A stretch of 64,000 bases of DNA from Nitrosomonas sp. (lineage in GTDB: Bacteria > Pseudomonadota > Gammaproteobacteria > Burkholderiales > Nitrosomonadaceae). The stretch lies in contig JAMXAG010000012.1 of the NCBI GenBank assembly GCA_024281675.1, forward strand, positions 1-64,000, written 5' to 3'. Of this stretch, positions 1 through 64,000 are shown in pieces. The notes below the pieces were generated by a model that saw only the letters and a list, made by a program, of their open reading frames with translations, was not told the origin of the DNA and made no database searches. Made by a program: the position numbers and the translations under genes. The first letter of the stretch is position 1, and each line of letters starts with the position of its first letter.

Positions 1-11
1 AGTATCAAAAA

Positions 12-233
12 CTACACGAAGATAGGCAGCTTGCACTCTTCTAACTTTCCACATCTCACAGCTCTGATACCTCGCCCTTTGGGGCAGGGGCGTTCATTTA
101 TAAGGGCATTTTCAGGTATATGCTTTTTCTCCACGACCAAATAGACGTCTTTGCTGTCATGCACCAAAACATAGAATGACTCAATCAGTGCTATCTCTGC
201 ATATACCCCTTCAATTTGCTCATTTGGTTTCAT
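12..233 (-). CDS. small hypothetical protein, 73 aa
   Basis: This is a short complete frame from ATG to TAG that I do not recognise. It has no signal peptide or membrane segment. The middle is hydrophobic and beta-like (IESFYVLVHDSKDVYLVV), and two cysteines lie in the last third. It starts 21 bases downstream of the end of the broken IS1595 transposase on the same strand, so it may be a passenger or a chance frame in mobile-element debris. There is no clear Shine-Dalgarno sequence, only GAGCC just upstream. Confidence 0.35.
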   Translation of the reverse strand: MKPNEQIEGVYAEIALIESFYVLVHDSKDVYLVVEKKHIPENALINERPCPKGRGIRAVRCGKLEECKLPIFV

Positions 234-254
234 AAGGCTCTAGACTATCAGAGG

Positions 255-734
255 TTAATAATATCTGATGAGCTGCCATAGTTCGCTAGCAAGTTCATCA
301 GGTTGTTTTTTCCATCGCCATTCTGATTCTTTTAAATGTAGCTCAAAATTAACTGACACGCCGTTAAACTTTGCAAGCCGCCGCTTGGTAAAGCTCCAAA
401 ACGATTCGATACCGTTAATAGGGCAATACCCATCTCGAGCAAATTCGTTATCACTATGGGATACACGAAAATGTTTGGAGTATCTTACATCTACCAAACC
501 ATTATAACCACGCCAGCCATCACTATATATGAGACTTTTATGGGATACTTTACCCAGTATTACCGCTTGTAAAGTAAAGCGTTTACAGTCTGGCGCTATC
601 TCGGTGTATACCCTGCCATCTCGCTCAAACACGCCAAATACAGGTTGCTTTAATGTGCCCCGACCGCGTTTGAGCTTGCCGTGATAACCACGATGACGTT
701 TCGCACCAAAATAGCTTTCCAGCTTCCACTCTAC
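255..734 (-). pseudogene. IS1595-family (ISXO2-like) transposase, N-terminally truncated
   Basis: The frame is open from about 734 to a TAA at 255 and encodes the C-terminal half of an ISXO2-like DDE transposase. It begins with the family signature ESYFGAKRHRGYHGKLKRGR, runs through VFGVFERDGRVYTEIAPDC and SDGWRGYNGL, and ends with a conserved block of the family, GIESFWSFTKRRLAKFNG. A TAG at 735-737 closes the frame upstream, and the N-terminal zinc-ribbon and DNA-binding part is missing. The only in-frame start is an internal GTG at 630-632, so the gene is non-functional. I could not delimit the terminal repeats of the element. Confidence 0.8.
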
Positions 735-773
735 CTAACAACTTGTCTTTAAGGGCAGTCTGATGGCGATAGA

Positions 774-1205
774 TCACTTGCGCGAGTGGTACCGCAGAAT
801 CTCATAGTCCTTGCGTTCGGCAGAACCGCAGGCAGAAGTGCGTTGTGTTCTTGAGGATAGGCGCACCCGCCCATCTCGACTAATGGTTATGGCAGCAAGT
901 TCGGCTCGACATGCGTCGCCAGTCGCAACGGTAGACTCCACTAGTAATACGTACTCGCCTTGAATGAATTCAATCCGCGGAATAGTGGTCTCACTATTCG
1001 GCAGAATTCGACACTTCTCAGTCGAAGAGAACGCTGCCTTCAGGGTCTCGGACTGTTTTTCCTTGCGATCCACAACTATGTCGCAGTTGTCTCGGACGTC
1101 GATACTCACTCCAAACACTTGAACACCTTGGCCGATTGCATCGACAGTTGCCGCCAAGAATGCAAGCGCCAATATAACTGACTTCACAGCAGACTCCACA
1201 TCCAT
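774..1205 (-). CDS. small secreted protein, putative immunity partner of the Tae4-like amidase
   Basis: The protein has 143 aa when started at the ATG at 1203-1205. That start gives a good signal peptide (hydrophobic VKSVILALAFLAATVDA), so the mature protein should be periplasmic. It has four cysteines, which could form disulfides, and a beta-rich character (FIQGEYVLLVES, ELAAITISRDGRVRLSS). The start overlaps the end of the upstream Tae4-like amidase by 22 bases, indicating translational coupling. A secreted protein encoded directly after a cell-wall amidase effector is the classic immunity arrangement. I see none of the helical Tai4 pattern, so the assignment rests on position and localisation rather than homology. 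Local G+C appears higher than in the core genes. Confidence 0.55.
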   Translation of the reverse strand: MDVESAVKSVILALAFLAATVDAIGQGVQVFGVSIDVRDNCDIVVDRKEKQSETLKAAFSSTEKCRILPNSETTIPRIEFIQGEYVLLVESTVATGDACRAELAAITISRDGRVRLSSRTQRTSACGSAERKDYEILRYHSRK

Positions 1206-1621
1206 ATCGTCGCCGCATTCCAGTAGGCCGAGCCAACTGCATCTGAACCATCCCAAAGATCAATATGCCCTTGGCCGCTGAATCCAGGAATGTTCATGTA
1301 GCACACCAACCCCTTCTTGCCCAAAGCTGCCGCCGGTGGATCACCAGAAACGTTCCCGTTCCAACCGAAATTTCGCATGCCGAATCCTGCGCTGCTCTGC
1401 AAAACACTTCCCAAGTCCTGCGCACCCCGGATGTAGCCGTGTGGACATATGTTTTTGCCAGAATCCTTGAAGAGCTTGGTAAATGACGAGTTTGTCCTGA
1501 CCAATGCCTCACTCATGCGGATGGCGCACGTATTGGGAAAGCTCATCGTGCAGGCGTGAATCTGAGTGGACTGAGTGCGATAGTTGGACTTAAGACTCGC
1601 GAAGGTTGGTTTTGCTATCAT
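1184..1621 (-). CDS. Tae4-like type VI secretion amidase effector
   Basis: This 145-aa protein has the features of the Tae4 (PF14113) peptidoglycan amidases, papain-like enzymes that cut the peptide cross-bridge of a rival's cell wall. The catalytic cysteine would be Cys32 in PNTCAIRMS. The histidine would be His119 in GQGHIDLWDG, with an acidic residue at 121 or 124. A CPHGYIRGAQDLGSVL block (59-74) and GKKGLVCY (101-108) match the family's internal pattern. The start at 1619-1621 follows a GGAG eight bases upstream. The frame stays open to 1798, but that extension looks non-coding. No type VI apparatus gene is nearby, so this is an orphan effector next to IS debris, probably acquired by transfer. 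Confidence 0.75.
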   Translation of the reverse strand: MIAKPTFASLKSNYRTQSTQIHACTMSFPNTCAIRMSEALVRTNSSFTKLFKDSGKNICPHGYIRGAQDLGSVLQSSAGFGMRNFGWNGNVSGDPPAAALGKKGLVCYMNIPGFSGQGHIDLWDGSDAVGSAYWNAATIWMWSLL

Positions 1622-1969
1622 GTTGCTTCTCCATGTGCGGGGTGGTTGCAGGTACTGAAATCTGAAGCCAGACGAACCTGTTCGTGAATCATCAGTTTGA
1701 GTGAGCAGCTGGCACCTAAGCGTGATTCTGATGCCTAACGTAATGTATAAGACATTTTGTCCAATAATCTTATAGGCAATGTCGTATAACTCTGACAATG
1801 ATTAATTATCATGATGTATTTTAGTACCTAATATCAATTAGCAAATTGAATAAGACAAATGTTATAAGTTAATACGACGGTGCCGCCAGCTAAAAAAATG
1901 TTCAATCAAGTCCATGAGAAAATAAGATACCAGTACTATAGCTTAAGCACGGAGAAAACTTATATTGCA

Positions 1970-2108
1970 TAAACTAGATTGAACACTATATTGTGCTTAA
2001 TGGCAAGCGTCATCTAGCTGATAGAGGTGCGGTTGAAGTAGAAAGATTTTGGAATCAGGCACTATCGGCTATCCTGTTTTTGCAACAGAGCCGAAAAAGA
2101 CTTGTTTA
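1970..2108 (+). other. gap 1622-2106 with a possible coding remnant
   Basis: The 1622-2106 interval is A+T-rich and has no convincing gene. A start-less frame (about 1976-2108) encodes a plausible peptide containing YIVLNGKRHLADRGAVEVER and LFLQQSRKRLV. Its stop codon TAG lies at the left tip of the inverted-repeat element at 2107-2254. It may be the tail of a gene cut off by that insertion. I do not recognise the product. Confidence 0.25.
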
Positions 2109-2254
2109 GGGAAACATTGATTAATTCGCCGAGCAAGGTGAGATATAGGCGGATGAAGCGCAAGAAATGAGACATATCATAAAGATAGGCAAATTTCTGA
2201 GCACCACCCAACGCAGCAAATCGCTTGTGCAAGCAATTAATCAATGTTTCCCTA
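2107..2254. repeat. MITE-like element with 18-bp perfect inverted ends
   Basis: The sequence GGGAAACATTGATTAATT at 2109-2126 recurs exactly inverted at 2235-2252, and both copies are flanked outward by TA (2107-2108 and 2253-2254). About 108 bases lie between the arms. The frame inside (2062-2244, minus strand) has no protein-like character. Size, perfect ends and a TA flank fit a non-autonomous miniature element mobilised by a transposase elsewhere. Confidence 0.65.
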
Positions 2255-2267
2255 GCAAATTAACACA

Positions 2268-3017
2268 TTAAGCGATGACTAACTCTAAAAAAGGACTGCC
2301 ATCGAGAACGCCTATCGATGTAGGGTTCGGATTCCAATGGTTATCGATCAAGTTAGCAGCATAGTTCACCGTGTTTTCCTGTAGAAAACTATCGGAGTAG
2401 GGTACTGCAGGGCTGTCTTTCATTGCTTCCAATAAGATTGCAATATAGTCGTCCACATTGCCAAGCGGTGGATCTGGGAGGTCGAGCAGTTCATTGAATT
2501 CCTCACCATCCAGCACATTCAAGATATTAATCAAAGTTCCATAGAATATCGATTCTAAGTTCTCGGGGGTAGATTGAATATTGCCCAGGTGTGGTACGCC
2601 TGTTTCATCGGGAGTATATAAACCATCCGCTTCTTGATAAAGATATTCTGATCGAAAGAAACTTTCATAATCTCCCGGATCCTCTAAAGATGCTTTAACG
2701 AGGTCTCTCAGCGTAGAGGTTGACAGAGCTCCTGTGTGATTGTTGAAATCCACCAGCTTATCGACATTACCTAGTTTGAGGTTCGATAGTACTTTGACTT
2801 CATCAAGCCATGTGCTATCCAAATTAGAAGCTGCGAAGTAGTTTCTGATGGTGTTGGATGAGTAACCTGAAATATCACTAAGATGTTGAACAGTAATACC
2901 ATTGTCGAGGGCAACTTTAAAAATTGTCCCAGGATTGTTAACATTTGCCATCAAAAAGTCTACCGCAGTTTTCTGATCCACATTATAAGATTTTAAAACG
3001 TCTTGCCATGTTGCCAT
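2268..3017 (-). CDS. uncharacterised 249-aa protein, acidic, helical
   Basis: I do not recognise this gene. The start is the ATG at 3015-3017, because AAGGA sits nine bases before it; the frame opens 14 codons earlier without a ribosome site. The N-terminal 60 residues (WQDVLKSYNVDQKTAVDFLM, then PGTIFKVALDNGIT and a GYSSNTIRNYFA segment) resemble a helical module I associate with long secreted repeat proteins of Proteobacteria; that resemblance is from memory only. The protein is acidic, has no signal peptide or membrane span, and ends in a hydrophobic FLELVIA. It stands alone between two short repeat elements, which suggests an accessory gene. Confidence 0.6.
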   Translation of the reverse strand: MATWQDVLKSYNVDQKTAVDFLMANVNNPGTIFKVALDNGITVQHLSDISGYSSNTIRNYFAASNLDSTWLDEVKVLSNLKLGNVDKLVDFNNHTGALSTSTLRDLVKASLEDPGDYESFFRSEYLYQEADGLYTPDETGVPHLGNIQSTPENLESIFYGTLINILNVLDGEEFNELLDLPDPPLGNVDDYIAILLEAMKDSPAVPYSDSFLQENTVNYAANLIDNHWNPNPTSIGVLDGSPFLELVIA

Positions 3018-3172
3018 TACTTTTTTCCTTTTACTTATTTTGTTGATTATTGAATACAATTTCTAGAAAAATTCCGAAAATATCGATTCACGATAAATTA
3101 CTGGGGTTTGTTGCAAAGGAAATTGTCTGCGACAACTCCAATTTTGCATTTTTCGATCACTGAAACAGTTAG

Positions 3173-3311
3173 CAGGCCCTTGAAAAACATTTTTGAGAAA
3201 AGCGATGCAAGGCAAAAATAGGCGAAAAGCGTAGTTTATGCACGATAAAAGAGCGTTATGAGCCTGTTTTTAACGCTGCAACGGCAATGCAGATGGTTTT
3301 TCAACGGCCTG
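3173..3311. repeat. 139-bp intergenic repeat with inverted ends
   Basis: The left end CAGGCCCTTGAAAAAC and the right end GTTTTTCAACGGCCTG are inverted copies with one mismatch. The interior (AGCGATGCAAGGCAAAAATA, AAGAGCGTTATGAGCCTG) is non-coding. It has the look of a dispersed MITE- or REP-like repeat. It accounts for most of the gene-free stretch 3018-3390; the rest is A+T-rich and shows nothing I can name. Confidence 0.55.
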
Positions 3312-3390
3312 TTAAGACACGATTGCATGATTGAACCCACAAAAATGATAACACCAAGTTTGCAATAAAATGTACTTTTAATACGTGGAC

Positions 3391-4947
3391 TTAGGAATCT
3401 AAAGAGTTCATGTTTCCTAAGTTAAACCGATATATTTTGCGATTAAGAAGCTTACATGCACGAGTAGGCAACTCAGATGCAGTCATGCCTACTGGGCCGT
3501 GATTTTCTTGCAATAAATCATCGGCGGCGGCGCCATGCAAATAAACTCCCAACAATAGTGCATGTCCAAGTTCCAGGCCTTGCGCAAAAAAGGCCGCAAT
3601 CATGCCAGTCAATACGTCGCCCGTGCCTGCGGTGCTAAGCCCAGCATTACCCGTGGTATTGATATAACGTTGATCATCGGATAAACAACAAATGCTGCCA
3701 GCGCCTTTTAATACAATTTGGCAATTGAATTGTTGCGTAAGCTGTAAAGCTGCTTGCATGCGGTTGTTTTGTATCTCGGCTGGGGTGCAATTGAGCAGAC
3801 GGGCTGCTTCGGCTGGATGAGGCGTTAGCAGGGTCGGTGCTTTACGTTGACTGATTTTTCGTGCGATCACGAGCTGTTGGGCCATGAGATTGAGCGCATC
3901 TGCATCCAATATCAACGGTATTGGCATGTCGATTGCGCGTTCTAGTAACCTAAGTGCAAGCTCCGAAGTACCCATGCCCGGGCCGGCAACAATACAGCTA
4001 AGGGATTCAATCGTGAATAAATCAGCAGGTGCGCGCAACATCAGTTCTGGTTGTGAAAAATCTACAACAGGTGCTGCTTGTGCAATCATGCCAACATACA
4101 CTCGACCCGCTCCTAAATGTAAAGCGGCACGTCCGGCCAGTAATGGCGCACCTATCATGCCATCAGATCCACCAATGATGGCAACGCTACCGTAAGATCC
4201 TTTATGGCTGTTGGCTGCGCGAGGTGGCGGTAATAAAGATTGTATTAAGAATTCGGTTAATAACCAACTACGCGGCGCGGGGAAATGATCAGCGTGGATA
4301 TGCAATGTTTCTAGGATCACTTGGCCGCAACAGTCACGACCAAAATTTGTGAACAGCCCCGGTTTTAGGCCAATAAAAGTAACCGTAATCGTGGCTTGTA
4401 TCGCTATTCCGTAAATGCTACCGTCATCGCTGCCTAATCCAGATGGAATGTCCAACGATAAAATAGGGCATCTCATCTGGTTGACTGCTGCAATCCATTG
4501 CCGGTAAGTGCCTTCGATCGGGCGTGATTGGGACTGGTCCAATCCAATGCCGAATAATCCGTCAATAATCACGTCATACACCGTTTCATTGGGAATTGAC
4601 GTAATCATTTCACCCCCGATGGCTTGCCATGCTTGCAAGGCATTTTTTGCGTCATGCGGTATGCGCTCAGCATCTGCAGCAAACACAACCGTCATCGTAT
4701 GTCCCCAGTCTTTTAAATGACGCGCTGCGACAAAAGCATCTCCGCCATTATTACCGGGCCCTACTAATACCAATATTTGAGCATTCGTTACGTTTTTTAG
4801 GAAATGCTCGCGGGTGATTCGCGCTGCTGCGTATCCCGCACGCGCCATCAAGTCCGGTGGATTGGATAATGCGAAAACTGCGCGCTCAATGCCACGTATT
4901 TGTTCGGTAAGATAAACGGCATTGCTTTGCATAGGAACGAATTTCAT
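3391..4947 (-). CDS. nnr: bifunctional NAD(P)H-hydrate repair enzyme (epimerase plus ADP-dependent dehydratase)
   Basis: This cytosolic enzyme repairs damaged hydrated NADH and NADPH. The N-terminal YjeF/NnrE epimerase domain (about 1-220) shows LVGPGNNGGDAFVAARHL, the aspartate-containing IIDGLFGIGL and LDIPSGLGSDDG. The C-terminal ribokinase-like dehydratase (NnrD, about 235-505) shows KGSYGSVAIIGGSDGMIGAP, LTPHPAEAARLL, VLKGAGSI and the nucleotide-binding NTTGNAGLSTAGTGDVLTG. The 518-aa length matches the fused bacterial form. It is divergent from purL, with starts about 90 bases apart, so the two promoters share a short intergenic region. Confidence 0.95.
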   Translation of the reverse strand: MKFVPMQSNAVYLTEQIRGIERAVFALSNPPDLMARAGYAAARITREHFLKNVTNAQILVLVGPGNNGGDAFVAARHLKDWGHTMTVVFAADAERIPHDAKNALQAWQAIGGEMITSIPNETVYDVIIDGLFGIGLDQSQSRPIEGTYRQWIAAVNQMRCPILSLDIPSGLGSDDGSIYGIAIQATITVTFIGLKPGLFTNFGRDCCGQVILETLHIHADHFPAPRSWLLTEFLIQSLLPPPRAANSHKGSYGSVAIIGGSDGMIGAPLLAGRAALHLGAGRVYVGMIAQAAPVVDFSQPELMLRAPADLFTIESLSCIVAGPGMGTSELALRLLERAIDMPIPLILDADALNLMAQQLVIARKISQRKAPTLLTPHPAEAARLLNCTPAEIQNNRMQAALQLTQQFNCQIVLKGAGSICCLSDDQRYINTTGNAGLSTAGTGDVLTGMIAAFFAQGLELGHALLLGVYLHGAAADDLLQENHGPVGMTASELPTRACKLLNRKIYRFNLGNMNSLDS

Positions 4948-5035
4948 GGTTTATGGATGAATACTTTATAGGATAACCGGTTGGGGTGTCTTCTCGTGTA
5001 AAATTACTTTTTTATTATTAATCGACATTCTACTA

Positions 5036-8000
5036 ATGCTTCAATTTCGTGGCGAGTCCGCACATTCTGATTTTCGCTTGCAGAAATTACTGCAGCAAGT
5101 TACTTCATGCAATCCATTGGTAACGGCGATACACTCCGAGTATTGGTATTTTTGTGCTTCCCGAAGCGAATTAGCAACGGATGAAATGACTGCTTTGGGT
5201 GAGTTATTGAGTGTTAATCTCGAACAGCAACATTGTCAGCCTCCCGGGGAATTTTTTCTCGTACTGCCTCGCCTCGGTACTATCTCACCCTGGTCAAGTA
5301 AAGCCACGGATATTGCGCATCACTGCGGGCTTAGTAAGATTGAGCGCATCGAACGTGGTATTGCATTTCACTTGCAAATTACCCAAGTACTTTCTGCGCA
5401 AGATAGGCATCGATTGATGCGCGTGCTGCATGATCGTATGACTGAGTCGGTATTTTATACATTGGCGGATGCCGAATTATTGTTTCAACAATTTACACCG
5501 AAACCGTTGCAGCTTGTTGATATTCTTTCTGGCGGTGTCAATGCGATGCACGAAGCGAATCAAATGTTGGGACTCGCTTTATCGGAAGACGAAATTGATT
5601 ATTTGCTCGATTACTATCAGCAAATACATCGTAACCCCACCGATGTTGAGTTGATGATGTTTGCCCAAGCGAATTCCGAGCATTGTCGTCACAAGATTTT
5701 CAATGCGAATTGGGTCATCGATGGCAAACCGCAGGACAAATCGCTTTTTGCCATGATTCGTAATACGCATCAAGCGCATCCGCAGGGCACTTTGGTTGCT
5801 TACGCGGATAATGCGAGCGTCATTGAGGGAGGCACGATTGCACGCTTCTACCCGGGAAATGAACAAACATACCGGTACTCGCACGAGAAAACACACTGGT
5901 TGATGAAAGTAGAAACGCATAACCATCCAACTGCGATTTCACCTTTTCCGGGTGCGGCAACTGGCGTGGGAGGTGAAATACGCGACGAAGGTGCAACCGG
6001 ACGGGGCGCTAAGCCGAAAGCTGGGTTGAGCGGATTTTCCGTATCCAATCTGAATATTCCAGATGGTTTGCGGCCGTGGGAATACGATTCCTTGTCGGAA
6101 AACAATCGTGCAACCTATGGTAAGCCGAGCCGCATTACTTCGGCATTGCAAATCATGTTGGAAGGTCCGATTGGTGGTGCGGCGTTTAATAATGAGTTTG
6201 GTCGGCCGAATCTAGCAGGTTATTTTCGTACTTTTGAAGAGCGTGTTGCTGGAAAAATGCGGGGTTATCATAAACCCATCATGTTGGCTGGCGGGATTGG
6301 GCAAATTTCCGACCATCATGTGTATAAAGAAAAATTTGCAGCGGGAACGTTATTGGTGCAATTGGGCGGCCCTGGCATGTTGATAGGATTGGGTGGGGGA
6401 GCAGCTTCTAGTATGGATACGGGTAGCAATACCGAAGCACTGGATTTTGATTCAGTGCAGCGTGGTAATCCGGAAATGCAAAGACGTGCTCAAGAGGTTA
6501 TCGATCGTTGCTGGCAGTTGGAGGGTGCTGATCAGAAAAATCCTATTTTATTTATTCACGATGTGGGAGCAGGGGGGCTTTCCAATGCTTTTCCTGAATT
6601 GGTGCATGATTCTGGTCGGGGTGGGCGTTTTGATTTACGAAAAGTGCCATCCGAAGAAACGAGCATGTCGCCGATGCAGATCTGGAGCAATGAAGCCCAG
6701 GAACGATATGTGCTGGCGATAAAACCTGAGTCATTGGCTTTATTCCAAGATATTTGCGAACGGGAACGTTGTCCATATGCAATCATAGGTGAAGCGACCT
6801 TGGAAGAGCAGTTGGTGGTTCTTGATTCTGAGTCTACGATGGTTCCGGTTAACATGCCTTTATCAGTGTTGCTGGGTAAGCCTCCTAAAATGCTGCGCGA
6901 TGTGGTACATCAAAACGAGTATTTACCTGCGATAGATTTGTCAGATATGGATTTGAGTGAAGCGGCTTATCGTCTATTACGACTACCGACTGTGGGCGAT
7001 AAAACCTTTCTCATCACGATTGGGGATCGTAGTGTTGGTGGCTTGACGGCGCGTGACCAAATGGTTGGGCCCTGGCAAGTACCGGTAGCCGATGTGGCCG
7101 TTACCAGCCGAGGATTCCGGACGAATTTAGGAGAGGCATTTGCGATTGGGGAACGTACGCCATTGGCTTTGATCAATACAAAAGCAGCGGCACGTATGGC
7201 GGTCGGTGAGGCAATTACGAATATTACCGCAGCTTCGATTGCAGATATTGCACAGATCAAATTATCGGCTAATTGGATGGCGGCAGCGGGGCATCCAGGT
7301 GAAGATGCCGGATTATATGATGCGGTTTATAGTATCGGCATGGAGTTGTGCCCGCAACTGGGAATCAGCATTCCGGTCGGTAAAGATTCCATGTCGATGA
7401 AAACCACCTGGCAAGACATTGATCAGGAACGCGGTGAAGTGACACATAAAGAAGTTACTGCGCCCTTATCGTTGATTGTGTCGGCTTTTGCTGGTGTTAC
7501 CGATGTGCGTAATACACTGACGCCGCAATTACGCAACGACTGCGACGCGACCGAATTGATATTGATTGATTTGGGTGCAGGGCAAAATCGTTTGGGTGGT
7601 TCAGCATTAGCGCAAGTATTTAAACAGATCGGAAATAATGCCCCGAACATTGACGGTGAAATCGGCGCGCAACGACTCAAGGCATTTTTTGTAGCAATCC
7701 AGCGCCTAAATCTTGAAAACAAAGTACTGGCATACCATGATCGCTCGGATGGCGGATTGTTCGTAACGCTTTGTGAGATGGCTTTTGCCGGACGCGTTGG
7801 CGTCACAATTAATCTCGATCAATTATGCTTTGACGCACGCCGCAGCGATTTGGATGGATCTGAATTGCATCCTGAGCAATTGGGGAGGCATTTTCAGGAA
7901 AAATTGCTGGAGGTTTTATTCAATGAGGAATTGGGTGCAGTATTACAAATCCGTGCTGAACAACGGTCTGAAGTGATGAATGTCTTGAACGATGCGGGGT

Positions 8001-9043
8001 TACGTGAAGTCAGTTTTGTTATTGGGCATGTGAACGCGGTTGATGAGATTCGATTGATGCGTAATAATCAGCCGGTGTTATCCGAAAAATGCTGTGATCT
8101 ACATCGCGTTTGGTCGGAAACAACATATCACATGCAAAAACTACGTGATAATCCAGTATGTGCGCAACAAGAATACGATCGTATTTTGGATACGACTGAT
8201 CCGGGGCTTCACGTTAAATTATCATTCAATGCTGCGGATGATATTGCTGCACCGTATATTCAAACCAATGTTTGTCCACGTATGGCCATTTTGCGCGAAC
8301 AAGGCGTAAACGGCCATGTCGAAATGGCAGCTGCATTTGATCGTGCAGGGTTCGCGGCGATTGATGTGCATATGAGTGATATTTTGTCAGGGCGGGTATC
8401 ACTTAAAAATTACCAAGGCATGGTGGCTTGCGGTGGATTTTCTTACGGCGATGTATTGGGTGCGGGTGAAGGTTGGGCCAAATCCATTTTATTTAATCCG
8501 CGCGTGCGCGATGAATTTGAAGCATTCTTTCAGCGGCAAGATAGTTTTGCATTGGGTGTATGCAATGGTTGCCAAATGATGAGTCATTTGCAGGAAATTA
8601 TTCCTGGAGCTGAATATTGGCCACGCTTTAAACGCAATCTATCGGAGCAATTTGAAGCGCGTTTTGTGATGGTAGAGGTTCAATCAACAGCTTCCATTTT
8701 TTTCGACGGAATGGCAGGTAGTCGCATGCCGATTACTGTTGCGCATGGCGAAGGGAAGGTTGAATTTATGGCAAATGCGGCTGACAATGCGGCCAATCTT
8801 GTAACACTGCGCTTTATCGATAATCAAGGAACAATGACTGAGAATTATCCCTACAATCCTAACGGATCAATGTTGGGAATTACCGGCTTGACTACGCCTG
8901 ACGGGCGCTTCAATGTGTTGATGCCGCATCCGGAACGAGTGTTTCGCATTTCACAGCATTCTTGGTACCCGGACCAATCGGTTCAACAGGAAGATGGACC
9001 TTGGATGCGATTATTCCGCAATGCACGAAAATGGATTGGCTAG
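5036..9043 (+). CDS. purL: phosphoribosylformylglycinamidine synthase, single-chain
   Basis: PurL converts FGAR, glutamine and ATP to FGAM in step four of purine synthesis. At 1,335 aa it is the long single-chain proteobacterial type. It has an N-terminal PurS-like part, the FGAM synthase signature [15 protein letters not shown] near residue 215, the ATP/metal site [20 protein letters not shown] near 295, and a second AIRS-like half with [20 protein letters not shown] and [10 protein letters not shown]. The C-terminal class I glutaminase domain carries its nucleophile in [10 protein letters not shown] near 1175 and its His/Glu in MPHPERVFR. It appears to lead an operon with the next two genes (35- and 24-base gaps). 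Confidence 0.97.
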
Positions 9044-9078
9044 CCCCAAAAATACTCACCTGCAACAGGATATTGATC

Positions 9079-10323
9079 ATGAAACTATTTAAAATAACGC
9101 CTTATTATAAAATTCTTATTTTAACCATTTGGTTTCTGAGTGGTTATAGCAGCTATGCCTGGAGTGAAACCGTTCCAGGCAAGACATCACAACAACTGGA
9201 TCAATGTGTTGCACTGGGAGATTGGATTGTTCCGGGTTCGGGAAGCGGTATTGGTAAGGCTTCGCAACAAAATGTCGTTACTCGTGCCGCTAAGGCGGCT
9301 GTCGTATTGTTAGGAGAAACACATATCAATGCTGATCATCATCGCTGGCAATTACAGGCATTAGCGGCGTTGCATGCGCAACGCCCAGATATGGTGATTG
9401 GTTTCGAAATGTTTCCACGCCGTATACAGCCCGTGTTGGATCGCTGGGTTGCGGGTGAATTGACTGAGAAAGAATTTTTGCGCGTTGCCGAATGGGATCG
9501 TGTGTGGAATACCGATGCGAATTTGTATTTGCCATTGTTTCATTTCGCTCGTATGAACCGTATTCCGATGTTGGCTCTGAATATTGAACATAGCCTACGG
9601 CACAAGGTTGCAGCAAAAGGTTTTTATGGTGTTCCAGTCGAAGAACGTGAAGGGTTGACGCGTCCGGCAGAACCCAGTGACGCTTATGTGGATTATTTAC
9701 TGCCTATCTATAAACAGCATGATCGAAAAAATAACAAGCAAAGCGAAGTTGTTCGGGATGATCCAGATTTTAGGCGTTTTATCGGCGGGCAACAATTGTG
9801 GGATCGCGCGATGGCGCAGGTGCTACAGCAGCCTTTGGCAAAATCAGGGAAACATAAACCACCGCTTGCGGTGGGTATTATGGGTTCAGGTCATATCGTA
9901 CATGGCTATGGTGTTGCGCATCAATTACGAGATTTGGGTGTGAAAAATATTGTCGCATTATTACCGTGGGACATCGATCGTTCTTGCAAGCAACTCGTAA
10001 AAGGGTTTGCCGATGCCGTATTTGGTGTTTTGCCGTATGCCTCTGATTCGATTCAACCGCAATTTCAACGTTTAGGCATTCGGTATGAAATCGGCCGTGG
10101 CGGTGCCGTTGTATTGCAAGTTGAGCAAAATAGTATTGCCGAAGCTGCGAATTTGCAGGATTCGGATGTCATCCTACAAATGGCGGGTATGCCTATCACG
10201 AAAATTGAAGATGTAATTAACATTGTGAAACGTCAGGCGCCTGGCACTTGGTTGCCGATGACGATCAACCGTAATAATGAAGAGATACAAGTTATCGCTA
10301 AATTTCCGTCAATTAAGCGTTAA
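9079..10323 (+). CDS. ChaN-family (Tiki fold) protein with C-terminal PDZ domain
   Basis: This 414-aa exported protein starts at the ATG at 9079, with AGGA nine bases upstream; the frame opens earlier inside purL. The signal peptide is ITPYYKILILTIWFLSGYSSYAWS. The ChaN haem-binding domain follows, with VVLLGETHINADHHRWQLQ, VIGFEMFPRR and a late GIMGSGHIVHGYGVAHQL. A PDZ-like module takes the last 80 residues (EQNSIAEAANLQDSDVILQM through KRQAPGTWLP). ChaN proteins bind haem in the envelope and are linked to iron handling. The PDZ fusion suggests docking to another envelope protein, possibly the M1-like protein encoded 24 bases downstream. Confidence 0.8.
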   Translation: MKLFKITPYYKILILTIWFLSGYSSYAWSETVPGKTSQQLDQCVALGDWIVPGSGSGIGKASQQNVVTRAAKAAVVLLGETHINADHHRWQLQALAALHAQRPDMVIGFEMFPRRIQPVLDRWVAGELTEKEFLRVAEWDRVWNTDANLYLPLFHFARMNRIPMLALNIEHSLRHKVAAKGFYGVPVEEREGLTRPAEPSDAYVDYLLPIYKQHDRKNNKQSEVVRDDPDFRRFIGGQQLWDRAMAQVLQQPLAKSGKHKPPLAVGIMGSGHIVHGYGVAHQLRDLGVKNIVALLPWDIDRSCKQLVKGFADAVFGVLPYASDSIQPQFQRLGIRYEIGRGGAVVLQVEQNSIAEAANLQDSDVILQMAGMPITKIEDVINIVKRQAPGTWLPMTINRNNEEIQVIAKFPSIKR

Positions 10324-10347
10324 TATAGAAGATAAGATTGGTAACGA

Positions 10348-12411
10348 ATGTTACGTAATATCATTATGTTGGGTCGTTTTTGCTGCCGTAGTGTGCTGTT
10401 GGTATTTTTGATTGGATTTGTTTCACAATGGACTGTGGCTGCGCCTATTACTAAGGCGTTCGCTGTTAAAAATAATGATGTCCATTATCATATTACCGTG
10501 CAGGTTGATCCAATTAAAGGTACGCTGGAAGGCAAAAGTATCATTACTGTACAAAGACCCAAAGAATTAAAGCTAATGCTTGGATCAGCATTTGAAGTAA
10601 CCAAAGCGCATTTTAACGATGGAGAGTTAGGCATCGGCCGACAGCAGGCCGATCAACCGCATGTCTGGCACATCCCATTTATTTTTAGCCCGCACCATCA
10701 ATTTGAGATTCATTGGCAAGGCTCATTGACTCAATTGGGTGGTTCAAATCCAGAACAATTAACCAAGTTTGGCGGTAAGCAAACCACGTTTTTACAGGAT
10801 GCATCTCTGTGGTATCCTCGCGTCGTGGGTGAATTTGCCAGTTATAAACTAGAGCTGGTATTGCCACCTGGCCAACGAGGATTAGTGCCGGGTCGAATCG
10901 TTCATGAACAGGATTCGCTGCTAGGATATCAAGCGACTTTTGAGTTTTTATATTCAGCAGAAGGTATCAGCCTTGTTGCGGGACCCTATGAAATTAACAC
11001 ACAAACGTACCAAGGGAGTAAGGGACATCCGATCCAACTACGTACTTATTTTCACCAACAGATTACTCATTTCTCTCAAGATTATCTAGCCTTAGTTAAG
11101 CGGTATTTGTCACTGTACGAATCTCGGATAGGTGCGTACCCTTATACTGAATTCAGTGTGGTTTCTAATCTGGAGGCGATTAATTTCAGCTTGCCAACAC
11201 TTGCTTGCCTCGGTATCGACGTACTGAAATTACCGTTGAACCGTGGCGATATTTCAATTGCCCGTGAAGTATTGCGTAACTGGTGGGGTAATGGCGTATA
11301 TTCTGAGCATCGTCAGGGTAATTGGGTCGAGGGTTTGATTACGTTGATGGCTGATCATGCTATTAAAGAACAGCTTAGTGCTGAACAAGCACGTAATACG
11401 CGTTTAACATGGATACATGATTTAGCGTTGTTATCTACCAAGCAAGATGCTTCACTGAACACATTTGTGCCCGGCACACATGATATTGAAGAATCGGCAG
11501 AAAAATACAAAGCAGCGATGTTTTTCCTAATGTTGCAAGATTATTTGGGTGAAGCTATTTTTCAAAAAGCGATACAAGCACTTTGGACAACGCGTCGCTT
11601 CCAAGTCACTTCCTGGCAACAATTGCAGCAATTGTTTGAAATTATTTCCGGTCAAAAATTGGAAAATTTTTTTAATCAATGGATTCACCGCAATGGTAGG
11701 CCGGATATTTCGATCCAGGAAGTGAAAGGTGTGTCTAAGTCTTCTGATGCTTATGGTTTAACGCTAACATTGCAACAAACAAATCCAATTTATCAACTCC
11801 GTGTTCCTATCAGTATTCAAAGTCAATTCGATACCGAACTGCAGTGGATCGATTTAACGCAAGAGCAACAAACAGTTACTTTAACCTCATTGAGTAAGCC
11901 ACTGTTTGTCATGCTTGATCCTGATTTCCGATTGCTGAGGAAATTAGCCGGTGGTGAGGTGCCTCTTAATCTGTATGCAGTGATGTCCAATCCACTTACT
12001 CGAACTATTTTATTGTCGCGGCAAACTGATGTTCGCGAATTGGCTACAGTCCTTGCTATCCGTTTACAGAAATATGCACCGAGGATTGTTACTGCAACAC
12101 AGGAATTGTCGGTTGGGCCTATGCTCGTTGTCGGTTTGCAGTCTGAAATTGAGAATTTCATTGCCGCACACAAAATATCACCGTTATCCGATGAAATTAA
12201 AACTGGTAGCACAACACAAGCCTGGATAACTAGGTTATCCAATGATACGCCTATCGTTTTGATAGCTGCCCAAGATCAAGAATCGCTCAGTACTCTCATT
12301 TCCCAGTTGCCACATTATGAGAAAAACAGTTACGTAACGTTTGCGAGACAACAAGCCATTAATAATGGGCTATGGCCGACGGAAATCCCTAAAATAAAAA
12401 TCCAATGGTAA
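10348..12411 (+). CDS. M1-peptidase-like exported protein with degenerate zinc site
   Basis: The protein has 687 aa with a signal peptide (VLLVFLIGFVSQWTVAAP). The N-terminal beta domain and the following helical domain look like an M1 aminopeptidase, including the block around residues 303-330 where active relatives have HExxH followed by NWWGNGV. Here that block reads AREVLRNWWGNGV: both zinc-binding histidines are arginine (codons CGT at 11263 and 11275), while the downstream glutamate in GNWVEGLITLMADH is kept. It is therefore predicted to be catalytically dead. About 140 C-terminal residues form an extra domain I cannot name. It probably shares a transcript with purL and the ChaN/PDZ gene. 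Confidence 0.7.
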   Translation: MLRNIIMLGRFCCRSVLLVFLIGFVSQWTVAAPITKAFAVKNNDVHYHITVQVDPIKGTLEGKSIITVQRPKELKLMLGSAFEVTKAHFNDGELGIGRQQADQPHVWHIPFIFSPHHQFEIHWQGSLTQLGGSNPEQLTKFGGKQTTFLQDASLWYPRVVGEFASYKLELVLPPGQRGLVPGRIVHEQDSLLGYQATFEFLYSAEGISLVAGPYEINTQTYQGSKGHPIQLRTYFHQQITHFSQDYLALVKRYLSLYESRIGAYPYTEFSVVSNLEAINFSLPTLACLGIDVLKLPLNRGDISIAREVLRNWWGNGVYSEHRQGNWVEGLITLMADHAIKEQLSAEQARNTRLTWIHDLALLSTKQDASLNTFVPGTHDIEESAEKYKAAMFFLMLQDYLGEAIFQKAIQALWTTRRFQVTSWQQLQQLFEIISGQKLENFFNQWIHRNGRPDISIQEVKGVSKSSDAYGLTLTLQQTNPIYQLRVPISIQSQFDTELQWIDLTQEQQTVTLTSLSKPLFVMLDPDFRLLRKLAGGEVPLNLYAVMSNPLTRTILLSRQTDVRELATVLAIRLQKYAPRIVTATQELSVGPMLVVGLQSEIENFIAAHKISPLSDEIKTGSTTQAWITRLSNDTPIVLIAAQDQESLSTLISQLPHYEKNSYVTFARQQAINNGLWPTEIPKIKIQW

Positions 12412-12570
12412 TTATTATAAATAAGAATGAATAGCATAATTCAGTTCTCATTCAGTTTCGAAACCTATAATTTCCATATTGTTTCATTGAGTAACCAAAA
12501 GTAATTCATTATTGTCTAATTAGGTAGAAAGAAAAGATTTTTGTCACATCCGAAAATACGAGGCAAAAAT

Positions 12571-13020
12571 ATGAAAAATCTCAGATCGCATTTTGCCCAC
12601 TTGATGAGTTGGTTCGTCATTTTGTTGATAGTAATGATGATTAGTACTGCTTGGGCGGGAGGCTCTCATCGACACCGACATCATCATGTTAATTGGGGAA
12701 TCAGCTTTGGTAGTGGTGGATATTATCCTGGTTATTATGGTGCAGGAATATACAGTCCTGGCGTTTGGTCTCCGGGATTCTATAATTATCGTTCCTATAA
12801 TTATTGGGACCCATTTTTTATGCGCCCTCCCATTTATGCATCACCGATTATGACGGTTCCGGTAAGGCCGCCTGTTTATATTCAAAAAGAGGAGCTTAAA
12901 GTATCTCGACCGCAAGCAGGTTATTGGCATTATTGCCAGAATCCGGCTGGCTATTATCCAACCGTTAAAAATTGTTCACGGGATTGGATACTTGTTCCTC
13001 CACGACCACCCGAACAATAA
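12571..13020 (+). CDS. small exported Gly/Tyr-rich protein
   Basis: This 149-aa protein starts at the ATG at 12571 (GAGG upstream); the frame runs 10 codons further back from a TTG. A strong signal peptide (LMSWFVILLIVMMISTAWAGG) is followed by a His-rich stretch (SHRHRHHHVNW), a Gly/Tyr/Pro-rich region, and a C-terminal motif YWHYCQNPAGYYPTVKNCSR whose two cysteines probably form a disulfide. That C-terminal motif recurs in small outer-envelope proteins of Proteobacteria whose function is not known to me. The next gene encodes a lipoprotein 19 bases later, so the two are probably cotranscribed. Confidence 0.6.
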   Translation: MKNLRSHFAHLMSWFVILLIVMMISTAWAGGSHRHRHHHVNWGISFGSGGYYPGYYGAGIYSPGVWSPGFYNYRSYNYWDPFFMRPPIYASPIMTVPVRPPVYIQKEELKVSRPQAGYWHYCQNPAGYYPTVKNCSRDWILVPPRPPEQ

Positions 13021-13039
13021 CACCATGAGAGGTAAAATT

Positions 13040-13585
13040 ATGTTGAAACATAAAGTTAGCAGTATGTACATACTACCGGTCATTTCTTTATTGTCAGCAT
13101 GTGTCAGCATGCCTTCCGGGCCGAGTGTCATGACTTTACCTGGTTCAGGAAAAAGTTTTGAGCAATTTCGTGCTGATGAATTTTCTTGCCGGCAATATGC
13201 TACTGAACAATTAGGAGGGAGGTCTGCGCAGTATGCTTACAACACCAGCGGTGTTCAGAGCGCAGCCGTTGCGAGCGGTCTTGGTGCTGCGGCAGGCGCT
13301 GCCATGGGGGGTGGCGAGGGCGCTGCAATTGGTGCCGGTGCCGGGTTGTTAATGGGCGGGTTGATGGGGTCGGGAAGTGCTACAACTTCTGGTTATGAGG
13401 CGCAGCGTCGTTATGATATTAGCTATATCCAATGCATGTATGCAAAAGGGCATCGCGTTCCAGTAGATGGCAGAATCAGCAATGATGCTTCAAGTAATAA
13501 TTATCAAAGATCATCAGCACCAACGCCTGGATTTACACCACCGCTACCGCCATCCGGCAACCCACCGCCTCCTCCACCGCGATGA
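13040..13585 (+). CDS. glycine-zipper lipoprotein
   Basis: The start is the ATG at 13040, preceded by GAGAGG. The 181-aa product has a lipoprotein signal ending in LLSAC, so it should be lipidated at that cysteine. A glycine-zipper segment follows (AAVASGLGAAAGAAMGGGEG and a GAGAGLLMGGLMG run), typical of outer-membrane-associated lipoproteins. Two more cysteines (SCRQY, IQCMY) and a proline-rich tail complete it. Family members are thought to support envelope stability. No substrate can be deduced from sequence. Confidence 0.7.
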   Translation: MLKHKVSSMYILPVISLLSACVSMPSGPSVMTLPGSGKSFEQFRADEFSCRQYATEQLGGRSAQYAYNTSGVQSAAVASGLGAAAGAAMGGGEGAAIGAGAGLLMGGLMGSGSATTSGYEAQRRYDISYIQCMYAKGHRVPVDGRISNDASSNNYQRSSAPTPGFTPPLPPSGNPPPPPPR

Positions 13586-13640
13586 TAAACGGGGAATAGA
13601 TCAACGTTCAACATTATTATTCACAAATTTATATGCTTAG

Positions 13641-13668
13641 GGCTTATGCTTAGTAATAAGCATAAGCC
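13641..13668. terminator. bidirectional hairpin terminator
   Basis: GGCTTATGCTT pairs perfectly with AAGCATAAGCC across a six-base loop and is followed by TTATTTATT. It lies between the convergent lipoprotein gene (ends 13585) and comEC (ends 13701), so it can serve both. Confidence 0.8.
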
Positions 13669-13700
13669 TTATTTATTCTAAGTGAATTAAGGTTAGAAAT

Positions 13701-16097
13701 TTAGTGGATATGATGCCAATAGCGTTTGCGTAACGCCCGCCAATAATCCACTGTATAGTGATTGTCAGTAAAACGTATTAAAATAGCACCCTGTATATCA
13801 CTACGAAACAATGGTATGTCTTCATTGAGATAACGCATTAAAACATCAGGATGTGGATGGCCATAGCGGTTCTGATATCCAGCTGGAAATATCGTTAGCT
13901 TTGGATTCACTGTCTGTATAAAAGCTGTTGACGATGATGAATTACTACCGTGATGCGGTGCGATCAATACAGTTGCAGGTAATTTTTCAGGAAAATGATT
14001 TAACAACGCATATTCCTCTTTAAAACCAATATCGGAGGGTAGTAGTACACTTCCATGAGGGCTGGTTATTTTTAGTACACAACTTCGATCATTGGTTTTA
14101 CTTGTTACTTTGTCGTAAGCTGCAATGGATGGATGTAACCATTCAAACTGAACGTTATCCCACTCCCAAATAGTTCCACTACTACATCGCGTATGATTGG
14201 GGAATTGTAGTTGCAGTTGATGCGCAGCTTCCAACGATGATGCCACTGTTTTAACGTCGATTGCTTTGATTACTGACAAAACACCGCCACTATGATCGGA
14301 ATCAGCATGCGATATCACCAGTGCATCAAGCTGATGAATGCCTTCTCCGCGCAGGTAAGGAACGATAATTCGATTACCGCTATCAGCTTCACCGAAATTT
14401 GGACCAGTATCAAACAATAAATTATGGTTTGCGGTGCGCACCACTACCGATAGTCCCTGCCCGACATCCAGTACAGTTAACCATAATTCCCCATTGCGAG
14501 GCTTGGATGGAGCCGTTATAAAGAGTGGTAATAATGCAATTAGCCCTAGCCATCGCGCAGGAAATCCACTGAACCAATAGAATCCTATACTTCCCGGTAG
14601 TAGCATCCAGATTATCCCAGCAATTGCAACGAATATTGCCCAAAGCGGGGGCATATGCTGTTGCCACACTGCATTAGGAGTGTCGCTTAACCACTGTATC
14701 AGCATCATACCGAAAGACAACACAGTATGTGCTAGCGGCAATAGAATTTGATCAAGCAAAGGGATCGTTGAAAGTAGTGTTAGTGGAATGACTACTAAGC
14801 TCATGAAAGGAATGGCAATCAAATTCGCAAGCGGGGAAACCAATGAGAATTGTTGAAACAATCCTAACAACAATGGCATCAAAGCTAACGTTATAGCCCA
14901 TTGAATACGAAACCATTGTTTCCATCCTTGAACAGTGCTTAACCGATTCACTGTAATCCACAAAATTACGGCGATTGCCCCGAATGACAACCAGAAGCTT
15001 GCTGATTGGGTCGCCCAAGGATCCCATAATACGACCAAAAACAGTGCCCATAATAATACTGTCACCGGTGAAATCGTACGTCCACGCCAGACTGCAACGG
15101 CTACTGCAAAAAGCATCCAAAAAGCACGTTGTGCCGGGATTGCGAAACCCGATAACGACACATAGCCTAAAGCTATCAGTAAACCACCAGCAATGGCTGC
15201 TTTACGTGCAGGCAGATGCAATAATAAATAAGTATTTCTGCGCCATAAAGTCAGTATCAGTGTAAATACTAAGCCTGAGACCAAAGTGACATGCAGTCCT
15301 GAAATCGCCATCAAATGAACGGTGCCTGTACGAGTCAATGCTTCCCACTGATCTCGTGCGATTACAGATTGATCGCCGGTTGCCAGTGTCTGCAAAATAC
15401 CGACATAAGGACTATTAGGTAGTTGTTCTTCAAATCGCTGTTGTATTGTTTCGCGCAAATGCTCAATCCAATACTTTGGATGGTGAACGATTGATTGCAA
15501 TAATTGATTAAATGTTGAAGAACGAACATAGCCCATTGCACGGATATTATGCTCCAATGCCCAAGCCTCATAGTCAGACCCATGTGGATTTGCATTGCCA
15601 TGTGGTTGTTTAACGCGAACAGTTAATTGCCAGCGTTGCCCTGCTTTTAGATCCGGTAATGAGGATGTAACGATTGATGACTGCTGGTATGCATACCAAG
15701 ATAACGAGATATGTTTTGGAATGTATGCACCTTCAGTAAGAATATGCTCTATATCAAATTTGAAGCGCACTGCATGAGTGTGTCGTTGCGGTAAACTTGC
15801 GATGACACCAATGACTTGTATGTCTTTACGCTCCCATTCAGTGGGTAACGAATCTGCTAAACGCCAATGAGCACACCATGTTGCCCAAAAAAAACCTAAA
15901 GCGAGAAAAATAAACCATAGTGTTACTTGTTTGAGGCGCATTAAAGTGGCCGATTCATTAGAATGTCGCCATAAGCCAATGTATAGCGCGACTGGCAATA
16001 GAATCCACAACCACTGTAATGATAGTAATTCTGCTTGTAGCTGAAGTAACCCAGTTCCTAAAACAAAAGCTAAAAGTTTATTGCGCGTTAACACCAA
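13701..16097 (-). CDS. comEC: ComEC/Rec2 DNA-uptake channel
   Basis: ComEC carries transforming single-stranded DNA across the inner membrane. The 798-aa protein has an N-terminal DUF4131-type region with early membrane spans. Next comes a long polytopic competence domain (for example the segment with LMAISGLHVTLVSG and the following helices). The C-terminal metallo-beta-lactamase-like domain shows LDVGQGLSVVVRTANHNLLF, the metal motif VISHADSDHSGG and IAPHHGSNSSSS. Length and domain order are standard. No other competence gene is adjacent. Confidence 0.93.
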   Translation of the reverse strand: MVLTRNKLLAFVLGTGLLQLQAELLSLQWLWILLPVALYIGLWRHSNESATLMRLKQVTLWFIFLALGFFWATWCAHWRLADSLPTEWERKDIQVIGVIASLPQRHTHAVRFKFDIEHILTEGAYIPKHISLSWYAYQQSSIVTSSLPDLKAGQRWQLTVRVKQPHGNANPHGSDYEAWALEHNIRAMGYVRSSTFNQLLQSIVHHPKYWIEHLRETIQQRFEEQLPNSPYVGILQTLATGDQSVIARDQWEALTRTGTVHLMAISGLHVTLVSGLVFTLILTLWRRNTYLLLHLPARKAAIAGGLLIALGYVSLSGFAIPAQRAFWMLFAVAVAVWRGRTISPVTVLLWALFLVVLWDPWATQSASFWLSFGAIAVILWITVNRLSTVQGWKQWFRIQWAITLALMPLLLGLFQQFSLVSPLANLIAIPFMSLVVIPLTLLSTIPLLDQILLPLAHTVLSFGMMLIQWLSDTPNAVWQQHMPPLWAIFVAIAGIIWMLLPGSIGFYWFSGFPARWLGLIALLPLFITAPSKPRNGELWLTVLDVGQGLSVVVRTANHNLLFDTGPNFGEADSGNRIIVPYLRGEGIHQLDALVISHADSDHSGGVLSVIKAIDVKTVASSLEAAHQLQLQFPNHTRCSSGTIWEWDNVQFEWLHPSIAAYDKVTSKTNDRSCVLKITSPHGSVLLPSDIGFKEEYALLNHFPEKLPATVLIAPHHGSNSSSSTAFIQTVNPKLTIFPAGYQNRYGHPHPDVLMRYLNEDIPLFRSDIQGAILIRFTDNHYTVDYWRALRKRYWHHIH

Positions 16098-16349
16098 TCA
16101 CTACCTAAAGATATGGAGAATTAAAACATCATAAGCGTAATAATGGCTTATTGGAATTGAACAAAAGGTCTATTGCTTTAAGAGAAGCATTATATTCGAG
16201 CGATGATAATCACCTAGGCTATTTAGAATGTACAGTACATTTGAATATCTGACGCGTGACTACTCGTTTGATTAATAGTCTCGCAATAAAGCCATCAAAT
16301 CACATTTTTCCAATAAATTAAGCTGTAGTAGCCGCAAGATCTGCTATAT

Positions 16350-17620
16350 AAGACTCCTGCACAACCTCGCCTGCCCTTGCAATAACCCACTAAAATAGAG
16401 GTAGTTAAAAGAGAGTTGGAGCAAAAGATGCAGATGAGTTTTGGAGCACTGGAATTGGCAGAGCGATTGAAGCGAGATAATGTTCTGATGAAGATTGATG
16501 CGCTGATTGAGTGGGAGGAGTTACGTCCGAAGCTTACGGGTTTATACAAGCGCGAGTTATCGCATGGTGGAGGACAGGAACCGTTTGATGTGTTGTTGAT
16601 GTTCAAAGCGATCCTGCTGGGTCAGTGGCATAGTTTATCGGATGCTGCGTTGGAGCAAGCGCTGTGTGTACGGATTGATTTTCTACAATTTTGTGGATTG
16701 TCCTTGTCGGATGCGATACCGGACGAAACCACTTTGTGCCGGTTCCGTAACCGTCTGGTAATCAACGACCGACTAGATGGTTTGCTAGGTTCTATTAATG
16801 AGCAGCTTCAATCACACGGATTGATGATCAAGGTGCGACAGGAGCGGTCATTGATGCCACGCTGATTGAGTCAGCGGCACGCCCTAGAAAGACCATCCTA
16901 CTTGAGGTAGATACCGAAGGTAAGGCTGTTCAGTTTGAAGATGGCAGTCAGCCTGGAATCAGCTGTACCGAAGAACAAAGTGCGGATCCGGATGCGACTT
17001 GGCTAAAGAAAGGCAAGAAGTGGCAGTTTGGCTACTGCAGTTACCTGGTGGTGGACGCACAAGACGGCTATGTGCGCGGGGTTCACACTACTCCTGCCAA
17101 CCAGAGTGAAATGATGCATTTCGAAGCAGCTATCGATGGTGCGCATATCGAGGCGAATCGGGTATATGCTGACAAGGGATCTGCCAGCAATGCCAATCGG
17201 CAGTTCTAAGAAAGCAAAGATCAAGAGCGCAATCATGCATCGTGCGTACAAGAACAAACCACTCTCGGCACGCCAGAAGCTGGCGAATCAATTGATTGCG
17301 AAAAACGTTATATTGTCGAACAGTGTTTTGGCACAATCAAACGCTTATTCAGAATGGGCGCGCCAGCTACTTCGGTACGGTAAAAGTCAACGCCCAAGTC
17401 ATACTGAAAAGTATCTGCATGAACCTGAAAAAAGCAGCCAACAAAATCTTCGTAGACCAACCATTAAGGAATAGCAATCCGTCCAAATGTTGCATAAGGG
17501 GGGAAAATTCCCTAAAAAGGAAAAAAACTTCACTTTCTACCAAAATGACGTGCAATAACTGTCAGTTGGATATTTTTCTCTGTCACTACAGCTAAATTCT
17601 CGCGGTTGTGCAGAGGTCTT
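16350..17620 (+). mobile_element. IS5-type insertion sequence, element A copy 1 (inactive)
   Basis: The left tip AAGACTCCTGCACAACCTC and the right tip (inverse of GGTTGTGCAGAGGTCTT) are imperfect inverted repeats. The pentamer TATAT flanks both sides (16345-16349 and 17621-17625) as a probable target duplication. Length is 1,271 bp. The same element recurs at 55342-60847, where nested insertions interrupt it. The gene-free stretch 16098-16349 to its left shows nothing recognisable. Confidence 0.8.
16428..17595 (+). pseudogene. IS5-type transposase of element A copy 1, frameshifted
   Basis: The N-terminal part is intact (SFGALELAERLKRD, PDETTLCRFRNRLV) until a one-base deletion near 16831, where this copy reads AAGGTGCGA and the second copy reads AAGGGTGCGA. 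Further single-base losses occur near 17205 and 17218. Downstream pieces still encode VDTEGKAVQFEDGSQPG, the second catalytic aspartate in VYADKGSASNANRQF, and the YIVEQCFGTIKR-type glutamate region in shifted frames. No functional transposase can be made from it. Confidence 0.85.
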
Positions 17621-17689
17621 TATATGGTTTTGTTCATTTTTGACTGGATTTGGAGTTATCTGGTAATGGATGCATATGACGCTATGTGT

Positions 17690-17935
17690 GGGGAGTTCAA
17701 ACTGTCACTGCCAACCAGAGTGAAATAATGCATTTCGAAGCAGCTATCGATAGTGCGCACATCGACGTGAGCCGGGTATATGTGGATTAAGGATCAGTCA
17801 GCAACGCCAATCTTAGTTTCTAAGAAAGCACAATCATGCATCGCGCGTACAAAGCACTGTAAAAGTCAATGCTCACAATCATTTCTATGAATCTGAAAAA
17901 AGATGCCAACAAAATTTTTGTGGGCCAGCTGCCAA
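17690..17935 (+). pseudogene. decayed fragment of an element A transposase
   Basis: The stretch repeats, with many substitutions and gaps, the 3' half of the neighbouring element: CTGCCAACCAGAGTGAAAT, TTCGAAGCAGCTATCGAT and GCATCGCGCGTACAA are all present. It is clearly older than the adjacent copy. It explains most of the gap 17621-18014; the remainder has no visible feature. Confidence 0.7.
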
Positions 17936-18014
17936 GTTATGCATCTCGTAAGTATTATTGTATAAAAACAGTGTGGATCAGAAACCAGTGAAAATCCTCT
18001 TTTCTTATGAAGCA

Positions 18015-19130
18015 CTATAAGCCAGTATGCAATCCTGGAATCCCAATGCGTTGAATATGAATGGCATTATTGCCTTCTTCGTATGCAAGTAATTTGCCTT
18101 CTTTACCCCAAATGCGAAATGCCAAAGAATAAGCCAGGACTCGGATGGGGTAATCACGTGGCAGCGTTTGCAAATAGGGTTGTATCGTGGTGAAGTCGGT
18201 AGCGCCGTATTGTTGCATGATAAACCGTAATCCTCCGTTTGCAGGGCCGATGTTATAGGCCAGCAGTCCCAGGAACAGGTCGTTATTCATTTCTGTTAGG
18301 TAATGTTTGAATGTGGCAGCGGCGACAAAGGTATTGTGGCGATGATTTTCCAAATTAATTTTTTCCAAGCCGAGCCATTTTTGGGCTTCTACAATGACTG
18401 CAGTTGGAACTCTGGTAATTTGAAACAATCCTCTGCCGCCATCATTGCTGTTACGTGGGATAAAAGATGATTCTGTCGCGGCAATGCCATGTAATAGATT
18501 GACATCGATATTAAAAGAATGGGCTGCTTCTTCAATCGCTTGCCGGAATTCTTGTGAACGATCAACCATTTTTTGTAATTGCGCTGAATCATGGCGGCGG
18601 TAAGCTGCATACACTTGATGCGAAATCGTCCTGCGTCCTGCTTCTGCCTTGCCACCAACCAAAGTGCGAAAATGACCATAAGTTAATGTAACTTGATCGT
18701 GCGTTACCAGCCAGGAAATTAGCAACATCAATACCAATGATAGAGTCGGACTGAGAAATTCCGAATGTAGGCTAAGCCATTTTTTTAATTTCCACCAACC
18801 GATCAGAAAAATACTCGCCGTCACGATTAAGCCTAATATACCAATTGCAAACGGTAGTAGGTTGTTCCAAAAGCTAGTGCCTGAGAAGCGGCTGGCGGAG
18901 TGGCCGAGCAGCATGATGATGGCAAAAATAGCGGTAACGCTCAGACAAATAATTTCGATTATGGTTAGCCATATTTTCTTCTGTAATCCACCGGGTTGTA
19001 TTCTTTGGTTTCTTTTTTTCGGGCGATTACTTTTGTAATCGTTATGATTGTTTCGTACGATTGCGACACGCCTACGCTTTGGTTTTGGTTTGGTGTTTTG
19101 GGGATTATGCGGCAGCGTTGTTTTATCCAT
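18015..19130 (-). CDS. membrane-anchored lytic transglycosylase (SLT domain)
   Basis: The protein has 371 aa with a basic N-terminus (PKPKRRRVAIVRNNHN) and three hydrophobic segments between about 50 and 150. A C-terminal SLT-type transglycosylase domain would act in the periplasm. The catalytic glutamate is in GIAATESSF; the family's GLFQI motif (GGRGLFQITRVP) and AYNIGPANGG follow. Such enzymes cleave peptidoglycan between MurNAc and GlcNAc. It is not a typical MltE, MltC or Slt70 by architecture, so no gene symbol is given. priA lies 57 bases upstream on the same strand. Confidence 0.8.
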   Translation of the reverse strand: MDKTTLPHNPQNTKPKPKRRRVAIVRNNHNDYKSNRPKKRNQRIQPGGLQKKIWLTIIEIICLSVTAIFAIIMLLGHSASRFSGTSFWNNLLPFAIGILGLIVTASIFLIGWWKLKKWLSLHSEFLSPTLSLVLMLLISWLVTHDQVTLTYGHFRTLVGGKAEAGRRTISHQVYAAYRRHDSAQLQKMVDRSQEFRQAIEEAAHSFNIDVNLLHGIAATESSFIPRNSNDGGRGLFQITRVPTAVIVEAQKWLGLEKINLENHRHNTFVAAATFKHYLTEMNNDLFLGLLAYNIGPANGGLRFIMQQYGATDFTTIQPYLQTLPRDYPIRVLAYSLAFRIWGKEGKLLAYEEGNNAIHIQRIGIPGLHTGL

Positions 19131-19187
19131 TGGAATAAGTATCTAGGATACTGTTGAATCAATCAATGTAGTCTGTGGATAGAGTTA

Positions 19188-21395
19188 TTACAATTCAACG
19201 GGATCCACATCCAATACCCAACGAATCTTTTGAGTGGGTACCGTGCTGAGCTGCTTTTGCCATTGAAGTAAAAAAATCTGCAGTTGCTTGCGTGAAGCGG
19301 ATTGTACCAGGAGATGACCGCGTTCCATGCCTTTCAAACGTAACATCTGTGCAGGAACCGGATCGAATAGTTCGATCGATTCATAGTCTTTGGCAAGTTT
19401 TGCAGCAGTGCTTAAGAAATCTATAACCGTTTCAATGCGATGCGCTTCGGCTCGTAATACCGCTTGATGCACATACGGAGGAAAGCCGGCGATTTTTCGT
19501 TCTATGAGTAAATTTTTAGCCAAGGCATCAAAATTCTGTTTTTGCAGTGCTTGATATAACGGGTGATCGGGGAATTCCGTTTGAATCAAGACTTGTCCTT
19601 TGTTATTAGAGCGTCCGGCCCGACCGGAAATTTGCATGAGTTGTGCAAATAGTCGCTCACTGGCACGGAAATCAGTGCTGTAGAGAGAGTTATCTGAATT
19701 TAATATACCTATCAGTGATAGATTCGGAAAATCATGGCCTTTAGCCAAAATTTGAGTGCCAACCAGGATATCGATTTCCTGGTTGTGGATTTTTTGTAGG
19801 ATGGAACGCCATGCATCTTTACGGCGGGTACTGTCACGGTCAATGCGTAAAATACGTGCATTTGGAAAGTAGGTATTCAATGTTTCGGTCACGCGCTGTG
19901 TGCCCTGCCCAAACGGTGTGAGGTCTTGATTGCCGCATTCAGGGCAATGGATTGGCAGACGTTCTTGATGGCCACAATAATGGCAACGTAAATCTTTGTC
20001 ACGTAGATGGACAACCAAACGGCTGGAGCAACGCACACAGGCTGCTGTCCAGGCGCAGGATTTACACAGCAGGGTTGGTGCATAGCCACGACGGTTGATA
20101 AAAATAATGCTTTGCTGTTGCTCGGATAAATTAGTCCGTAGTGCCTGTAGCAAAGGCTGTGATAATCCATTGAATGTTTTGTGGATACGCGTATCGATGG
20201 TTTGGATGGTTGGCAGTGCAGCGTTTTTGATTGCACGGGAAGTCAATTGAATGACGCGATAACGTCCGGTAATTGCACTGTGATAACTTTCCAGTGAAGG
20301 CGTAGCAGAACCCAAAATTACCGGAATATTCACCTGTTTGCTGCGGAATATCGCTAAATCTCGTGCAGAATAACGCAATCCATCTTGTTGCTTGAATGAA
20401 TGATCATGCTCCTCATCGACAATAATAAGCCCCAAATTTGGTAGTGGCGTAAATATAGCTAGCCTTGTTCCCAATACAATGTTTGCTTCACCGGTTTGTG
20501 CTTGCAGCCAACCTTGCAGGCGTTCTGTATCATTAAGTCCACTGTGTAAGCTGATTAGATTTGTACATGGAAATCGATTGTGAAATATGGCTTCGAGTTG
20601 CGGCGTTAAATTAATTTCCGGTACAAGCACCAAAACTTGTTTATCTTGCATCAACATGGCAGCGATCAAGCGTAGATAGACCTCAGTCTTTCCGCTCCCG
20701 GTAATGCCATGCAAAAGACTGACATGGAAGTGACTCTGAGCAGATAGTATCGTGTTGACTGCATGATCTTGTTCTACCGTAAGCGTTGGGATATTGCTAT
20801 CGGTCACTGCATTATCTTGGGCCGAATGGGGAGAAGAGTCCGTGCTGATCCATCCTGATACTAGCCATTGTTGAATGAGTTGTTTGATGCGCGAAGAATC
20901 TTCTTTAAACGCTTCCCCGGGTATCGATTCAACTTGTTGGAAACGGACAAGAAGGTTGCGTGCAATCCGTTGGCGCTTTGGAATGCTGGATAAAGCGATT
21001 CGTTTCCCGGCATCGGTTAAACGTAATTGCGTATTGTTCCATGTTGCTGAATGATCTTTCTTCGGCTTAATGGGTTTAGTCGTACGCAAAGCGGCGGGAA
21101 GCCCATTCATGATAACCATTCCGATCGGATGATGGTAATACTGACTGCAGAAAGCGAACAAATTCAGTAGTTCTTTCGGTAATGGCGGATTGTCAGTGAA
21201 AATGCTCTGAATTGTTTTGAGTTTCTCTGGAGGAACCTCAGTATTAGCAACCACTTCCATAATAATGCCTGCAAGTCGTCTTTTTCCGAAAGGTACGCTA
21301 ACGCGCAATCCTATGTTTTCTTGATCTGCATGTTCCGCATAATAATCAAACAGTGTGCCGACAGGAACATTAAGTGCGACACGGACAATGGGCAT
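19188..21395 (-). CDS. priA: primosomal replication-restart helicase PriA
   Basis: PriA reloads the replisome at collapsed forks. The 735-aa protein has an N-terminal DNA-binding domain (MPIVRVALNVPVGTLFDYY), the Walker A motif LLHGITGSGKTEVYLRLIAA, the Walker B box VDEEHDHSFKQQDGLRYSAR, and the helicase motif GSATPSLES. Paired-cysteine zinc sites follow (LCKSCAWTAACVRCSSR, CHYCGH, HCPECG). The ISGRAGR motif VI is present. Length and order are those of a full bacterial PriA. Confidence 0.96.
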   Translation of the reverse strand: MPIVRVALNVPVGTLFDYYAEHADQENIGLRVSVPFGKRRLAGIIMEVVANTEVPPEKLKTIQSIFTDNPPLPKELLNLFAFCSQYYHHPIGMVIMNGLPAALRTTKPIKPKKDHSATWNNTQLRLTDAGKRIALSSIPKRQRIARNLLVRFQQVESIPGEAFKEDSSRIKQLIQQWLVSGWISTDSSPHSAQDNAVTDSNIPTLTVEQDHAVNTILSAQSHFHVSLLHGITGSGKTEVYLRLIAAMLMQDKQVLVLVPEINLTPQLEAIFHNRFPCTNLISLHSGLNDTERLQGWLQAQTGEANIVLGTRLAIFTPLPNLGLIIVDEEHDHSFKQQDGLRYSARDLAIFRSKQVNIPVILGSATPSLESYHSAITGRYRVIQLTSRAIKNAALPTIQTIDTRIHKTFNGLSQPLLQALRTNLSEQQQSIIFINRRGYAPTLLCKSCAWTAACVRCSSRLVVHLRDKDLRCHYCGHQERLPIHCPECGNQDLTPFGQGTQRVTETLNTYFPNARILRIDRDSTRRKDAWRSILQKIHNQEIDILVGTQILAKGHDFPNLSLIGILNSDNSLYSTDFRASERLFAQLMQISGRAGRSNNKGQVLIQTEFPDHPLYQALQKQNFDALAKNLLIERKIAGFPPYVHQAVLRAEAHRIETVIDFLSTAAKLAKDYESIELFDPVPAQMLRLKGMERGHLLVQSASRKQLQIFLLQWQKQLSTVPTQKIRWVLDVDPVEL

Positions 21396-21651
21396 AGGAT
21401 CAGTGGATGTTTGGTTTCAATCGGATTGGCGTTTTTAAAGGAATTGATTGCTATCTTGGAACTGATTATTACAGCTTATTCATTGGGTACCCCAGAATCA
21501 AATGTTAAATGATTTTGTATTTGGGTAATCTTGCCCTAATTGTCTCCAAAAACAATTTAGTGGACGAACTCCCAAACAACGATATCAGTATGATGGCGGG
21601 ATTTGGCAATTGGTCAGATAATTGTAGTATCGTTGGTATTCGAAAACATTT

Positions 21652-21682
21652 ACCCACCAAAATTGATCAACTTTTGGTGGGT
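21652..21682 (-). terminator. hairpin terminator after the lipoprotein gene; gap 21396-21716
   Basis: ACCCACCAAAA and TTTTGGTGGGT form a perfect 11-bp stem around a nine-base loop. Read on the minus strand it lies 35 bases past the lipoprotein stop and is followed by AAATGTTTTCG, a moderate T-rich tail. The rest of the 320-base gap up to the priA start holds no credible gene. Confidence 0.65.
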
Positions 21683-21716
21683 GATCTGTGAAATTGTATA
21701 ACTGCTTGGAGTATTT

Positions 21717-23138
21717 TTAATGAGAGACTCTATAAAGCGTTACAGCATCTTCTCCAGGTTTATTCAGTTTTGCAGTGCTTCCATCGGATTGAATAACCAG
21801 CTCGATGGCCGTATCTACATCTGAAAAACCAGCACATCCATTCGTGTTATACGTAAAACTTGTCAGATTGAGTTTATTCGCTCCTTTATTGTAAGCATAT
21901 GAAGAAAATTCAATACCAGGTTTTGCGCATTTTTGTTGCTCGGTTTTTTGCGTTTCGCCTGTTGGATCAATCATCATGAATTTTCCATTCGAGAAAAATA
22001 TCAATGTCGGTGTTTTGATGGCTTCCTTGTCATAAGCCCAAGCGCCTACGATTCCAGAAGTATCATTATCCATTTTGGCAAAACGTGTTTCTTTAATTTC
22101 TTTTTCTGCTACTTCCTCTTCATTGCTGAGCTGAATCGGTTTTGCAATGTGGAAGAGTTCACCAAAAACACTGGTTTTTTCGCGTTCCCTTTGTACGGTC
22201 ACAATATCGGAGTGGATTAACTCAAAACCGTCAGTACGCATCCGGCGCGTTGGGCCAGGATTAGAAAGTCCACCTTTTAAGTTGGTGTCTACTGAGGGTT
22301 TGCCTATTAATTTAAATCCTCGATTATCAAAATCGGTTGCTTCGGCAATACCGTACTCAACACCGGATTGAAAAATGGTTCTTCCGCCACACACGCGATT
22401 TTCATCGCAGGAATCATCTACTCTTGCGTCGCCATGCAAATATTCTCCGCTACCGTCACCCGCCACGCGTAATACATTTGCGCTTTGGTTATCAAAGCTG
22501 ACCCAGATTTGCGCATTCAATAAGGCCACACCTTGTGACAAGAAATGCTTGCGTGCTTCATCAGGAGATGTTGCCTCTCCATTGATGCCACTTGCTTCCA
22601 TGATGCTTTTCAATTGTGCAGTTTCAGCAAAGGTTGCTGGATCACTGTCTAAATTGATCTTGTTGCTGACGGCGCTGGCCGTTTCTTGTGATATCGAAAT
22701 GCCGTTGGTAAGATCGCTATCAGCATCCAAAGATTGCAATAAAACGAGTAAATTTTGCAATTTATGATCGTTGCCTCCGGCGAGTTCGATCGGAGTGACG
22801 ATCAATGAACCTGGGATATTACCCAGAGTCAAACTGCCGAGTTTGAATTCAATTTTATCGCCATGATTAAAATGGAACTGGCCTTTGTCGTCAGTTACAC
22901 CTGATTTCCCAGATGACGCACTATAGGAAATGCCCGAAACAGGAGAATCAATTAAAATACCGGTTGCTGGGCCTGTTTGCGTGGTTCTTTTAACTGAAGC
23001 ACTGGCAGTGGAGTTGGATGATGAGGTAGTATCCTGGTTTTTTTCGCTCCCTCCATCACAAGCGGTTAAACTAGCGATCAATGCAGCAGGTAGAACAGTT
23101 AGCCAGGAAAGTTTTGTTAATGGGTGAATAGATTTCAT
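21717..23138 (-). CDS. uncharacterised lipoprotein, 473 aa
   Basis: A lipobox ends in ASLTAC after an N-terminal hydrophobic run, so the protein should be lipid-anchored. A Ser/Thr-rich linker follows. Next comes a short beta domain (GILIDSPVSGISYSASSGKS, VTDDKGQFHFNHGD, FKLGSLTLGNIPG) of the kind seen in bacterial carboxypeptidase-regulatory-like modules, then a helical part (LQNLLVLLQSLDADSDLTNG). The C-terminal half contains WAYDKEAIKTPTLIFFSNGK and reads like a lipocalin- or calycin-like sheet; I infer this from pattern only. It stands alone with its own terminator. Function is unknown; it may be a surface or adhesin-related protein. Confidence 0.6.
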   Translation of the reverse strand: MKSIHPLTKLSWLTVLPAALIASLTACDGGSEKNQDTTSSSNSTASASVKRTTQTGPATGILIDSPVSGISYSASSGKSGVTDDKGQFHFNHGDKIEFKLGSLTLGNIPGSLIVTPIELAGGNDHKLQNLLVLLQSLDADSDLTNGISISQETASAVSNKINLDSDPATFAETAQLKSIMEASGINGEATSPDEARKHFLSQGVALLNAQIWVSFDNQSANVLRVAGDGSGEYLHGDARVDDSCDENRVCGGRTIFQSGVEYGIAEATDFDNRGFKLIGKPSVDTNLKGGLSNPGPTRRMRTDGFELIHSDIVTVQREREKTSVFGELFHIAKPIQLSNEEEVAEKEIKETRFAKMDNDTSGIVGAWAYDKEAIKTPTLIFFSNGKFMMIDPTGETQKTEQQKCAKPGIEFSSYAYNKGANKLNLTSFTYNTNGCAGFSDVDTAIELVIQSDGSTAKLNKPGEDAVTLYRVSH

Positions 23139-23330
23139 TCAGATGCTCTCTTTAGGGTTAAATTAAATAATTCAGTTTGTACAATTGTTTTTTTGAATTG
23201 TTTTGGGTATTTGTGAACACTGATATTTTACTATCAAGATTGTTATTATAACCAAGCAATCTATTTTCTTTTGCATTAGCCCCATTATGGGCTGTTTTTA
23301 TTCAATTTTGGAGGTGGTTAAAGGTTTTAT

Positions 23331-24437
23331 ATGTCTAATATGGCTGAGATCTCACGGTTGTCAGAAATGACAACGCAGCTTCCCATCGAATGGTATTTGA
23401 ATCCCGAAATTCTCGAAATAGAAAAACGTATTTTGTTTGATCAGGGGCCTGGTTATGTGGGTCATGAAGTAATGGTACCCAATATTGGGGATTATTATGT
23501 ACCTGAATGGATGAATGACGCTAAAGTATTGGTGCGAAACAATCATGGTGTCGAATTACTTTCTAACGTTTGTCGTCATCGACAAGCGCTTTTGCTTAAG
23601 GGAAGAAGTAACACAAAAAGCATCGTATGTCCCATTCACCGCTGGACATATGCTTTGGATGGAAAATTGCTTGGTGCACCGCATTTCGAACGTAACCCTT
23701 GTCTGAATTTGGATAAAACACCTTTAAAGAATTGGAATGGGTTGTTGTTCAATGGCAAACGCGATATATCCAGAGACATGGAAAAACTGAATGCGCTAAA
23801 AGCTTTTGATTTTTCCGGCTATGTTTTAGATCGTGTGCAAACAAATCACTATGCGTGTAATTGGAAAACTTTTATTGAAGTGTATTTGGAGGATTATCAC
23901 GTAGAACCGTTTCATCCTGGCTTGAATGGATTTGTTGATACACATCGACTGGAATGGAAGTTTGGCGAGTGGTATAGCGTACAAACGGTGGCCATTGATC
24001 ATGCACGCTTCCAAAAACCTGGCAGTGCGGTTTATGCTAAATGGCATGAACAAGTATTGCAGTACACGGCAGGCGAATTACCTTCGCATGGGGCAGTATG
24101 GTTGCTTTACTATCCGAATATTATGGTGGAATGGTATCCGCATACCCTAGTAATTAGTTCGATATGGCCTACCGGTATGGAAAGCTGCAGAAACACTGTG
24201 GAATTTTATTACCCGGAAGAAATTGCATTATTCGAGCGTGATTTTGTTGAGGCGGAACAGGCGGCTTACCAAGAAACAGCTTTAGAAGATGATGAGATTT
24301 GCAAGATGATGACTGCAGGACGTCGCGCTTTATTTGAACAAGGCATTAATGAGACTGGGCCCTATCAAATACCAATGGAAGCGGGGCTGGAACAATTTCA
24401 TCAATTCTTGCGGCAGAAGATGCAGCGCTACGTGTGA
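23331..24437 (+). CDS. Rieske non-haem iron oxygenase, alpha-subunit type
   Basis: The 368-aa protein has the Rieske cluster ligands Cys81-Arg-His83 (VCRHRQA) and Cys100-Pro-Ile-His103 (CPIHRWTY). The mononuclear-iron region of ring-hydroxylating oxygenases follows (NWKTFIEVYLEDYHVEPFHP, histidines near 190 and 195). These proteins use a separate reductase to insert oxygen; none is adjacent, so the substrate is unknown. A small hairpin (23278-23293, AGCCC/GGGCT, then GTTTTTATT) lies about 40 bases before the start. Confidence 0.85.
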   Translation: MSNMAEISRLSEMTTQLPIEWYLNPEILEIEKRILFDQGPGYVGHEVMVPNIGDYYVPEWMNDAKVLVRNNHGVELLSNVCRHRQALLLKGRSNTKSIVCPIHRWTYALDGKLLGAPHFERNPCLNLDKTPLKNWNGLLFNGKRDISRDMEKLNALKAFDFSGYVLDRVQTNHYACNWKTFIEVYLEDYHVEPFHPGLNGFVDTHRLEWKFGEWYSVQTVAIDHARFQKPGSAVYAKWHEQVLQYTAGELPSHGAVWLLYYPNIMVEWYPHTLVISSIWPTGMESCRNTVEFYYPEEIALFERDFVEAEQAAYQETALEDDEICKMMTAGRRALFEQGINETGPYQIPMEAGLEQFHQFLRQKMQRYV

Positions 24438-24473
24438 TTCTTTGTTAATTCTTGTGATCGAGGAAATGATTAA

Positions 24474-25334
24474 TTGAGCTCGTTATGGATGTTATTAGCT
24501 GCATTCTTGTTTGCCTGCATGAGTGTATTGGTTAAGTTGGGTGCAATGCATTTTTCCAGTATTGAGCTCGTGTTTTACCGCTCGCTGTTTGGTGTATGGG
24601 TCACGTATGCCATTATTCGTTCGTACGGTTTTTCTGTCATGACGCCGCATTGGCGTATTCACTGTTGGCGTGGCGTAACGGGTTTAATCAGTTTGCTCAT
24701 GTTTTTTTATTGTTTAACACAACTCCCGTTAGGAACAGCAGTTTCGTTGAATTATACTTGGCCGTTATTTGTGGCTTTGTTTTCTACGTTGATCTTAAAA
24801 GAACATCTTCAATGGTCACTGGTTTTTGCTATTTTGCTCGGTTTTATGGGAGTGATCATTTTGTTGCGGCCTGCATTGCCTGAGGATCAATGGTTTGCAG
24901 GTTTGATTGGAATCGCTTCGGGTTTTTTTGCTGCGTTAGCCTATGTGAATGTGAAGCAACTCGGGAATCTGGGTGAATCCGAATGGCACGTGGTATTTTA
25001 TTTTACCCTTATATCTACCTTGGGTACCGGTGCATGGTTGTTGTTAACCGCATTTAGCGTGATAACTTGGCATGGGTTACTGGTAATATTAGGCATCGGC
25101 ATCACCGCAACGCTTGCGCAAATAGCAATGACCCGTGCTTTTCACAAAGGTGTTACGCTGGTTGTGACTTCACTCGGTTATAGTACGGTGCTATTTGCAA
25201 GTTTATGGGATCTCTTTCTTTGGGATGAGGCGGTGACGCCCATTGCTTGGCTAGGAATTGGCTTGATTGTACTCGGCGGATCGATGGGGGGTATCTTGGG
25301 TTCTCGGAATGTTTCAGTATCGCTATCTAAATAA
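24474..25334 (+). CDS. EamA-family (DMT superfamily) transporter
   Basis: This 286-aa inner-membrane protein has about ten hydrophobic helices in two repeats, for example LLAAFLFACMSVLVKLGAM at the N-terminus and VVTSLGYSTVLFASLWDLFL near the end, as in EamA metabolite exporters. It begins with TTG; GAGGAAAT eight to fifteen bases upstream supports that start. It follows the Rieske gene by 36 bases and precedes the next membrane protein by 11, so it belongs to a compact operon. The substrate cannot be inferred. Confidence 0.85.
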   Translation: MSSLWMLLAAFLFACMSVLVKLGAMHFSSIELVFYRSLFGVWVTYAIIRSYGFSVMTPHWRIHCWRGVTGLISLLMFFYCLTQLPLGTAVSLNYTWPLFVALFSTLILKEHLQWSLVFAILLGFMGVIILLRPALPEDQWFAGLIGIASGFFAALAYVNVKQLGNLGESEWHVVFYFTLISTLGTGAWLLLTAFSVITWHGLLVILGIGITATLAQIAMTRAFHKGVTLVVTSLGYSTVLFASLWDLFLWDEAVTPIAWLGIGLIVLGGSMGGILGSRNVSVSLSK

Positions 25335-25345
25335 TATTTTTCGCT

Positions 25346-25831
25346 ATGGATGAATTGGTTTTTGCCAGAGTATTGCATGTTCTAGGTGTAGTCGTCTGGA
25401 TAGGGGGTGTCGCCATGGTGACGCTTGTTTTGCTGCCCTCTTTATCGCAAATGCAATCTCCAATAGAAGCAATGGAGATCTTTAAACGCATCAGACGACG
25501 TTTTGCTGCTCATGCACGTTACGCAACGTTATTGGTTGGTTTAAGTGGCTTCTACATGACTGATGCACTCAATGCATGGGAGCGATTTACGCAATGGCAG
25601 TATTGGTGGATGCATCTGATGGTATTGATTTGGCTATTTTTTAGTGTGATGTTATTCATCATGGAGCCACGTAGTCGTCGAAATCAATCAATTAATTCCA
25701 ATGAAAAAAATATTACTCCGGAAGCATTGAATAGTATTCAGCGCAGACATCTTTTCTTGTTGCTATTGGGTTTTTTGACGATTGCCGGTGCAGTGGCTGG
25801 TAGTCATGGTTGGTCGATTTCCGGACGCTAG
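25346..25831 (+). CDS. CopD-like integral membrane protein
   Basis: The 161-aa protein has four hydrophobic segments. It opens with FARVLHVLGVVVWIGGVAMV, a His-containing first helix typical of the CopD and related small membrane proteins, and has a second helix with conserved basic residues (RRRFAAHARYATLLVGLSGF). A cytoplasmic loop rich in Asn and Glu separates helices three and four. CopD relatives may take part in copper or haem handling, but no metal ligand set is clear here. The next gene starts six bases later. Confidence 0.6.
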   Translation: MDELVFARVLHVLGVVVWIGGVAMVTLVLLPSLSQMQSPIEAMEIFKRIRRRFAAHARYATLLVGLSGFYMTDALNAWERFTQWQYWWMHLMVLIWLFFSVMLFIMEPRSRRNQSINSNEKNITPEALNSIQRRHLFLLLLGFLTIAGAVAGSHGWSISGR

Positions 25832-25837
25832 CCAATT

Positions 25838-26221
25838 ATGAGTTATCTATTGTTAAAAATGATCCATGTCAGCAGTGTCGTGATCAGTTATTCGCTATTT
25901 TTTCTACGTGGCATTTGGTTGATGCAGGATTCAAATAACTTGCGGCAGCGCTGGGTTAAAGTTTTACCGCATGTTATTGATACTATTTTGCTTACCAGTG
26001 CCATTGCATTGGCGGTACTCATTCAGCAGGATCCATTGAATAATGCTTGGTTGACTGCAAAAGTGATTGGTTTACTGATCTATATTCTTCTAGGGATGAT
26101 TGCAATACGATTTGGTAAAACAAAAAAAACACGTATTGCAGCGTGGATCGGAGCCCAATGTGTTTTTATTTATATCGTATTGGTTGCACTGAGCAAGAAT
26201 CCGCTGTTGGGCTTAGTTTAA
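25838..26221 (+). CDS. SirB-family membrane protein
   Basis: The 127-aa protein has four hydrophobic helices, beginning LLKMIHVSSVVISYSLFFLRG, and matches the SirB2 invasion-gene-expression-upregulator family by its H-S-S-x-x-x-S opening, RGIWLM and LPHVIDTILLTSA. The molecular role of SirB2 is not established. It is close-packed between the CopD-like gene and the acetyltransferase, suggesting one transcript. Confidence 0.75.
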   Translation: MSYLLLKMIHVSSVVISYSLFFLRGIWLMQDSNNLRQRWVKVLPHVIDTILLTSAIALAVLIQQDPLNNAWLTAKVIGLLIYILLGMIAIRFGKTKKTRIAAWIGAQCVFIYIVLVALSKNPLLGLV

Positions 26222-26253
26222 GTTGTAAACACTACCGTGTCTGTTTTCGCATT

Positions 26254-26784
26254 ATGAGTTTAATCGATGCTTGCAATTTGCTTTTTGAAAAGGCAAATGC
26301 TAATCAAGCGCAGGCAATTTGTGATTTGGTTAACTTGGCTTATCGCGGTGAACAAGGATGGACCAATGAATCGTCTATTATTCAAGGAAATAGGACAACA
26401 CCTCAGGAAATAGAATTGGCCTTGGTGGAGCCAAATGCTCATTTTTTTGTTATTAATCAGTTGCAACAATTAATCGCATGTGTTTATATAAAAAAGCACA
26501 TAAATGCTGTTGCTTATCTGGGTTTTTTCTCTGTTCATCCTAGCTTTCAAGGACAGGGATTAGGAAAGTATATACTGGAGCGGGCCGAAGCTTTCGCTGT
26601 AGGTCAAATGCAAGCACACAAATTTGTGATGTTTGTCGTATCGCAAAGAACAGAACTGATCGCATTTTATCGTCGGAGAGGTTATTGCCCAACAGGTAAA
26701 ATTGACTTGTGCCCAGTGAGTTTGGGTATTCCTAAAATTTCCGGATTAACAATTACGTATCTTGAGAAAAAATTAACTCACTAA
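26254..26784 (+). CDS. GNAT-family N-acetyltransferase
   Basis: The protein has 176 aa when started at the ATG at 26254, 32 bases after sirB; the frame extends back to 26143 only by overlapping sirB. The acetyl-CoA loop is visible as FFSVHPSFQGQGLGKYILERAE (Q/R-x-x-G-x-G/A type), followed by KFVMFVVSQRTELIAFYRRR and GYCPTG, the usual beta5-alpha4 region of GNAT folds. The acceptor substrate is unknown. Confidence 0.8.
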   Translation: MSLIDACNLLFEKANANQAQAICDLVNLAYRGEQGWTNESSIIQGNRTTPQEIELALVEPNAHFFVINQLQQLIACVYIKKHINAVAYLGFFSVHPSFQGQGLGKYILERAEAFAVGQMQAHKFVMFVVSQRTELIAFYRRRGYCPTGKIDLCPVSLGIPKISGLTITYLEKKLTH

Positions 26785-26834
26785 AGTTTGTTGAATCGAT
26801 TTGATTTATTTTTATCAATAGAGGAGGGTAATAA

Positions 26835-27047
26835 ATGGTTATGAAAATTATATTGATTGGATTATTGAGTTTTAGTATTACCTGTTTTGCACAAAATAAA
26901 GCAATCCCTACGGACTTGAAACAATCATCACAGACTTCACTATCCACTTCGGCGGAGCGTAAAGATACCACCCAATCTGATCAGCAAAAACCTAGTCAAA
27001 ATAAAAAATCTCCCATGGTTGATTATTGCAGAAAAAATCTTTGTTAA
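26835..27047 (+). CDS. small exported protein, 70 aa
   Basis: It is preceded by a strong ribosome site (GGAGG seven bases before the ATG). The signal peptide is KIILIGLLSFSITCFA; the mature part is a low-complexity Ser/Thr/Gln/Lys linker ending in VDYCRKNLC. I do not recognise it. It is 33 bases upstream of the carbonic anhydrase and probably cotranscribed. A strong ribosome site and a clear export signal make it a real gene despite its size. Confidence 0.6.
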   Translation: MVMKIILIGLLSFSITCFAQNKAIPTDLKQSSQTSLSTSAERKDTTQSDQQKPSQNKKSPMVDYCRKNLC

Positions 27048-27080
27048 TTTTTTGAGTAACTATCGAAAGAGAATACATTT

Positions 27081-27869
27081 ATGATAAATCAGATATTTAA
27101 AGTTATTTTTCTGGCTTTCTGTATAGGGTATGCCGCAAGTTTATTTTCAAGTTCTACTCATTGGAGTCATGATGAACAGAAACATTGGGGCGCCATTCGA
27201 GATAATACTCAAACAGAAGATCCTTTGATGTTTCCTTATGCGGTTTGTAGTATTGGCAAGCACCAATCTCCCGTCAATTTATCGGAAGAAAATCATCGAG
27301 AAATTCTCAACAAATTGATTTTTAATTACCCTGTTGATGAACCAACTTATTTTAATAGCGGCCACGGAATACAAGTCAATTTTTCGGATGATTACAAAGG
27401 TCATCTGAAAATCGGTAATGAAGTTTACCCATTAATACAATTTCATTTTCATGAACCAAGCGAGCATGTCGTAGGAGAGAAGCAATATCCCGCAGAATTG
27501 CATTTTGTTCATATTCGTGATGATGGGAAAATTGCGGTTGTTGGGGTACTTCTAGATGAAGGGGAAGAAAATGCCAGTTTTCAGAAAGTGTTAGATAACA
27601 CACCAAGAGAAGAAGGTGGTCAAAATGATCAGTCTAGTGCGGTGATTAATCCTAAATTATTAATGCCAAAAACTAATTGGAAACACTATACGCTTGCTGG
27701 TTCGCTTACGACGCCACCTTGTAGTGAAGGAGTAGAGTGGTTGGTTCTTTCCGAACCCATTACTATTTCGCGCGAACAATTAACACAATTGAGAAATTTT
27801 TATGCTGGTAATGCACGGCATGTTCAGGCCCTCAACGGTCGTTCAGTTTCACGTAAAATAGGGCAGTAA
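27081..27869 (+). CDS. alpha-class carbonic anhydrase, exported
   Basis: The enzyme interconverts CO2 and bicarbonate. The 262-aa protein has an N-terminal export signal or anchor (IFKVIFLAFCIGYAASLF). The alpha-CA core includes CSIGKHQSPVNL, the zinc histidines in QFHFHEPSEH (His122, His124) and ELHFVH (His141), and SLTTPPCSEGVEWLVL. Cys56 and the cysteine of PPCSEG are placed to form the conserved disulfide. The location should be periplasmic. For an autotroph such as an ammonia oxidiser this fits inorganic-carbon supply, but that is inference. Confidence 0.93.
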   Translation: MINQIFKVIFLAFCIGYAASLFSSSTHWSHDEQKHWGAIRDNTQTEDPLMFPYAVCSIGKHQSPVNLSEENHREILNKLIFNYPVDEPTYFNSGHGIQVNFSDDYKGHLKIGNEVYPLIQFHFHEPSEHVVGEKQYPAELHFVHIRDDGKIAVVGVLLDEGEENASFQKVLDNTPREEGGQNDQSSAVINPKLLMPKTNWKHYTLAGSLTTPPCSEGVEWLVLSEPITISREQLTQLRNFYAGNARHVQALNGRSVSRKIGQ

Positions 27870-27920
27870 CACCTTTGACTTTTATTTTAATATTTCAAAT
27901 ATAGCAAATATAGTTTAGGA

Positions 27921-27965
27921 AGCGGTATACTTCACGGTTTTTCCAGTTTTTGCGAGTATACCGCT
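27921..27965 (+). promoter_or_regulatory. hairpin in the metK leader
   Basis: AGCGGTATAC (27921-27930) and GTATACCGCT (27956-27965) are perfect inverted copies around a 25-base loop. The right arm ends ten bases before the metK ATG, where a ribosome site would be expected, and no Shine-Dalgarno sequence is visible. It could terminate the carbonic anhydrase transcript or act in metK translation control. It does not match a SAM riboswitch class that I can recognise. Confidence 0.4.
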
Positions 27966-27975
27966 ACTTATTTCT

Positions 27976-29139
27976 ATGAATAATTATCTTTTTACTTCTG
28001 AATCGGTTTCAGAAGGGCATCCTGACAAGGTTGCAGATCAAATCTCTGATGCTGTTTTAGATGCAATTCTTACGCAGGATAAGAATGCACGGGTAGCATG
28101 TGAAACGTTGTGTAGCACGGGCTTAATCGTATTGTCGGGCGAAATCACTACACACGCATCGGTTGATTACAATATTATCGCGCGTGAAACAGTCAAGAAT
28201 ATTGGCTATACCAGTTCAAATGTTGGCTTTGATTCGACGACATGCGCGGTTTTAACAGCTTTTAATAAACAATCTCCAGATATTGCGCAAGGCGTCAATC
28301 GCTCTAAAGAAGAGGAAATGGACCAAGGAGCAGGTGACCAAGGCTTAATGTTTGGTTTCGCTTGTGATGAAACGCCACAGCTCATGCCAATGCCGATTTT
28401 TTATGCGCATCGCCTTGTTGAACGGCAAGCAGAATTGAGGAAAAATGGCCATCTGTCTTGGTTGCGGCCAGATGCAAAATCACAGGTTTCTGTTCGTTAC
28501 CAAGATGGCAAACCGAAAAGCATTGAGACGATTGTAATTTCAACGCAGCATGACCCTGAAATTGCTTATCGAGATTTAAAGTCCGCAGTGATTGAGGAAA
28601 TCATCAAACCAGTACTGCCAAAAGAAATGATCGACTCTAACACTCAATATCTGATCAATCCAACCGGTCGTTTTGTAGTGGGTGGTCCAATGGGAGATTG
28701 CGGTTTAACGGGGCGTAAGATTATTGTTGATAGTTATGGTGGCACTGCACATCATGGCGGAGGAGCATTTTCCGGAAAAGATCCTTCAAAAGTGGATCGC
28801 TCAGCTACTTACGCCGGACGGTATGTTGCAAAAAATATCGTTGCTGCAGGTATTGCCAGTAAATGCGAGGTACAAGTTGCGTATGCAATAGGCGTGGCAA
28901 AACCAGTTTCATTAATGGTAAATACTTTTGGAACGGGTAAGATCGATGATGAAAAAATAGTACAACTGATCGAAAAACATTTTGATCTGCGCCCACGCGG
29001 GATTATTTATGCGCTCGATTTGTTGCGCCCTATCTACACTAAAACAGCAGCTTACGGACATTTTGGCCGTGATGATGCTGACTTTACATGGGAACGTATC
29101 GATAAAGCGGAACAACTTCGCGCGGATGCGGGACTGTAA
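27976..29139 (+). CDS. metK: S-adenosylmethionine synthetase
   Basis: MetK makes SAM from methionine and ATP. The 387-aa protein has the N-terminal [20 protein letters not shown], the [16 protein letters not shown] hexapeptide region that binds ATP, and the signature [17 protein letters not shown]. Length and motif order are standard. It is the first gene of a methyl-cycle cluster with ahcY and metF. Confidence 0.97.
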
Positions 29140-29210
29140 GTTTTGATTATTTTTATCACAACCTATCGAGATTATATTTAGTGCAATAATTCCTGAAATT
29201 TTTCTGACAT

Positions 29211-29282
29211 GCCAAGGAGCGCTGCAACGGTTTTTCCCGTGAGGCTTGGTATCGATGATATCGTTACAACGGCGCTCGTTCA
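29211..29282 (+). promoter_or_regulatory. S-adenosylhomocysteine (SAH) riboswitch
   Basis: The sequence shows the SAH-riboswitch layout. CCAAG (29212-29216) pairs with CTTGG (29245-29249), ACGG with CCGT closes an inner hairpin, and GAGCGC (29217-29222) pairs with GCGCTC (29272-29277). The conserved GAGCGCTGCAAC and AACGGCGCTC strings are present. It lies 20 bases before ahcY, whose product removes SAH, so it is expected to raise AhcY expression when SAH accumulates. Confidence 0.92.
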
Positions 29283-29302
29283 TATTGTTAAGGAGATTAA
29301 TT

Positions 29303-30736
29303 ATGAACGCTGTGCTCAATCCTGGCGTTGGTTCATTTACTGACTATAAAGTTGCTGATATATCCCTTGCTGAATGGGGACGTAAGGAAATAGCCATCGC
29401 AGAAACTGAGATGCCCGGTTTGATGGCATTACGTGCTGAATACGCTAACCAGAAACCACTGGCTGGTGCGCGTATTGCTGGTTCTTTACATATGACCATT
29501 CAAACAGCTGTATTAATTGAAACACTTGTGGCACTTGGCGCGCAAGTACGTTGGGCCTCCTGTAATATCTTCTCTACTCAAGATCATGCTGCTGCTGCGA
29601 TTGCAGCAAAGGGTATTCCTGTTTTTGCTTATAAAGGTGAATCACTGAAAGATTATTGGGATTATGCACATCGTATTTTTGAATGGGTGGTTGATGGACA
29701 GGCCGACGGTGCCAATATGATTTTAGATGATGGAGGTGATGCTACTTTATTGCTGATTCTTGGAACCAAAGCTGAAAAAAATCCTGCTGTAATTGAGCAT
29801 CCTACCAATGAAGAAGAAACGGCATTATTTGCATCGATAAAAAGTAAGCTGGTTTCTGATCCCCATTGGTACTCGCGAAATCTGACCAGAATTCGTGGCG
29901 TGACTGAAGAAACAACAACCGGTGTGCATCGTTTATATGAAATGCAAAAAAATGGCGAACTTCCTTTTCCCGCGTTCAATGTCAATGATTCGGTCACCAA
30001 ATCTAAATTCGATAACCTTTATGGTTGCAGGGAATCATTGGTCGATGGTATCAAACGCGCTACCGATGTGATGATTGCGGGAAAAATTGCTGTGGTATGC
30101 GGATATGGAGATGTCGGTAAGGGATGTGCGCAATCATTACGTGGTTTAGGTGCGACAGTTTGGATTACCGAAATTGATCCGATTTGTGCTTTGCAGGCTG
30201 CTATGGAAGGCTATCGCGTTGTTACGATGGATAGCGCTTGTGAGCAAGCCGATATTTTTGTTACGGCAACCGGTAATTTGCGTGTGATTACCCATGATCA
30301 CATGCTAAAAATGAAAGATCAGGCGATCGTTTGTAATATAGGTCATTTTGACTCGGAGATAGATATCGCCTCGATTCAAAAATATTCTTGGGAAAATATC
30401 AAACCGCAAGTTGATCATGTGTTATTTCCTACCGGACGTCGTATTATTGTTTTAGCGCAAGGTCGCTTGGTTAATTTGGGTTGTGCAACGGGACATCCGT
30501 CTTTTGTGATGTCAAGTTCATTCACTAATCAAGTATTGGCGCAAATGGAGTTATGGCAAAACGGCGTGAAATATGAAAAAAGTGTCTATGTATTACCTAA
30601 ATCCTTAGATGAGAAGGTTGCGCGCTTGCATCTTGGGAAGCTAGGTGTAAAGCTGACCGAACTCACGGATGAACAATCCAAGTATCTCGGATTGGATAAA
30701 AACGGGCCTTATAAACCAGCAATGTATCGTTATTGA
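29303..30736 (+). CDS. ahcY: S-adenosylhomocysteine hydrolase
   Basis: AhcY splits SAH into homocysteine and adenosine, relieving product inhibition of methyltransferases. The 477-aa start at 29303 follows AAGGAG and the SAH riboswitch; the open frame begins earlier only by reading through the riboswitch. Motifs seen are [17 protein letters not shown], the NAD-binding [19 protein letters not shown] and [12 protein letters not shown], and the C-terminal [11 protein letters not shown] with the essential Lys/Tyr tail. It has the length of the long proteobacterial form. Confidence 0.97.
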
Positions 30737-30778
30737 TTGTTTCAATCAATATCACACTTGTCATTTTGTTACATTGGT

Positions 30779-30805
30779 CATGTGAGCCAATTTAAGGCTC
30801 ACATG
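30779..30805. terminator. perfect hairpin between ahcY and metF
   Basis: CATGTGAGCC and GGCTCACATG form a 10-bp perfect stem with a seven-base loop. The hairpin is followed by AAAAGGTTT rather than a T run, so it may be a weak terminator or processing site. It ends 16 bases before the metF start codon. Confidence 0.5.
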
Positions 30806-30821
30806 AAAAGGTTTATGGAAA

Positions 30822-31682
30822 ATGGAATCACAAAAAAAATTTCCTGTTACATACAGTTTTGAGCTTTTCCCACCTCAAACGCCTGAGGGAATCGAAAAGC
30901 TCCGGTTAACTTGCAACCGCCTTGCTCAGTATCATCCTAAGTTTTTTTCAGTAACTTTCGGTGCTGGAGGATCGACTCGGGAGCGTACTCTGGAGACTGT
31001 ACTGGAAATGAAAGCAAAGGGTTATGTGGTTGCACCTCATCTATCTTGTATTGGATCAACTCGAAACAATATTCTAGAAATACTAGAGAAATATCATCAA
31101 ACGGGCATTCAGCATATTGTGGCGCTACGAGGAGATTTGCCATCTGGAATGGCACAAGCGGGTGAGTTTCGTTACGCGAGCGAATTGGTTGCTTTTATTC
31201 GGCAAGAATTTGGAGATTGGTTTCATATTGATGTGGCGGCTTATCCTGAATATCATCCCCAAGCCCGTTCGGCTCAAGCTGATTTTGAAAATTTTAGACG
31301 GAAAATTGAAGCGGGAGCTAATTCGGCTATCACTCAGTATTTCTATAATGCGGATGCCTATTATCACTTCATAGAGCTGTGTGAAGCTGCGCAGTTAAAT
31401 ATTCCGGTGGTTCCGGGAATCATGCCGATTAATAAGTTTTCCCAATTGGTCAGGTTCTCAGATACTTGTGGTGCGGAGATCCCGCGATGGATACGCAGAA
31501 AATTAGAAAATTATTCCGATGATATTGATTCGATTCATGCTTTTGGATTGGATGTGGTCACAGATTTATGTCAACGATTATTGACGGCGGGTGCGCCAGG
31601 ATTGCATTTCTATACATTGAATTCGGCTGATTTGACTTCTGCTATTTGGCAGCGACTCAATCTTAAAAACGATCATGATTAA
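30822..31682 (+). CDS. metF: 5,10-methylenetetrahydrofolate reductase
   Basis: MetF makes 5-methyl-THF for methionine synthesis. The 286-aa protein starts FPVTYSFELFPPQTPEG and has the flavin-site segment VTFGAGGSTRERTLET, the HLSCIG region, NIVALRGD-type HIVALRGDLPSG, and VVPGIMPINKFSQL. These are the normal landmarks and length of a bacterial FAD-dependent MetF. It completes the metK-ahcY-metF methyl-cycle group. Confidence 0.96.
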   Translation: MESQKKFPVTYSFELFPPQTPEGIEKLRLTCNRLAQYHPKFFSVTFGAGGSTRERTLETVLEMKAKGYVVAPHLSCIGSTRNNILEILEKYHQTGIQHIVALRGDLPSGMAQAGEFRYASELVAFIRQEFGDWFHIDVAAYPEYHPQARSAQADFENFRRKIEAGANSAITQYFYNADAYYHFIELCEAAQLNIPVVPGIMPINKFSQLVRFSDTCGAEIPRWIRRKLENYSDDIDSIHAFGLDVVTDLCQRLLTAGAPGLHFYTLNSADLTSAIWQRLNLKNDHD

Positions 31683-31792
31683 TTCATAGCATTATCTGAA
31701 TATAATTTTATGAATTAATCTCGACCAAGGCCTAGAGATCATTTTCGATTTCTTCTCGTGTTAATTTTGACCTAATCCATAAAGTATTTTTT

Positions 31793-31812
31793 CTAAGTAT
31801 CATGATACTTAG
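31793..31812. promoter_or_regulatory. 20-bp perfect palindrome, operator-like
   Basis: CTAAGTATCATGATACTTAG is a perfect palindrome. A TATAAT box follows at 31819-31824, so the palindrome covers the -35 position of a promoter for the gene at 31864. No T tract follows, arguing against a terminator. It looks like a dimeric repressor or activator site. Confidence 0.5.
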
Positions 31813-31863
31813 CCGGTATATAATGCAAATCGTCTCTGAAGACAGTAATGCATAGGAATTTAA

Positions 31864-32565
31864 ATGAAAAAAGTAATGAATGATTCTGATAAATCGAATG
31901 AAAAACAATTGAATTCTGAGGTTTTGGTGACGGATGTGTCAACGATCAGCCAATGTATCGAACATGCACAAACGGTTATCGCAAAGCAGCTTGAGCGTAT
32001 TAAAGATAAAGGATACGATTTCGCTCCTGAGTTTCAAGGATTGACGATACAACTGTACTTGCTAGGTGTGATGTGGCGTCATGCTGAAACTTTAGGAAAC
32101 AACTCAAATGATGCGCGTGAGTTGGCATTTTCAGCTTTGAAGGCTAATTTGATTCAAGATGGCTTAGGTAAACGTAAGGCAGATAAACGGATCGAATTTC
32201 TTCGAAAAATGTCAAAGGTAGAAGATGATCGCAATGCCTTGGCAGTTGCAGTTGGTTATGAATCTGAGCCAGATGATAACAGCTTAGCGGAAATATTCGA
32301 TCATTATGTGGATGACATGCAGGTTTCAGGCGATTTCTGGCGGATTTATGATCGCTTCCGGAAAATTATGCTCTATGGCGGTTTGTCGATTGCATTCGTA
32401 ATGATTTGGTTTGTTACTTTGTTTATGCCCGGAAATAGTGCGATTGCAATACTTGCCGCAGGATTGATAGCCGCAGCATTATTTGTAATCCCAGTATTTC
32501 TAATTGGTATTTTAATGTATCGCTCAAAAATCAAGAAAGCGCAACAGTTGAAACAAAACGTTTAA
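31864..32565 (+). CDS. uncharacterised membrane protein, 233 aa
   Basis: AGGAA precedes the ATG. The first 170 residues are soluble, charged and helical (TISQCIEHAQTVIAKQLERI, RRKADK-like GKRKADKRIEFLRKMSK). Two C-terminal membrane helices follow (IMLYGGLSIAFVMIWFVTLF and IAILAAGLIAAALFVIPVFL). I do not recognise a family. It has its own promoter region with the palindrome above and is 73 bases upstream of folD, so it may be independently regulated. Confidence 0.65.
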   Translation: MKKVMNDSDKSNEKQLNSEVLVTDVSTISQCIEHAQTVIAKQLERIKDKGYDFAPEFQGLTIQLYLLGVMWRHAETLGNNSNDARELAFSALKANLIQDGLGKRKADKRIEFLRKMSKVEDDRNALAVAVGYESEPDDNSLAEIFDHYVDDMQVSGDFWRIYDRFRKIMLYGGLSIAFVMIWFVTLFMPGNSAIAILAAGLIAAALFVIPVFLIGILMYRSKIKKAQQLKQNV

Positions 32566-32638
32566 TGTTTTGTATTGTGCTAATTTATTTGTGCGGTGTT
32601 GAATGATGTCATTATCAATTAATTGTGCATCCTAAGAG

Positions 32639-33505
32639 ATGAATGTGCAGATTATCGACGGTAAGAAATTAGCTGGATTGGTTCGCCAAGAGTGGAAGTC
32701 TCGTGCTGAACAGTTAATTCAACGGGGTATAAAGCCGGGTTTGGCTGTTATTATTGTCGGTGAAGACCCTGCATCGAGCATCTATGTTAAGAACAAAGTA
32801 AAAGCGTGCAGCGAAGCTGGAATTTATTCGGAAGTACATCGTTTTCAAAATGATGCATCGCAAGCTGAGGTTTTGCAATGCATCCATTCACTGAATGAGA
32901 ATATCAATATTCATGGCATTTTAGTCCAATTACCGTTGCCTATGCATTTCGAAAATAATCGAGTGATTAGTGCGATTGCGGTTGAAAAAGATGTCGATGG
33001 ATTTCATTTATACAATGTGGGTGCTTTAGTGACCGGCAATAGCCTTTTTTCACCTTGCACGCCCGCTGGTATCATGGAAATGTTACATCGCAATCGTATT
33101 CCTATCGAGGGTCGCCACGCGGTGGTTATCGGCCGCAGTAATATTGTTGGTAAGCCGATGGCATTCATGTTGTTGGAGCAAGGCGCTACTGTGACAATAT
33201 GCAATTCCAAAACGCGTAACCTACCAGATTTTACTCGTAGTGCTGATATTCTTGTCGTCGCAATCGGGAAGCCTCGCATGATTAACGCTGCAATGGTAAA
33301 ACCAGGCGCTACAGTGATTGATGTGGGTATTAATCGATTACAGGATGGGAAACTATGCGGCGATGTGGATTTTGAGTCGGTGAAAGAAGTGGCCGGTTAT
33401 ATTACTCCGGTTCCAAACGGTGTTGGGCCTATGACTATTACTATGTTGCTGGGCAATACGATTTTAGCAGCAGAACGCGCGGCTCATCACAAGAAAATAA
33501 CTTAA
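32639..33505 (+). CDS. folD: methylene-THF dehydrogenase / methenyl-THF cyclohydrolase
   Basis: FolD interconverts one-carbon folates for purines, formyl-Met and methionine. The 288-aa protein shows the catalytic-lysine region [20 protein letters not shown], the signature [18 protein letters not shown], the NADP site [20 protein letters not shown], and the C-terminal [18 protein letters not shown]. It functionally links to metF and purL in this window. aceE begins 20 bases after it. Confidence 0.96.
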
Positions 33506-33524
33506 ATTTTAAACATCGTCAAAC

Positions 33525-36191
33525 ATGGAACAACAACCGGATATTGATCCACAAGAAACTCAGGAATGGCTGGATGCGTTGGATTCCGTTATTGCTAATG
33601 CGGGTGGAGAGCGTGCTCATTTTTTATTGGAAATATTAATCGAGAAAGCCCGTCGTTCCGGCGCTTATTTACCGTATACCGCGACTACTGCTTATATCAA
33701 TAGTATTCCAGTTGGTAAAGAAGTGCGTTCACCAGGAAACAATGCGATTGAAAATCGGATTCGATCTTATGTGCGTTGGAATGCTATGGCAATGGTCTTG
33801 CGTGCGAATAAAAACACCAATGTCGGTGGTCATATTGCCAGTTTTGCTTCAGCCGCTACGCTTTATGACATTGGTTATAACCATTTCTGGCATGCGCCAT
33901 CTGAAGAGCATGACGGTGATTTAGTCTATGTACAAGGCCACTCTTCTCCGGGGATTTACTCTTATGCATTTTTATTAGGAGAGCTTAGTCAGGAACAATT
34001 GGATAATTTTCGCCAGGAAACGGGTGGCAACGGCCTATCTTCTTATCCTCATCCCTGGTTAATGCCGAATTTCTGGCAATTTCCAACGGTTTCGATGGGA
34101 TTGGGTCCTTTAATGGCGATTTATCAAGCCCGTTTTATGAAATACCTGAACAGTCGTGGATTGATTAAGGCTGAAAATAGAAAAATATGGGCCTTTATGG
34201 GTGATGGTGAAATGGATGAACCCGAATCTATGGGCGCGATTTCACTGGCATCACGCGAGAAATTAGACAATCTCATTTTTGTTGTCAATTGCAACCTGCA
34301 GCGATTAGATGGTCCTGTGCGTGGCAATGGTAAAATTATTCAAGAGTTGGAAGGTGCTTTTCGTGGCGCCGGTTGGAATGTGATCAAGGTAATCTGGGGA
34401 TCATATTGGGATCCGTTATTGGCCAAAGATACTCGAGGGTTGTTGCAGAAGCGCATGATGGAATGCGTGGATGGAGAATACCAAACTTTTAAATCCAGAG
34501 ATGGTGCTTATGTACGTGAGCACTTCTTTGGTAAATACCCAGAGCTATTGGAAATGGTGGCTAATATGTCAGACGATGACATTTGGCGTCTCAATCGTGG
34601 TGGCCACGATCCCTATAAAGTTTACGCAGCCTATGCTGAGGCTGTGAAGCATAGCGGTCAACCGACAGTCATTCTTGCCAAAACCATCAAAGGGTATGGA
34701 ATGGGGGAAGCTGGTGAGGCGCAAAACATCACGCACCAACAGAAAAAAATGGGTACTACGTCGTTGAAAGCTTTCCGTGACCGGTTTGGCCTGGATATTC
34801 CTGACGACAAAATCGATGAAATTCCTTATTTGACGTTGGCGAATGATTCGCCTGAATATATCTATATGCAAGAACGTCGGAAAGCACTAGGAGGAGCATT
34901 GCATTGCCGTAAAACCCAAGCGCAACCATTAAAGGTACCACCATTATCAGATTTTGATGCGCTATTAAAAGGCAGTGGAGAGGGGCATGAATTTTCTACT
35001 ACGATGGCTTTTGTGCGAATCCTTAATATCTTGGTTAAGAATAAACAAATTGGCAAACACATTGTGCCTATCGTTGCTGATGAATCACGTACATTTGGCA
35101 TGGAGGGCATGTTCAGGCAATTAGGGATCTGGTCGTCCGTTGGGCAGCTGTATACGCCGCAAGATGCGGATCAGTTGATGTACTATAAAGAAGATAAGAA
35201 CGGACAAATCCTGCAGGAGGGCATTAATGAAGCAGGCGCGATGTCTTCTTGGATTGCTGCTGCGACAGCCTATAGCACACATGGCATACAGATGATTCCT
35301 TTTTTCATTTTTTATTCTATGTTTGGTTTTCAACGTATCGGTGATTTGGCATGGGCGGCGGGTGATTTGCGTTGCCGAGGTTTTTTGCTTGGCGGTACGG
35401 CTGGGCGTACCACCTTGAACGGTGAAGGACTGCAACATGAGGATGGGCACAGTCACCTGATTGCATCTACTATTCCGAATTGTGTATCGTATGATCCTGC
35501 TTTTGGTTACGAGCTCGCCGTCATTATTCGAGATGGTCTACGCCGCATGTATCAAGAACAGGAAGATATTTATTACTATATTACAGTAATGAATGAGAAT
35601 TACGGGCATCCTGCGATGCCTCAGAATGCTGAAAACGATATTTTGAAAGGGATGTATTTGTTACGCGAAGGCGGCAACGGCAACAGTGATAATAGATTGC
35701 ATGTGCAGCTTCTGGGAGCTGGTACTATTTTACGTGAAGTCATTGCAGCTTCTGAATTACTTGAAGCAGATTACAATATCTGCGCAGATATATGGAGCGT
35801 AACCAGTTTCAATGAATTAAGGCGTGAAGCGTTAGATGTGTTGCGCTGGAATATGTTGCATCCCGATCAGTCGGCAAGATTTTCTCATGTTGAGAACTGT
35901 TTGAAGAATCGACAAGGCCCAGTGATCGCTGCGAGCGATTATATGAAAATTTACGCAGATCAAATTCGCGAATTTGTTCCAGGAAAATATCGGGTGTTAG
36001 GTACAGATGGTTTCGGGCGTTCTGATACGCGTGAGAAATTGCGTCATTTCTTTGAAGTTGATCGATATTATATTGTTGTTGCAACGCTCAAGGTGCTTTC
36101 GGAAGAAGGAAAAATCGCTCATGAGGAGGTCATTGAAGCGATTCAAAAATTTGACATTGATCCCGATAAACCAAATCCAACCACAGTATAG
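33525..36191 (+). CDS. aceE: pyruvate dehydrogenase E1, homodimeric type
   Basis: E1 decarboxylates pyruvate with thiamine diphosphate and passes acetyl to E2. The 888-aa length is that of the single-chain proteobacterial E1. Visible landmarks are QGHSSPGIYSYAFLLG, the TPP motif GDGEMDEPESMGAISLASRE ending at VVNCNLQRLDG, the transketolase-like PIVADESRTFGMEGMFRQLG, and GGTAGRTTLNGEGLQHEDGH. It is followed by the E2 gene after 24 bases. Confidence 0.97.
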   Translation: MEQQPDIDPQETQEWLDALDSVIANAGGERAHFLLEILIEKARRSGAYLPYTATTAYINSIPVGKEVRSPGNNAIENRIRSYVRWNAMAMVLRANKNTNVGGHIASFASAATLYDIGYNHFWHAPSEEHDGDLVYVQGHSSPGIYSYAFLLGELSQEQLDNFRQETGGNGLSSYPHPWLMPNFWQFPTVSMGLGPLMAIYQARFMKYLNSRGLIKAENRKIWAFMGDGEMDEPESMGAISLASREKLDNLIFVVNCNLQRLDGPVRGNGKIIQELEGAFRGAGWNVIKVIWGSYWDPLLAKDTRGLLQKRMMECVDGEYQTFKSRDGAYVREHFFGKYPELLEMVANMSDDDIWRLNRGGHDPYKVYAAYAEAVKHSGQPTVILAKTIKGYGMGEAGEAQNITHQQKKMGTTSLKAFRDRFGLDIPDDKIDEIPYLTLANDSPEYIYMQERRKALGGALHCRKTQAQPLKVPPLSDFDALLKGSGEGHEFSTTMAFVRILNILVKNKQIGKHIVPIVADESRTFGMEGMFRQLGIWSSVGQLYTPQDADQLMYYKEDKNGQILQEGINEAGAMSSWIAAATAYSTHGIQMIPFFIFYSMFGFQRIGDLAWAAGDLRCRGFLLGGTAGRTTLNGEGLQHEDGHSHLIASTIPNCVSYDPAFGYELAVIIRDGLRRMYQEQEDIYYYITVMNENYGHPAMPQNAENDILKGMYLLREGGNGNSDNRLHVQLLGAGTILREVIAASELLEADYNICADIWSVTSFNELRREALDVLRWNMLHPDQSARFSHVENCLKNRQGPVIAASDYMKIYADQIREFVPGKYRVLGTDGFGRSDTREKLRHFFEVDRYYIVVATLKVLSEEGKIAHEEVIEAIQKFDIDPDKPNPTTV

Positions 36192-36215
36192 ACGGCAAAA
36201 TAAAGCAAGGATAGG

Positions 36216-37547
36216 ATGGCTGAATTAAAGAAAGTATTGATACCAGATATCGGGGATTTTAAAGATGTCCCGGTGATTGAGATATTGGTCAAAGTCAGTG
36301 ATAGGGTGAATCAGGAAGATTCTCTGGTGACACTCGAATCAGAAAAAGCCACGATAGAAATTCCATCGCCATATTCCGGCATAATCAAAGAAATTTACAT
36401 TAAGACAGGTGATAAAGTATCGGAAGGTAGTGCGATCCTGACCATTGAAGCTGAACAAAACGTTACGAATGAAGTTGTACGTCAGAGCGAAAAACTAGAA
36501 AGTGTGCCGGAAAAACCCTTGGTAATGCAATCACAGCCTGTAATACCTAAGAATCGGCCCGTACCATCGACTAAGCTAGCAGGAATGGCGCGAGCAACGG
36601 AGCCTTCTTCTATGCAATTGAATTTGCCGAAAGCACATGCCAGTCCTTCGATTCGTCGATTGGCACGTGAATTCGGCGTCAATTTGGAGTTAATTATTGG
36701 CAGTGGGGCCAAACAAAGAATTCTGAAAGAAGACGTGCAAGCTTTCGTAAAAGCGGAATTATCCAAATCGAGAAATACCAACAGTACCACAGGCGCAGCA
36801 CTGAACTTATTACCTTGGCCACAAGTTAATTTTGCTAAATTTGGTCCAATCGAACTGCAGCCTTTGTCGCGTATTAAACAAATCTCTGGATCAAATCTAC
36901 ACCGAAACTGGGTCATGATTCCACATGTGACACAGTTTGATGAGGCGGATATCACCAATTTGGAAGAAATGCGTAAAGAATTCAATGAAAGCAATCGGAA
37001 AAACATGGTTAAACTTACGTTCCTTGCGTTTCTGATGAAAGCATTGATTGCGCCGCTAAAAAAATTTCCGGAGTTTAATGCATCGTTGGATCATTCTGTA
37101 GAAGGCAATGTTGGGCTCGTCATTAAGCATTACTATCATATTGGGTTTGCGGTCGATACTCCCAATGGATTAGTGGTTCCTGTCATCAAGCAAGTTGATC
37201 AAAAAGGTATTATTGCGATTGCAGATGAATTATCTCAATTGGCTACCTTAGCGCGAGAAGGAAAATTAAAACCAACCGATATGCAAGGCGCGAGTTTCAC
37301 AATTTCCAGTTTAGGTGGCATTGGTGGAACTGCGTTTACTCCGATTATTAATGCGCCAGAGGTTGCCATTTTGGGAGTCTCGAAAGCGCGTATCCAACCG
37401 GTTTATCATGATCAACAATTTGTTCCTAGACTCATGCTGCCATTATCACTTTCCTATGATCATCGTGTGATTGATGGTGCGTCAGCGGCAAGGTTTACGA
37501 CACATTTGGCTGAGGTTTTAACCGATATGCGCTTGGCTTTACTGTAA
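36216..37547 (+). CDS. aceF: pyruvate dehydrogenase E2, dihydrolipoyl acetyltransferase
   Basis: The 443-aa E2 has one lipoyl domain (1-80, lipoylated lysine in LESEKATIEIPSP), an E3/E1-binding domain (ASPSIRRLAREFGVNL to KEDVQAFV) and the catalytic core with LSYDHRVIDGASAARF. A single lipoyl domain makes it shorter than the three-lipoyl E. coli protein. No dihydrolipoamide dehydrogenase gene follows; nadD comes next, so E3 must be encoded elsewhere. Confidence 0.96.
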   Translation: MAELKKVLIPDIGDFKDVPVIEILVKVSDRVNQEDSLVTLESEKATIEIPSPYSGIIKEIYIKTGDKVSEGSAILTIEAEQNVTNEVVRQSEKLESVPEKPLVMQSQPVIPKNRPVPSTKLAGMARATEPSSMQLNLPKAHASPSIRRLAREFGVNLELIIGSGAKQRILKEDVQAFVKAELSKSRNTNSTTGAALNLLPWPQVNFAKFGPIELQPLSRIKQISGSNLHRNWVMIPHVTQFDEADITNLEEMRKEFNESNRKNMVKLTFLAFLMKALIAPLKKFPEFNASLDHSVEGNVGLVIKHYYHIGFAVDTPNGLVVPVIKQVDQKGIIAIADELSQLATLAREGKLKPTDMQGASFTISSLGGIGGTAFTPIINAPEVAILGVSKARIQPVYHDQQFVPRLMLPLSLSYDHRVIDGASAARFTTHLAEVLTDMRLALL

Positions 37548-37593
37548 TGGTTTGTCGAGGGAACAATTTTTGCAAAAGCGAGCATTTTAGTTA

Positions 37594-38268
37594 GTGGATG
37601 CTGACAAGTCTTCTTTGGTAGGAATTTATGGTGGAACGTTTGACCCGATTCATTTTGGTCATCTTCGTGTTGCCGAAGAATTAATTGATTCTATAAATCT
37701 GCAACATATTATTTTTGTCCCATCAGGTGAACCTCGTTTGAGAAACACACCGATTGGAACAAGACATCAACGCACAGAAATGATCCGCCTGGCAATTCAA
37801 GATAATCATCAATTTTCGATTGATGAGCGTGAAATCAATCGACCTGGAATAAGTACAACGGTTGAATCACTCCGTGAATTTCAACAGGAATCGAACGATA
37901 ACCGCATCCTATGTTTTATATTAGGGATCGATGCATTTATCAAAATCAATCAGTGGTTCCAGTGGCGTGAAATTTTCAATTTATGTCACCTACTCGTGGT
38001 CGCGCGTCCGGGTTATGGTGCCATCGATGATAATCAGACTGTACCGCAAGAAGTTGCACAGGAATTAAGGATGCGACATGTTTTATCAGTCAATTGTTTA
38101 TCGCAACAAGCGGTAGGTCTGATTTATATTGCACATACATCTCTACTAGAAATATCGGCTTCGCGGATTCGTCATCTCGTTAATACGGGTAAAAGCGTGC
38201 GTTACCTGCTGCCAGACAAAGTTTCTGATTACATTACAACGAATCATATCTATACAGAGAAAGCATGA
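37594..38268 (+). CDS. nadD: nicotinate-mononucleotide adenylyltransferase
   Basis: NadD adenylates NaMN in NAD synthesis. The 224-aa protein starts with GTG and shows the nucleotidyltransferase motif IYGGTFDPIHFGHLRVAEE and the late ISASRIRHLVNTGKSVRYLL (ISxxxxR type). The start lacks a strong ribosome site. Its stop overlaps the rsfS start by four bases (ATGA), so the two are translationally coupled, the usual nadD-rsfS arrangement. Confidence 0.95.
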   Translation: MDADKSSLVGIYGGTFDPIHFGHLRVAEELIDSINLQHIIFVPSGEPRLRNTPIGTRHQRTEMIRLAIQDNHQFSIDEREINRPGISTTVESLREFQQESNDNRILCFILGIDAFIKINQWFQWREIFNLCHLLVVARPGYGAIDDNQTVPQEVAQELRMRHVLSVNCLSQQAVGLIYIAHTSLLEISASRIRHLVNTGKSVRYLLPDKVSDYITTNHIYTEKA

Positions 38269-38585
38269 ATTCCAAAGAACTTGTGAAAATTGTGGTTGAT
38301 GCACTTGAGGATATCAAGGGTTACGACATTGATGTCATCAACGTATCAAAAATAACATCTATGTTTGAATACGTAGTGATTGCTAGTGCGGATTCGACGC
38401 GACAAGCTAAGTCCCTTGCTCGCAACGTGGCGGAGAAGACCAAAGCAACTGGTGGGGTAGTTTATAGCGTAGAAGGCGAGCAAACGGGTGAATGGTTGTT
38501 GGTAGATCTAGGGGATGTAATTGTACATGTGATGCTTCCGGCAGTACGAGAATATTACGATTTGAAATCGCTATGGTTACGTTAA
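38265..38585 (+). CDS. rsfS: ribosome silencing factor
   Basis: RsfS binds ribosomal protein L14 and blocks subunit joining under starvation. The 106-aa protein matches the Iojap/RsfS family: ALEDIKGYDIDVINVSKIT, FEYVVIASADSTRQAKSLAR, and the C-terminal GEWLLVDLGDVIVHVMLPAV with REYYDLKSLW. It overlaps nadD and precedes rlmH, the standard gene order. Confidence 0.95.
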   Translation: MNSKELVKIVVDALEDIKGYDIDVINVSKITSMFEYVVIASADSTRQAKSLARNVAEKTKATGGVVYSVEGEQTGEWLLVDLGDVIVHVMLPAVREYYDLKSLWLR

Positions 38586-38640
38586 TGGGATAGTTGCTGC
38601 ATTAAATCGAAAATCATTTTAATGATTGTTTCAATCGAAT

Positions 38641-39111
38641 ATGAAAGTTTTCATTATCGCAGTCGGTAACAAAATGCCGAATTGGATTCAGCAGGGCTTT
38701 AATGAATACATTAAGCGGTTACCACATGAAATATCTATACAGTTAATTGAAATTAAGCCTGAAAAGCGCAGTAGTGGAAAAACTGTAGAACAATTGCTAT
38801 ATTCTGAATCGGAACGAATTCTTGCAGCACTTCCTTCTGGTTGTAGAATGATTGTATTAGATGAGCGTGGGCACCAATGGACAACTTTGGAGTTTTCTCA
38901 AGTCATCAAACAATGGTTATTAGATAGTAATGCTATCGCATTTGTTATTGGTGGCGCGGATGGGCTGCATCCAAACCTCAAACGTACTGCGCATAAAACA
39001 TTCGCTTTATCCCATTTAACATTGCCGCATGCAATGGTGCGTGTTGTACTGGCCGAGCAGCTTTATCGTGCTGTCTCAGTGCTACAAGGCCATCCTTATC
39101 ATAGAAATTAA
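38641..39111 (+). CDS. rlmH: 23S rRNA pseudouridine-1915 N3-methyltransferase
   Basis: RlmH methylates pseudouridine 1915 in helix 69 using SAM. Starting at the ATG at 38641 gives the family's exact length, 156 aa, beginning MKVFIIAVGNKMPNW; the frame runs five codons further back without support. The trefoil-knot SAM site appears as FVIGGADGLHP, with RMIVLDERG before it and SHLTLPHAMVRVVLAEQLYR after. The RAVSVLQGHPYHRN tail is diagnostic. Confidence 0.96.
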   Translation: MKVFIIAVGNKMPNWIQQGFNEYIKRLPHEISIQLIEIKPEKRSSGKTVEQLLYSESERILAALPSGCRMIVLDERGHQWTTLEFSQVIKQWLLDSNAIAFVIGGADGLHPNLKRTAHKTFALSHLTLPHAMVRVVLAEQLYRAVSVLQGHPYHRN

Positions 39112-39203
39112 TTGAGCATAAATTAAGATAGGCTATTGCATCTTTCGATCGTGCGGTAATATGATCGCACTCAATTCATTTACTGTTTTTTATCGATTTA
39201 ACG

Positions 39204-39824
39204 ATGTTTCCTGATAGACAAATTTACTTGGCTTCTCGAAGCCCAAGACGACGAGAATTGCTTAAACAAATTGGGATTAAATTTAATCTTTTATTAATGC
39301 GAGAAACCTTAGGTCGACCCATAGATGTTGATGAAAAGCCAGTTATCGGTGAATCACCGACTGACTATATCTATCGGATTGTGCGAGCAAAAGCGAGTGA
39401 AGGATATAAGCGGATATTACAACGTAAATTTCCGGTTTTGCCAGTATTGGTGGCTGATACGATTGTTATCCTAGATGGCACTATTCTAGGTAAGCCAAAG
39501 GATATTCATGAAGCTGAAGAAATGTTGAAAGCTTTATCCGGCAGATCCCATCAAGTTTTAACTGCAATTGGTTTGGGAATTAAAGATCAAATACAAATCC
39601 TTTTAACGGCAACAACCGTTCGTTTTCGACAAATTACTGAGCATGAAATCCACAGATACTTGGCGTCGAACAATTTTCTAGATAAAGCGGGTGCTTATGC
39701 CATTCAAGGATTAGCGGCGGTTTTTATCGTTGAAATATCTGGCAGCTATAGTGGTGTAATGGGCTTGCCTTTATATGAAACGGCGCAGCTATTAGAGGAA
39801 GTTGGTATTGAAATTTTTGCTTAA
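39204..39824 (+). CDS. maf: Maf-family nucleoside triphosphate pyrophosphatase
   Basis: Maf proteins hydrolyse non-canonical or excess nucleotides (dTTP/UTP-type) to monophosphates. The 206-aa protein opens with IYLASRSPRRRELLKQIG, has the catalytic aspartate in VLVADTIVILDG followed by ILGKPKD, and the SGRSHQVLTAI segment. The subclass (YhdE or YceF) cannot be decided by eye; position before rng matches the YhdE type. It is nine bases from rng. Confidence 0.9.
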   Translation: MFPDRQIYLASRSPRRRELLKQIGIKFNLLLMRETLGRPIDVDEKPVIGESPTDYIYRIVRAKASEGYKRILQRKFPVLPVLVADTIVILDGTILGKPKDIHEAEEMLKALSGRSHQVLTAIGLGIKDQIQILLTATTVRFRQITEHEIHRYLASNNFLDKAGAYAIQGLAAVFIVEISGSYSGVMGLPLYETAQLLEEVGIEIFA

Positions 39825-39833
39825 TTTGTTGCG

Positions 39834-41291
39834 ATGAATAACGAAATTCTTGTCAATATCACGCCTCAAGAAACCCGAGTAGCTATTTTAGAACAAGGTA
39901 TAACGCAAGAACTTCATATCGAACGCACGAGCGGTCGCGGTATTGTTGGAAATATTTATAATGGTTGCGTCAGCCGTGTATTGCCGGGCATGCAATCAGC
40001 TTTTGTTGATATTGGCTTAGATCGGGCAGCTTTTTTACATGTTGCGGATATCTGGAGTTTATATCAAAACGAAGCAACCAATATCAAGCCGATTGAAAAA
40101 TTGCTGCATGAGGGTAGCAACATATTGGTTCAAGTAGTCAAAGATGCTATTGGAACTAAAGGTGCACGATTATCGACACAAGTTAGCTTGGCAGGGCGCT
40201 TGTTGGTTTATTTGCCGCAAGAGTCACATATTGGAATTTCTCAACGTATTGAAAATGATGGTGAACGTGAATTGCTACGGGAAAAGCTACAACAGCTACT
40301 TCCAGCAGAAGAGAAGGGGGGGTATATCATCCGTACTATGGCTGAGACGGCTGATGATAAGGATCTATGCTCCGATCTAGAGTATTTGCATAAGCTATGG
40401 CACGATATCCAACAAAAAAGCACGACCATATCTGCACCCTCGCTACTCTATCAAGACCTGGACTTGAGTCATCGGGTGCTGCGTGATCTTGTGGATGAAG
40501 ATACGGCTCGAATATTAGTAGATTCACGTGAGAATTATCAAAAATTGGTTAAATTTTCGCAATATTTCATGCCGTACATTACTGATCGAATTGGTGTTTA
40601 TACGGGGGATCGACCATTATTCGATTTGCATAGCGTAGAAGAGGAAATTGAAAGATCCCTGGCTCGGCGAGTCGACTTAAAATCAGGTGGCTATTTGATT
40701 ATTGATCAAACCGAGGCACTGACTACCATGGATGTGAATACCGGAGGATTTATTGGTATCCGCAATTTTGAAGATACAATTCTAAAAACGAACCTAGAAG
40801 CGGCGCAAGTAATCGCCCGCCAGCTACGATTAAGAAACCTTGGTGGTATTATCATTTGTGATTTTATTGATATGGATTCTGAGGAGCATCGCAACGCTGT
40901 TTTGACAGAATTCAATAGAGCCTTATCAAAGGATCGTGTGCGAGTGAATGTTAATGGTTTTAGTATGCTCGGACTCGTCGAAATGACTCGCAAACGGACT
41001 CGCGAAAGCTTGGCGCAAGTACTTTGTGAAACGTGTCCCTCTTGTCACGGGCGTGGTGAGATCAGAACTGCTCAGACCATTTGCTATGAAATTTTGCGTG
41101 AATTATTACGTGAATCCAGGCAGTTTGAGGCCAATGAATTTCGTATTTTAGCGTCGCAACCAGTGATTGATTTATTTTTGGATGAAGAATCACAAAGTTT
41201 GGCCCAGTTAGGAGATTTTATTGCTAAACCCATAAGACTCCAGGTTGAGGAGTCTTACATGCAAGAACAATACGACGTGATCTTGATGTGA
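39834..41291 (+). CDS. rng: ribonuclease G
   Basis: RNase G matures the 5' end of 16S rRNA and degrades some mRNAs. The 485-aa protein has an N-terminal S1 domain (GNIYNGCVSRVLPGMQSAFV, AFLHVADI), the catalytic DNase I-like site with TTMDVNTGGFIG and IIICDFIDM, and the zinc-link cysteines CETCPSCHGRG. It lacks the long C-terminal scaffold of RNase E. It ends the nadD-rsfS-rlmH-maf-rng gene group. Confidence 0.95.
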   Translation: MNNEILVNITPQETRVAILEQGITQELHIERTSGRGIVGNIYNGCVSRVLPGMQSAFVDIGLDRAAFLHVADIWSLYQNEATNIKPIEKLLHEGSNILVQVVKDAIGTKGARLSTQVSLAGRLLVYLPQESHIGISQRIENDGERELLREKLQQLLPAEEKGGYIIRTMAETADDKDLCSDLEYLHKLWHDIQQKSTTISAPSLLYQDLDLSHRVLRDLVDEDTARILVDSRENYQKLVKFSQYFMPYITDRIGVYTGDRPLFDLHSVEEEIERSLARRVDLKSGGYLIIDQTEALTTMDVNTGGFIGIRNFEDTILKTNLEAAQVIARQLRLRNLGGIIICDFIDMDSEEHRNAVLTEFNRALSKDRVRVNVNGFSMLGLVEMTRKRTRESLAQVLCETCPSCHGRGEIRTAQTICYEILRELLRESRQFEANEFRILASQPVIDLFLDEESQSLAQLGDFIAKPIRLQVEESYMQEQYDVILM

Positions 41292-41423
41292 TTTTTAATT
41301 TTGTACAAATCTATTGAGAATCAAAGTTAACGTAGATTTTACATGGTTGCGCCGGCTAAGACATTAAAGGATAATACTGCATTTTAATGGTTTGCTTTTT
41401 TATAAGCGATAGGTCAATATCTC

Positions 41424-41636
41424 ATGAAAGAAAATATTCATCCCGATTATCACGAAATAACAGTAACTTGCAGTTGTGGGAGCGTGTTTAATACGCGTTC
41501 TACTTTGAATAAGCCTTTGCATATTGAAGTATGCTCGCAATGTCATCCATTTTATACCGGTAAGCAAAAGATTGTGGATACTGCGGGAAGGGTTGAGAAA
41601 TTTCGTCAGAAATACGGCAAACAAATATCGCATTAA
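41424..41636 (+). CDS. rpmE: 50S ribosomal protein L31
   Basis: The 70-aa protein is the zinc-binding (C+) form of L31, with the ligands in TCSCGS and [13 protein letters not shown]. Zinc-free paralogues (RpmE2) lack these cysteines. The length and the FYTGKQK box are diagnostic. It is separated from rng by 132 bases and so probably has its own promoter. Confidence 0.96.
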
Positions 41637-41686
41637 GGTTTTTCTAGCAAAGTTGCAGGTTGTTTACGCAAATGCGAGTCGTATTC

Positions 41687-42004
41687 TTAATAGTGAATAG
41701 CAAGCCATATGGTCTTATCGTTTGGGTCTACCCAACTCACTTTGTGTCTCACATGAGCGGGGATATTAATGTAATCCCCCTCATTGAGATGAATCGTTGG
41801 TTGATTTTCGAAAGATAGCGCTGCTCTTCCTTTCAACACTATTACCCATTCATCTTTCTCTTGATCATACCAATCGGATGGTTGGAATATTTGTCCTGTT
41901 GAAATAATCCTTTCTATTCTGATGGCGTCATTTCTTATCAAGACCTCAAAGAGCTCTTCTTGTTGAGCGAATGGGATATTCGAAAAAATATTGCTCACAT
42001 TCAT
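41687..42004 (-). CDS. small cupin-domain protein
   Basis: This 105-aa single-domain cupin has the two conserved motifs in reduced form: EWVIVLKGRAALSFE with LNEGDYINIPAHVRHKVSWV. Histidines of the second motif (HVRHKV) and the acidic residue after EGDY could bind a metal. It is divergent from the acyl-carrier-protein gene, with about 60 bases between the starts, suggesting shared control. The substrate is unknown; such small cupins are often sugar isomerases, dioxygenases or sensors. Confidence 0.8.
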   Translation of the reverse strand: MNVSNIFSNIPFAQQEELFEVLIRNDAIRIERIISTGQIFQPSDWYDQEKDEWVIVLKGRAALSFENQPTIHLNEGDYINIPAHVRHKVSWVDPNDKTIWLAIHY

Positions 42005-42062
42005 ATTTCACCCTTATGTCTTATTCAAATATTTCAAGTAATGACCTTTTGTTAGATCAAAA

Positions 42063-42347
42063 ATGAAACTTGATATTGAAATAAAAAAAATCATCAAACG
42101 TACATTGGTATTAAGCGATCAATATGATGCCATGACCACGGATACCTATTTATTAGGTAACATTTCGGAACTCGATTCGGTTTCGATAGTATCGGTTATT
42201 TTAGCGTTAGAGGAAGAGTTTTCAATTTCAATTCATGACGATGAAATCAGTGCTGCGACATTCAAAACGCTGGGAACTCTAGTTCAATTTATCCAAAAAA
42301 AGATCACTGAAAAAACAACTGCTACTGTTGTTCAAGGCTGCAGATAA
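42063..42347 (+). CDS. acyl carrier protein-like
   Basis: The 94-aa protein has the four-helix carrier-protein pattern with the phosphopantetheine serine in SELDSVSIVSVILALEEEF, instead of the fatty-acid type DSLD. This marks it as a specialised carrier. Carrier proteins of this size are common in exosortase-linked EPS clusters. The FkbH-like HAD protein at the other end of the locus (61981-63825) belongs to a family that loads small acyl groups onto such carriers, which makes them possible partners. Confidence 0.8.
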   Translation: MKLDIEIKKIIKRTLVLSDQYDAMTTDTYLLGNISELDSVSIVSVILALEEEFSISIHDDEISAATFKTLGTLVQFIQKKITEKTTATVVQGCR

Positions 42348-42360
42348 GCCTTGTTTCATT

Positions 42361-42600
42361 TATCTTCAAAGGCGGATAGCGCTTGCTTAGCTTTGTCAAT
42401 CGTGGCTGCGCTCTAGATCAAGCGTAAATCGGCAGCCACTTGCTTGTGTTTATTCCATGTGACGTAGTTGAGACTGTTACGCACCTTATGCACGATACAG
42501 AGTCACACAATGGCATGTGGATAAACGGTTTCAATCGCTTCGGGAAAATCCCTTAAGCCATCGCTAATAAAGATATTCTCTTTGCCGTGCAAAGGTTTCT
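42361..42600 (-). pseudogene. IS256-family transposase remnant
   Basis: Read on the minus strand, 42361-42575 encodes the mutator-type signature ISDGLRDFPEAIETVYP, LCIVHKVRNSLNYVTWNKHK and AADLRLI..SAATIDKAKQAL, interrupted by two in-frame stops (after HAIV and after DLRLI). Neither end of the element is visible. It occupies about half of the gene-free stretch 42348-42842; the remainder is A+T-rich and contains the inverted repeat listed next. Confidence 0.85.
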
Positions 42601-42720
42601 GAGAATTTGCAGATGATTGGAATGACTGAATTGCCATGCTGGCGGGGCATGCAGTGTTTGATCTATTGATGTCACCTTCCGGTAATTTTCGTCATACTAA
42701 TCAAATAGGTTAGCAGAACC

Positions 42721-42750
42721 CGGTATAAAAATTTTCAAATTTTTATACCG
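42721..42750. promoter_or_regulatory. 14-bp perfect inverted repeat upstream of ovoA
   Basis: CGGTATAAAAATTT and AAATTTTTATACCG are exact inverted copies around a two-base centre. It lies about 90 bases before the ovoA start, with TATAAT at 42801-42806 between them. It may be an operator for ovoA or the end of an old mobile element. It is too A+T-rich at the tip and lacks a T tail for a good terminator. Confidence 0.4.
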
Positions 42751-42842
42751 AATAACGAGTAATTTTTAAGGGAATTATGTTTTGTGAAAAAATGAAAGGT
42801 TATAATGTCTAAATAAATGAAACATTAATTAACAATAATAAT

Positions 42843-44957
42843 ATGTCAAGATCAGTATTCCTCAGAACACCTTTTTTGAATGGTAACAACCCCGAGTTAA
42901 AACGCAAAGAGATTCAGAAATACTTTCACACTACGCTCGATTGTTATGAACGGCTTTTTGAGACGTTGCGCTCCGATGAAGCGTATTACATAAAACCGAT
43001 TTCATTGCGCCATCCGCTTATTTTTTATTTTGGGCATACTGCAACCTTTTATATTAATAAACTCATTCTTGCGGGTTTGATATCCGAGCGTATTAACCCT
43101 AAATTCGAATCGATGTTTGCGGTTGGTGTGGATGAAATGAGTTGGGATGATCTCGATAGTACGCATTACAATTGGCCTACGGTACAAGCAGTGCGTGAAT
43201 ATCGTAATGCTATGCGTACTCGGATTGATCAGCTAATTATGCAGATGCCATTGGTGCTGCCGATTACTTGGGAAAGCTCTTGGTGGCCGATCTTAATGGG
43301 TATTGAACATGAGCGTATTCATTTGGAAACTTCATCAGTGCTAATTCGTCAGCATGCACTTGAATTTGTGCAGCCGCATGCTGACTGGAAAGCTTGCCAA
43401 AAATCTACTCAAGCACCTCAAAATCAAATGATTCCGGTTGCAGCTGGGACGGTTACGCTCAATAAAAACAAGAACGATTGCGAGTATTATGGTTGGGACA
43501 ATGAATTTGGTTTGCATCAAATCAATATTCCAGCGTTTCAGGCGAGTAAATACTTAGTGACTAATCAAGAGTTTCTCGCTTTTATTGAAGCAAGGGGCTA
43601 TCAAACTGAAAAATATTGGCAGGAAGAAGGCCGTTCTTGGCAAAAATTTACGCAAGCAATGCACCCAGTTTTCTGGATTAGAAAAGGTGAGGATTGGTAT
43701 TTGCGCATTATGACCGAAGAAATTCCTATGCCCTGGGATTGGCCAGTGGAAGTGAATTACCACGAAGCCAAAGCATTTTGTAACTGGAAAGCAGCAATTA
43801 CAGCACAATCTATTCGCTTGCCGACTGAAGATGAGTGGTATCGATTGTACGATGTTGGGCAATTATCCGAAGTATCGTCCGATGTGCCTGCAAACAGTAA
43901 TTTGCATTTGGATCACTATGCATCTAGTTGTCCAGTAACCGAATTTAAGCATGGTGAATTTTTTGATGTGGTTGGTAATGTATGGCAATGGACCGAGACA
44001 CCGATTTATCCTTTTCCGGGTTTTGACGTGCACCCGTTATATGATGATTTTACTACGCCAACTTTTGATGGCCAGCATAACCTAATCAAAGGTGGCTCAT
44101 GGATTTCTTGTGGTGATGAATCGTTACGAAGCGCACGTTATGCTTTCCGTCGACATTTCTTTCAACACGCGGGTTTTCGTTATGTGATTTCTGAAGCACT
44201 CGCAACACAAACAAGCTCAAGTTATGAAACGGATAAGTTGTTATCCGAATACGCTGAGTTTCACTATGGTGATATTTATTTTAATGTGCCGAATTTTTCT
44301 AAAGCTTTAGCAGAAATTGCGATTGCAGCATTGGGTGATCGACCTAAGCGAAGGGCGTTAGATTTAGGATGTGCGTCTGGTCGAGCAACATTTGAATTGG
44401 CGCATGCATTTGAGTCTGTCACTGGTGTTGATTTTTCCGCGCGTTTTATCGGCCAAGGTGTTCAGCTTGCGCAACACGGTGTTTTGCGCTACGTGCTCAC
44501 TGATGAAGGCGATCTGGTCAGTTACAAAGAGAGTACGTTGGTAGGTTTGGGTTTGGAGCGTGTCAAAGATAAAGTCGAGTTTTATCAAGGTGATGCCTGC
44601 AATCTGAGACCCATTCTAACTGGCTATGATTTAATTCTGGCTGCAAACCTGATTGATCGTTTGTACGATCCTGCAAAGTTGCTCAATAATATTCATACAC
44701 GCATCAATCCATCCGGCTTACTGTTGATTGCTTCACCGTATACTTGGTTGGTAGAGCATACCAAAAAAGAATCTTGGGTCGGTGGATTCAAGCGAGACGG
44801 AGAGAGTTTTACTACGTTGGATGGCTTAAAGGAAATTTTAGGTAAGTATTTTAGATTGATTCAAGGTCCACAAGCAGTGCCATTTGTCATTCGTGAAACC
44901 AAACGGAAGTTCCAACATACGCTCTCTGAAGTGACTATCTGGGAGAAAATCTCTTGA
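42843..44957 (+). CDS. ovoA: OvoA, 5-histidylcysteine sulfoxide synthase with methyltransferase domain
   Basis: OvoA couples cysteine to carbon 5 of histidine with oxygen, the first step to ovothiol; its C-terminal domain is thought to add the N-methyl group. The 704-aa protein has a DinB-like iron domain with the ligand motif HERIHLE (His156, His160, Glu162) and a further candidate His65 in YFGHTATFY. A formylglycine-enzyme-like domain (KYLVTNQEFLAFIEARGY, VVGNVWQWTETPIYPFPGF, IKGGSWISCGDE) follows. A SAM methyltransferase domain (ALDLGCASGRATFELA, TGVDFSARF) starts near residue 505. This three-part build separates OvoA from ergothioneine EgtB. The stop overlaps the next start by four bases. 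Confidence 0.93.
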   Translation: MSRSVFLRTPFLNGNNPELKRKEIQKYFHTTLDCYERLFETLRSDEAYYIKPISLRHPLIFYFGHTATFYINKLILAGLISERINPKFESMFAVGVDEMSWDDLDSTHYNWPTVQAVREYRNAMRTRIDQLIMQMPLVLPITWESSWWPILMGIEHERIHLETSSVLIRQHALEFVQPHADWKACQKSTQAPQNQMIPVAAGTVTLNKNKNDCEYYGWDNEFGLHQINIPAFQASKYLVTNQEFLAFIEARGYQTEKYWQEEGRSWQKFTQAMHPVFWIRKGEDWYLRIMTEEIPMPWDWPVEVNYHEAKAFCNWKAAITAQSIRLPTEDEWYRLYDVGQLSEVSSDVPANSNLHLDHYASSCPVTEFKHGEFFDVVGNVWQWTETPIYPFPGFDVHPLYDDFTTPTFDGQHNLIKGGSWISCGDESLRSARYAFRRHFFQHAGFRYVISEALATQTSSSYETDKLLSEYAEFHYGDIYFNVPNFSKALAEIAIAALGDRPKRRALDLGCASGRATFELAHAFESVTGVDFSARFIGQGVQLAQHGVLRYVLTDEGDLVSYKESTLVGLGLERVKDKVEFYQGDACNLRPILTGYDLILAANLIDRLYDPAKLLNNIHTRINPSGLLLIASPYTWLVEHTKKESWVGGFKRDGESFTTLDGLKEILGKYFRLIQGPQAVPFVIRETKRKFQHTLSEVTIWEKIS

Positions 44958-46150
44958 GTAACGGTTTTGACTTCGATCAGGAAATCAACCGTGATGGTAC
45001 CAGTAGTACAAAGTATGATGGGCGTTACAGCATGTTTGGGAGAGGAGATGTTATTCCGGCCTGGGTAGCCGATATGGATTTTGCCGCACCACCGGCGGTG
45101 ACACAGGCGTTGATGCAACGAGCAGCGCATCCGGTTTATGGCTATACGATGTTTTCTGATGGTTTGTACGAAGCACTGATCGTATGGATAAAACACCGGC
45201 ACCAGTGGGACATTCAGCGTGATTGGATAGTTATGTGTCCTGGTGTTGTGCCATCGATCAATGCTGCGATTGTTGCACTGACACAGCCGGGTGATGGTGT
45301 TATTGTGCAGCCGCCGGTCTATTTCCCTTTTTTTTCTACGGTTACTCAAGCTAGTAGATGTTTGATATATAATCCGCTGCGTATAGAGAATCAACAGAAT
45401 AATCGCTATACCATTGATTTTGATCATCTCGAGCAATGTGCCAAAAATGCGCGTTTTTTGTTGCTATGTTCCCCGCATAACCCAGTAGGGCGTGTTTGGT
45501 TTCCCGAGGAATTGGGACGATTGCTGGAAATTGCTGAAAAGTATAATTTGATTATTTTTTCAGATGAAATTCATGCTGATTTGATTTATGCGAGTAATCG
45601 GCATTATCCTCTGGCAGCATTATCGAATAATACTACTAAAATCATTACTGCTGTTGCACCGAGCAAAACCTTTAATATTCCGGGTCTCAATTTGTCTGCA
45701 CTGATTATTCCTGATAAATCTACACGCAATGCTGTCAAGGATATATTTAGTAACTTACACATCAATCCAGCTAATCCTTTCAGTATTGTTGCATTCGAAG
45801 CGGCCTATCGCGAAGGTGAAGAATGGCTAGAAGCACTGTTAGTTTATTTACGAGATACCCGCGATGCTGTACAAAAAATTCTATACGACCATTTGCCAGA
45901 GATTAGAGTCACGCCGATTGAAGGAACCTATTTGATGTGGCTTGATTTTCGTGCTTGGAACATGACTGATGCACAATTGAAGCATTTTTTTGTACACCAA
46001 GCGGGTATTGGTATGAGCCCTGGAATTTTGTTCGGTGCGGAAGGCAGTGGTTTTATGCGTTTAAATATCGCTGCGCCAAGAAGAGTGATCGATGGATTAT
46101 TGAAACGATTGTTGTGTTTCAATAAAAGTGAATTTCGGGTTAAGCGTTAG
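44954..46150 (+). CDS. ovoB: OvoB-like PLP-dependent C-S lyase
   Basis: The 398-aa fold-type I PLP enzyme is of the PatB/MalY class: MFGRGDVIPAWVADMDFAAP at the N-terminus, SPHNPVGRVW, IIFSDEIHADLIY, and the PLP lysine in AVAPSKTFNIPGLN. By itself it would be called a cystathionine beta-lyase. Translational coupling to ovoA (ATG inside the last codons, 44954-44957) indicates the lyase that cleaves the sulfoxide to 5-thiohistidine in ovothiol synthesis. Confidence 0.85.
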   Translation: MSNGFDFDQEINRDGTSSTKYDGRYSMFGRGDVIPAWVADMDFAAPPAVTQALMQRAAHPVYGYTMFSDGLYEALIVWIKHRHQWDIQRDWIVMCPGVVPSINAAIVALTQPGDGVIVQPPVYFPFFSTVTQASRCLIYNPLRIENQQNNRYTIDFDHLEQCAKNARFLLLCSPHNPVGRVWFPEELGRLLEIAEKYNLIIFSDEIHADLIYASNRHYPLAALSNNTTKIITAVAPSKTFNIPGLNLSALIIPDKSTRNAVKDIFSNLHINPANPFSIVAFEAAYREGEEWLEALLVYLRDTRDAVQKILYDHLPEIRVTPIEGTYLMWLDFRAWNMTDAQLKHFFVHQAGIGMSPGILFGAEGSGFMRLNIAAPRRVIDGLLKRLLCFNKSEFRVKR

Positions 46151-46450
46151 ACTATTAATTTTTGCTCCTGAAAATTACCTAGCGATTATTTTTAGAAGCA
46201 AAAATTCGAGAAAATGATTGCAGATAAGGTTATGCGCTTGATAGTTCTAATTTCTATTGAAGGATTCATTTATTGAAATAGAGCGGATATCATGTTTTTT
46301 TCCGTATTTTTCTTAAAATTAGAGGGCTTATAATTGGTACAGTTATTTACGATAATTTGGTTGCGATGTGTGTAAGCACGGGTAAACATCAACACGATTG
46401 ACAACACATCTGAACTAATTTGCTTTCTTAAAAAAATGAAGGATTTTGTG
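46151..46450. other. 300-bp gap between the ovothiol and EPS genes
   Basis: This A+T-rich non-coding stretch presumably holds the EPS promoter. I see no strong -35/-10 pair. A TGGTACA-N4-TTTAC string at about 46335-46349 resembles a sigma-54 site only weakly, because the -12 GC is absent. No hairpin followed by a T run is evident after ovoB. Confidence 0.4.
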
Positions 46451-47443
46451 ATGCTAGCATTAAACTGCACAAATCGATTGAAGTTGATTGTATTGATAAT
46501 TGTGTTTTTGCTGTCGGCTTGTGGTGATGCTAAGGAAAGTGTAGAAAAAAAACCAGGTCAAGCGTTAGCAAGCGTCAATGGAAATGAAATAACCATACTG
46601 CAACTTAACGATGAGCTTGTGCGGGCGGGTATTCGTGCAGAACAATTTGAGACAGCAAGTAAGCAAATACTAGAATCATTAATTGCCCGCCAATTGATTG
46701 TAGATGAGGCTGTACGTACCAAGCTTGATCGAACACCCGAAGTAATGCAAGCACGTGAGCGAGCTAATGCACAAGTTATTGCACAGGCTTACTTGCAAAG
46801 AATTACCAATAAACTCGGTAAGCCGAGCCAAGTGGAAATAGATGAGTTTTATCAACGCAATCCAGAGTATTTTGAGAAACGTAAACAATTTGACCTGACA
46901 ATTGTTCGAATTGCCTTAAATGATTTAAGTAAAGAACTAAAAACAGTGCTGGATGCCGCAAAATCAATCGATGAAGTTACTACTTGGTTAGATAAGCAGG
47001 GCATACAGTATGCTCGTAATGTGGCATTACGTAGCACCGCCGATTTGCCATCTCATATAGTGAATATGATACTTGAGAAAGGTAAAAATCATATTTTTGT
47101 TATGCAAGAACGTGCTCACAACCTTCTAATAGCTGTTAATGCGATTAAGGAAAATCCATTATCACTTGCTTTAGCTACACCTCAGATTGAGAAGTTTCTA
47201 GCTAATCAAAAATATAAGCATGCATCGGAAGAAGAAATTAACCGATTGCGTTCCTCAGCAAAGATCGAATATTTTGGAAAAAATGCACCCAATTTAAACC
47301 TGAAAGATTCCAATATGAATACACAGCCAGTGGAATCTTTTTTGGATAAAAAAGACTTTGAAAATAACAGTAATAATTTAAATCAATCAAATTCAATGCC
47401 AGTCGAACGATCAATTGAACGTGGTATGATGGGTTTAAAATAG
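46451..47443 (+). CDS. epsD: EpsD-family peptidyl-prolyl isomerase lipoprotein
   Basis: EpsD proteins accompany exosortase-B EPS loci and carry a SurA/parvulin-like build. Starting at the ATG at 46451 (AAGGA eight bases before it) gives 330 aa with a lipobox FLLSACG. The N-terminal chaperone helices follow (ILESLIARQLIVDEAVRT, MQARERANAQVIAQAYL). The PPIase-like part is short and lacks clear parvulin catalytic residues. A low-complexity Asn/Ser tail ends the protein. It is the first gene of the eps run. Confidence 0.82.
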   Translation: MLALNCTNRLKLIVLIIVFLLSACGDAKESVEKKPGQALASVNGNEITILQLNDELVRAGIRAEQFETASKQILESLIARQLIVDEAVRTKLDRTPEVMQARERANAQVIAQAYLQRITNKLGKPSQVEIDEFYQRNPEYFEKRKQFDLTIVRIALNDLSKELKTVLDAAKSIDEVTTWLDKQGIQYARNVALRSTADLPSHIVNMILEKGKNHIFVMQERAHNLLIAVNAIKENPLSLALATPQIEKFLANQKYKHASEEEINRLRSSAKIEYFGKNAPNLNLKDSNMNTQPVESFLDKKDFENNSNNLNQSNSMPVERSIERGMMGLK

Positions 47444-47515
47444 ATCATATTTTCAATATAAGATATTTCATACTGAGCAAACAAAATTAAACACATTTAA
47501 CAGGAGCGTAAAATA

Positions 47516-48331
47516 ATGTTGCTTGTTACAAATAAACTAAGATTGTATTTGTTAATGTTTTTTTTACTTTCATGGTTTTGCAGTAATGCTATATTGGCTG
47601 CAGACAAGAAAGAAAGTGTATTGGGGTCTGGTGATTCCATCAAGATTTTTGTATATGGGCATCCGGATTTAACTACCGAAACAAAAGTAAACGATGCAGG
47701 AAATATCACTTTTCCATTGATTGGAGAAATATTAGTTGATGGCCTGACACCTTCTGCAGTAGAAAGAAAGATCGTAAAGCTACTTGTGAGTCGGGATCTT
47801 CTTCGCAATCCGCAGGTTAATGTTTTGACATCTTCATTGCAAAGTCAAATGGTTTCCGTGCTGGGTAACGTGCGTAACCAAGGCCGCTATCCGATTGAAG
47901 GTAGGCGTAACCTAACGGATATTCTCACTATGGCAGGAGGAATTCTTCCCGAAGGAGGGGAGGTGGTTACTCTAATACGCTCAGATGGAAATAAATGGAC
48001 CAAGCAAACCATTGATGTTTTGGATATGGTTAGGTCAAATGATCTAGCAGGTAACCTGGTCGTAAAAAGTGATGATCTCATCTATGTCGAAAGGGCGCCA
48101 CGTTTTTACATCTATGGCGAGGTACAGCGTGCTGGTTCTTATCGATTGGAGCGTAACATGACAGTGATTCAAGGTTTATCAGTTGGTGGCGGCTTAAATC
48201 CGAAAGGAACTGAGCGTGGTCTAAAAATTCAGCGTCGTGATGCGAATGGTAAGCTTGAGACGTTGGATGCCAAGCCAAACGATTTAATACAACCAGATGA
48301 CGTTATCTATATCAGAGAAAGCATATTTTAA
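47516..48331 (+). CDS. epsE: EpsE polysaccharide export protein
   Basis: This Wza-like outer-membrane or periplasmic exporter has 271 aa. It has a signal peptide (LYLLMFFLLSWFCSNAILAA), the Poly_export domain (SVLGSGDSIKIFVYGHPDLT, GNITFPLIGEILVDGLTPS) and SLBB domains (VSVLGNVRNQGRYPIE, FYIYGEVQRAGSYRLE). There is no lipobox cysteine, consistent with the EpsE subfamily. GGAGCG precedes the start. Confidence 0.93.
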   Translation: MLLVTNKLRLYLLMFFLLSWFCSNAILAADKKESVLGSGDSIKIFVYGHPDLTTETKVNDAGNITFPLIGEILVDGLTPSAVERKIVKLLVSRDLLRNPQVNVLTSSLQSQMVSVLGNVRNQGRYPIEGRRNLTDILTMAGGILPEGGEVVTLIRSDGNKWTKQTIDVLDMVRSNDLAGNLVVKSDDLIYVERAPRFYIYGEVQRAGSYRLERNMTVIQGLSVGGGLNPKGTERGLKIQRRDANGKLETLDAKPNDLIQPDDVIYIRESIF

Positions 48332-48414
48332 CGTTGGAAAAAAGATTAGGAAGGAATGTAACTTGTTCTGTTATTGGGGAAATTATAATTTTTCAATGGA
48401 AATGAGATCTTAAG

Positions 48415-49785
48415 ATGAATTATCACCGATTTTTTTTGATTCTAATAGCTCGTTGGAAGATTATACTTTTTACGCTATTGGCTACAGTGATGACTACCTT
48501 GGTGGTTAGTCTATTATTACCTAATAATTACAGGTCGACCGCGACAGTATTGGTGACTACCAAAGGTCCTGATCCAGTATCAGGGGTGACAATGTCTGCA
48601 CCTATGATGGCAAGTCATTTGGCTACACAGCTGGATGTGATCAGAAGTACTCAAACAAGATTGATGGTAGTAGATCAACTGAAGCTTGATCAAAGCGATA
48701 TTGCAAAGTCTTATTATCAGAAAAGTGAGAGTAATTTAGATATCCGCAATTGGTTGGCCAATTCCCTGATAAAAAATCTGTATCTCGATGTTGCACGTGA
48801 TAGTACGGTCATTCATATTAACTATACCAGTACGGATGCTGAATTTGCTTCAGCAGTAGCAAATGCCTTTGCATATGCTTATCAAGAAATAAATATTCGA
48901 TTAACGGCGGAGCCTTCCCAGAAGGCTGCTAGCTACTTTACGGAGCAGTTGAATGATCTACGAAGTAAAGTAGAGATTGCTCAGAAAAAATTGACACAAT
49001 ATCGTGATGAGAAGGGAATTATTGATGCGGATCTTCGTTTGGATGTAGAAACAAAACGGCTAAATGACCTCTCATTCCAACTGGTAAATGCAGAAACTGG
49101 TTTGATAGGAGGGAGTAATCAAAATGATGAAGCGACATCTATAGCTAGAGATCCTATCATTACTAGTTTGAAAGTAGAGTTATCGCATGCAGAATCTAAG
49201 TTTTCTGAGATAGCTCAAAAATATGGTCGCAATCATCCTAGTTACAAAGGCGCAAGCGCTGAAGTAGGTAAATTAAGATCAGAGCTTAACAATCATCTTA
49301 GGTCTACCAATAAGAATTCAGCAAGCTTAATTTCGGAATTGCGCGCGGCTTTAGAAGTACAAAGAAATAAAGTGCTAACATTAAATCGCTCTAGGGATGA
49401 GTTACAGCTGTTAACAAGAGAAGTTGAAAGCGCTCAACAAGCTTATAACAGTGCTATGCAGCGGTTGAACCAAACAGATCTTGAAGGAAAATCCAATTTA
49501 TCAAGTGTTTCAATACTGGATACCGCAAAAGTTCCAGATAAGCCTGATAGCCCCAAGATATTGCTAAACGTTCTAGTATCGATATTTTTAGGTACTTTAC
49601 TGGGCTTGAGTGTTGCTTTAATCATTGAAATGGTTGATCAACGTGTGCGATCTGCAGAAGACTTGGTCGATGTATTTCAAGCTCCGGTACTTGGCGTAGT
49701 ACAGTGGGGAAAACCAAAGCAAAAGGGATTGAAGTTGAATTCTTGGCTAAGTTTGTTTCAAACCCGTAACCTAACTTCTAAGTAA
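48415..49785 (+). CDS. epsF: EpsF chain-length determinant (Wzz-like)
   Basis: This 456-aa inner-membrane co-polymerase has an N-terminal helix (IILFTLLATVMTTLVVSLLL) and a C-terminal helix (ILLNVLVSIFLGTLLGLSVAL). They flank a long periplasmic coiled region (QLNDLRSKVEIAQKKLTQYR, LRAALEVQRNKVLTLNRSRD). The Pro-rich GNVR-type loop precedes the second helix (DTAKVPDKPDSPK). It sets polymer length together with the EpsG partner encoded 10 bases downstream. Confidence 0.92.
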   Translation: MNYHRFFLILIARWKIILFTLLATVMTTLVVSLLLPNNYRSTATVLVTTKGPDPVSGVTMSAPMMASHLATQLDVIRSTQTRLMVVDQLKLDQSDIAKSYYQKSESNLDIRNWLANSLIKNLYLDVARDSTVIHINYTSTDAEFASAVANAFAYAYQEINIRLTAEPSQKAASYFTEQLNDLRSKVEIAQKKLTQYRDEKGIIDADLRLDVETKRLNDLSFQLVNAETGLIGGSNQNDEATSIARDPIITSLKVELSHAESKFSEIAQKYGRNHPSYKGASAEVGKLRSELNNHLRSTNKNSASLISELRAALEVQRNKVLTLNRSRDELQLLTREVESAQQAYNSAMQRLNQTDLEGKSNLSSVSILDTAKVPDKPDSPKILLNVLVSIFLGTLLGLSVALIIEMVDQRVRSAEDLVDVFQAPVLGVVQWGKPKQKGLKLNSWLSLFQTRNLTSK

Positions 49786-49795
49786 GGAATTACGA

Positions 49796-50701
49796 ATGAA
49801 TACATCAGGTTCTTCAGAAACAGAACAATTAGATAATTCCGGGTTTGCTAATATGCATTCATCTTCTATTCACAAATATAGTATCGGTCGCATTCTTTTG
49901 GATATGGGTAAAATTACGCCCATTGAAGCAGAACATATACTCCTTTTTCAGAAAGAAAGTGGGCTGCGCTTCGGTGAGGCTGCACTCAAATTAGGATTGG
50001 TTACCGAAGGCGATATTCAACAAGTATTAGCGCAACAATTTGATTATCCCTATTTATTACCTGGCGAAGGAAATCATTCCCCAGAATTAGTAGTGGCCTA
50101 TCAACCCTTTGGAAATCAGATAGAGGTTTTTCGAGCTATTCGAAGCCAGTTGGTATTACGGTGGTTTGCTACAGGCCATAAAGCTTTAACGGTGGTTGGC
50201 TGTAATCCTAATGATGGTATTAGCCTTTTTACTGCAAATCTTGCTGTGGTATTTTCTCAATTAGGAGAAAGGACGCTTTTGGTTGATGCAAATCTTCGCA
50301 GTCCGCAGCAACATGAGATTTTTAATCTAAAAAACAAAAGAGGGCTATCTGACGTTCTTGCTGATCGTGCCAATATTTTTGAAGTCATTTCTAGGATTGA
50401 TTCTTTTGTAGACTTGTCGGTTTTACCTGCGGGAACCCTTCCTCCCAACCCTTTGGAGCTTCTGAATCGCGCTTCGTTTGATGAATTGAATAATCAATTG
50501 GCTAAACAATTCGATGTCATTCTTTATGATACGTTGGCTTTCTCAAGTGGAGTCGATGCGTTGACGATTACTTCTAGGATAGGGGGCGCGCTAGCGATTG
50601 TACATGAGAATAACACACGCTTAACAGATGTGAATATCATGAATGAACAAATTAATCGTAGCGGTGCAGAAGTGGTGGGATCTGTATTAATTGATTTTTA
50701 A
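49796..50701 (+). CDS. epsG: EpsG-type BY-kinase-like ATPase, degenerate Walker A
   Basis: This 301-aa cytoplasmic partner of EpsF has an N-terminal GspE-N/MshEN-like segment (YSIGRILLDMGKITPIEAEH to VLAQQFDYPYL, about 28-87) and a bacterial tyrosine-kinase-like ATPase domain. The P-loop reads VVGCNPNDGISLFTANLA: the usual lysine or arginine before the serine is isoleucine. The Walker A' box reads LLVDANLR instead of the common DxDxR. Walker B (FDVILYDTLAF) and PAGTLPPNPLELL remain. No C-terminal tyrosine cluster is visible. It may be a regulatory rather than a catalytic homologue. Confidence 0.85.
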   Translation: MNTSGSSETEQLDNSGFANMHSSSIHKYSIGRILLDMGKITPIEAEHILLFQKESGLRFGEAALKLGLVTEGDIQQVLAQQFDYPYLLPGEGNHSPELVVAYQPFGNQIEVFRAIRSQLVLRWFATGHKALTVVGCNPNDGISLFTANLAVVFSQLGERTLLVDANLRSPQQHEIFNLKNKRGLSDVLADRANIFEVISRIDSFVDLSVLPAGTLPPNPLELLNRASFDELNNQLAKQFDVILYDTLAFSSGVDALTITSRIGGALAIVHENNTRLTDVNIMNEQINRSGAEVVGSVLIDF

Positions 50702-50712
50702 ACATTAGAAGA

Positions 50713-51600
50713 ATGTCGGTTTATCAATTTATTGATTCAAAATCAATTGCTTCTGATTGGTTGCCCATTGCAGTAGGGTTGTTATTTTTGTATGTACCTA
50801 CTTTCTATAGCCTAGCGACGGGGTTATGGACAAATGAAGATCAAGCGCATGGCCCTATTATTTTATTGCTATCGCTCTGGCTAATGATTCGTCAGTGGCC
50901 GGACATGTTAAAAGTAAGTGATGGGAAGTCAATTACAAATACCGGCTGGGTAGTTTTTTTGGCTGGCCTCTTGTGTTATGTCATCGGACGTTCGCAACAA
51001 ATATTGGTATTCGAGATAAGTTCATTTATTTTGATACTGTCTGCCATATTACTGATAAAGAAAGGATTTGTGGCTTTAAAGGTGATGTGGTTCCCATTAT
51101 TTTTTTTGTTGTTCATGATTCCGCTGCCCGGATCCTTGGTAAGTTTCCTGACTATGCCAATGAAAATGGCAGTTTCATATGTTGCTGAGCAAATTTTGTT
51201 TTTATTTGACTATCCGATAGCTAGAAATGGGGTTATTTTGCAAATAGGGCAATATCAACTTCTGGTGGCGGATGCTTGTGCTGGCTTGCAGACATTATTA
51301 ACGCTAGAAGCACTTGGATTATTTTATTTGAATCTTGTGAACCATAGCTCAGTTTATCGTAATGTCATATTGGCGATCCTGGTCGTGCCCATTTCTTTTT
51401 CTGCCAACGTTATTCGAGTAATAGTTCTTACTTTAATTACATATCATTTTGGTGATGCAGCAGGGCAAGGTTTTCTTCATGATTTTGCCGGAATGGTTTT
51501 ATTTGTCAGCGCACTGGTACTCATTCTTAGTGTCGATGGAATTCTGCAGTATTTTTCTAATAAACAGTATGTTAATAAAGGATTACGTCCTTGCGCGTGA
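50713..51600 (+). CDS. xrtB: exosortase B
   Basis: Exosortases are membrane cysteine transpeptidases that sort PEP-CTERM proteins in EPS-producing bacteria. The 295-aa protein has about eight hydrophobic helices and the catalytic triad in normal context: Cys189 in VADACAGLQTLLTLEA, Arg235 in ISFSANVIRVIVLTL, and His256 in GFLHDFAGM. Position between epsG and epsI is that of the B-type (EpsH) enzyme. No PEP-CTERM target protein is recognisable in the window. Confidence 0.93.
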   Translation: MSVYQFIDSKSIASDWLPIAVGLLFLYVPTFYSLATGLWTNEDQAHGPIILLLSLWLMIRQWPDMLKVSDGKSITNTGWVVFLAGLLCYVIGRSQQILVFEISSFILILSAILLIKKGFVALKVMWFPLFFLLFMIPLPGSLVSFLTMPMKMAVSYVAEQILFLFDYPIARNGVILQIGQYQLLVADACAGLQTLLTLEALGLFYLNLVNHSSVYRNVILAILVVPISFSANVIRVIVLTLITYHFGDAAGQGFLHDFAGMVLFVSALVLILSVDGILQYFSNKQYVNKGLRPCA

Positions 51601-51655
51601 TAATTTGCATTGCCATAATTATCGCTTTTGATGTGAGTTTTAGAAGGAGAAAGTG

Positions 51656-52345
51656 GTGAAGAAGTCGATGATTACGAGTTTTTTTCTAGGCGTATTGATG
51701 ATATTTTCAGCCGCATTGACATTAGCTTTGACTCCAACAGAAAAGATGGCGGACTTGCAGGAAAAGATTAATCTTGATGTGATGATTCCTTCGCAATTTG
51801 CTGACTGGAAAATTGATCAATCGATAACGCCCCTTCAAGTGGATGCAGATACCCAAGTTAAGCTTGATAAATTGTATAACCAAATACTAGCTAGGACATA
51901 TATCAATTCACATGGTAATCGTATTATGCTTTCCATCGCTTACGGGGGAGATCGAGGGGATAATTTGTCGCTGCATAAACCTGAAGTATGCTATTACGTG
52001 CAGGGATTTGAAATTTCAAATAATTCTTTTAAGCAACTAAATACCGATTATGGATTCTTGCCGACAAAACGACTGTTAGCTGTGAAAGGAAATCGTAATG
52101 AGCCTATTACCTATTGGGTGACGGTTGGAGATAAAGCCGTATTACCTGGGGTAGAACAAAAAATGCAACAACTAAAATACGGTTTAACAGGGAAGATTCC
52201 AGACGGTATGTTAGTAAGAGTCTCTTCGGTAGATCAAGATACTGATAACGCATACAAAGTACAAGATTTTTTTATTCGGGATTTACTTCTGGCCGTACAA
52301 AATAAAGATAGACTGCGATTGATCGGTGTATTTAAAACTGCATAA
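51656..52345 (+). CDS. epsI: EpsI, exosortase-B-associated protein
   Basis: The 229-aa protein has one N-terminal membrane helix (MITSFFLGVLMIFSAALTLA) and a periplasmic EpsI domain: IPSQFADWKIDQS, ISIAYGGDRGDNLSLHKPEVCYYVQG and YWVTVGDKAVLPGVEQKM, the hallmarks of the family. Adjacent GTG codons at 51653 and 51656 compete; AAGGAGA at 51644-51650 favours 51656. EpsI is an obligate neighbour of type-B exosortases; its biochemical role is not established. Confidence 0.9.
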   Translation: MKKSMITSFFLGVLMIFSAALTLALTPTEKMADLQEKINLDVMIPSQFADWKIDQSITPLQVDADTQVKLDKLYNQILARTYINSHGNRIMLSIAYGGDRGDNLSLHKPEVCYYVQGFEISNNSFKQLNTDYGFLPTKRLLAVKGNRNEPITYWVTVGDKAVLPGVEQKMQQLKYGLTGKIPDGMLVRVSSVDQDTDNAYKVQDFFIRDLLLAVQNKDRLRLIGVFKTA

Positions 52346-52378
52346 TGCTATTAAAAATTAACATATTAGTATAAGAAT

Positions 52379-53902
52379 ATGAAGCTTCCAGTTTTTGTTT
52401 TGACACAAAATAACAAATTAGAGTCACATACGTTATCAATAGTGTTCATATTGATTGCTGCTTTATTTTTGTCAATCACGAGTGGAATCCTTGCAGCTTA
52501 TGGGGATTTGTATCTATTGGTTATGTTACTCGGGATATACGGTGCATTGTTTGTTTTGATTGTGCCATCTGTATGGATTGTGTGGTTGATATTTTGGTCG
52601 GCATTCCTGATTATCGGGCCAAGTGCCTATTTCATTAGATTTACCCAAATACAGTGGTTGACTGTGTTGATCAGTGCTGCATTATTTTTACCTGTTATAT
52701 TTAATTTATTAAGTAGCAGAAAAAATATTTTATCAGCGCAATTCTCTGTAAATTTGTTTTTACCCGCAGCTTTTATTTTTCTGGCGATTCTTTCCAGTAT
52801 CATTAATCAGTCACAGCTAGGTGATTTCGTAAATGCTTCTCGCCATTATTTTTTTATGTGGTCACTGCTGTTGGTTTTTGCTTTTGGTTTGGTTCAAGCA
52901 GATACTTTTACCAAATTGTGGAAAGCACTTTTAATCGTTGCTATCCTACAATTGCCTATGGCGCTTTATCAATATTTTTATGTGGCCAGGCAAGATGCGC
53001 GAATGTCACCTTGGGATGCGGTGATTGGGACTTTCCAGGGAAATATTGATGGTGGTGGAGATGGTGCGTCTATGTCTATGATGTTGTTGATAACCATAAT
53101 TACATCCATTGCGCTTTGGCGTGAACGTCAGTTAAAGCTGAATTGGATGATTTTGGTTCTCATAAGTGGAATCGGGACTATGGTTTTAGCTGAAACTAAA
53201 ACTATGGTTATGCTATTGCCTGTACTGATGGGTATCTATTACCGCAAAGAGTTTACCAAAAAACCCTTAGAAACGATTACCGTCATGATTGGTGCGTTTC
53301 TATTAATGAGTACAATTTTGACAGCTTACGAAAGTGTTCATTATGAAACTAGCGCTACATTTAAAAGTAATAGCCAAATCAACTCAGTTTACGATTCCAT
53401 CATTAATGCCATCACTCCAAATCCGGGAGAAGATAGTGCTCACGTGTCGCGAGTGACACTTTTGGTCAATTGGTGGAATAGTAATGTCGTTCATGGAGAA
53501 GTACATAGCACTGTATTTGGTCACGGTATAGGTGCAGTTCACTCAAGTAAGATACAGCGGGGAAAAATAGCTAGGTTGTATGAATATAAGATTGCCAAAA
53601 CAACGTCAGTGATTTTACTCTGGGAAACGGGTATTTTAGGTCATCTGGTATTTTTCTTGATACTCTTATTTGGTGCAAAAACGTCTGCTGATACTGCTAA
53701 ATCGGAGCATGTTCCTGCAACTCACCGAGTACTTCTAAGAGTAGGATCAGTTAATCTAGTGATGTTTTTGATTACACTTCCCTATGCCAGTTTTCATTTG
53801 TTTTCCATCCCTATCCAATTTCTAATAATGTTAATGCTTGGACAAGCCCTTTATTGGTCTAATTTTATTAAATCAGCCAAATACCTTTCAGTTCACAAAT
53901 AA
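52379..53902 (+). CDS. O-antigen ligase/polymerase-like membrane protein
   Basis: This 507-aa polytopic protein has about ten to eleven hydrophobic helices. A long hydrophilic loop (about 315-410) contains NPGEDSAHVSRVTLLVNWWN and HSTVFGHGIGAVHSSK, typical of the large periplasmic loop of Wzy/WaaL-type enzymes. In an eps cluster it is the likely repeat-unit polymerase or ligase. It follows epsI by 33 bases. Confidence 0.8.
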   Translation: MKLPVFVLTQNNKLESHTLSIVFILIAALFLSITSGILAAYGDLYLLVMLLGIYGALFVLIVPSVWIVWLIFWSAFLIIGPSAYFIRFTQIQWLTVLISAALFLPVIFNLLSSRKNILSAQFSVNLFLPAAFIFLAILSSIINQSQLGDFVNASRHYFFMWSLLLVFAFGLVQADTFTKLWKALLIVAILQLPMALYQYFYVARQDARMSPWDAVIGTFQGNIDGGGDGASMSMMLLITIITSIALWRERQLKLNWMILVLISGIGTMVLAETKTMVMLLPVLMGIYYRKEFTKKPLETITVMIGAFLLMSTILTAYESVHYETSATFKSNSQINSVYDSIINAITPNPGEDSAHVSRVTLLVNWWNSNVVHGEVHSTVFGHGIGAVHSSKIQRGKIARLYEYKIAKTTSVILLWETGILGHLVFFLILLFGAKTSADTAKSEHVPATHRVLLRVGSVNLVMFLITLPYASFHLFSIPIQFLIMLMLGQALYWSNFIKSAKYLSVHK

Positions 53903-54007
53903 ATAAAAAAACGATCTGTTTGTGTATCAATTTGAATTGCAAGTCGTGATACAAAGAATTGTATGTGTCATTATAGTTAACTATCGGTAAATGGATGAAA
54001 TATTTAT

Positions 54008-54994
54008 ATGGTAAACATCGATGTAAATAAAGTTGCAAATTCTTCGAACAATGATTTGTGTGTTCTATATGTTTGTTCCGCAGCGCGAAGCGGCTCCACT
54101 CTAACGGATATGTTCATGGGAGGGCATAGTCAAACTGCTTCTTTAGGGGAACTTAACTTTTTAAATAAAGTGATTAACCTAAATCATAAATGTAGTTGTG
54201 GAGTTGATTTACGTATATGTAACCAATGGCGCGAAGTTTTTGATGCAATTAAGCATTCAACTAATATTGATTTTCTTATAAACCCGTATACCTATAATTT
54301 ATGGGATGCTATTTCGTCTGATACTATCGATTATAAGTGGCAGACAAGATCGAAAGTGCTAGCTGTAAATTTTCGGAAAGCATGGTTATCAGGTCGAAAT
54401 CTATTGCCAAATCTACTATGTGATTTTATGCCGATACCACCTTCGCTTAGCAAGGCACTAGATAACAAGATGAATTTATATCGTGAAATTGCACGTTGTT
54501 GGGAAAAATCTATAATTGTAGATTCTTCTAAAAATGACCGTGAGGCTATTGAATTATTTAAAAAATGGCCGGATAGCATTAAGATCGTGCTATTAACTCG
54601 TGATGGTCGGGGTGTTTATTTTTCCAGACGTTCAAGTGGATATACTCAGTCAGAAAGTATCAAAGGCTGGCTAAATTATTATCAACGTGCGCTTCCGGCA
54701 CTCGACAAGTTTATTCCATCAGAGAGTCTTTTAAAAATACGCTATGAAGATTTAGCCACTAAATCAGAGGAAGTCGGGCGTATCTTATGTAACTTTGCAC
54801 ATATTCCCTTTGAGCCAGAAATGCTTGACTTTACCCGATTTACAAGACATTTGGTGGGAGGAAATAATATGCGATTCTCTTCTAATAAGAGGATTGAGTT
54901 GGATACCCGTTGGCAAACTGAGCTATGTGGAGATGAATTAGATTTTTTCATGCGCACTGGTGGTGATATGAATCGTCAGCTCGGTTATCAGTAA
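54008..54994 (+). CDS. sulfotransferase family protein
   Basis: This 328-aa cytoplasmic protein has a PAPS 5'-phosphosulfate loop near residues 24-32 (SAARSGSTL) and a 3'-phosphate-binding region IIVDSSKNDREA, with VLLTRDGRGVYFSRR after it. An N-terminal cysteine pair (KCSCGVDLRIC) is seen in some polysaccharide sulfotransferases. It probably sulfates the sugar chain made by this cluster or a surface glycan. It is the last plus-strand gene before the insertion-sequence nest. Confidence 0.85.
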   Translation: MVNIDVNKVANSSNNDLCVLYVCSAARSGSTLTDMFMGGHSQTASLGELNFLNKVINLNHKCSCGVDLRICNQWREVFDAIKHSTNIDFLINPYTYNLWDAISSDTIDYKWQTRSKVLAVNFRKAWLSGRNLLPNLLCDFMPIPPSLSKALDNKMNLYREIARCWEKSIIVDSSKNDREAIELFKKWPDSIKIVLLTRDGRGVYFSRRSSGYTQSESIKGWLNYYQRALPALDKFIPSESLLKIRYEDLATKSEEVGRILCNFAHIPFEPEMLDFTRFTRHLVGGNNMRFSSNKRIELDTRWQTELCGDELDFFMRTGGDMNRQLGYQ

Positions 54995-55341
54995 TTATTC
55001 CAATTCTTTTTTAAAACAGCATTAATAATCAATCCCATCCGACAATGCTGCGCATAGTTTCCTGGTTTAATTCAAAGCTTTTTAGCGCGCTTTCCAGATG
55101 TATCTCAAGTGCATCCAGACGGGGTATGTTAACTTCTCCCAAAACGCCGTACACTTTTTGTTCGGGTACTAAAACGTGCCAAAAATTAAACCAATTGTTG
55201 CCAATTGGGCTATTGCAGGCCGATTGTAATATAGCTACTGTTTAAACATTGAATGACTGTTGAATAGCAGGCTTCAATGGTTTGCCACTCAATTGTTTAA
55301 GAAAACTCACATAGGCATTAATTTCTTCTCGAATCACTGTA
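54995..55341 (-). pseudogene. interrupted gene remnant left of the IS nest
   Basis: On the minus strand, 55022-55240 is open for about 70 codons and encodes a protein-like sequence (NNWFNFWHVLVPEQKVYGVL, then IPRLDALEIHLESALKSFEL and a SIVGWD end). In the same frame, a TAA separates an upstream piece (REEINAYVSFLKQLSGKPLK) that runs into the left tip of the IS nest. I do not recognise the family. It is probably the tail of a gene broken when element A inserted; the rest is not found on the other side. Confidence 0.4.
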
Positions 55342-55412
55342 AAGACTCCTGCACAACCTCCCCTACCATTGCAATAACCCACTAAAATAGGGGCAGACAG
55401 TTGGAGCAAAAG

Positions 55413-55892
55413 ATGCAGATGAGTTTTGGAGCACTGGAATTGGCATAGCGATTGAAGCGAGATAATGTTCTGATGAAGATTGATGCGCTGATTGAGTGGG
55501 AGGAGTTACGTCCGAAGCTTACGGGTTTATACAAGCGCGAGTTATCGCATGGTGGAGGACAGGAACCGTTTGATGTGTTGTTGATGTTCAAAGCGATCCT
55601 GCTGGGTCAGTGGCATAGTTTATCGGATGCCGCGTTGGAGCAAGCGCTGTGTGTACGGATTGATTTTCTACAATTTTGTGGATTGTCCTTGTCGGACGCG
55701 ATACCGGACGAAACCACTTTGTGCCGGTTCCGTAACCGTCTGGTAATCAACGACCGACTAGATGGTTTGCTAGGTTCTATTAATGAGCAGCTTCAATCAC
55801 ACGGATTGATGATCAAGGGTGCGACGGGAGCGGTAATTGATGCCACGCTGATTGAGTCAGCGGCACGCCCTAGAAAGACCATCACACTGGAG
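55413..55892 (+). pseudogene. element A transposase, 5' half
   Basis: This is the first 160 codons of the transposase, nearly identical to copy 1 (RPKLTGLYKRELSHGGGQEP, PDETTLCRFRNRLVINDRLD, first catalytic aspartate in AVIDATLIESAA). Codon 12 is a nonsense TAG (55446-55448) where copy 1 has GAG, so this copy was dead or weak independently of the later insertion. The frame breaks exactly at TGGAG (55888-55892), which is repeated at 59919-59923 where the 3' half resumes. Confidence 0.85.
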
Positions 55893-55975
55893 GAGAACTT
55901 TGCACGGCTAGAGTCATTTTCAGGTGTGGATGATGATATAATAACGTTTCCAATCATACTGTTGAGTTAATTGAT

Positions 55976-56906
55976 ATGAGTTTTTCAGAGTTTGATGTCA
56001 CCCGCCGCACTCGCAAAGGAAACTTTCTCAATCAAATGGATTACCTGATTGATTGGACACCGATAGAAAAAGCAATCGCTGAACATTACGCCCCCACATT
56101 TGATGCCGCAGGCCGTCCTGCCTATTCCGGTCTGCTGCTGTTCAAAATGTTGCTGACAGGAATCTGGCACGGTGGACTCAGTGATGAATCAGTTGAAGAC
56201 ATGGCTAACGCGAATCTGCACGTGATGCGGTTTTTGGGCCTGAGTCTGGAAGACGATGTTCCGGATCATTCGGTACTGTCTCGTTTCAGGACACGATTAA
56301 CACAAGCACATGCATGGGATGGTTTGCTGGAGAAGATCAATCAACAGATCCAGGAGCACGACATCATGGTGACTCAGGGCTGTCATGTCGACGCCAGTAT
56401 CACGCACAGCCCGCGTAAGCCAAAAACCAGGCCATCGTATGAAGTGGTTGCTGACCGAGAGGATCGTGACGATGAAGAAGATGCGAAATCAGCCATGCGC
56501 GTTATTAAAGTGATTCAGCCCGGTGTAGATACAGAAGCACGCTGGGTTAAGAAAGGTGGTAAATCTGTTTTTGGCTATAAACAGCATACACTGGTTGATA
56601 ACAATGGGTTGGTGTTAGCTGTTGAAACTACTGCTGCCAATCAACATGACAGCAAACCACTGCTGACTTTGCTAGATAAAGTTGGAATCGAGCCGGGTAC
56701 TCGCATTCATGCGGACAAAGCTTACTGTAGTCAGAAACACCGCGAAGCCTTGAAAGAACTTGGCATTAAAAATGGCATCCAGGATAAGGCAGTGAAGAAC
56801 AGGCCGCTGACACAGCGGCAATCGCAACGCAATAGCTTAATTTCCAAAGCCCGGTATGTTGTGGAGCGAACCTTTGGTAGCCAAGCACGCTGGTTTGGAG
56901 TCAAGG
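55976..56906 (+). pseudogene. element B transposase, 5' part (split by element C)
   Basis: This is an IS5-family transposase (FSEFDVTRRTRKGNFLNQMD, LFKMLLTGIWHGGLSDESVE, catalytic D in GCHVDASITHSP, D in IHADKAYCSQKH, E in ARYVVERTFGSQARWFG). The frame is intact until element C at 56907. Joined to 59650-59768 it reads through as a 349-aa protein, so it was intact before that insertion. The frame as it stands now runs on into element C to 57010 with an unrelated tail. Confidence 0.9.
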
Positions 56907-56970
56907 AGAAGTGGCCTCACTTGATTGGACAATTTTTTCCATATCTTAAGTGGAAACCTTGCGTTAATGC

Positions 56971-57258
56971 CTACCCTGCTTTTTGCATTGTAGGCAGGTT
57001 ATCGAAGTAGAACTCATTTGGCGTTTTGTCGTCAAGCGCGGTGTGAGGTCTATTTTGGTTGTAGAACATGAAATATTTTTCTAAGCCTTGTTTTGCATCA
57101 CATACGCTGTCGTAGGCGTGCAGATATACCTCTTCGTATTTGACGCTCTTCCAAAGCCGTTCGACAAACACATTGTCACGCCAACTGCCCTTGCCATCCA
57201 TACTGATCTGGATACCGTTATACTTCAACAACCCGGTGAATTCCAAGCTGGTAAATTG
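56971..57258 (-). pseudogene. element C OrfB, 3' part
   Basis: This is the C-terminal rve-integrase portion: QFTSLEFTGLLKYNGIQISM, SWRDNVFVERLWKSVKYEEV with the catalytic glutamate of the DDE triad, and YNQNRPHTALDDKTPNEFYF. It continues in frame from the 5' part at 58711-59256 once the IS30 element and one TTG are removed. The combined OrfB is 276 aa. Confidence 0.88.
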
Positions 57259-58710
57259 GGTGGATTCAACCGATCGTTGCAACAGTGGGTTGTTGAATAG
57301 ATTTCATATAATCGTTTAGTGCTTCTGCAGGTGTTTTCCAACCAAGTGTTTTCCGGGGCCTGCTATTCAGCGTATGGGCTACTGCCTGGATCTCTTGAGT
57401 ACTCCAACGAGATAGATCGGTGCCTTTTGGGAAGTATTGCCGCAGAAGCCCGTTGGTATTCTCATTCGTGCCGCGTTGCCATGGGCTATTAGGGTCGGCA
57501 AAAAACACCTTAACTCCAGATTCGATGGTAAATCGGGCGTGATCCGATAGCTCCTTTCCACGATCCCAAGTTAATGATTGCCACAGCTGGGCGGGCAAGC
57601 TCGTCACTGTTTTTTTCAGTGCATTAGTCATTGTAACAGCTCCGTAGCCCGCAAGCGCGGGACCATTCTTCGTTCTGGGAGTCAGCCCATAGCCTTCCTC
57701 GCGAGGCAGATGGATAAGCATGGTAAATCGGCTTGAGCGCTCGACCAATGTCCCAATTGCAGATCGATTCAGACCGATGATCAAGTCACCTTCCCAATGC
57801 CCAGGTAAGGCGCGATCTTCCGCCTCAGCAGGGCGGCTGGAGATCATGACATTCTCGTTGACATGAGCCCATGCTTTAGCCTGCGCCCTGGCTCTCGGTA
57901 CGCGCAACGCTCGCCCCGTGCGCAGACAACTCACCAACTCGCGCTTGAGAGCACCGCGACCTTGAATGTAGAGAGCCTGATAAATGGCTTCGTGAGAAAT
58001 GCGCATGGATTTGTCCTCTGGAAAGTCAATCTGTAGCCGATTGGCAATCTGTTCAGGCGACCAGCCTTTGACCCAATTACGGTCACCACGATGTGGCTTA
58101 TTTCGTCCTTTGAACGGTGCCTGTCGAGGTCCCTCAATTTTACGCCCATCAGCGTCATAAACCTTTCCTTCCAAGCAGTCTTGTACATATTGGCGCAGTC
58201 GAGGGTTGGTCACCAGTTTCGCCGCTTTCGGTCTCCTGGCAACCAATTCCGCTTTCCACTGCGCGACTGAAGCGCGATATTCGAGCCGACCGCTACGAGT
58301 GGCAGCATTGCGAGTCAGCTCCCGTGAAATTGTCGACGGACTTCGTCCAAGACGGCGAGCAATCTCACGCACGCCAATACTTTGTGCCCGGAGCAGTCCA
58401 ATCTCTTCTCGTTCAGCGAATGACAAATATCTTCCGGATATGTGATTAGACATGAATAATGGCATCCCGCCTCGATAACGGAACCAGCGGGTACCTACCG
58501 CTGACGACACGCCAACAGCCTCTGCCGCTTTCTCGCTTGTTATCCCGGTTGCAATCTGCTCCCAAAATAGCCGCTCAATCTCACCGCGAAGTGACGGCGC
58601 ACCTGGCGAGCGCATCGTCCATCTCCCCGTCAACTTTTGCATCCATCCTGCTGGTCGCCCCATAAACACCTCCATGATCAAAAGTGTTGCGACAACCGGT
58701 TGAATCCACC
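57259..58710 (-). mobile_element. element D (IS30 family), innermost and youngest insertion
   Basis: The tips GGTGGATTCAACCG (57259) and CGGTTGAATCCACC (ending 58710) are perfect 14-bp inverted repeats, with partial matching further in. TTG flanks both sides (57256-57258 and 58711-58713). The element is 1,452 bp and looks complete. Confidence 0.92.
57266..58675 (-). CDS. IS30-family transposase, apparently intact
   Basis: The 469-aa product from the ATG at 58673-58675 keeps everything inside the element. It shows the IS30 N-terminal helix-turn-helix (YLSFAEREEIGLLRAQSIGV, REIARRLGRSPSTISRELTR), WSPEQIANRLQIDFP, and the DDE core: D in LPGHWEGDLIIGLNRSAIGT, D in LTWDRGKELSDH, E in WQRGTNENTNGLLRQYFPKG. 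The N-terminus is longer than in IS30 itself but occurs in relatives. A later ATG at 58663 is an alternative start. The stop lies inside the terminal repeat. Confidence 0.92.
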   Translation of the reverse strand: MEVFMGRPAGWMQKLTGRWTMRSPGAPSLRGEIERLFWEQIATGITSEKAAEAVGVSSAVGTRWFRYRGGMPLFMSNHISGRYLSFAEREEIGLLRAQSIGVREIARRLGRSPSTISRELTRNAATRSGRLEYRASVAQWKAELVARRPKAAKLVTNPRLRQYVQDCLEGKVYDADGRKIEGPRQAPFKGRNKPHRGDRNWVKGWSPEQIANRLQIDFPEDKSMRISHEAIYQALYIQGRGALKRELVSCLRTGRALRVPRARAQAKAWAHVNENVMISSRPAEAEDRALPGHWEGDLIIGLNRSAIGTLVERSSRFTMLIHLPREEGYGLTPRTKNGPALAGYGAVTMTNALKKTVTSLPAQLWQSLTWDRGKELSDHARFTIESGVKVFFADPNSPWQRGTNENTNGLLRQYFPKGTDLSRWSTQEIQAVAHTLNSRPRKTLGWKTPAEALNDYMKSIQQPTVATIG

Positions 58711-59256
58711 TTGACAACCTTGGTCAGTATTGAAGATATCCGGCTTGCCATGCTTGTTTATGGCTTCTTGTACAGCTTCAATGCAGAAGTCGGTAGTCAA
58801 GGTGTTAGACAATCGCCATGACAGCACTCGACGGCTTGCCCAGTCGATCACGGCGAACAGATAAACGAAACCGCGCTTCATTGGGATGTAAGTGATATCT
58901 GCTGCCCAGACATGGTTTGAGCGGGTGATGGACAAATTCCGCAACAGATACGGGTAGACTGGATGCGCCTGATACCGCTTGCTGGTGCTGGGCTTGCGGT
59001 AGATTGCGTGTATTCCCATTCGCTTCATCAGCGTAGATACACGACGCCGACCGAATAAACTTCCTTCGCGTTTGAGCATTTTGGAAAGCATTCTGGCGCC
59101 TGCAAAGGGATGGTTCAGATGTAATTCGTCTATTCGGCGCATCAGTACAAGCTCCTCCGCTGATAGCGGAACCGGTCGGTAGTATGCTGTTGAGCGTGCC
59201 ACATCCAGTAGCCGACATTGCTTCACCAGCGACAGTGCGTGAGTTCGGTTTATCAT
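58711..59256 (-). pseudogene. element C OrfB, 5' part (split by IS30)
   Basis: Exactly 182 codons remain: the HTH_21 region (NHPFAGARMLSKMLKREGSL), the first catalytic aspartate in HVWAADITYIPMKRGFVYLF, and the second in DIFNTDQG, where IS30 inserted. The currently open frame runs a few codons into IS30. The ATG overlaps the orfA stop by four bases (ATGA), so OrfB was made by coupling or by the frameshift usual in IS3. Confidence 0.88.
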
Positions 59257-59555
59257 CGCTTTGCGCTCAACAATCCCGACTTGATGAGCGCGCCTTCTAA
59301 AAAATCATTCTCCAACGTGAGCTGTCCAATCTTGGCGTGAAGTATCTTGAGATCAGGCGCGGCGGCCTTTGCTTTTGAATTACTCCCGAATACATCGATT
59401 GCAGATTCCTGTAATTGCTGCTTCCATTCCGAAATCTGGTTCGGATGCACATCAAATTGTTCAGCTAACTCAGCTAGTGTCTTATCACCCTTGATCGCAG
59501 CTATTGCCACCTTGGCTTTGAATCCCGCTGCGTGATTCCTTCTCGTCCTTCTCAT
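59253..59555 (-). CDS. element C OrfA (IS3 family helix-turn-helix protein)
   Basis: The 100-aa OrfA is intact: RRTRRNHAAGFKAKVAIAAI, the helix-turn-helix DKTLAELAEQFDVHPNQISE, then a leucine-zipper-like segment (DLKILHAKIGQLTLENDFLE). OrfA binds the terminal repeats; with OrfB broken by IS30 it cannot support transposition and could act only as a repressor. Confidence 0.88.
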   Translation of the reverse strand: MRRTRRNHAAGFKAKVAIAAIKGDKTLAELAEQFDVHPNQISEWKQQLQESAIDVFGSNSKAKAAAPDLKILHAKIGQLTLENDFLEGALIKSGLLSAKR

Positions 59556-59649
59556 ACTCTCGCTCCTTTTTTGCCGCGAACTTCACGGATTTAGATTGAG
59601 CAAGATTACCACTTATCCGACTGTCCGAATTTGCGAGGCCACTTCTAGG

Positions 59650-59768
59650 TGCTGCGTTACCGGGGCAAAGCCAAAGCACATGCCTGGCATATTTTACAAG
59701 CCATGGCATACAACCTGAAAAGGTTGCCCAGATTGTATGTTAATAGGCAGATACAATTGCAATCATAG
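59650..59768 (+). pseudogene. element B transposase, 3' end
   Basis: After the AGG duplication the sequence continues the element B frame: LRYRGKAKAHAWHILQAMAY, then NLKRLPRLYVN, ending at TAG 59766-59768. These are the usual last residues of IS5-type transposases. From 59769 to 59918 only the non-coding right end of element B is present. Confidence 0.88.
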
Positions 59769-59923
59769 GACAAATGCGCATTCTGAGCCGATAATGATCA
59801 ATGAAAGTGATTGTTCGCGTGATTTCAGCAAGGAAATGACTAAAAAATATCGCGATACTCACAAAAAAATCAGAAATTGTAACGAATTTGATAATTCGTT
59901 GAATTTTGCAAAGGTCTCTGGAG

Positions 59924-60346
59924 GTAGATACCGAAGGTAAGGCTGTTCAGTTTGAAGATGGCAGTCAGCCTGGAATCAGCTGTACCGAAGAACAAAGTGC
60001 GGGTCCGGATGCGACTTGGCTGAAGAAAGGCAAGAAGTCGCAGTTTGGCTACCGCAGTTACCTGGTGGTGGACGCACAAGACGGCTATGTGCGCGGGGTT
60101 CACACTACTCCTGCCAACCAGAGTGAAATGATGCATTTCGAAGCAGCTATCGATGGTGTGCATATCGAGGCGAATCGGGTGTATGCCGACAAAGGATCCG
60201 CCAGCAATGCCAATCGGCAGTTTCTAAGAAAGCAAAAGATCAAGAGCGCAATCATGCATCGCGCGTACAAGAACAAACCACTCTCGTCACGCCAGAAGCT
60301 GGCGAATCAATTGATCAACAAAAAACGCTATATTGTCGAACAGTGT
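59924..60346 (+). pseudogene. element A transposase, 3' part
   Basis: It resumes in frame from codon 161: VDTEGKAVQFEDGSQPG, QFGYRSYLVVDAQDGYVRGV, the catalytic aspartate in RVYADKGSASNANRQFLRKQ, and YIVEQC with the catalytic glutamate. The IS3 fragment at 60347 then cuts it. Unlike copy 1, this half has no frameshift, so the two copies decayed separately. Confidence 0.88.
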
Positions 60347-60820
60347 TGAATCGCCCCGGATTTTCCGGAGACTGCTTGTCTTGAGTCAAGTTGCATCAGC
60401 TGACTTTTCCCGATTGCGATAATACGCCTTTTCAAATTCTGCCGGTGGAACATATCCGATTGCATCCAGCAGTCTTCGATTGTTAAACCAATCCACCCAT
60501 TCCAATGTAGCAAATTCTACTTCTTCGATACTACGCCAAGGACCGCGATGCCGTATGACTTCGGTCTTGTACAAACCATTGATGGTCTCGGCCATGGCAT
60601 TGTCATAAGAATCTCCGATGCTGCCGACGGAGGCGTCAATACTTGTCTGCGCCAAACGTTCCGTATAGCGAATCGACAAATATTGGCCACCTCGATCTGA
60701 GTGAGCAATTAGCCCCTTGTCCGGATGTTTACTTGCAGTTGCACGAAATAATGCCTGTATAACCAGTCTCTTTGTCATTCTCTCATTCATGGCATAGCCT
60801 ACCAGTTCGCCATTAAATAG
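60347..60820 (-). mobile_element. element E, truncated IS3-family insertion
   Basis: The plus-strand left tip TGAATCGCCCCGGATTTTCC is a typical IS3 end. On the minus strand the C-terminal half of an OrfB is intact: ELVGYAMNERMTKRLVIQAL, GLIAHSDRGGQYLSIRYTER, SYDNAMAETINGLYKTEVIR, and WVDWFNNRRLLDAIGYVPPA, with stop at 60386. The N-terminal half, orfA and the other tip are gone; at 60820 the sequence switches to the right tip of element A. A deletion evidently removed both the rest of E and about 270 bases of A. Confidence 0.82.
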
Positions 60821-60855
60821 TGGTAGGGGAGGTTGTGCAGGAGTCTTTAGCATGA

Positions 60856-61145
60856 TATTTCTGGTCAAATTGGTGATTAAAAATACTAAGACGTAGCAGT
60901 ACAATTCATCAATCGAATTTGTTTGGAACAGGTATTTTACGCTGCACCACAGGCGCTCGACAAACACATTACCCCTCTGGCTCCTTTGCCATCCATGCTG
61001 ATATTAATACTGTGATCCTTCAATACATTGGTAAAGGCCTCGCTGGTATACTGTCGGTTATTGAATATATCCGGTGTCCCGTAACGGTAAATCGCATCCT
61101 CAAGTGTATCAACACAAAAACTGGCATCCAGGCTCGATTGCATTC
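60856..61145 (-). pseudogene. element F, IS3-family OrfB remnant
   Basis: Two minus-strand pieces in different frames, YGTPDIFNNRQYTSEAFTNV with HSINISMDGKGA, then NVFVERLWCSVKYLFQTNSI, are the DDE core of an IS3 transposase related to element C but diverged. A frameshift near 60975 and missing ends make it a fossil. It ends about 45 bases before the deacetylase stop codon. Confidence 0.8.
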
Positions 61146-61189
61146 ATGCCAAAGTCCGTGATGCTGGTAACGTTCGTGCCAAAGTTGAT

Positions 61190-61969
61190 TTACCTGGTAA
61201 TCGGCCGAAACATCGCTCTACCAAGTGCATGTTTGATGGGAAGAATTTCAATTCCACTTGCAGCAACAGCTGCAACAACTGCGTACAAAAGTTCCGGTGT
61301 ACAACCGTAAGGCGACGGAAAATCAATCACATCGTGCGTATTAAATATAATCCAGCCATTGCGTACTTTTGTTTCTTTTATCAGAGCATCGATAGAATTT
61401 TTGTCAAAATTAGCATCTAAATTGAAGCATTTGAGCTGAGACAACTCTAACAGTTTAGTATTGATCCCCGCTTGTGTACCTCGGCAAACAGAGAATTTTC
61501 TACTCAAGAACCGTTTGGCACCAATGCTGACATTTCCCTGTGGATATGCAAACGACGTCATAATCACATCACCTAGCAAATGTTTAACAAACTCAGCATT
61601 TCGATCGATGCTATCTAATAATTCACAATTATTTTGCTGTGAAACCCTTTTATGATTAAATGTATGACAACCAATCTCGTGCCCCTTTGTATGCGCGGCA
61701 ACAATGTCATTAAGTTCATAGTAACTTACCCCAGTCATCACTTCAGTATCTGGAAATTTGTTTAAGCTCTCTGGAGAAAACGCATGTGCCACAAAATAGG
61801 TTCCGCGCACACCAAAACTTTCTAAAATGGGTGCTCCATTGATCCATGCCGTATGAGGGAAATCGTCAAAAGTAAATGATGCAACCGGTGCGGAAAGCCT
61901 TGAAAATACAGGCTTGGCTGGCCAAGCATTCGAAATACGACGAATTGCGGATGTAATGTATCGGTTCAA
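61190..61969 (-). CDS. polysaccharide deacetylase (NodB-type)
   Basis: This 259-aa carbohydrate esterase 4-like protein has the metal/catalytic motif ASFTFDDFPHTAW, the metal histidines in GHEIGCHTFNHKRVS, SFAYPQGNVS, and the late IIFNTHDV box. These enzymes remove N- or O-acetyl groups from glycans. It starts with TTG; a strong AGGAGGAGATCAG upstream and only 11 bases from the HAD-gene stop show tight coupling. There is no clear signal peptide. Confidence 0.85.
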   Translation of the reverse strand: MNRYITSAIRRISNAWPAKPVFSRLSAPVASFTFDDFPHTAWINGAPILESFGVRGTYFVAHAFSPESLNKFPDTEVMTGVSYYELNDIVAAHTKGHEIGCHTFNHKRVSQQNNCELLDSIDRNAEFVKHLLGDVIMTSFAYPQGNVSIGAKRFLSRKFSVCRGTQAGINTKLLELSQLKCFNLDANFDKNSIDALIKETKVRNGWIIFNTHDVIDFPSPYGCTPELLYAVVAAVAASGIEILPIKHALGRAMFRPITR

Positions 61970-61980
61970 CTGATCTCCTC

Positions 61981-63825
61981 CTAGTTCTGATTTTCTTCAA
62001 TAAGATTCTTAACTTTAACAATGTCATCTTTAGCGAAAGGTTCTTGAGTAGACCGAATGAATATGCCTTCTACTTGAGATTCCGAGGATTGAAAATCAAA
62101 ACCAAGCTCTTCCAACATACGAACTGAAGCGTCATTACGGCTGGTTTTTTTATATTGAACTGACATACTATCAAAACCATCAGTAGCTAATTTTGATGCA
62201 AGCCAAGAAAAAATCGCATCCTCTACATGTTTTCTTTGTACACGGCAACTCATCATAAAAGATTCAATCTGCGCGTTATCTTTATTCACCATACACATGG
62301 CAATTATTCCATAATCACCGAAGCGATCTCTGCAGCTAAACACATAACCGGCACGACCCGCATTGTTTGCTTGAACTTCCATCAACTCTTCGCGTGTATA
62401 GCGCCTACCTGAAACGTTCAGTTGATTGGTTCGTTGCGATAATTCGTGTGCCCGCTCCATTACAGCCTGTGATAACGGTGAAACTTGGATTGTGAGATCA
62501 CATCTACGCAAAAACTCAACATAATCTGTTGTAGATGCATCAAAAGTGGATTTCCGCTTCTGTTCTGCCTGATACATTGAGCGTCTGTTAACACTTTCAG
62601 ATGTAACCGGTAGATCAAACCATGGATTTCTCAGCAAGTTTGGTATCTCAGTCTCCGCCAAGACACGTACGCTCGATAATCTTTCATTGACCTCTGCACG
62701 TTCGAAAGCTTGATCATCAACCAATACGAACGTATCCAATCCTATATCTAAAAGTTCAGCAATCCTTTGTATTGCAGTGCTTTTAGGATTCCAGCTAATC
62801 TGTGGGTAAAGAAAAAAATCCTTCAGACCGAATCCTTCAAGCGCAGCAAGTGCCGGTTGCATATCGTTTTTTGATGCAATGGATTGCAAAATACCACGGC
62901 GATCCAACTCGCGAATAATTGGTGGAATCCTTTCATCAAGTACTATTCCATCGATACCATCCTCAGCTAACGTTCCTTGCCATACGGTATTATCAAGATC
63001 CCAAACAACACATTTACCTTTAACGTCGCTACTACTTTGATTAGTATGAATAGCACTGGATAGATTTGTAGGAACACGCATCTTATCGATGCCTTTTTTA
63101 AATTCGACGAAATCGATCAACCCAAAAGTAATTTCATGTCCAATAGCATTTTCTAAAGGTTCAATTTTGATGAAATAAGGCTGAGATAAATCTACCCAAC
63201 GAGAAATTTCGATTATTGGAACCACTTTACGATTATAACCTTTGGAAAGCTCAATATTTTCTTGAAACAATCCTCCAGCAGCCTCATTAATCGCTAATAT
63301 TGTTAGCGTAAAATTTAAAGTGGGCTGATCATTATTTAGCCAAGCTTCAATGACAAAAGCTTCTGCAGAAATGGAGGCGATGGCACTTTGACGAATTTTA
63401 CGCTGATCCCATTTACGTTTTAATTGTCGAATCGCAATCGATGGAGCCCATTGTGTAATTGCATTAGAAAGCATTTCATCAAAATTCTCACGATGGTTGG
63501 CATCCGTTAGTGATGTCAATCCCACCGGTCCTGTTCCTTCAAGTTTTCCCCATTTCCGAAAGGTAATGGTAGCCAATCGTGTTCCAGACGATAGTTTACC
63601 TTTCTGTATTCCTTTCACAAATCGACCGCAATTTAAATCTTCGTGCCGTGGCGTATAAAAAGAACACGATGCATAGCAAGCCGGCGCAGCACACTCAGAA
63701 CAATGCTCGCCCCATACAATCAAGCTCCGAGCAGCAATTATTTTGAGTAATTCATCAAATTGACTGGCAGCAGCTTGGTCAAGTTTGGGTGTATATTTTT
63801 CTGGATAATCGGTTGCTTCAAACAT
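61981..63825 (-). CDS. FkbH-like HAD-IIIC protein with N-terminal cysteine cluster and acyltransferase-like C-terminus
   Basis: The protein has 614 aa. Residues about 36-66 carry a Cys-rich motif (GEHCSECAAPACYASCSFYT, then NCGRF) that could bind a metal or Fe-S centre. The centre (about 270-420) is an HAD-IIIC/FkbH phosphatase-like domain with VVWDLDNTVWQGTLAEDG, SIASKND and VLVDDQAFERAEV. The C-terminal 150 residues are GNAT-like (FGDYGIIAMCMVNKDN, IESFMMSCRVQRKHVEDAIF), as in FkbH proteins that load three-carbon units on carrier proteins. It is cotranscribed with the deacetylase and probably modifies the surface polymer, perhaps with the ACP at 42063. Confidence 0.8.
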   Translation of the reverse strand: MFEATDYPEKYTPKLDQAAASQFDELLKIIAARSLIVWGEHCSECAAPACYASCSFYTPRHEDLNCGRFVKGIQKGKLSSGTRLATITFRKWGKLEGTGPVGLTSLTDANHRENFDEMLSNAITQWAPSIAIRQLKRKWDQRKIRQSAIASISAEAFVIEAWLNNDQPTLNFTLTILAINEAAGGLFQENIELSKGYNRKVVPIIEISRWVDLSQPYFIKIEPLENAIGHEITFGLIDFVEFKKGIDKMRVPTNLSSAIHTNQSSSDVKGKCVVWDLDNTVWQGTLAEDGIDGIVLDERIPPIIRELDRRGILQSIASKNDMQPALAALEGFGLKDFFLYPQISWNPKSTAIQRIAELLDIGLDTFVLVDDQAFERAEVNERLSSVRVLAETEIPNLLRNPWFDLPVTSESVNRRSMYQAEQKRKSTFDASTTDYVEFLRRCDLTIQVSPLSQAVMERAHELSQRTNQLNVSGRRYTREELMEVQANNAGRAGYVFSCRDRFGDYGIIAMCMVNKDNAQIESFMMSCRVQRKHVEDAIFSWLASKLATDGFDSMSVQYKKTSRNDASVRMLEELGFDFQSSESQVEGIFIRSTQEPFAKDDIVKVKNLIEENQN

Positions 63826-64000
63826 GTTAAGAATAGTTTTTGTTTAAATACAAATCAGTAATTTACTAACATAACTTCATAAATTGATTTTACAGAAAAT
63901 CGAGAATAATCCTGAATGTAACAATATATTAATTGGTTGATAATCTGAAAAATAATTTTTGTATAATCTCCATTTTATGATTACCGGTAACAAATGACCT

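Follow-up and report, generated by a model that had tools for sequence, protein, structure and literature searches.

A lineage of IS30-family insertion sequences probably selects, by DNA sequence, the segment of the IS3 transposase gene (OrfB) that encodes its active site, and is probably carried further in trans inside the interrupted IS3. This is the reading we prefer for the innermost layer of an insertion sequence nest in Nitrosomonas sp., with the rest of the nest being ordinary, and we give it a probability of about 0.87. Copies of this lineage recur at one position of IS3 transposase genes, with target duplications, and many of these insertions are independent events. We hold the targeting of IS3 transposase genes by this lineage with high confidence.

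As for the mechanism, the IS30 transposase would pick the OrfB segment encoding the second catalytic aspartate and the G-x-Q behind it. Insertion would take place at the Q codon, and the 3-bp target duplication would be this codon itself, in most cases CAA or CAG. In OrfB, the E of the D-D-(35)-E triad would be severed from the second D, and the IS3 transposase should die. IS30 would gain an address that is dispensable, multi-copy and mobile, and the interrupted IS3, with IS30 inside, is probably moved in trans by the transposase of a sibling IS3.

The nest lies in the window, by which we mean the whole analysed stretch of 64,000 nucleotides, and its host is a draft genome of 2.81 Mb in 29 contigs, assigned to Nitrosomonas like 10 of the 11 named relatives of the sulfotransferase gene next to the nest. 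A preliminary description had reported IS30 within an IS3 element (C), within an IS5 element (B), within an IS5-type element (A). For IS30, C and B, both coordinates and duplications (TTG, AGG and TGGAG) proved right to the base (Table 1). Excision in silico, run by script, restored the lengths predicted for OrfB (276 aa) and the B transposase (349 aa), and gave an A frame that is open across LE|VDTE.

Table 1. Features of the insertion sequence nest, in window coordinates.
Feature	Position	Strand	Basis
IS5-type remnant A, left part	55342..55892	+	about 96% to further genome copies
IS5-type element B, split by C	55893..59918	+	ends, TGGAG duplication, NCBIfam transpos_IS5_4
IS3-family element C, IS30 within OrfB	56907..59646	-	inverted repeats, AGG duplication, intact sibling
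TTG duplication, left copy (CAA = Q codon on coding strand)	57256..57258	.	sequence
IS30-family element, innermost layer	57259..58710	-	26-bp inverted repeats, TTG on both sides, 100% identical copy elsewhere
IS30 transposase gene (459 aa as used, plus stop; provisional start)	57266..58645	-	NCBIfam transpos_IS30
TTG duplication, right copy	58711..58713	.	sequence
Target upstream of the insertion point, D-Q-G-C-Q codons in the OrfB of C	58711..58725	-	
Remnant A, middle part, 3' end lost	59924..60346	+	NCBIfam IS5_4, 90.5 bits (fragment), below cut-off 140
IS3 element D, end fragment, right border approximate	60347..60690	-	93.5% to C23:51568-51907
IS3 element E, internal fragment, 140 bp	60681..60820	-	99.3% to C17:68447-68586
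Inverted exact copy of A left end	60821..60849	-	100% to 55340-55368 reversed; unlike right end of intact copies

The IS30 element is 1452 bp long. Its ends are of the IS30 kind, with 26-bp terminal inverted repeats (imperfect, 88% complementary) and a 3-bp target duplication. The transposase reaches 247.7 bits against NCBIfam NF033563 (transpos_IS30, cut-off 80), which places it in the IS30 family; in Pfam, HTH_38 is above its cut-off and rve below. Element C (2740 bp) has the inverted repeats and 3-bp duplication of an IS3, and the OrfB of its intact sibling scores 257.8 bits against NF033516 (cut-off 160). In the case of element B (4026 bp), the 310-aa part of the transposase before C has 212 bits against NF033581 (transpos_IS5_4, cut-off 140). 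Its inverted repeats and its duplication, TGGAG, are those of an IS5 element, and 5-bp duplications are also seen in two relatives, at C23 and C24. These matches place C in the IS3 family and B in the IS5 family.

Empty sites were found for all inserts. The region C27:175517-176801 is C without IS30, with 5 differences in 1285 bases and an intact 276-aa OrfB. Genome G016 contains a B that lacks C, its two parts overlapping by 3 bp, and G000 has at least 14 copies of A without B. The nested insertions are real in the three inner layers, and the nest in itself is ordinary.

A misassembly, in which misjoined repeats made the nest and its IS3 context, is very improbable. The flanks of each inner insert come from one parent element, in register and with the correct duplications, and the same arrangement recurs in plasmid records, mostly titled complete sequence. 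On the other hand, the genome is a draft, and two of its contigs (C14 and C29) end within IS30, with matches of 77 bases each (in C29 including 3 flank bases), so the IS30 repeat did break the assembly elsewhere. Misassembly was rejected as the main account.

The insertion order had been read as A, B, C and then IS30. Identity to the nearest sibling grows inwards and fits this order, with 96-97% for A, 98.5-99.0% for B (measured against an internally deleted copy), 99.6% for C and 100% for IS30. The order is nevertheless not proven, since an inner element may have arrived together with its host element, as the IS3::IS30 composite described below suggests.

Within C, IS30 sits after F-N-T-D-Q-G-C-Q of OrfB on the coding strand, and the duplicated CAA is the Q codon. 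The gene is split right after D-Q-G-C-Q, four residues beyond the second catalytic aspartate. In the intact sibling, the E of V-E-R-L-W lies 36 residues beyond that D, which we take to be the D-35-E spacing typical of IS3 active sites. The other full IS30 copy (C23:50117-51568, 100% identical) follows H-H-S-D-R-G-S-Q of a different IS3, with CAG duplicated. The two full copies in this genome thus interrupt different IS3 elements at the homologous codon. Contig C29 ends in an IS30 start (27581-27657), which comes after H-H-S-D-R-G-N-Q, with weak HMM support. Contig C14 begins in IS30 (C14:1-77), and the profile search found no recognisable OrfB at this junction, which counts against a simple rule.

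The recurrence was surveyed in relatives with at least 60% protein identity, from beta-, gamma- and alphaproteobacteria and from actinobacteria. Flanks were taken from plasmid records and further copies there, four IMG/VR loci and one more genome. Each flank was compared in six frames with a profile of ten intact IS3 OrfBs (303 positions), with a motif pattern as fall-back. The 98 loci at this identity gave 58 distinct junction pairs and from these 56 sites, as one pair repeats the C23 copy with a shorter flank and the group L150/L213 is without a script-found end.

At 48 of the 56 distinct machine-delimited sites, IS30 is at the IS3 OrfB codon (48 of 57 when L150, read by eye, is included). 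These are 33 simple sites with both OrfB halves, 5 where the two halves are alike, 4 where one end out of two is at the codon, and 6 of the 7 one-ended sites. At L098, L103, L105, L107 and L112, IS30 lies between two upstream or two downstream OrfB halves; sites with two like halves are what one would expect if interrupted IS3 elements had undergone recombination or inversion with each other. The nine of 57 off the codon are L104, L180, L110, L113, L159, L205, L202, the one-ended L204 and L150. In L150 a broken gene hid the left end from the script, and by eye this end is off the motif. L202 and L204 were counted as negative, yet look IS3-like by eye. With 8 of 56 sites (9 of 57) elsewhere, the choice is strong, not absolute.

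Among the 16 plasmid records in which 80% or more of the element is covered, 13 are on target. The survey took in 30 of the 113 plasmid records matching at 1e-150, leaving out five partial lineage copies without a locus, and two (H63 and H96) of its ten actinobacterial records were picked with "IS3" visible in the annotation. Five loci of 57-62% identity (L220 and L226-L229) were fetched before their flanks were seen, and four of the five are on target, counting L227 with one side read by eye and L220 with one end found; L228 failed. An exact search of IMG/VR with the terminal repeat returned five stretches: L221 at the motif, L224 (the L150 contig) and L225 not at the motif, and L222 and L223, which are the contigs of L149 and L148. 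At order level, the IS30 was found in 2 of 399 genomes, own included, by DNA search, and the protein search agrees.

In terms of INDEPENDENCE and control, the 33 simple sites represent 29 OrfB lineages at 80% protein identity. Their OrfBs have a median pairwise identity of 38.6% (452 comparable pairs), and IS30 is in the same orientation in 18 and in the opposite one in 15. These values bear on the idea that a single old IS3::IS30 composite was spread by IS3 transposition and horizontal transfer, so that the shared position would be one event. A Streptomyces plasmid does contain one composite three times, and an IS3 half is common to some of the sites, meaning that not all 56 are independent. 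The number of OrfB lineages in the simple sites, both orientations of IS30 and the different duplicated codons nevertheless leave this idea little chance, and one ancestral composite was rejected as the main cause in view of the divergent targets.

Furthermore, an OrfB edge at the junction was found by profile search in none of 33 more distant IS30 loci (37-50% identity). For these controls near-copies were kept, and the scan ran over 900 bases outward from the aligned part rather than from delimited ends, less at contig ends. In control L185, an OrfB half starting from profile position 209 lies 482 bases from the control gene, directly after a right terminal repeat of the target-specific lineage. 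As it adjoins the terminal repeat of this lineage, the half fits the pattern; L185 was kept among the negatives because its own IS30 is elsewhere than that site. A tree of 60 rows unites all 37 lineage members that were sampled in a single group (support 93/93). The off-target copies are scattered within this group, and two of them share their protein with on-target copies.

The controls also bear on survivorship, in which IS30 would insert anywhere and persist only in dispensable DNA, with nests forming passively in tolerated zones. Insertion sequences and intergenic DNA are dispensable, and the counterpart of the nest in relative G024 also has an IS3-like remnant by eye. Purging, however, cannot put 33 simple insertions at one codon of OrfBs as divergent as these, and none of the 33 distant loci shows the pattern. 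We consider survivorship strongly disfavoured and hardly credible as an explanation.

The target itself was aligned over the 30 sites with exact duplications, with position 0 as the first base after the duplicated codon. Invariant bases are A (positions -20, -14 and -2), G (-15 and -8) and T (0). The G at -9 and the C at -3 are nearly invariant, and there is variation at most third positions of codons. Conservation of the protein motif could account for most of these bases, so invariance by itself is no proof that DNA is being read. The off-target sites were scored out of sample with the target matrix, over 2703 nearby positions and taking the better of two orientations. For the seven two-ended ones, 0, 9, 7, 114, 12, 20 and 0 positions score as high as the insertion point. 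As these insertion points score high, what the element reads seems to be DNA, which happens to encode the motif, and we infer that the transposase itself chooses its target at the DNA level. As a guess, its specificity may lie in an N-terminal helix-turn-helix. The single-sequence structure prediction of the transposase has a pLDDT of 35, and an N-terminal extension, of different sequence, is also present in several control transposases.

As for carriage inside IS3, three places of a Streptomyces globisporus plasmid carry the same IS3::IS30 composite; the copies are 99.9% alike across some 2880 bp and share the mismatched junction GAG/CAA. Two of them are bounded by exact IS3 ends and a duplication of AAC or GTT, and occupy one and the same site within a repeated sequence, in opposite orientations. 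The third is elsewhere and has lost its right end. This suggests that IS30 rides inside its IS3 victim. With moderate confidence, the composite would fit movement of an interrupted IS3 in trans, although it is a single case and plain duplication could also have produced it.

The outer layer presents a different picture. The preliminary description had counted four precise layers, with A as a clean and complete element whose right end was at 60821-60847. Neither point held. The 14 delimited A copies in G000 measure 1254-1277 bp from the left end and terminate in GGTTGTGCAGAGGTCTT, with an exact 5-bp duplication in 9 of 14. In the window, A stops at 60346, and its 3' part is replaced by the two IS3 fragments D and E, which overlap by a stretch common to both and were absent from that description. 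What had been taken for the right end is an inverted copy of the left end, without a target duplication: the pentamers flanking the window's A, CTGTA and TAGCA, differ from each other. The reading of A as a complete outer element was rejected, as neither its ends nor a duplication fit; it lacks its own right end and the 5-bp duplication of a complete IS5 element. Given the cut in A and the two IS3 fragments, five insertion sequences contribute to the nest, with three clean insertions and A as an eroded remnant. C in B, B in A and the two IS3 fragments would be an ordinary build-up of insertions in a non-coding spot beside an EPS locus.

The inverted copy at the right edge (60821-60849, against 55340-55368) takes in two flanking bases and carries the variant CCCCTACCA, which was not found in the other A left ends compared. 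Because of this variant, it may come from the window's own A copy. More scraps resembling other places of the genome are found at 60848-61197, e.g. one similar to C11:73039-73122, together with a C-like IS3 remnant at 60932-61074; the mosaic thus continues past the end first given for the nest. To the left, a stretch of about 125 bp (54995-55120) has one more copy in the genome (C28, 88%) and is found at several places in G020 and G009.

The spot had also been called a tolerated landing zone, with a comparison of relatives at the same site as the proposed check. Both flanking genes were found in a single relative, G024, in which 319 bp of dissimilar sequence stand in place of the 6160 in the window. 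Within the 319 bp an IS3-like remnant can be read by eye, so the spot is tolerant of insertions. Tolerance as the cause of the innermost layer is not supported. As the lineage recurs at one codon, that layer reflects sequence-directed targeting of IS3 rather than a tolerated zone. The deacetylase gene on the right side of the spot is present in 2 of 85 genomes of the genus, own included. Downstream of the sulfotransferase homologue, no consistent insertion sequence content was seen in 10 relatives (ORFs by eye). Elsewhere in the window, positions 29208-29284 match a SAH riboswitch with 59.4 bits (cut-off 37).

Target-specific insertion sequences are already known, and the IS3 OrfB codon as a target appears to be undescribed in the open-access literature. 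Elements of the IS1111 group have an IS110-type enzyme. IS5075 and IS4321 belong to this group and insert in Tn21-type ends, termed a safe harbour ensuring dissemination (PMC8269217). Like the IS30 lineage, they are target-specific and have another transposon as their address (PMC8269217). They differ in that their target is the end of a Tn3-family transposon, whereas here an element of IS30 type targets the codon of a transposase active site. The lineage is therefore not of the IS4321/IS5075 type (IS110-type recombinase, Tn21-type ends): its transposase is of IS30 type, its target is IS3 OrfB, and only the outcome is alike.

The IS30 of E. coli targets hot spots that are nearly palindromic, or the inverted repeats of its own kind, with attack at a distance of 2 bp (PMC9333248). 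Both have an IS30-type transposase and a marked target preference; unlike E. coli IS30, the lineage targets IS3 OrfB and duplicates 3 bp. In Leifsonia xyli subsp. cynodontis, ISLxc3 is 1511 bp long and has the duplication NTG at two copies, and its authors report that a conserved target site was not detected (PMC2516522). Its terminal repeat, GGCGGATTCTAGTGGTCGTTGCAACA, is very similar to that of the lineage (PMC2516522), and on this resemblance ISLxc3 is probably a member. Lastly, some insertion sequences are described as inserting sequence-specifically in REP sequences, which are repeated and dispensable (PMC1525189). There the target is an extragenic palindrome and not a gene (PMC1525189). 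A description of the IS3 OrfB active site as a target for IS30 was not found in searches of open-access PMC papers.

A wider reading is that the IS30 lineage as a whole, which extends over Proteobacteria and Actinobacteria, is a hyperparasite. It would live on IS3 elements, home to their active-site DNA, neutralise them and spread within the dead IS3s by means of sibling IS3 transposases, and it may act as a brake on IS3. Part of this reading is that IS3 could hardly alter the active-site stretch without killing itself. We see about even odds for it, and the role of IS30 as a brake on IS3 is speculative.

The lineage clearly exemplifies a transposon addressed to the coding sequence of the catalytic site in another transposon family. 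It makes testable the choice of a single-codon target by a DDE transposase, the limiting of insertion sequence copy number by parasites of parasites, and the travel of interrupted insertion sequences in trans. If true, the lineage would be a natural, sequence-directed inactivator of IS3 elements.
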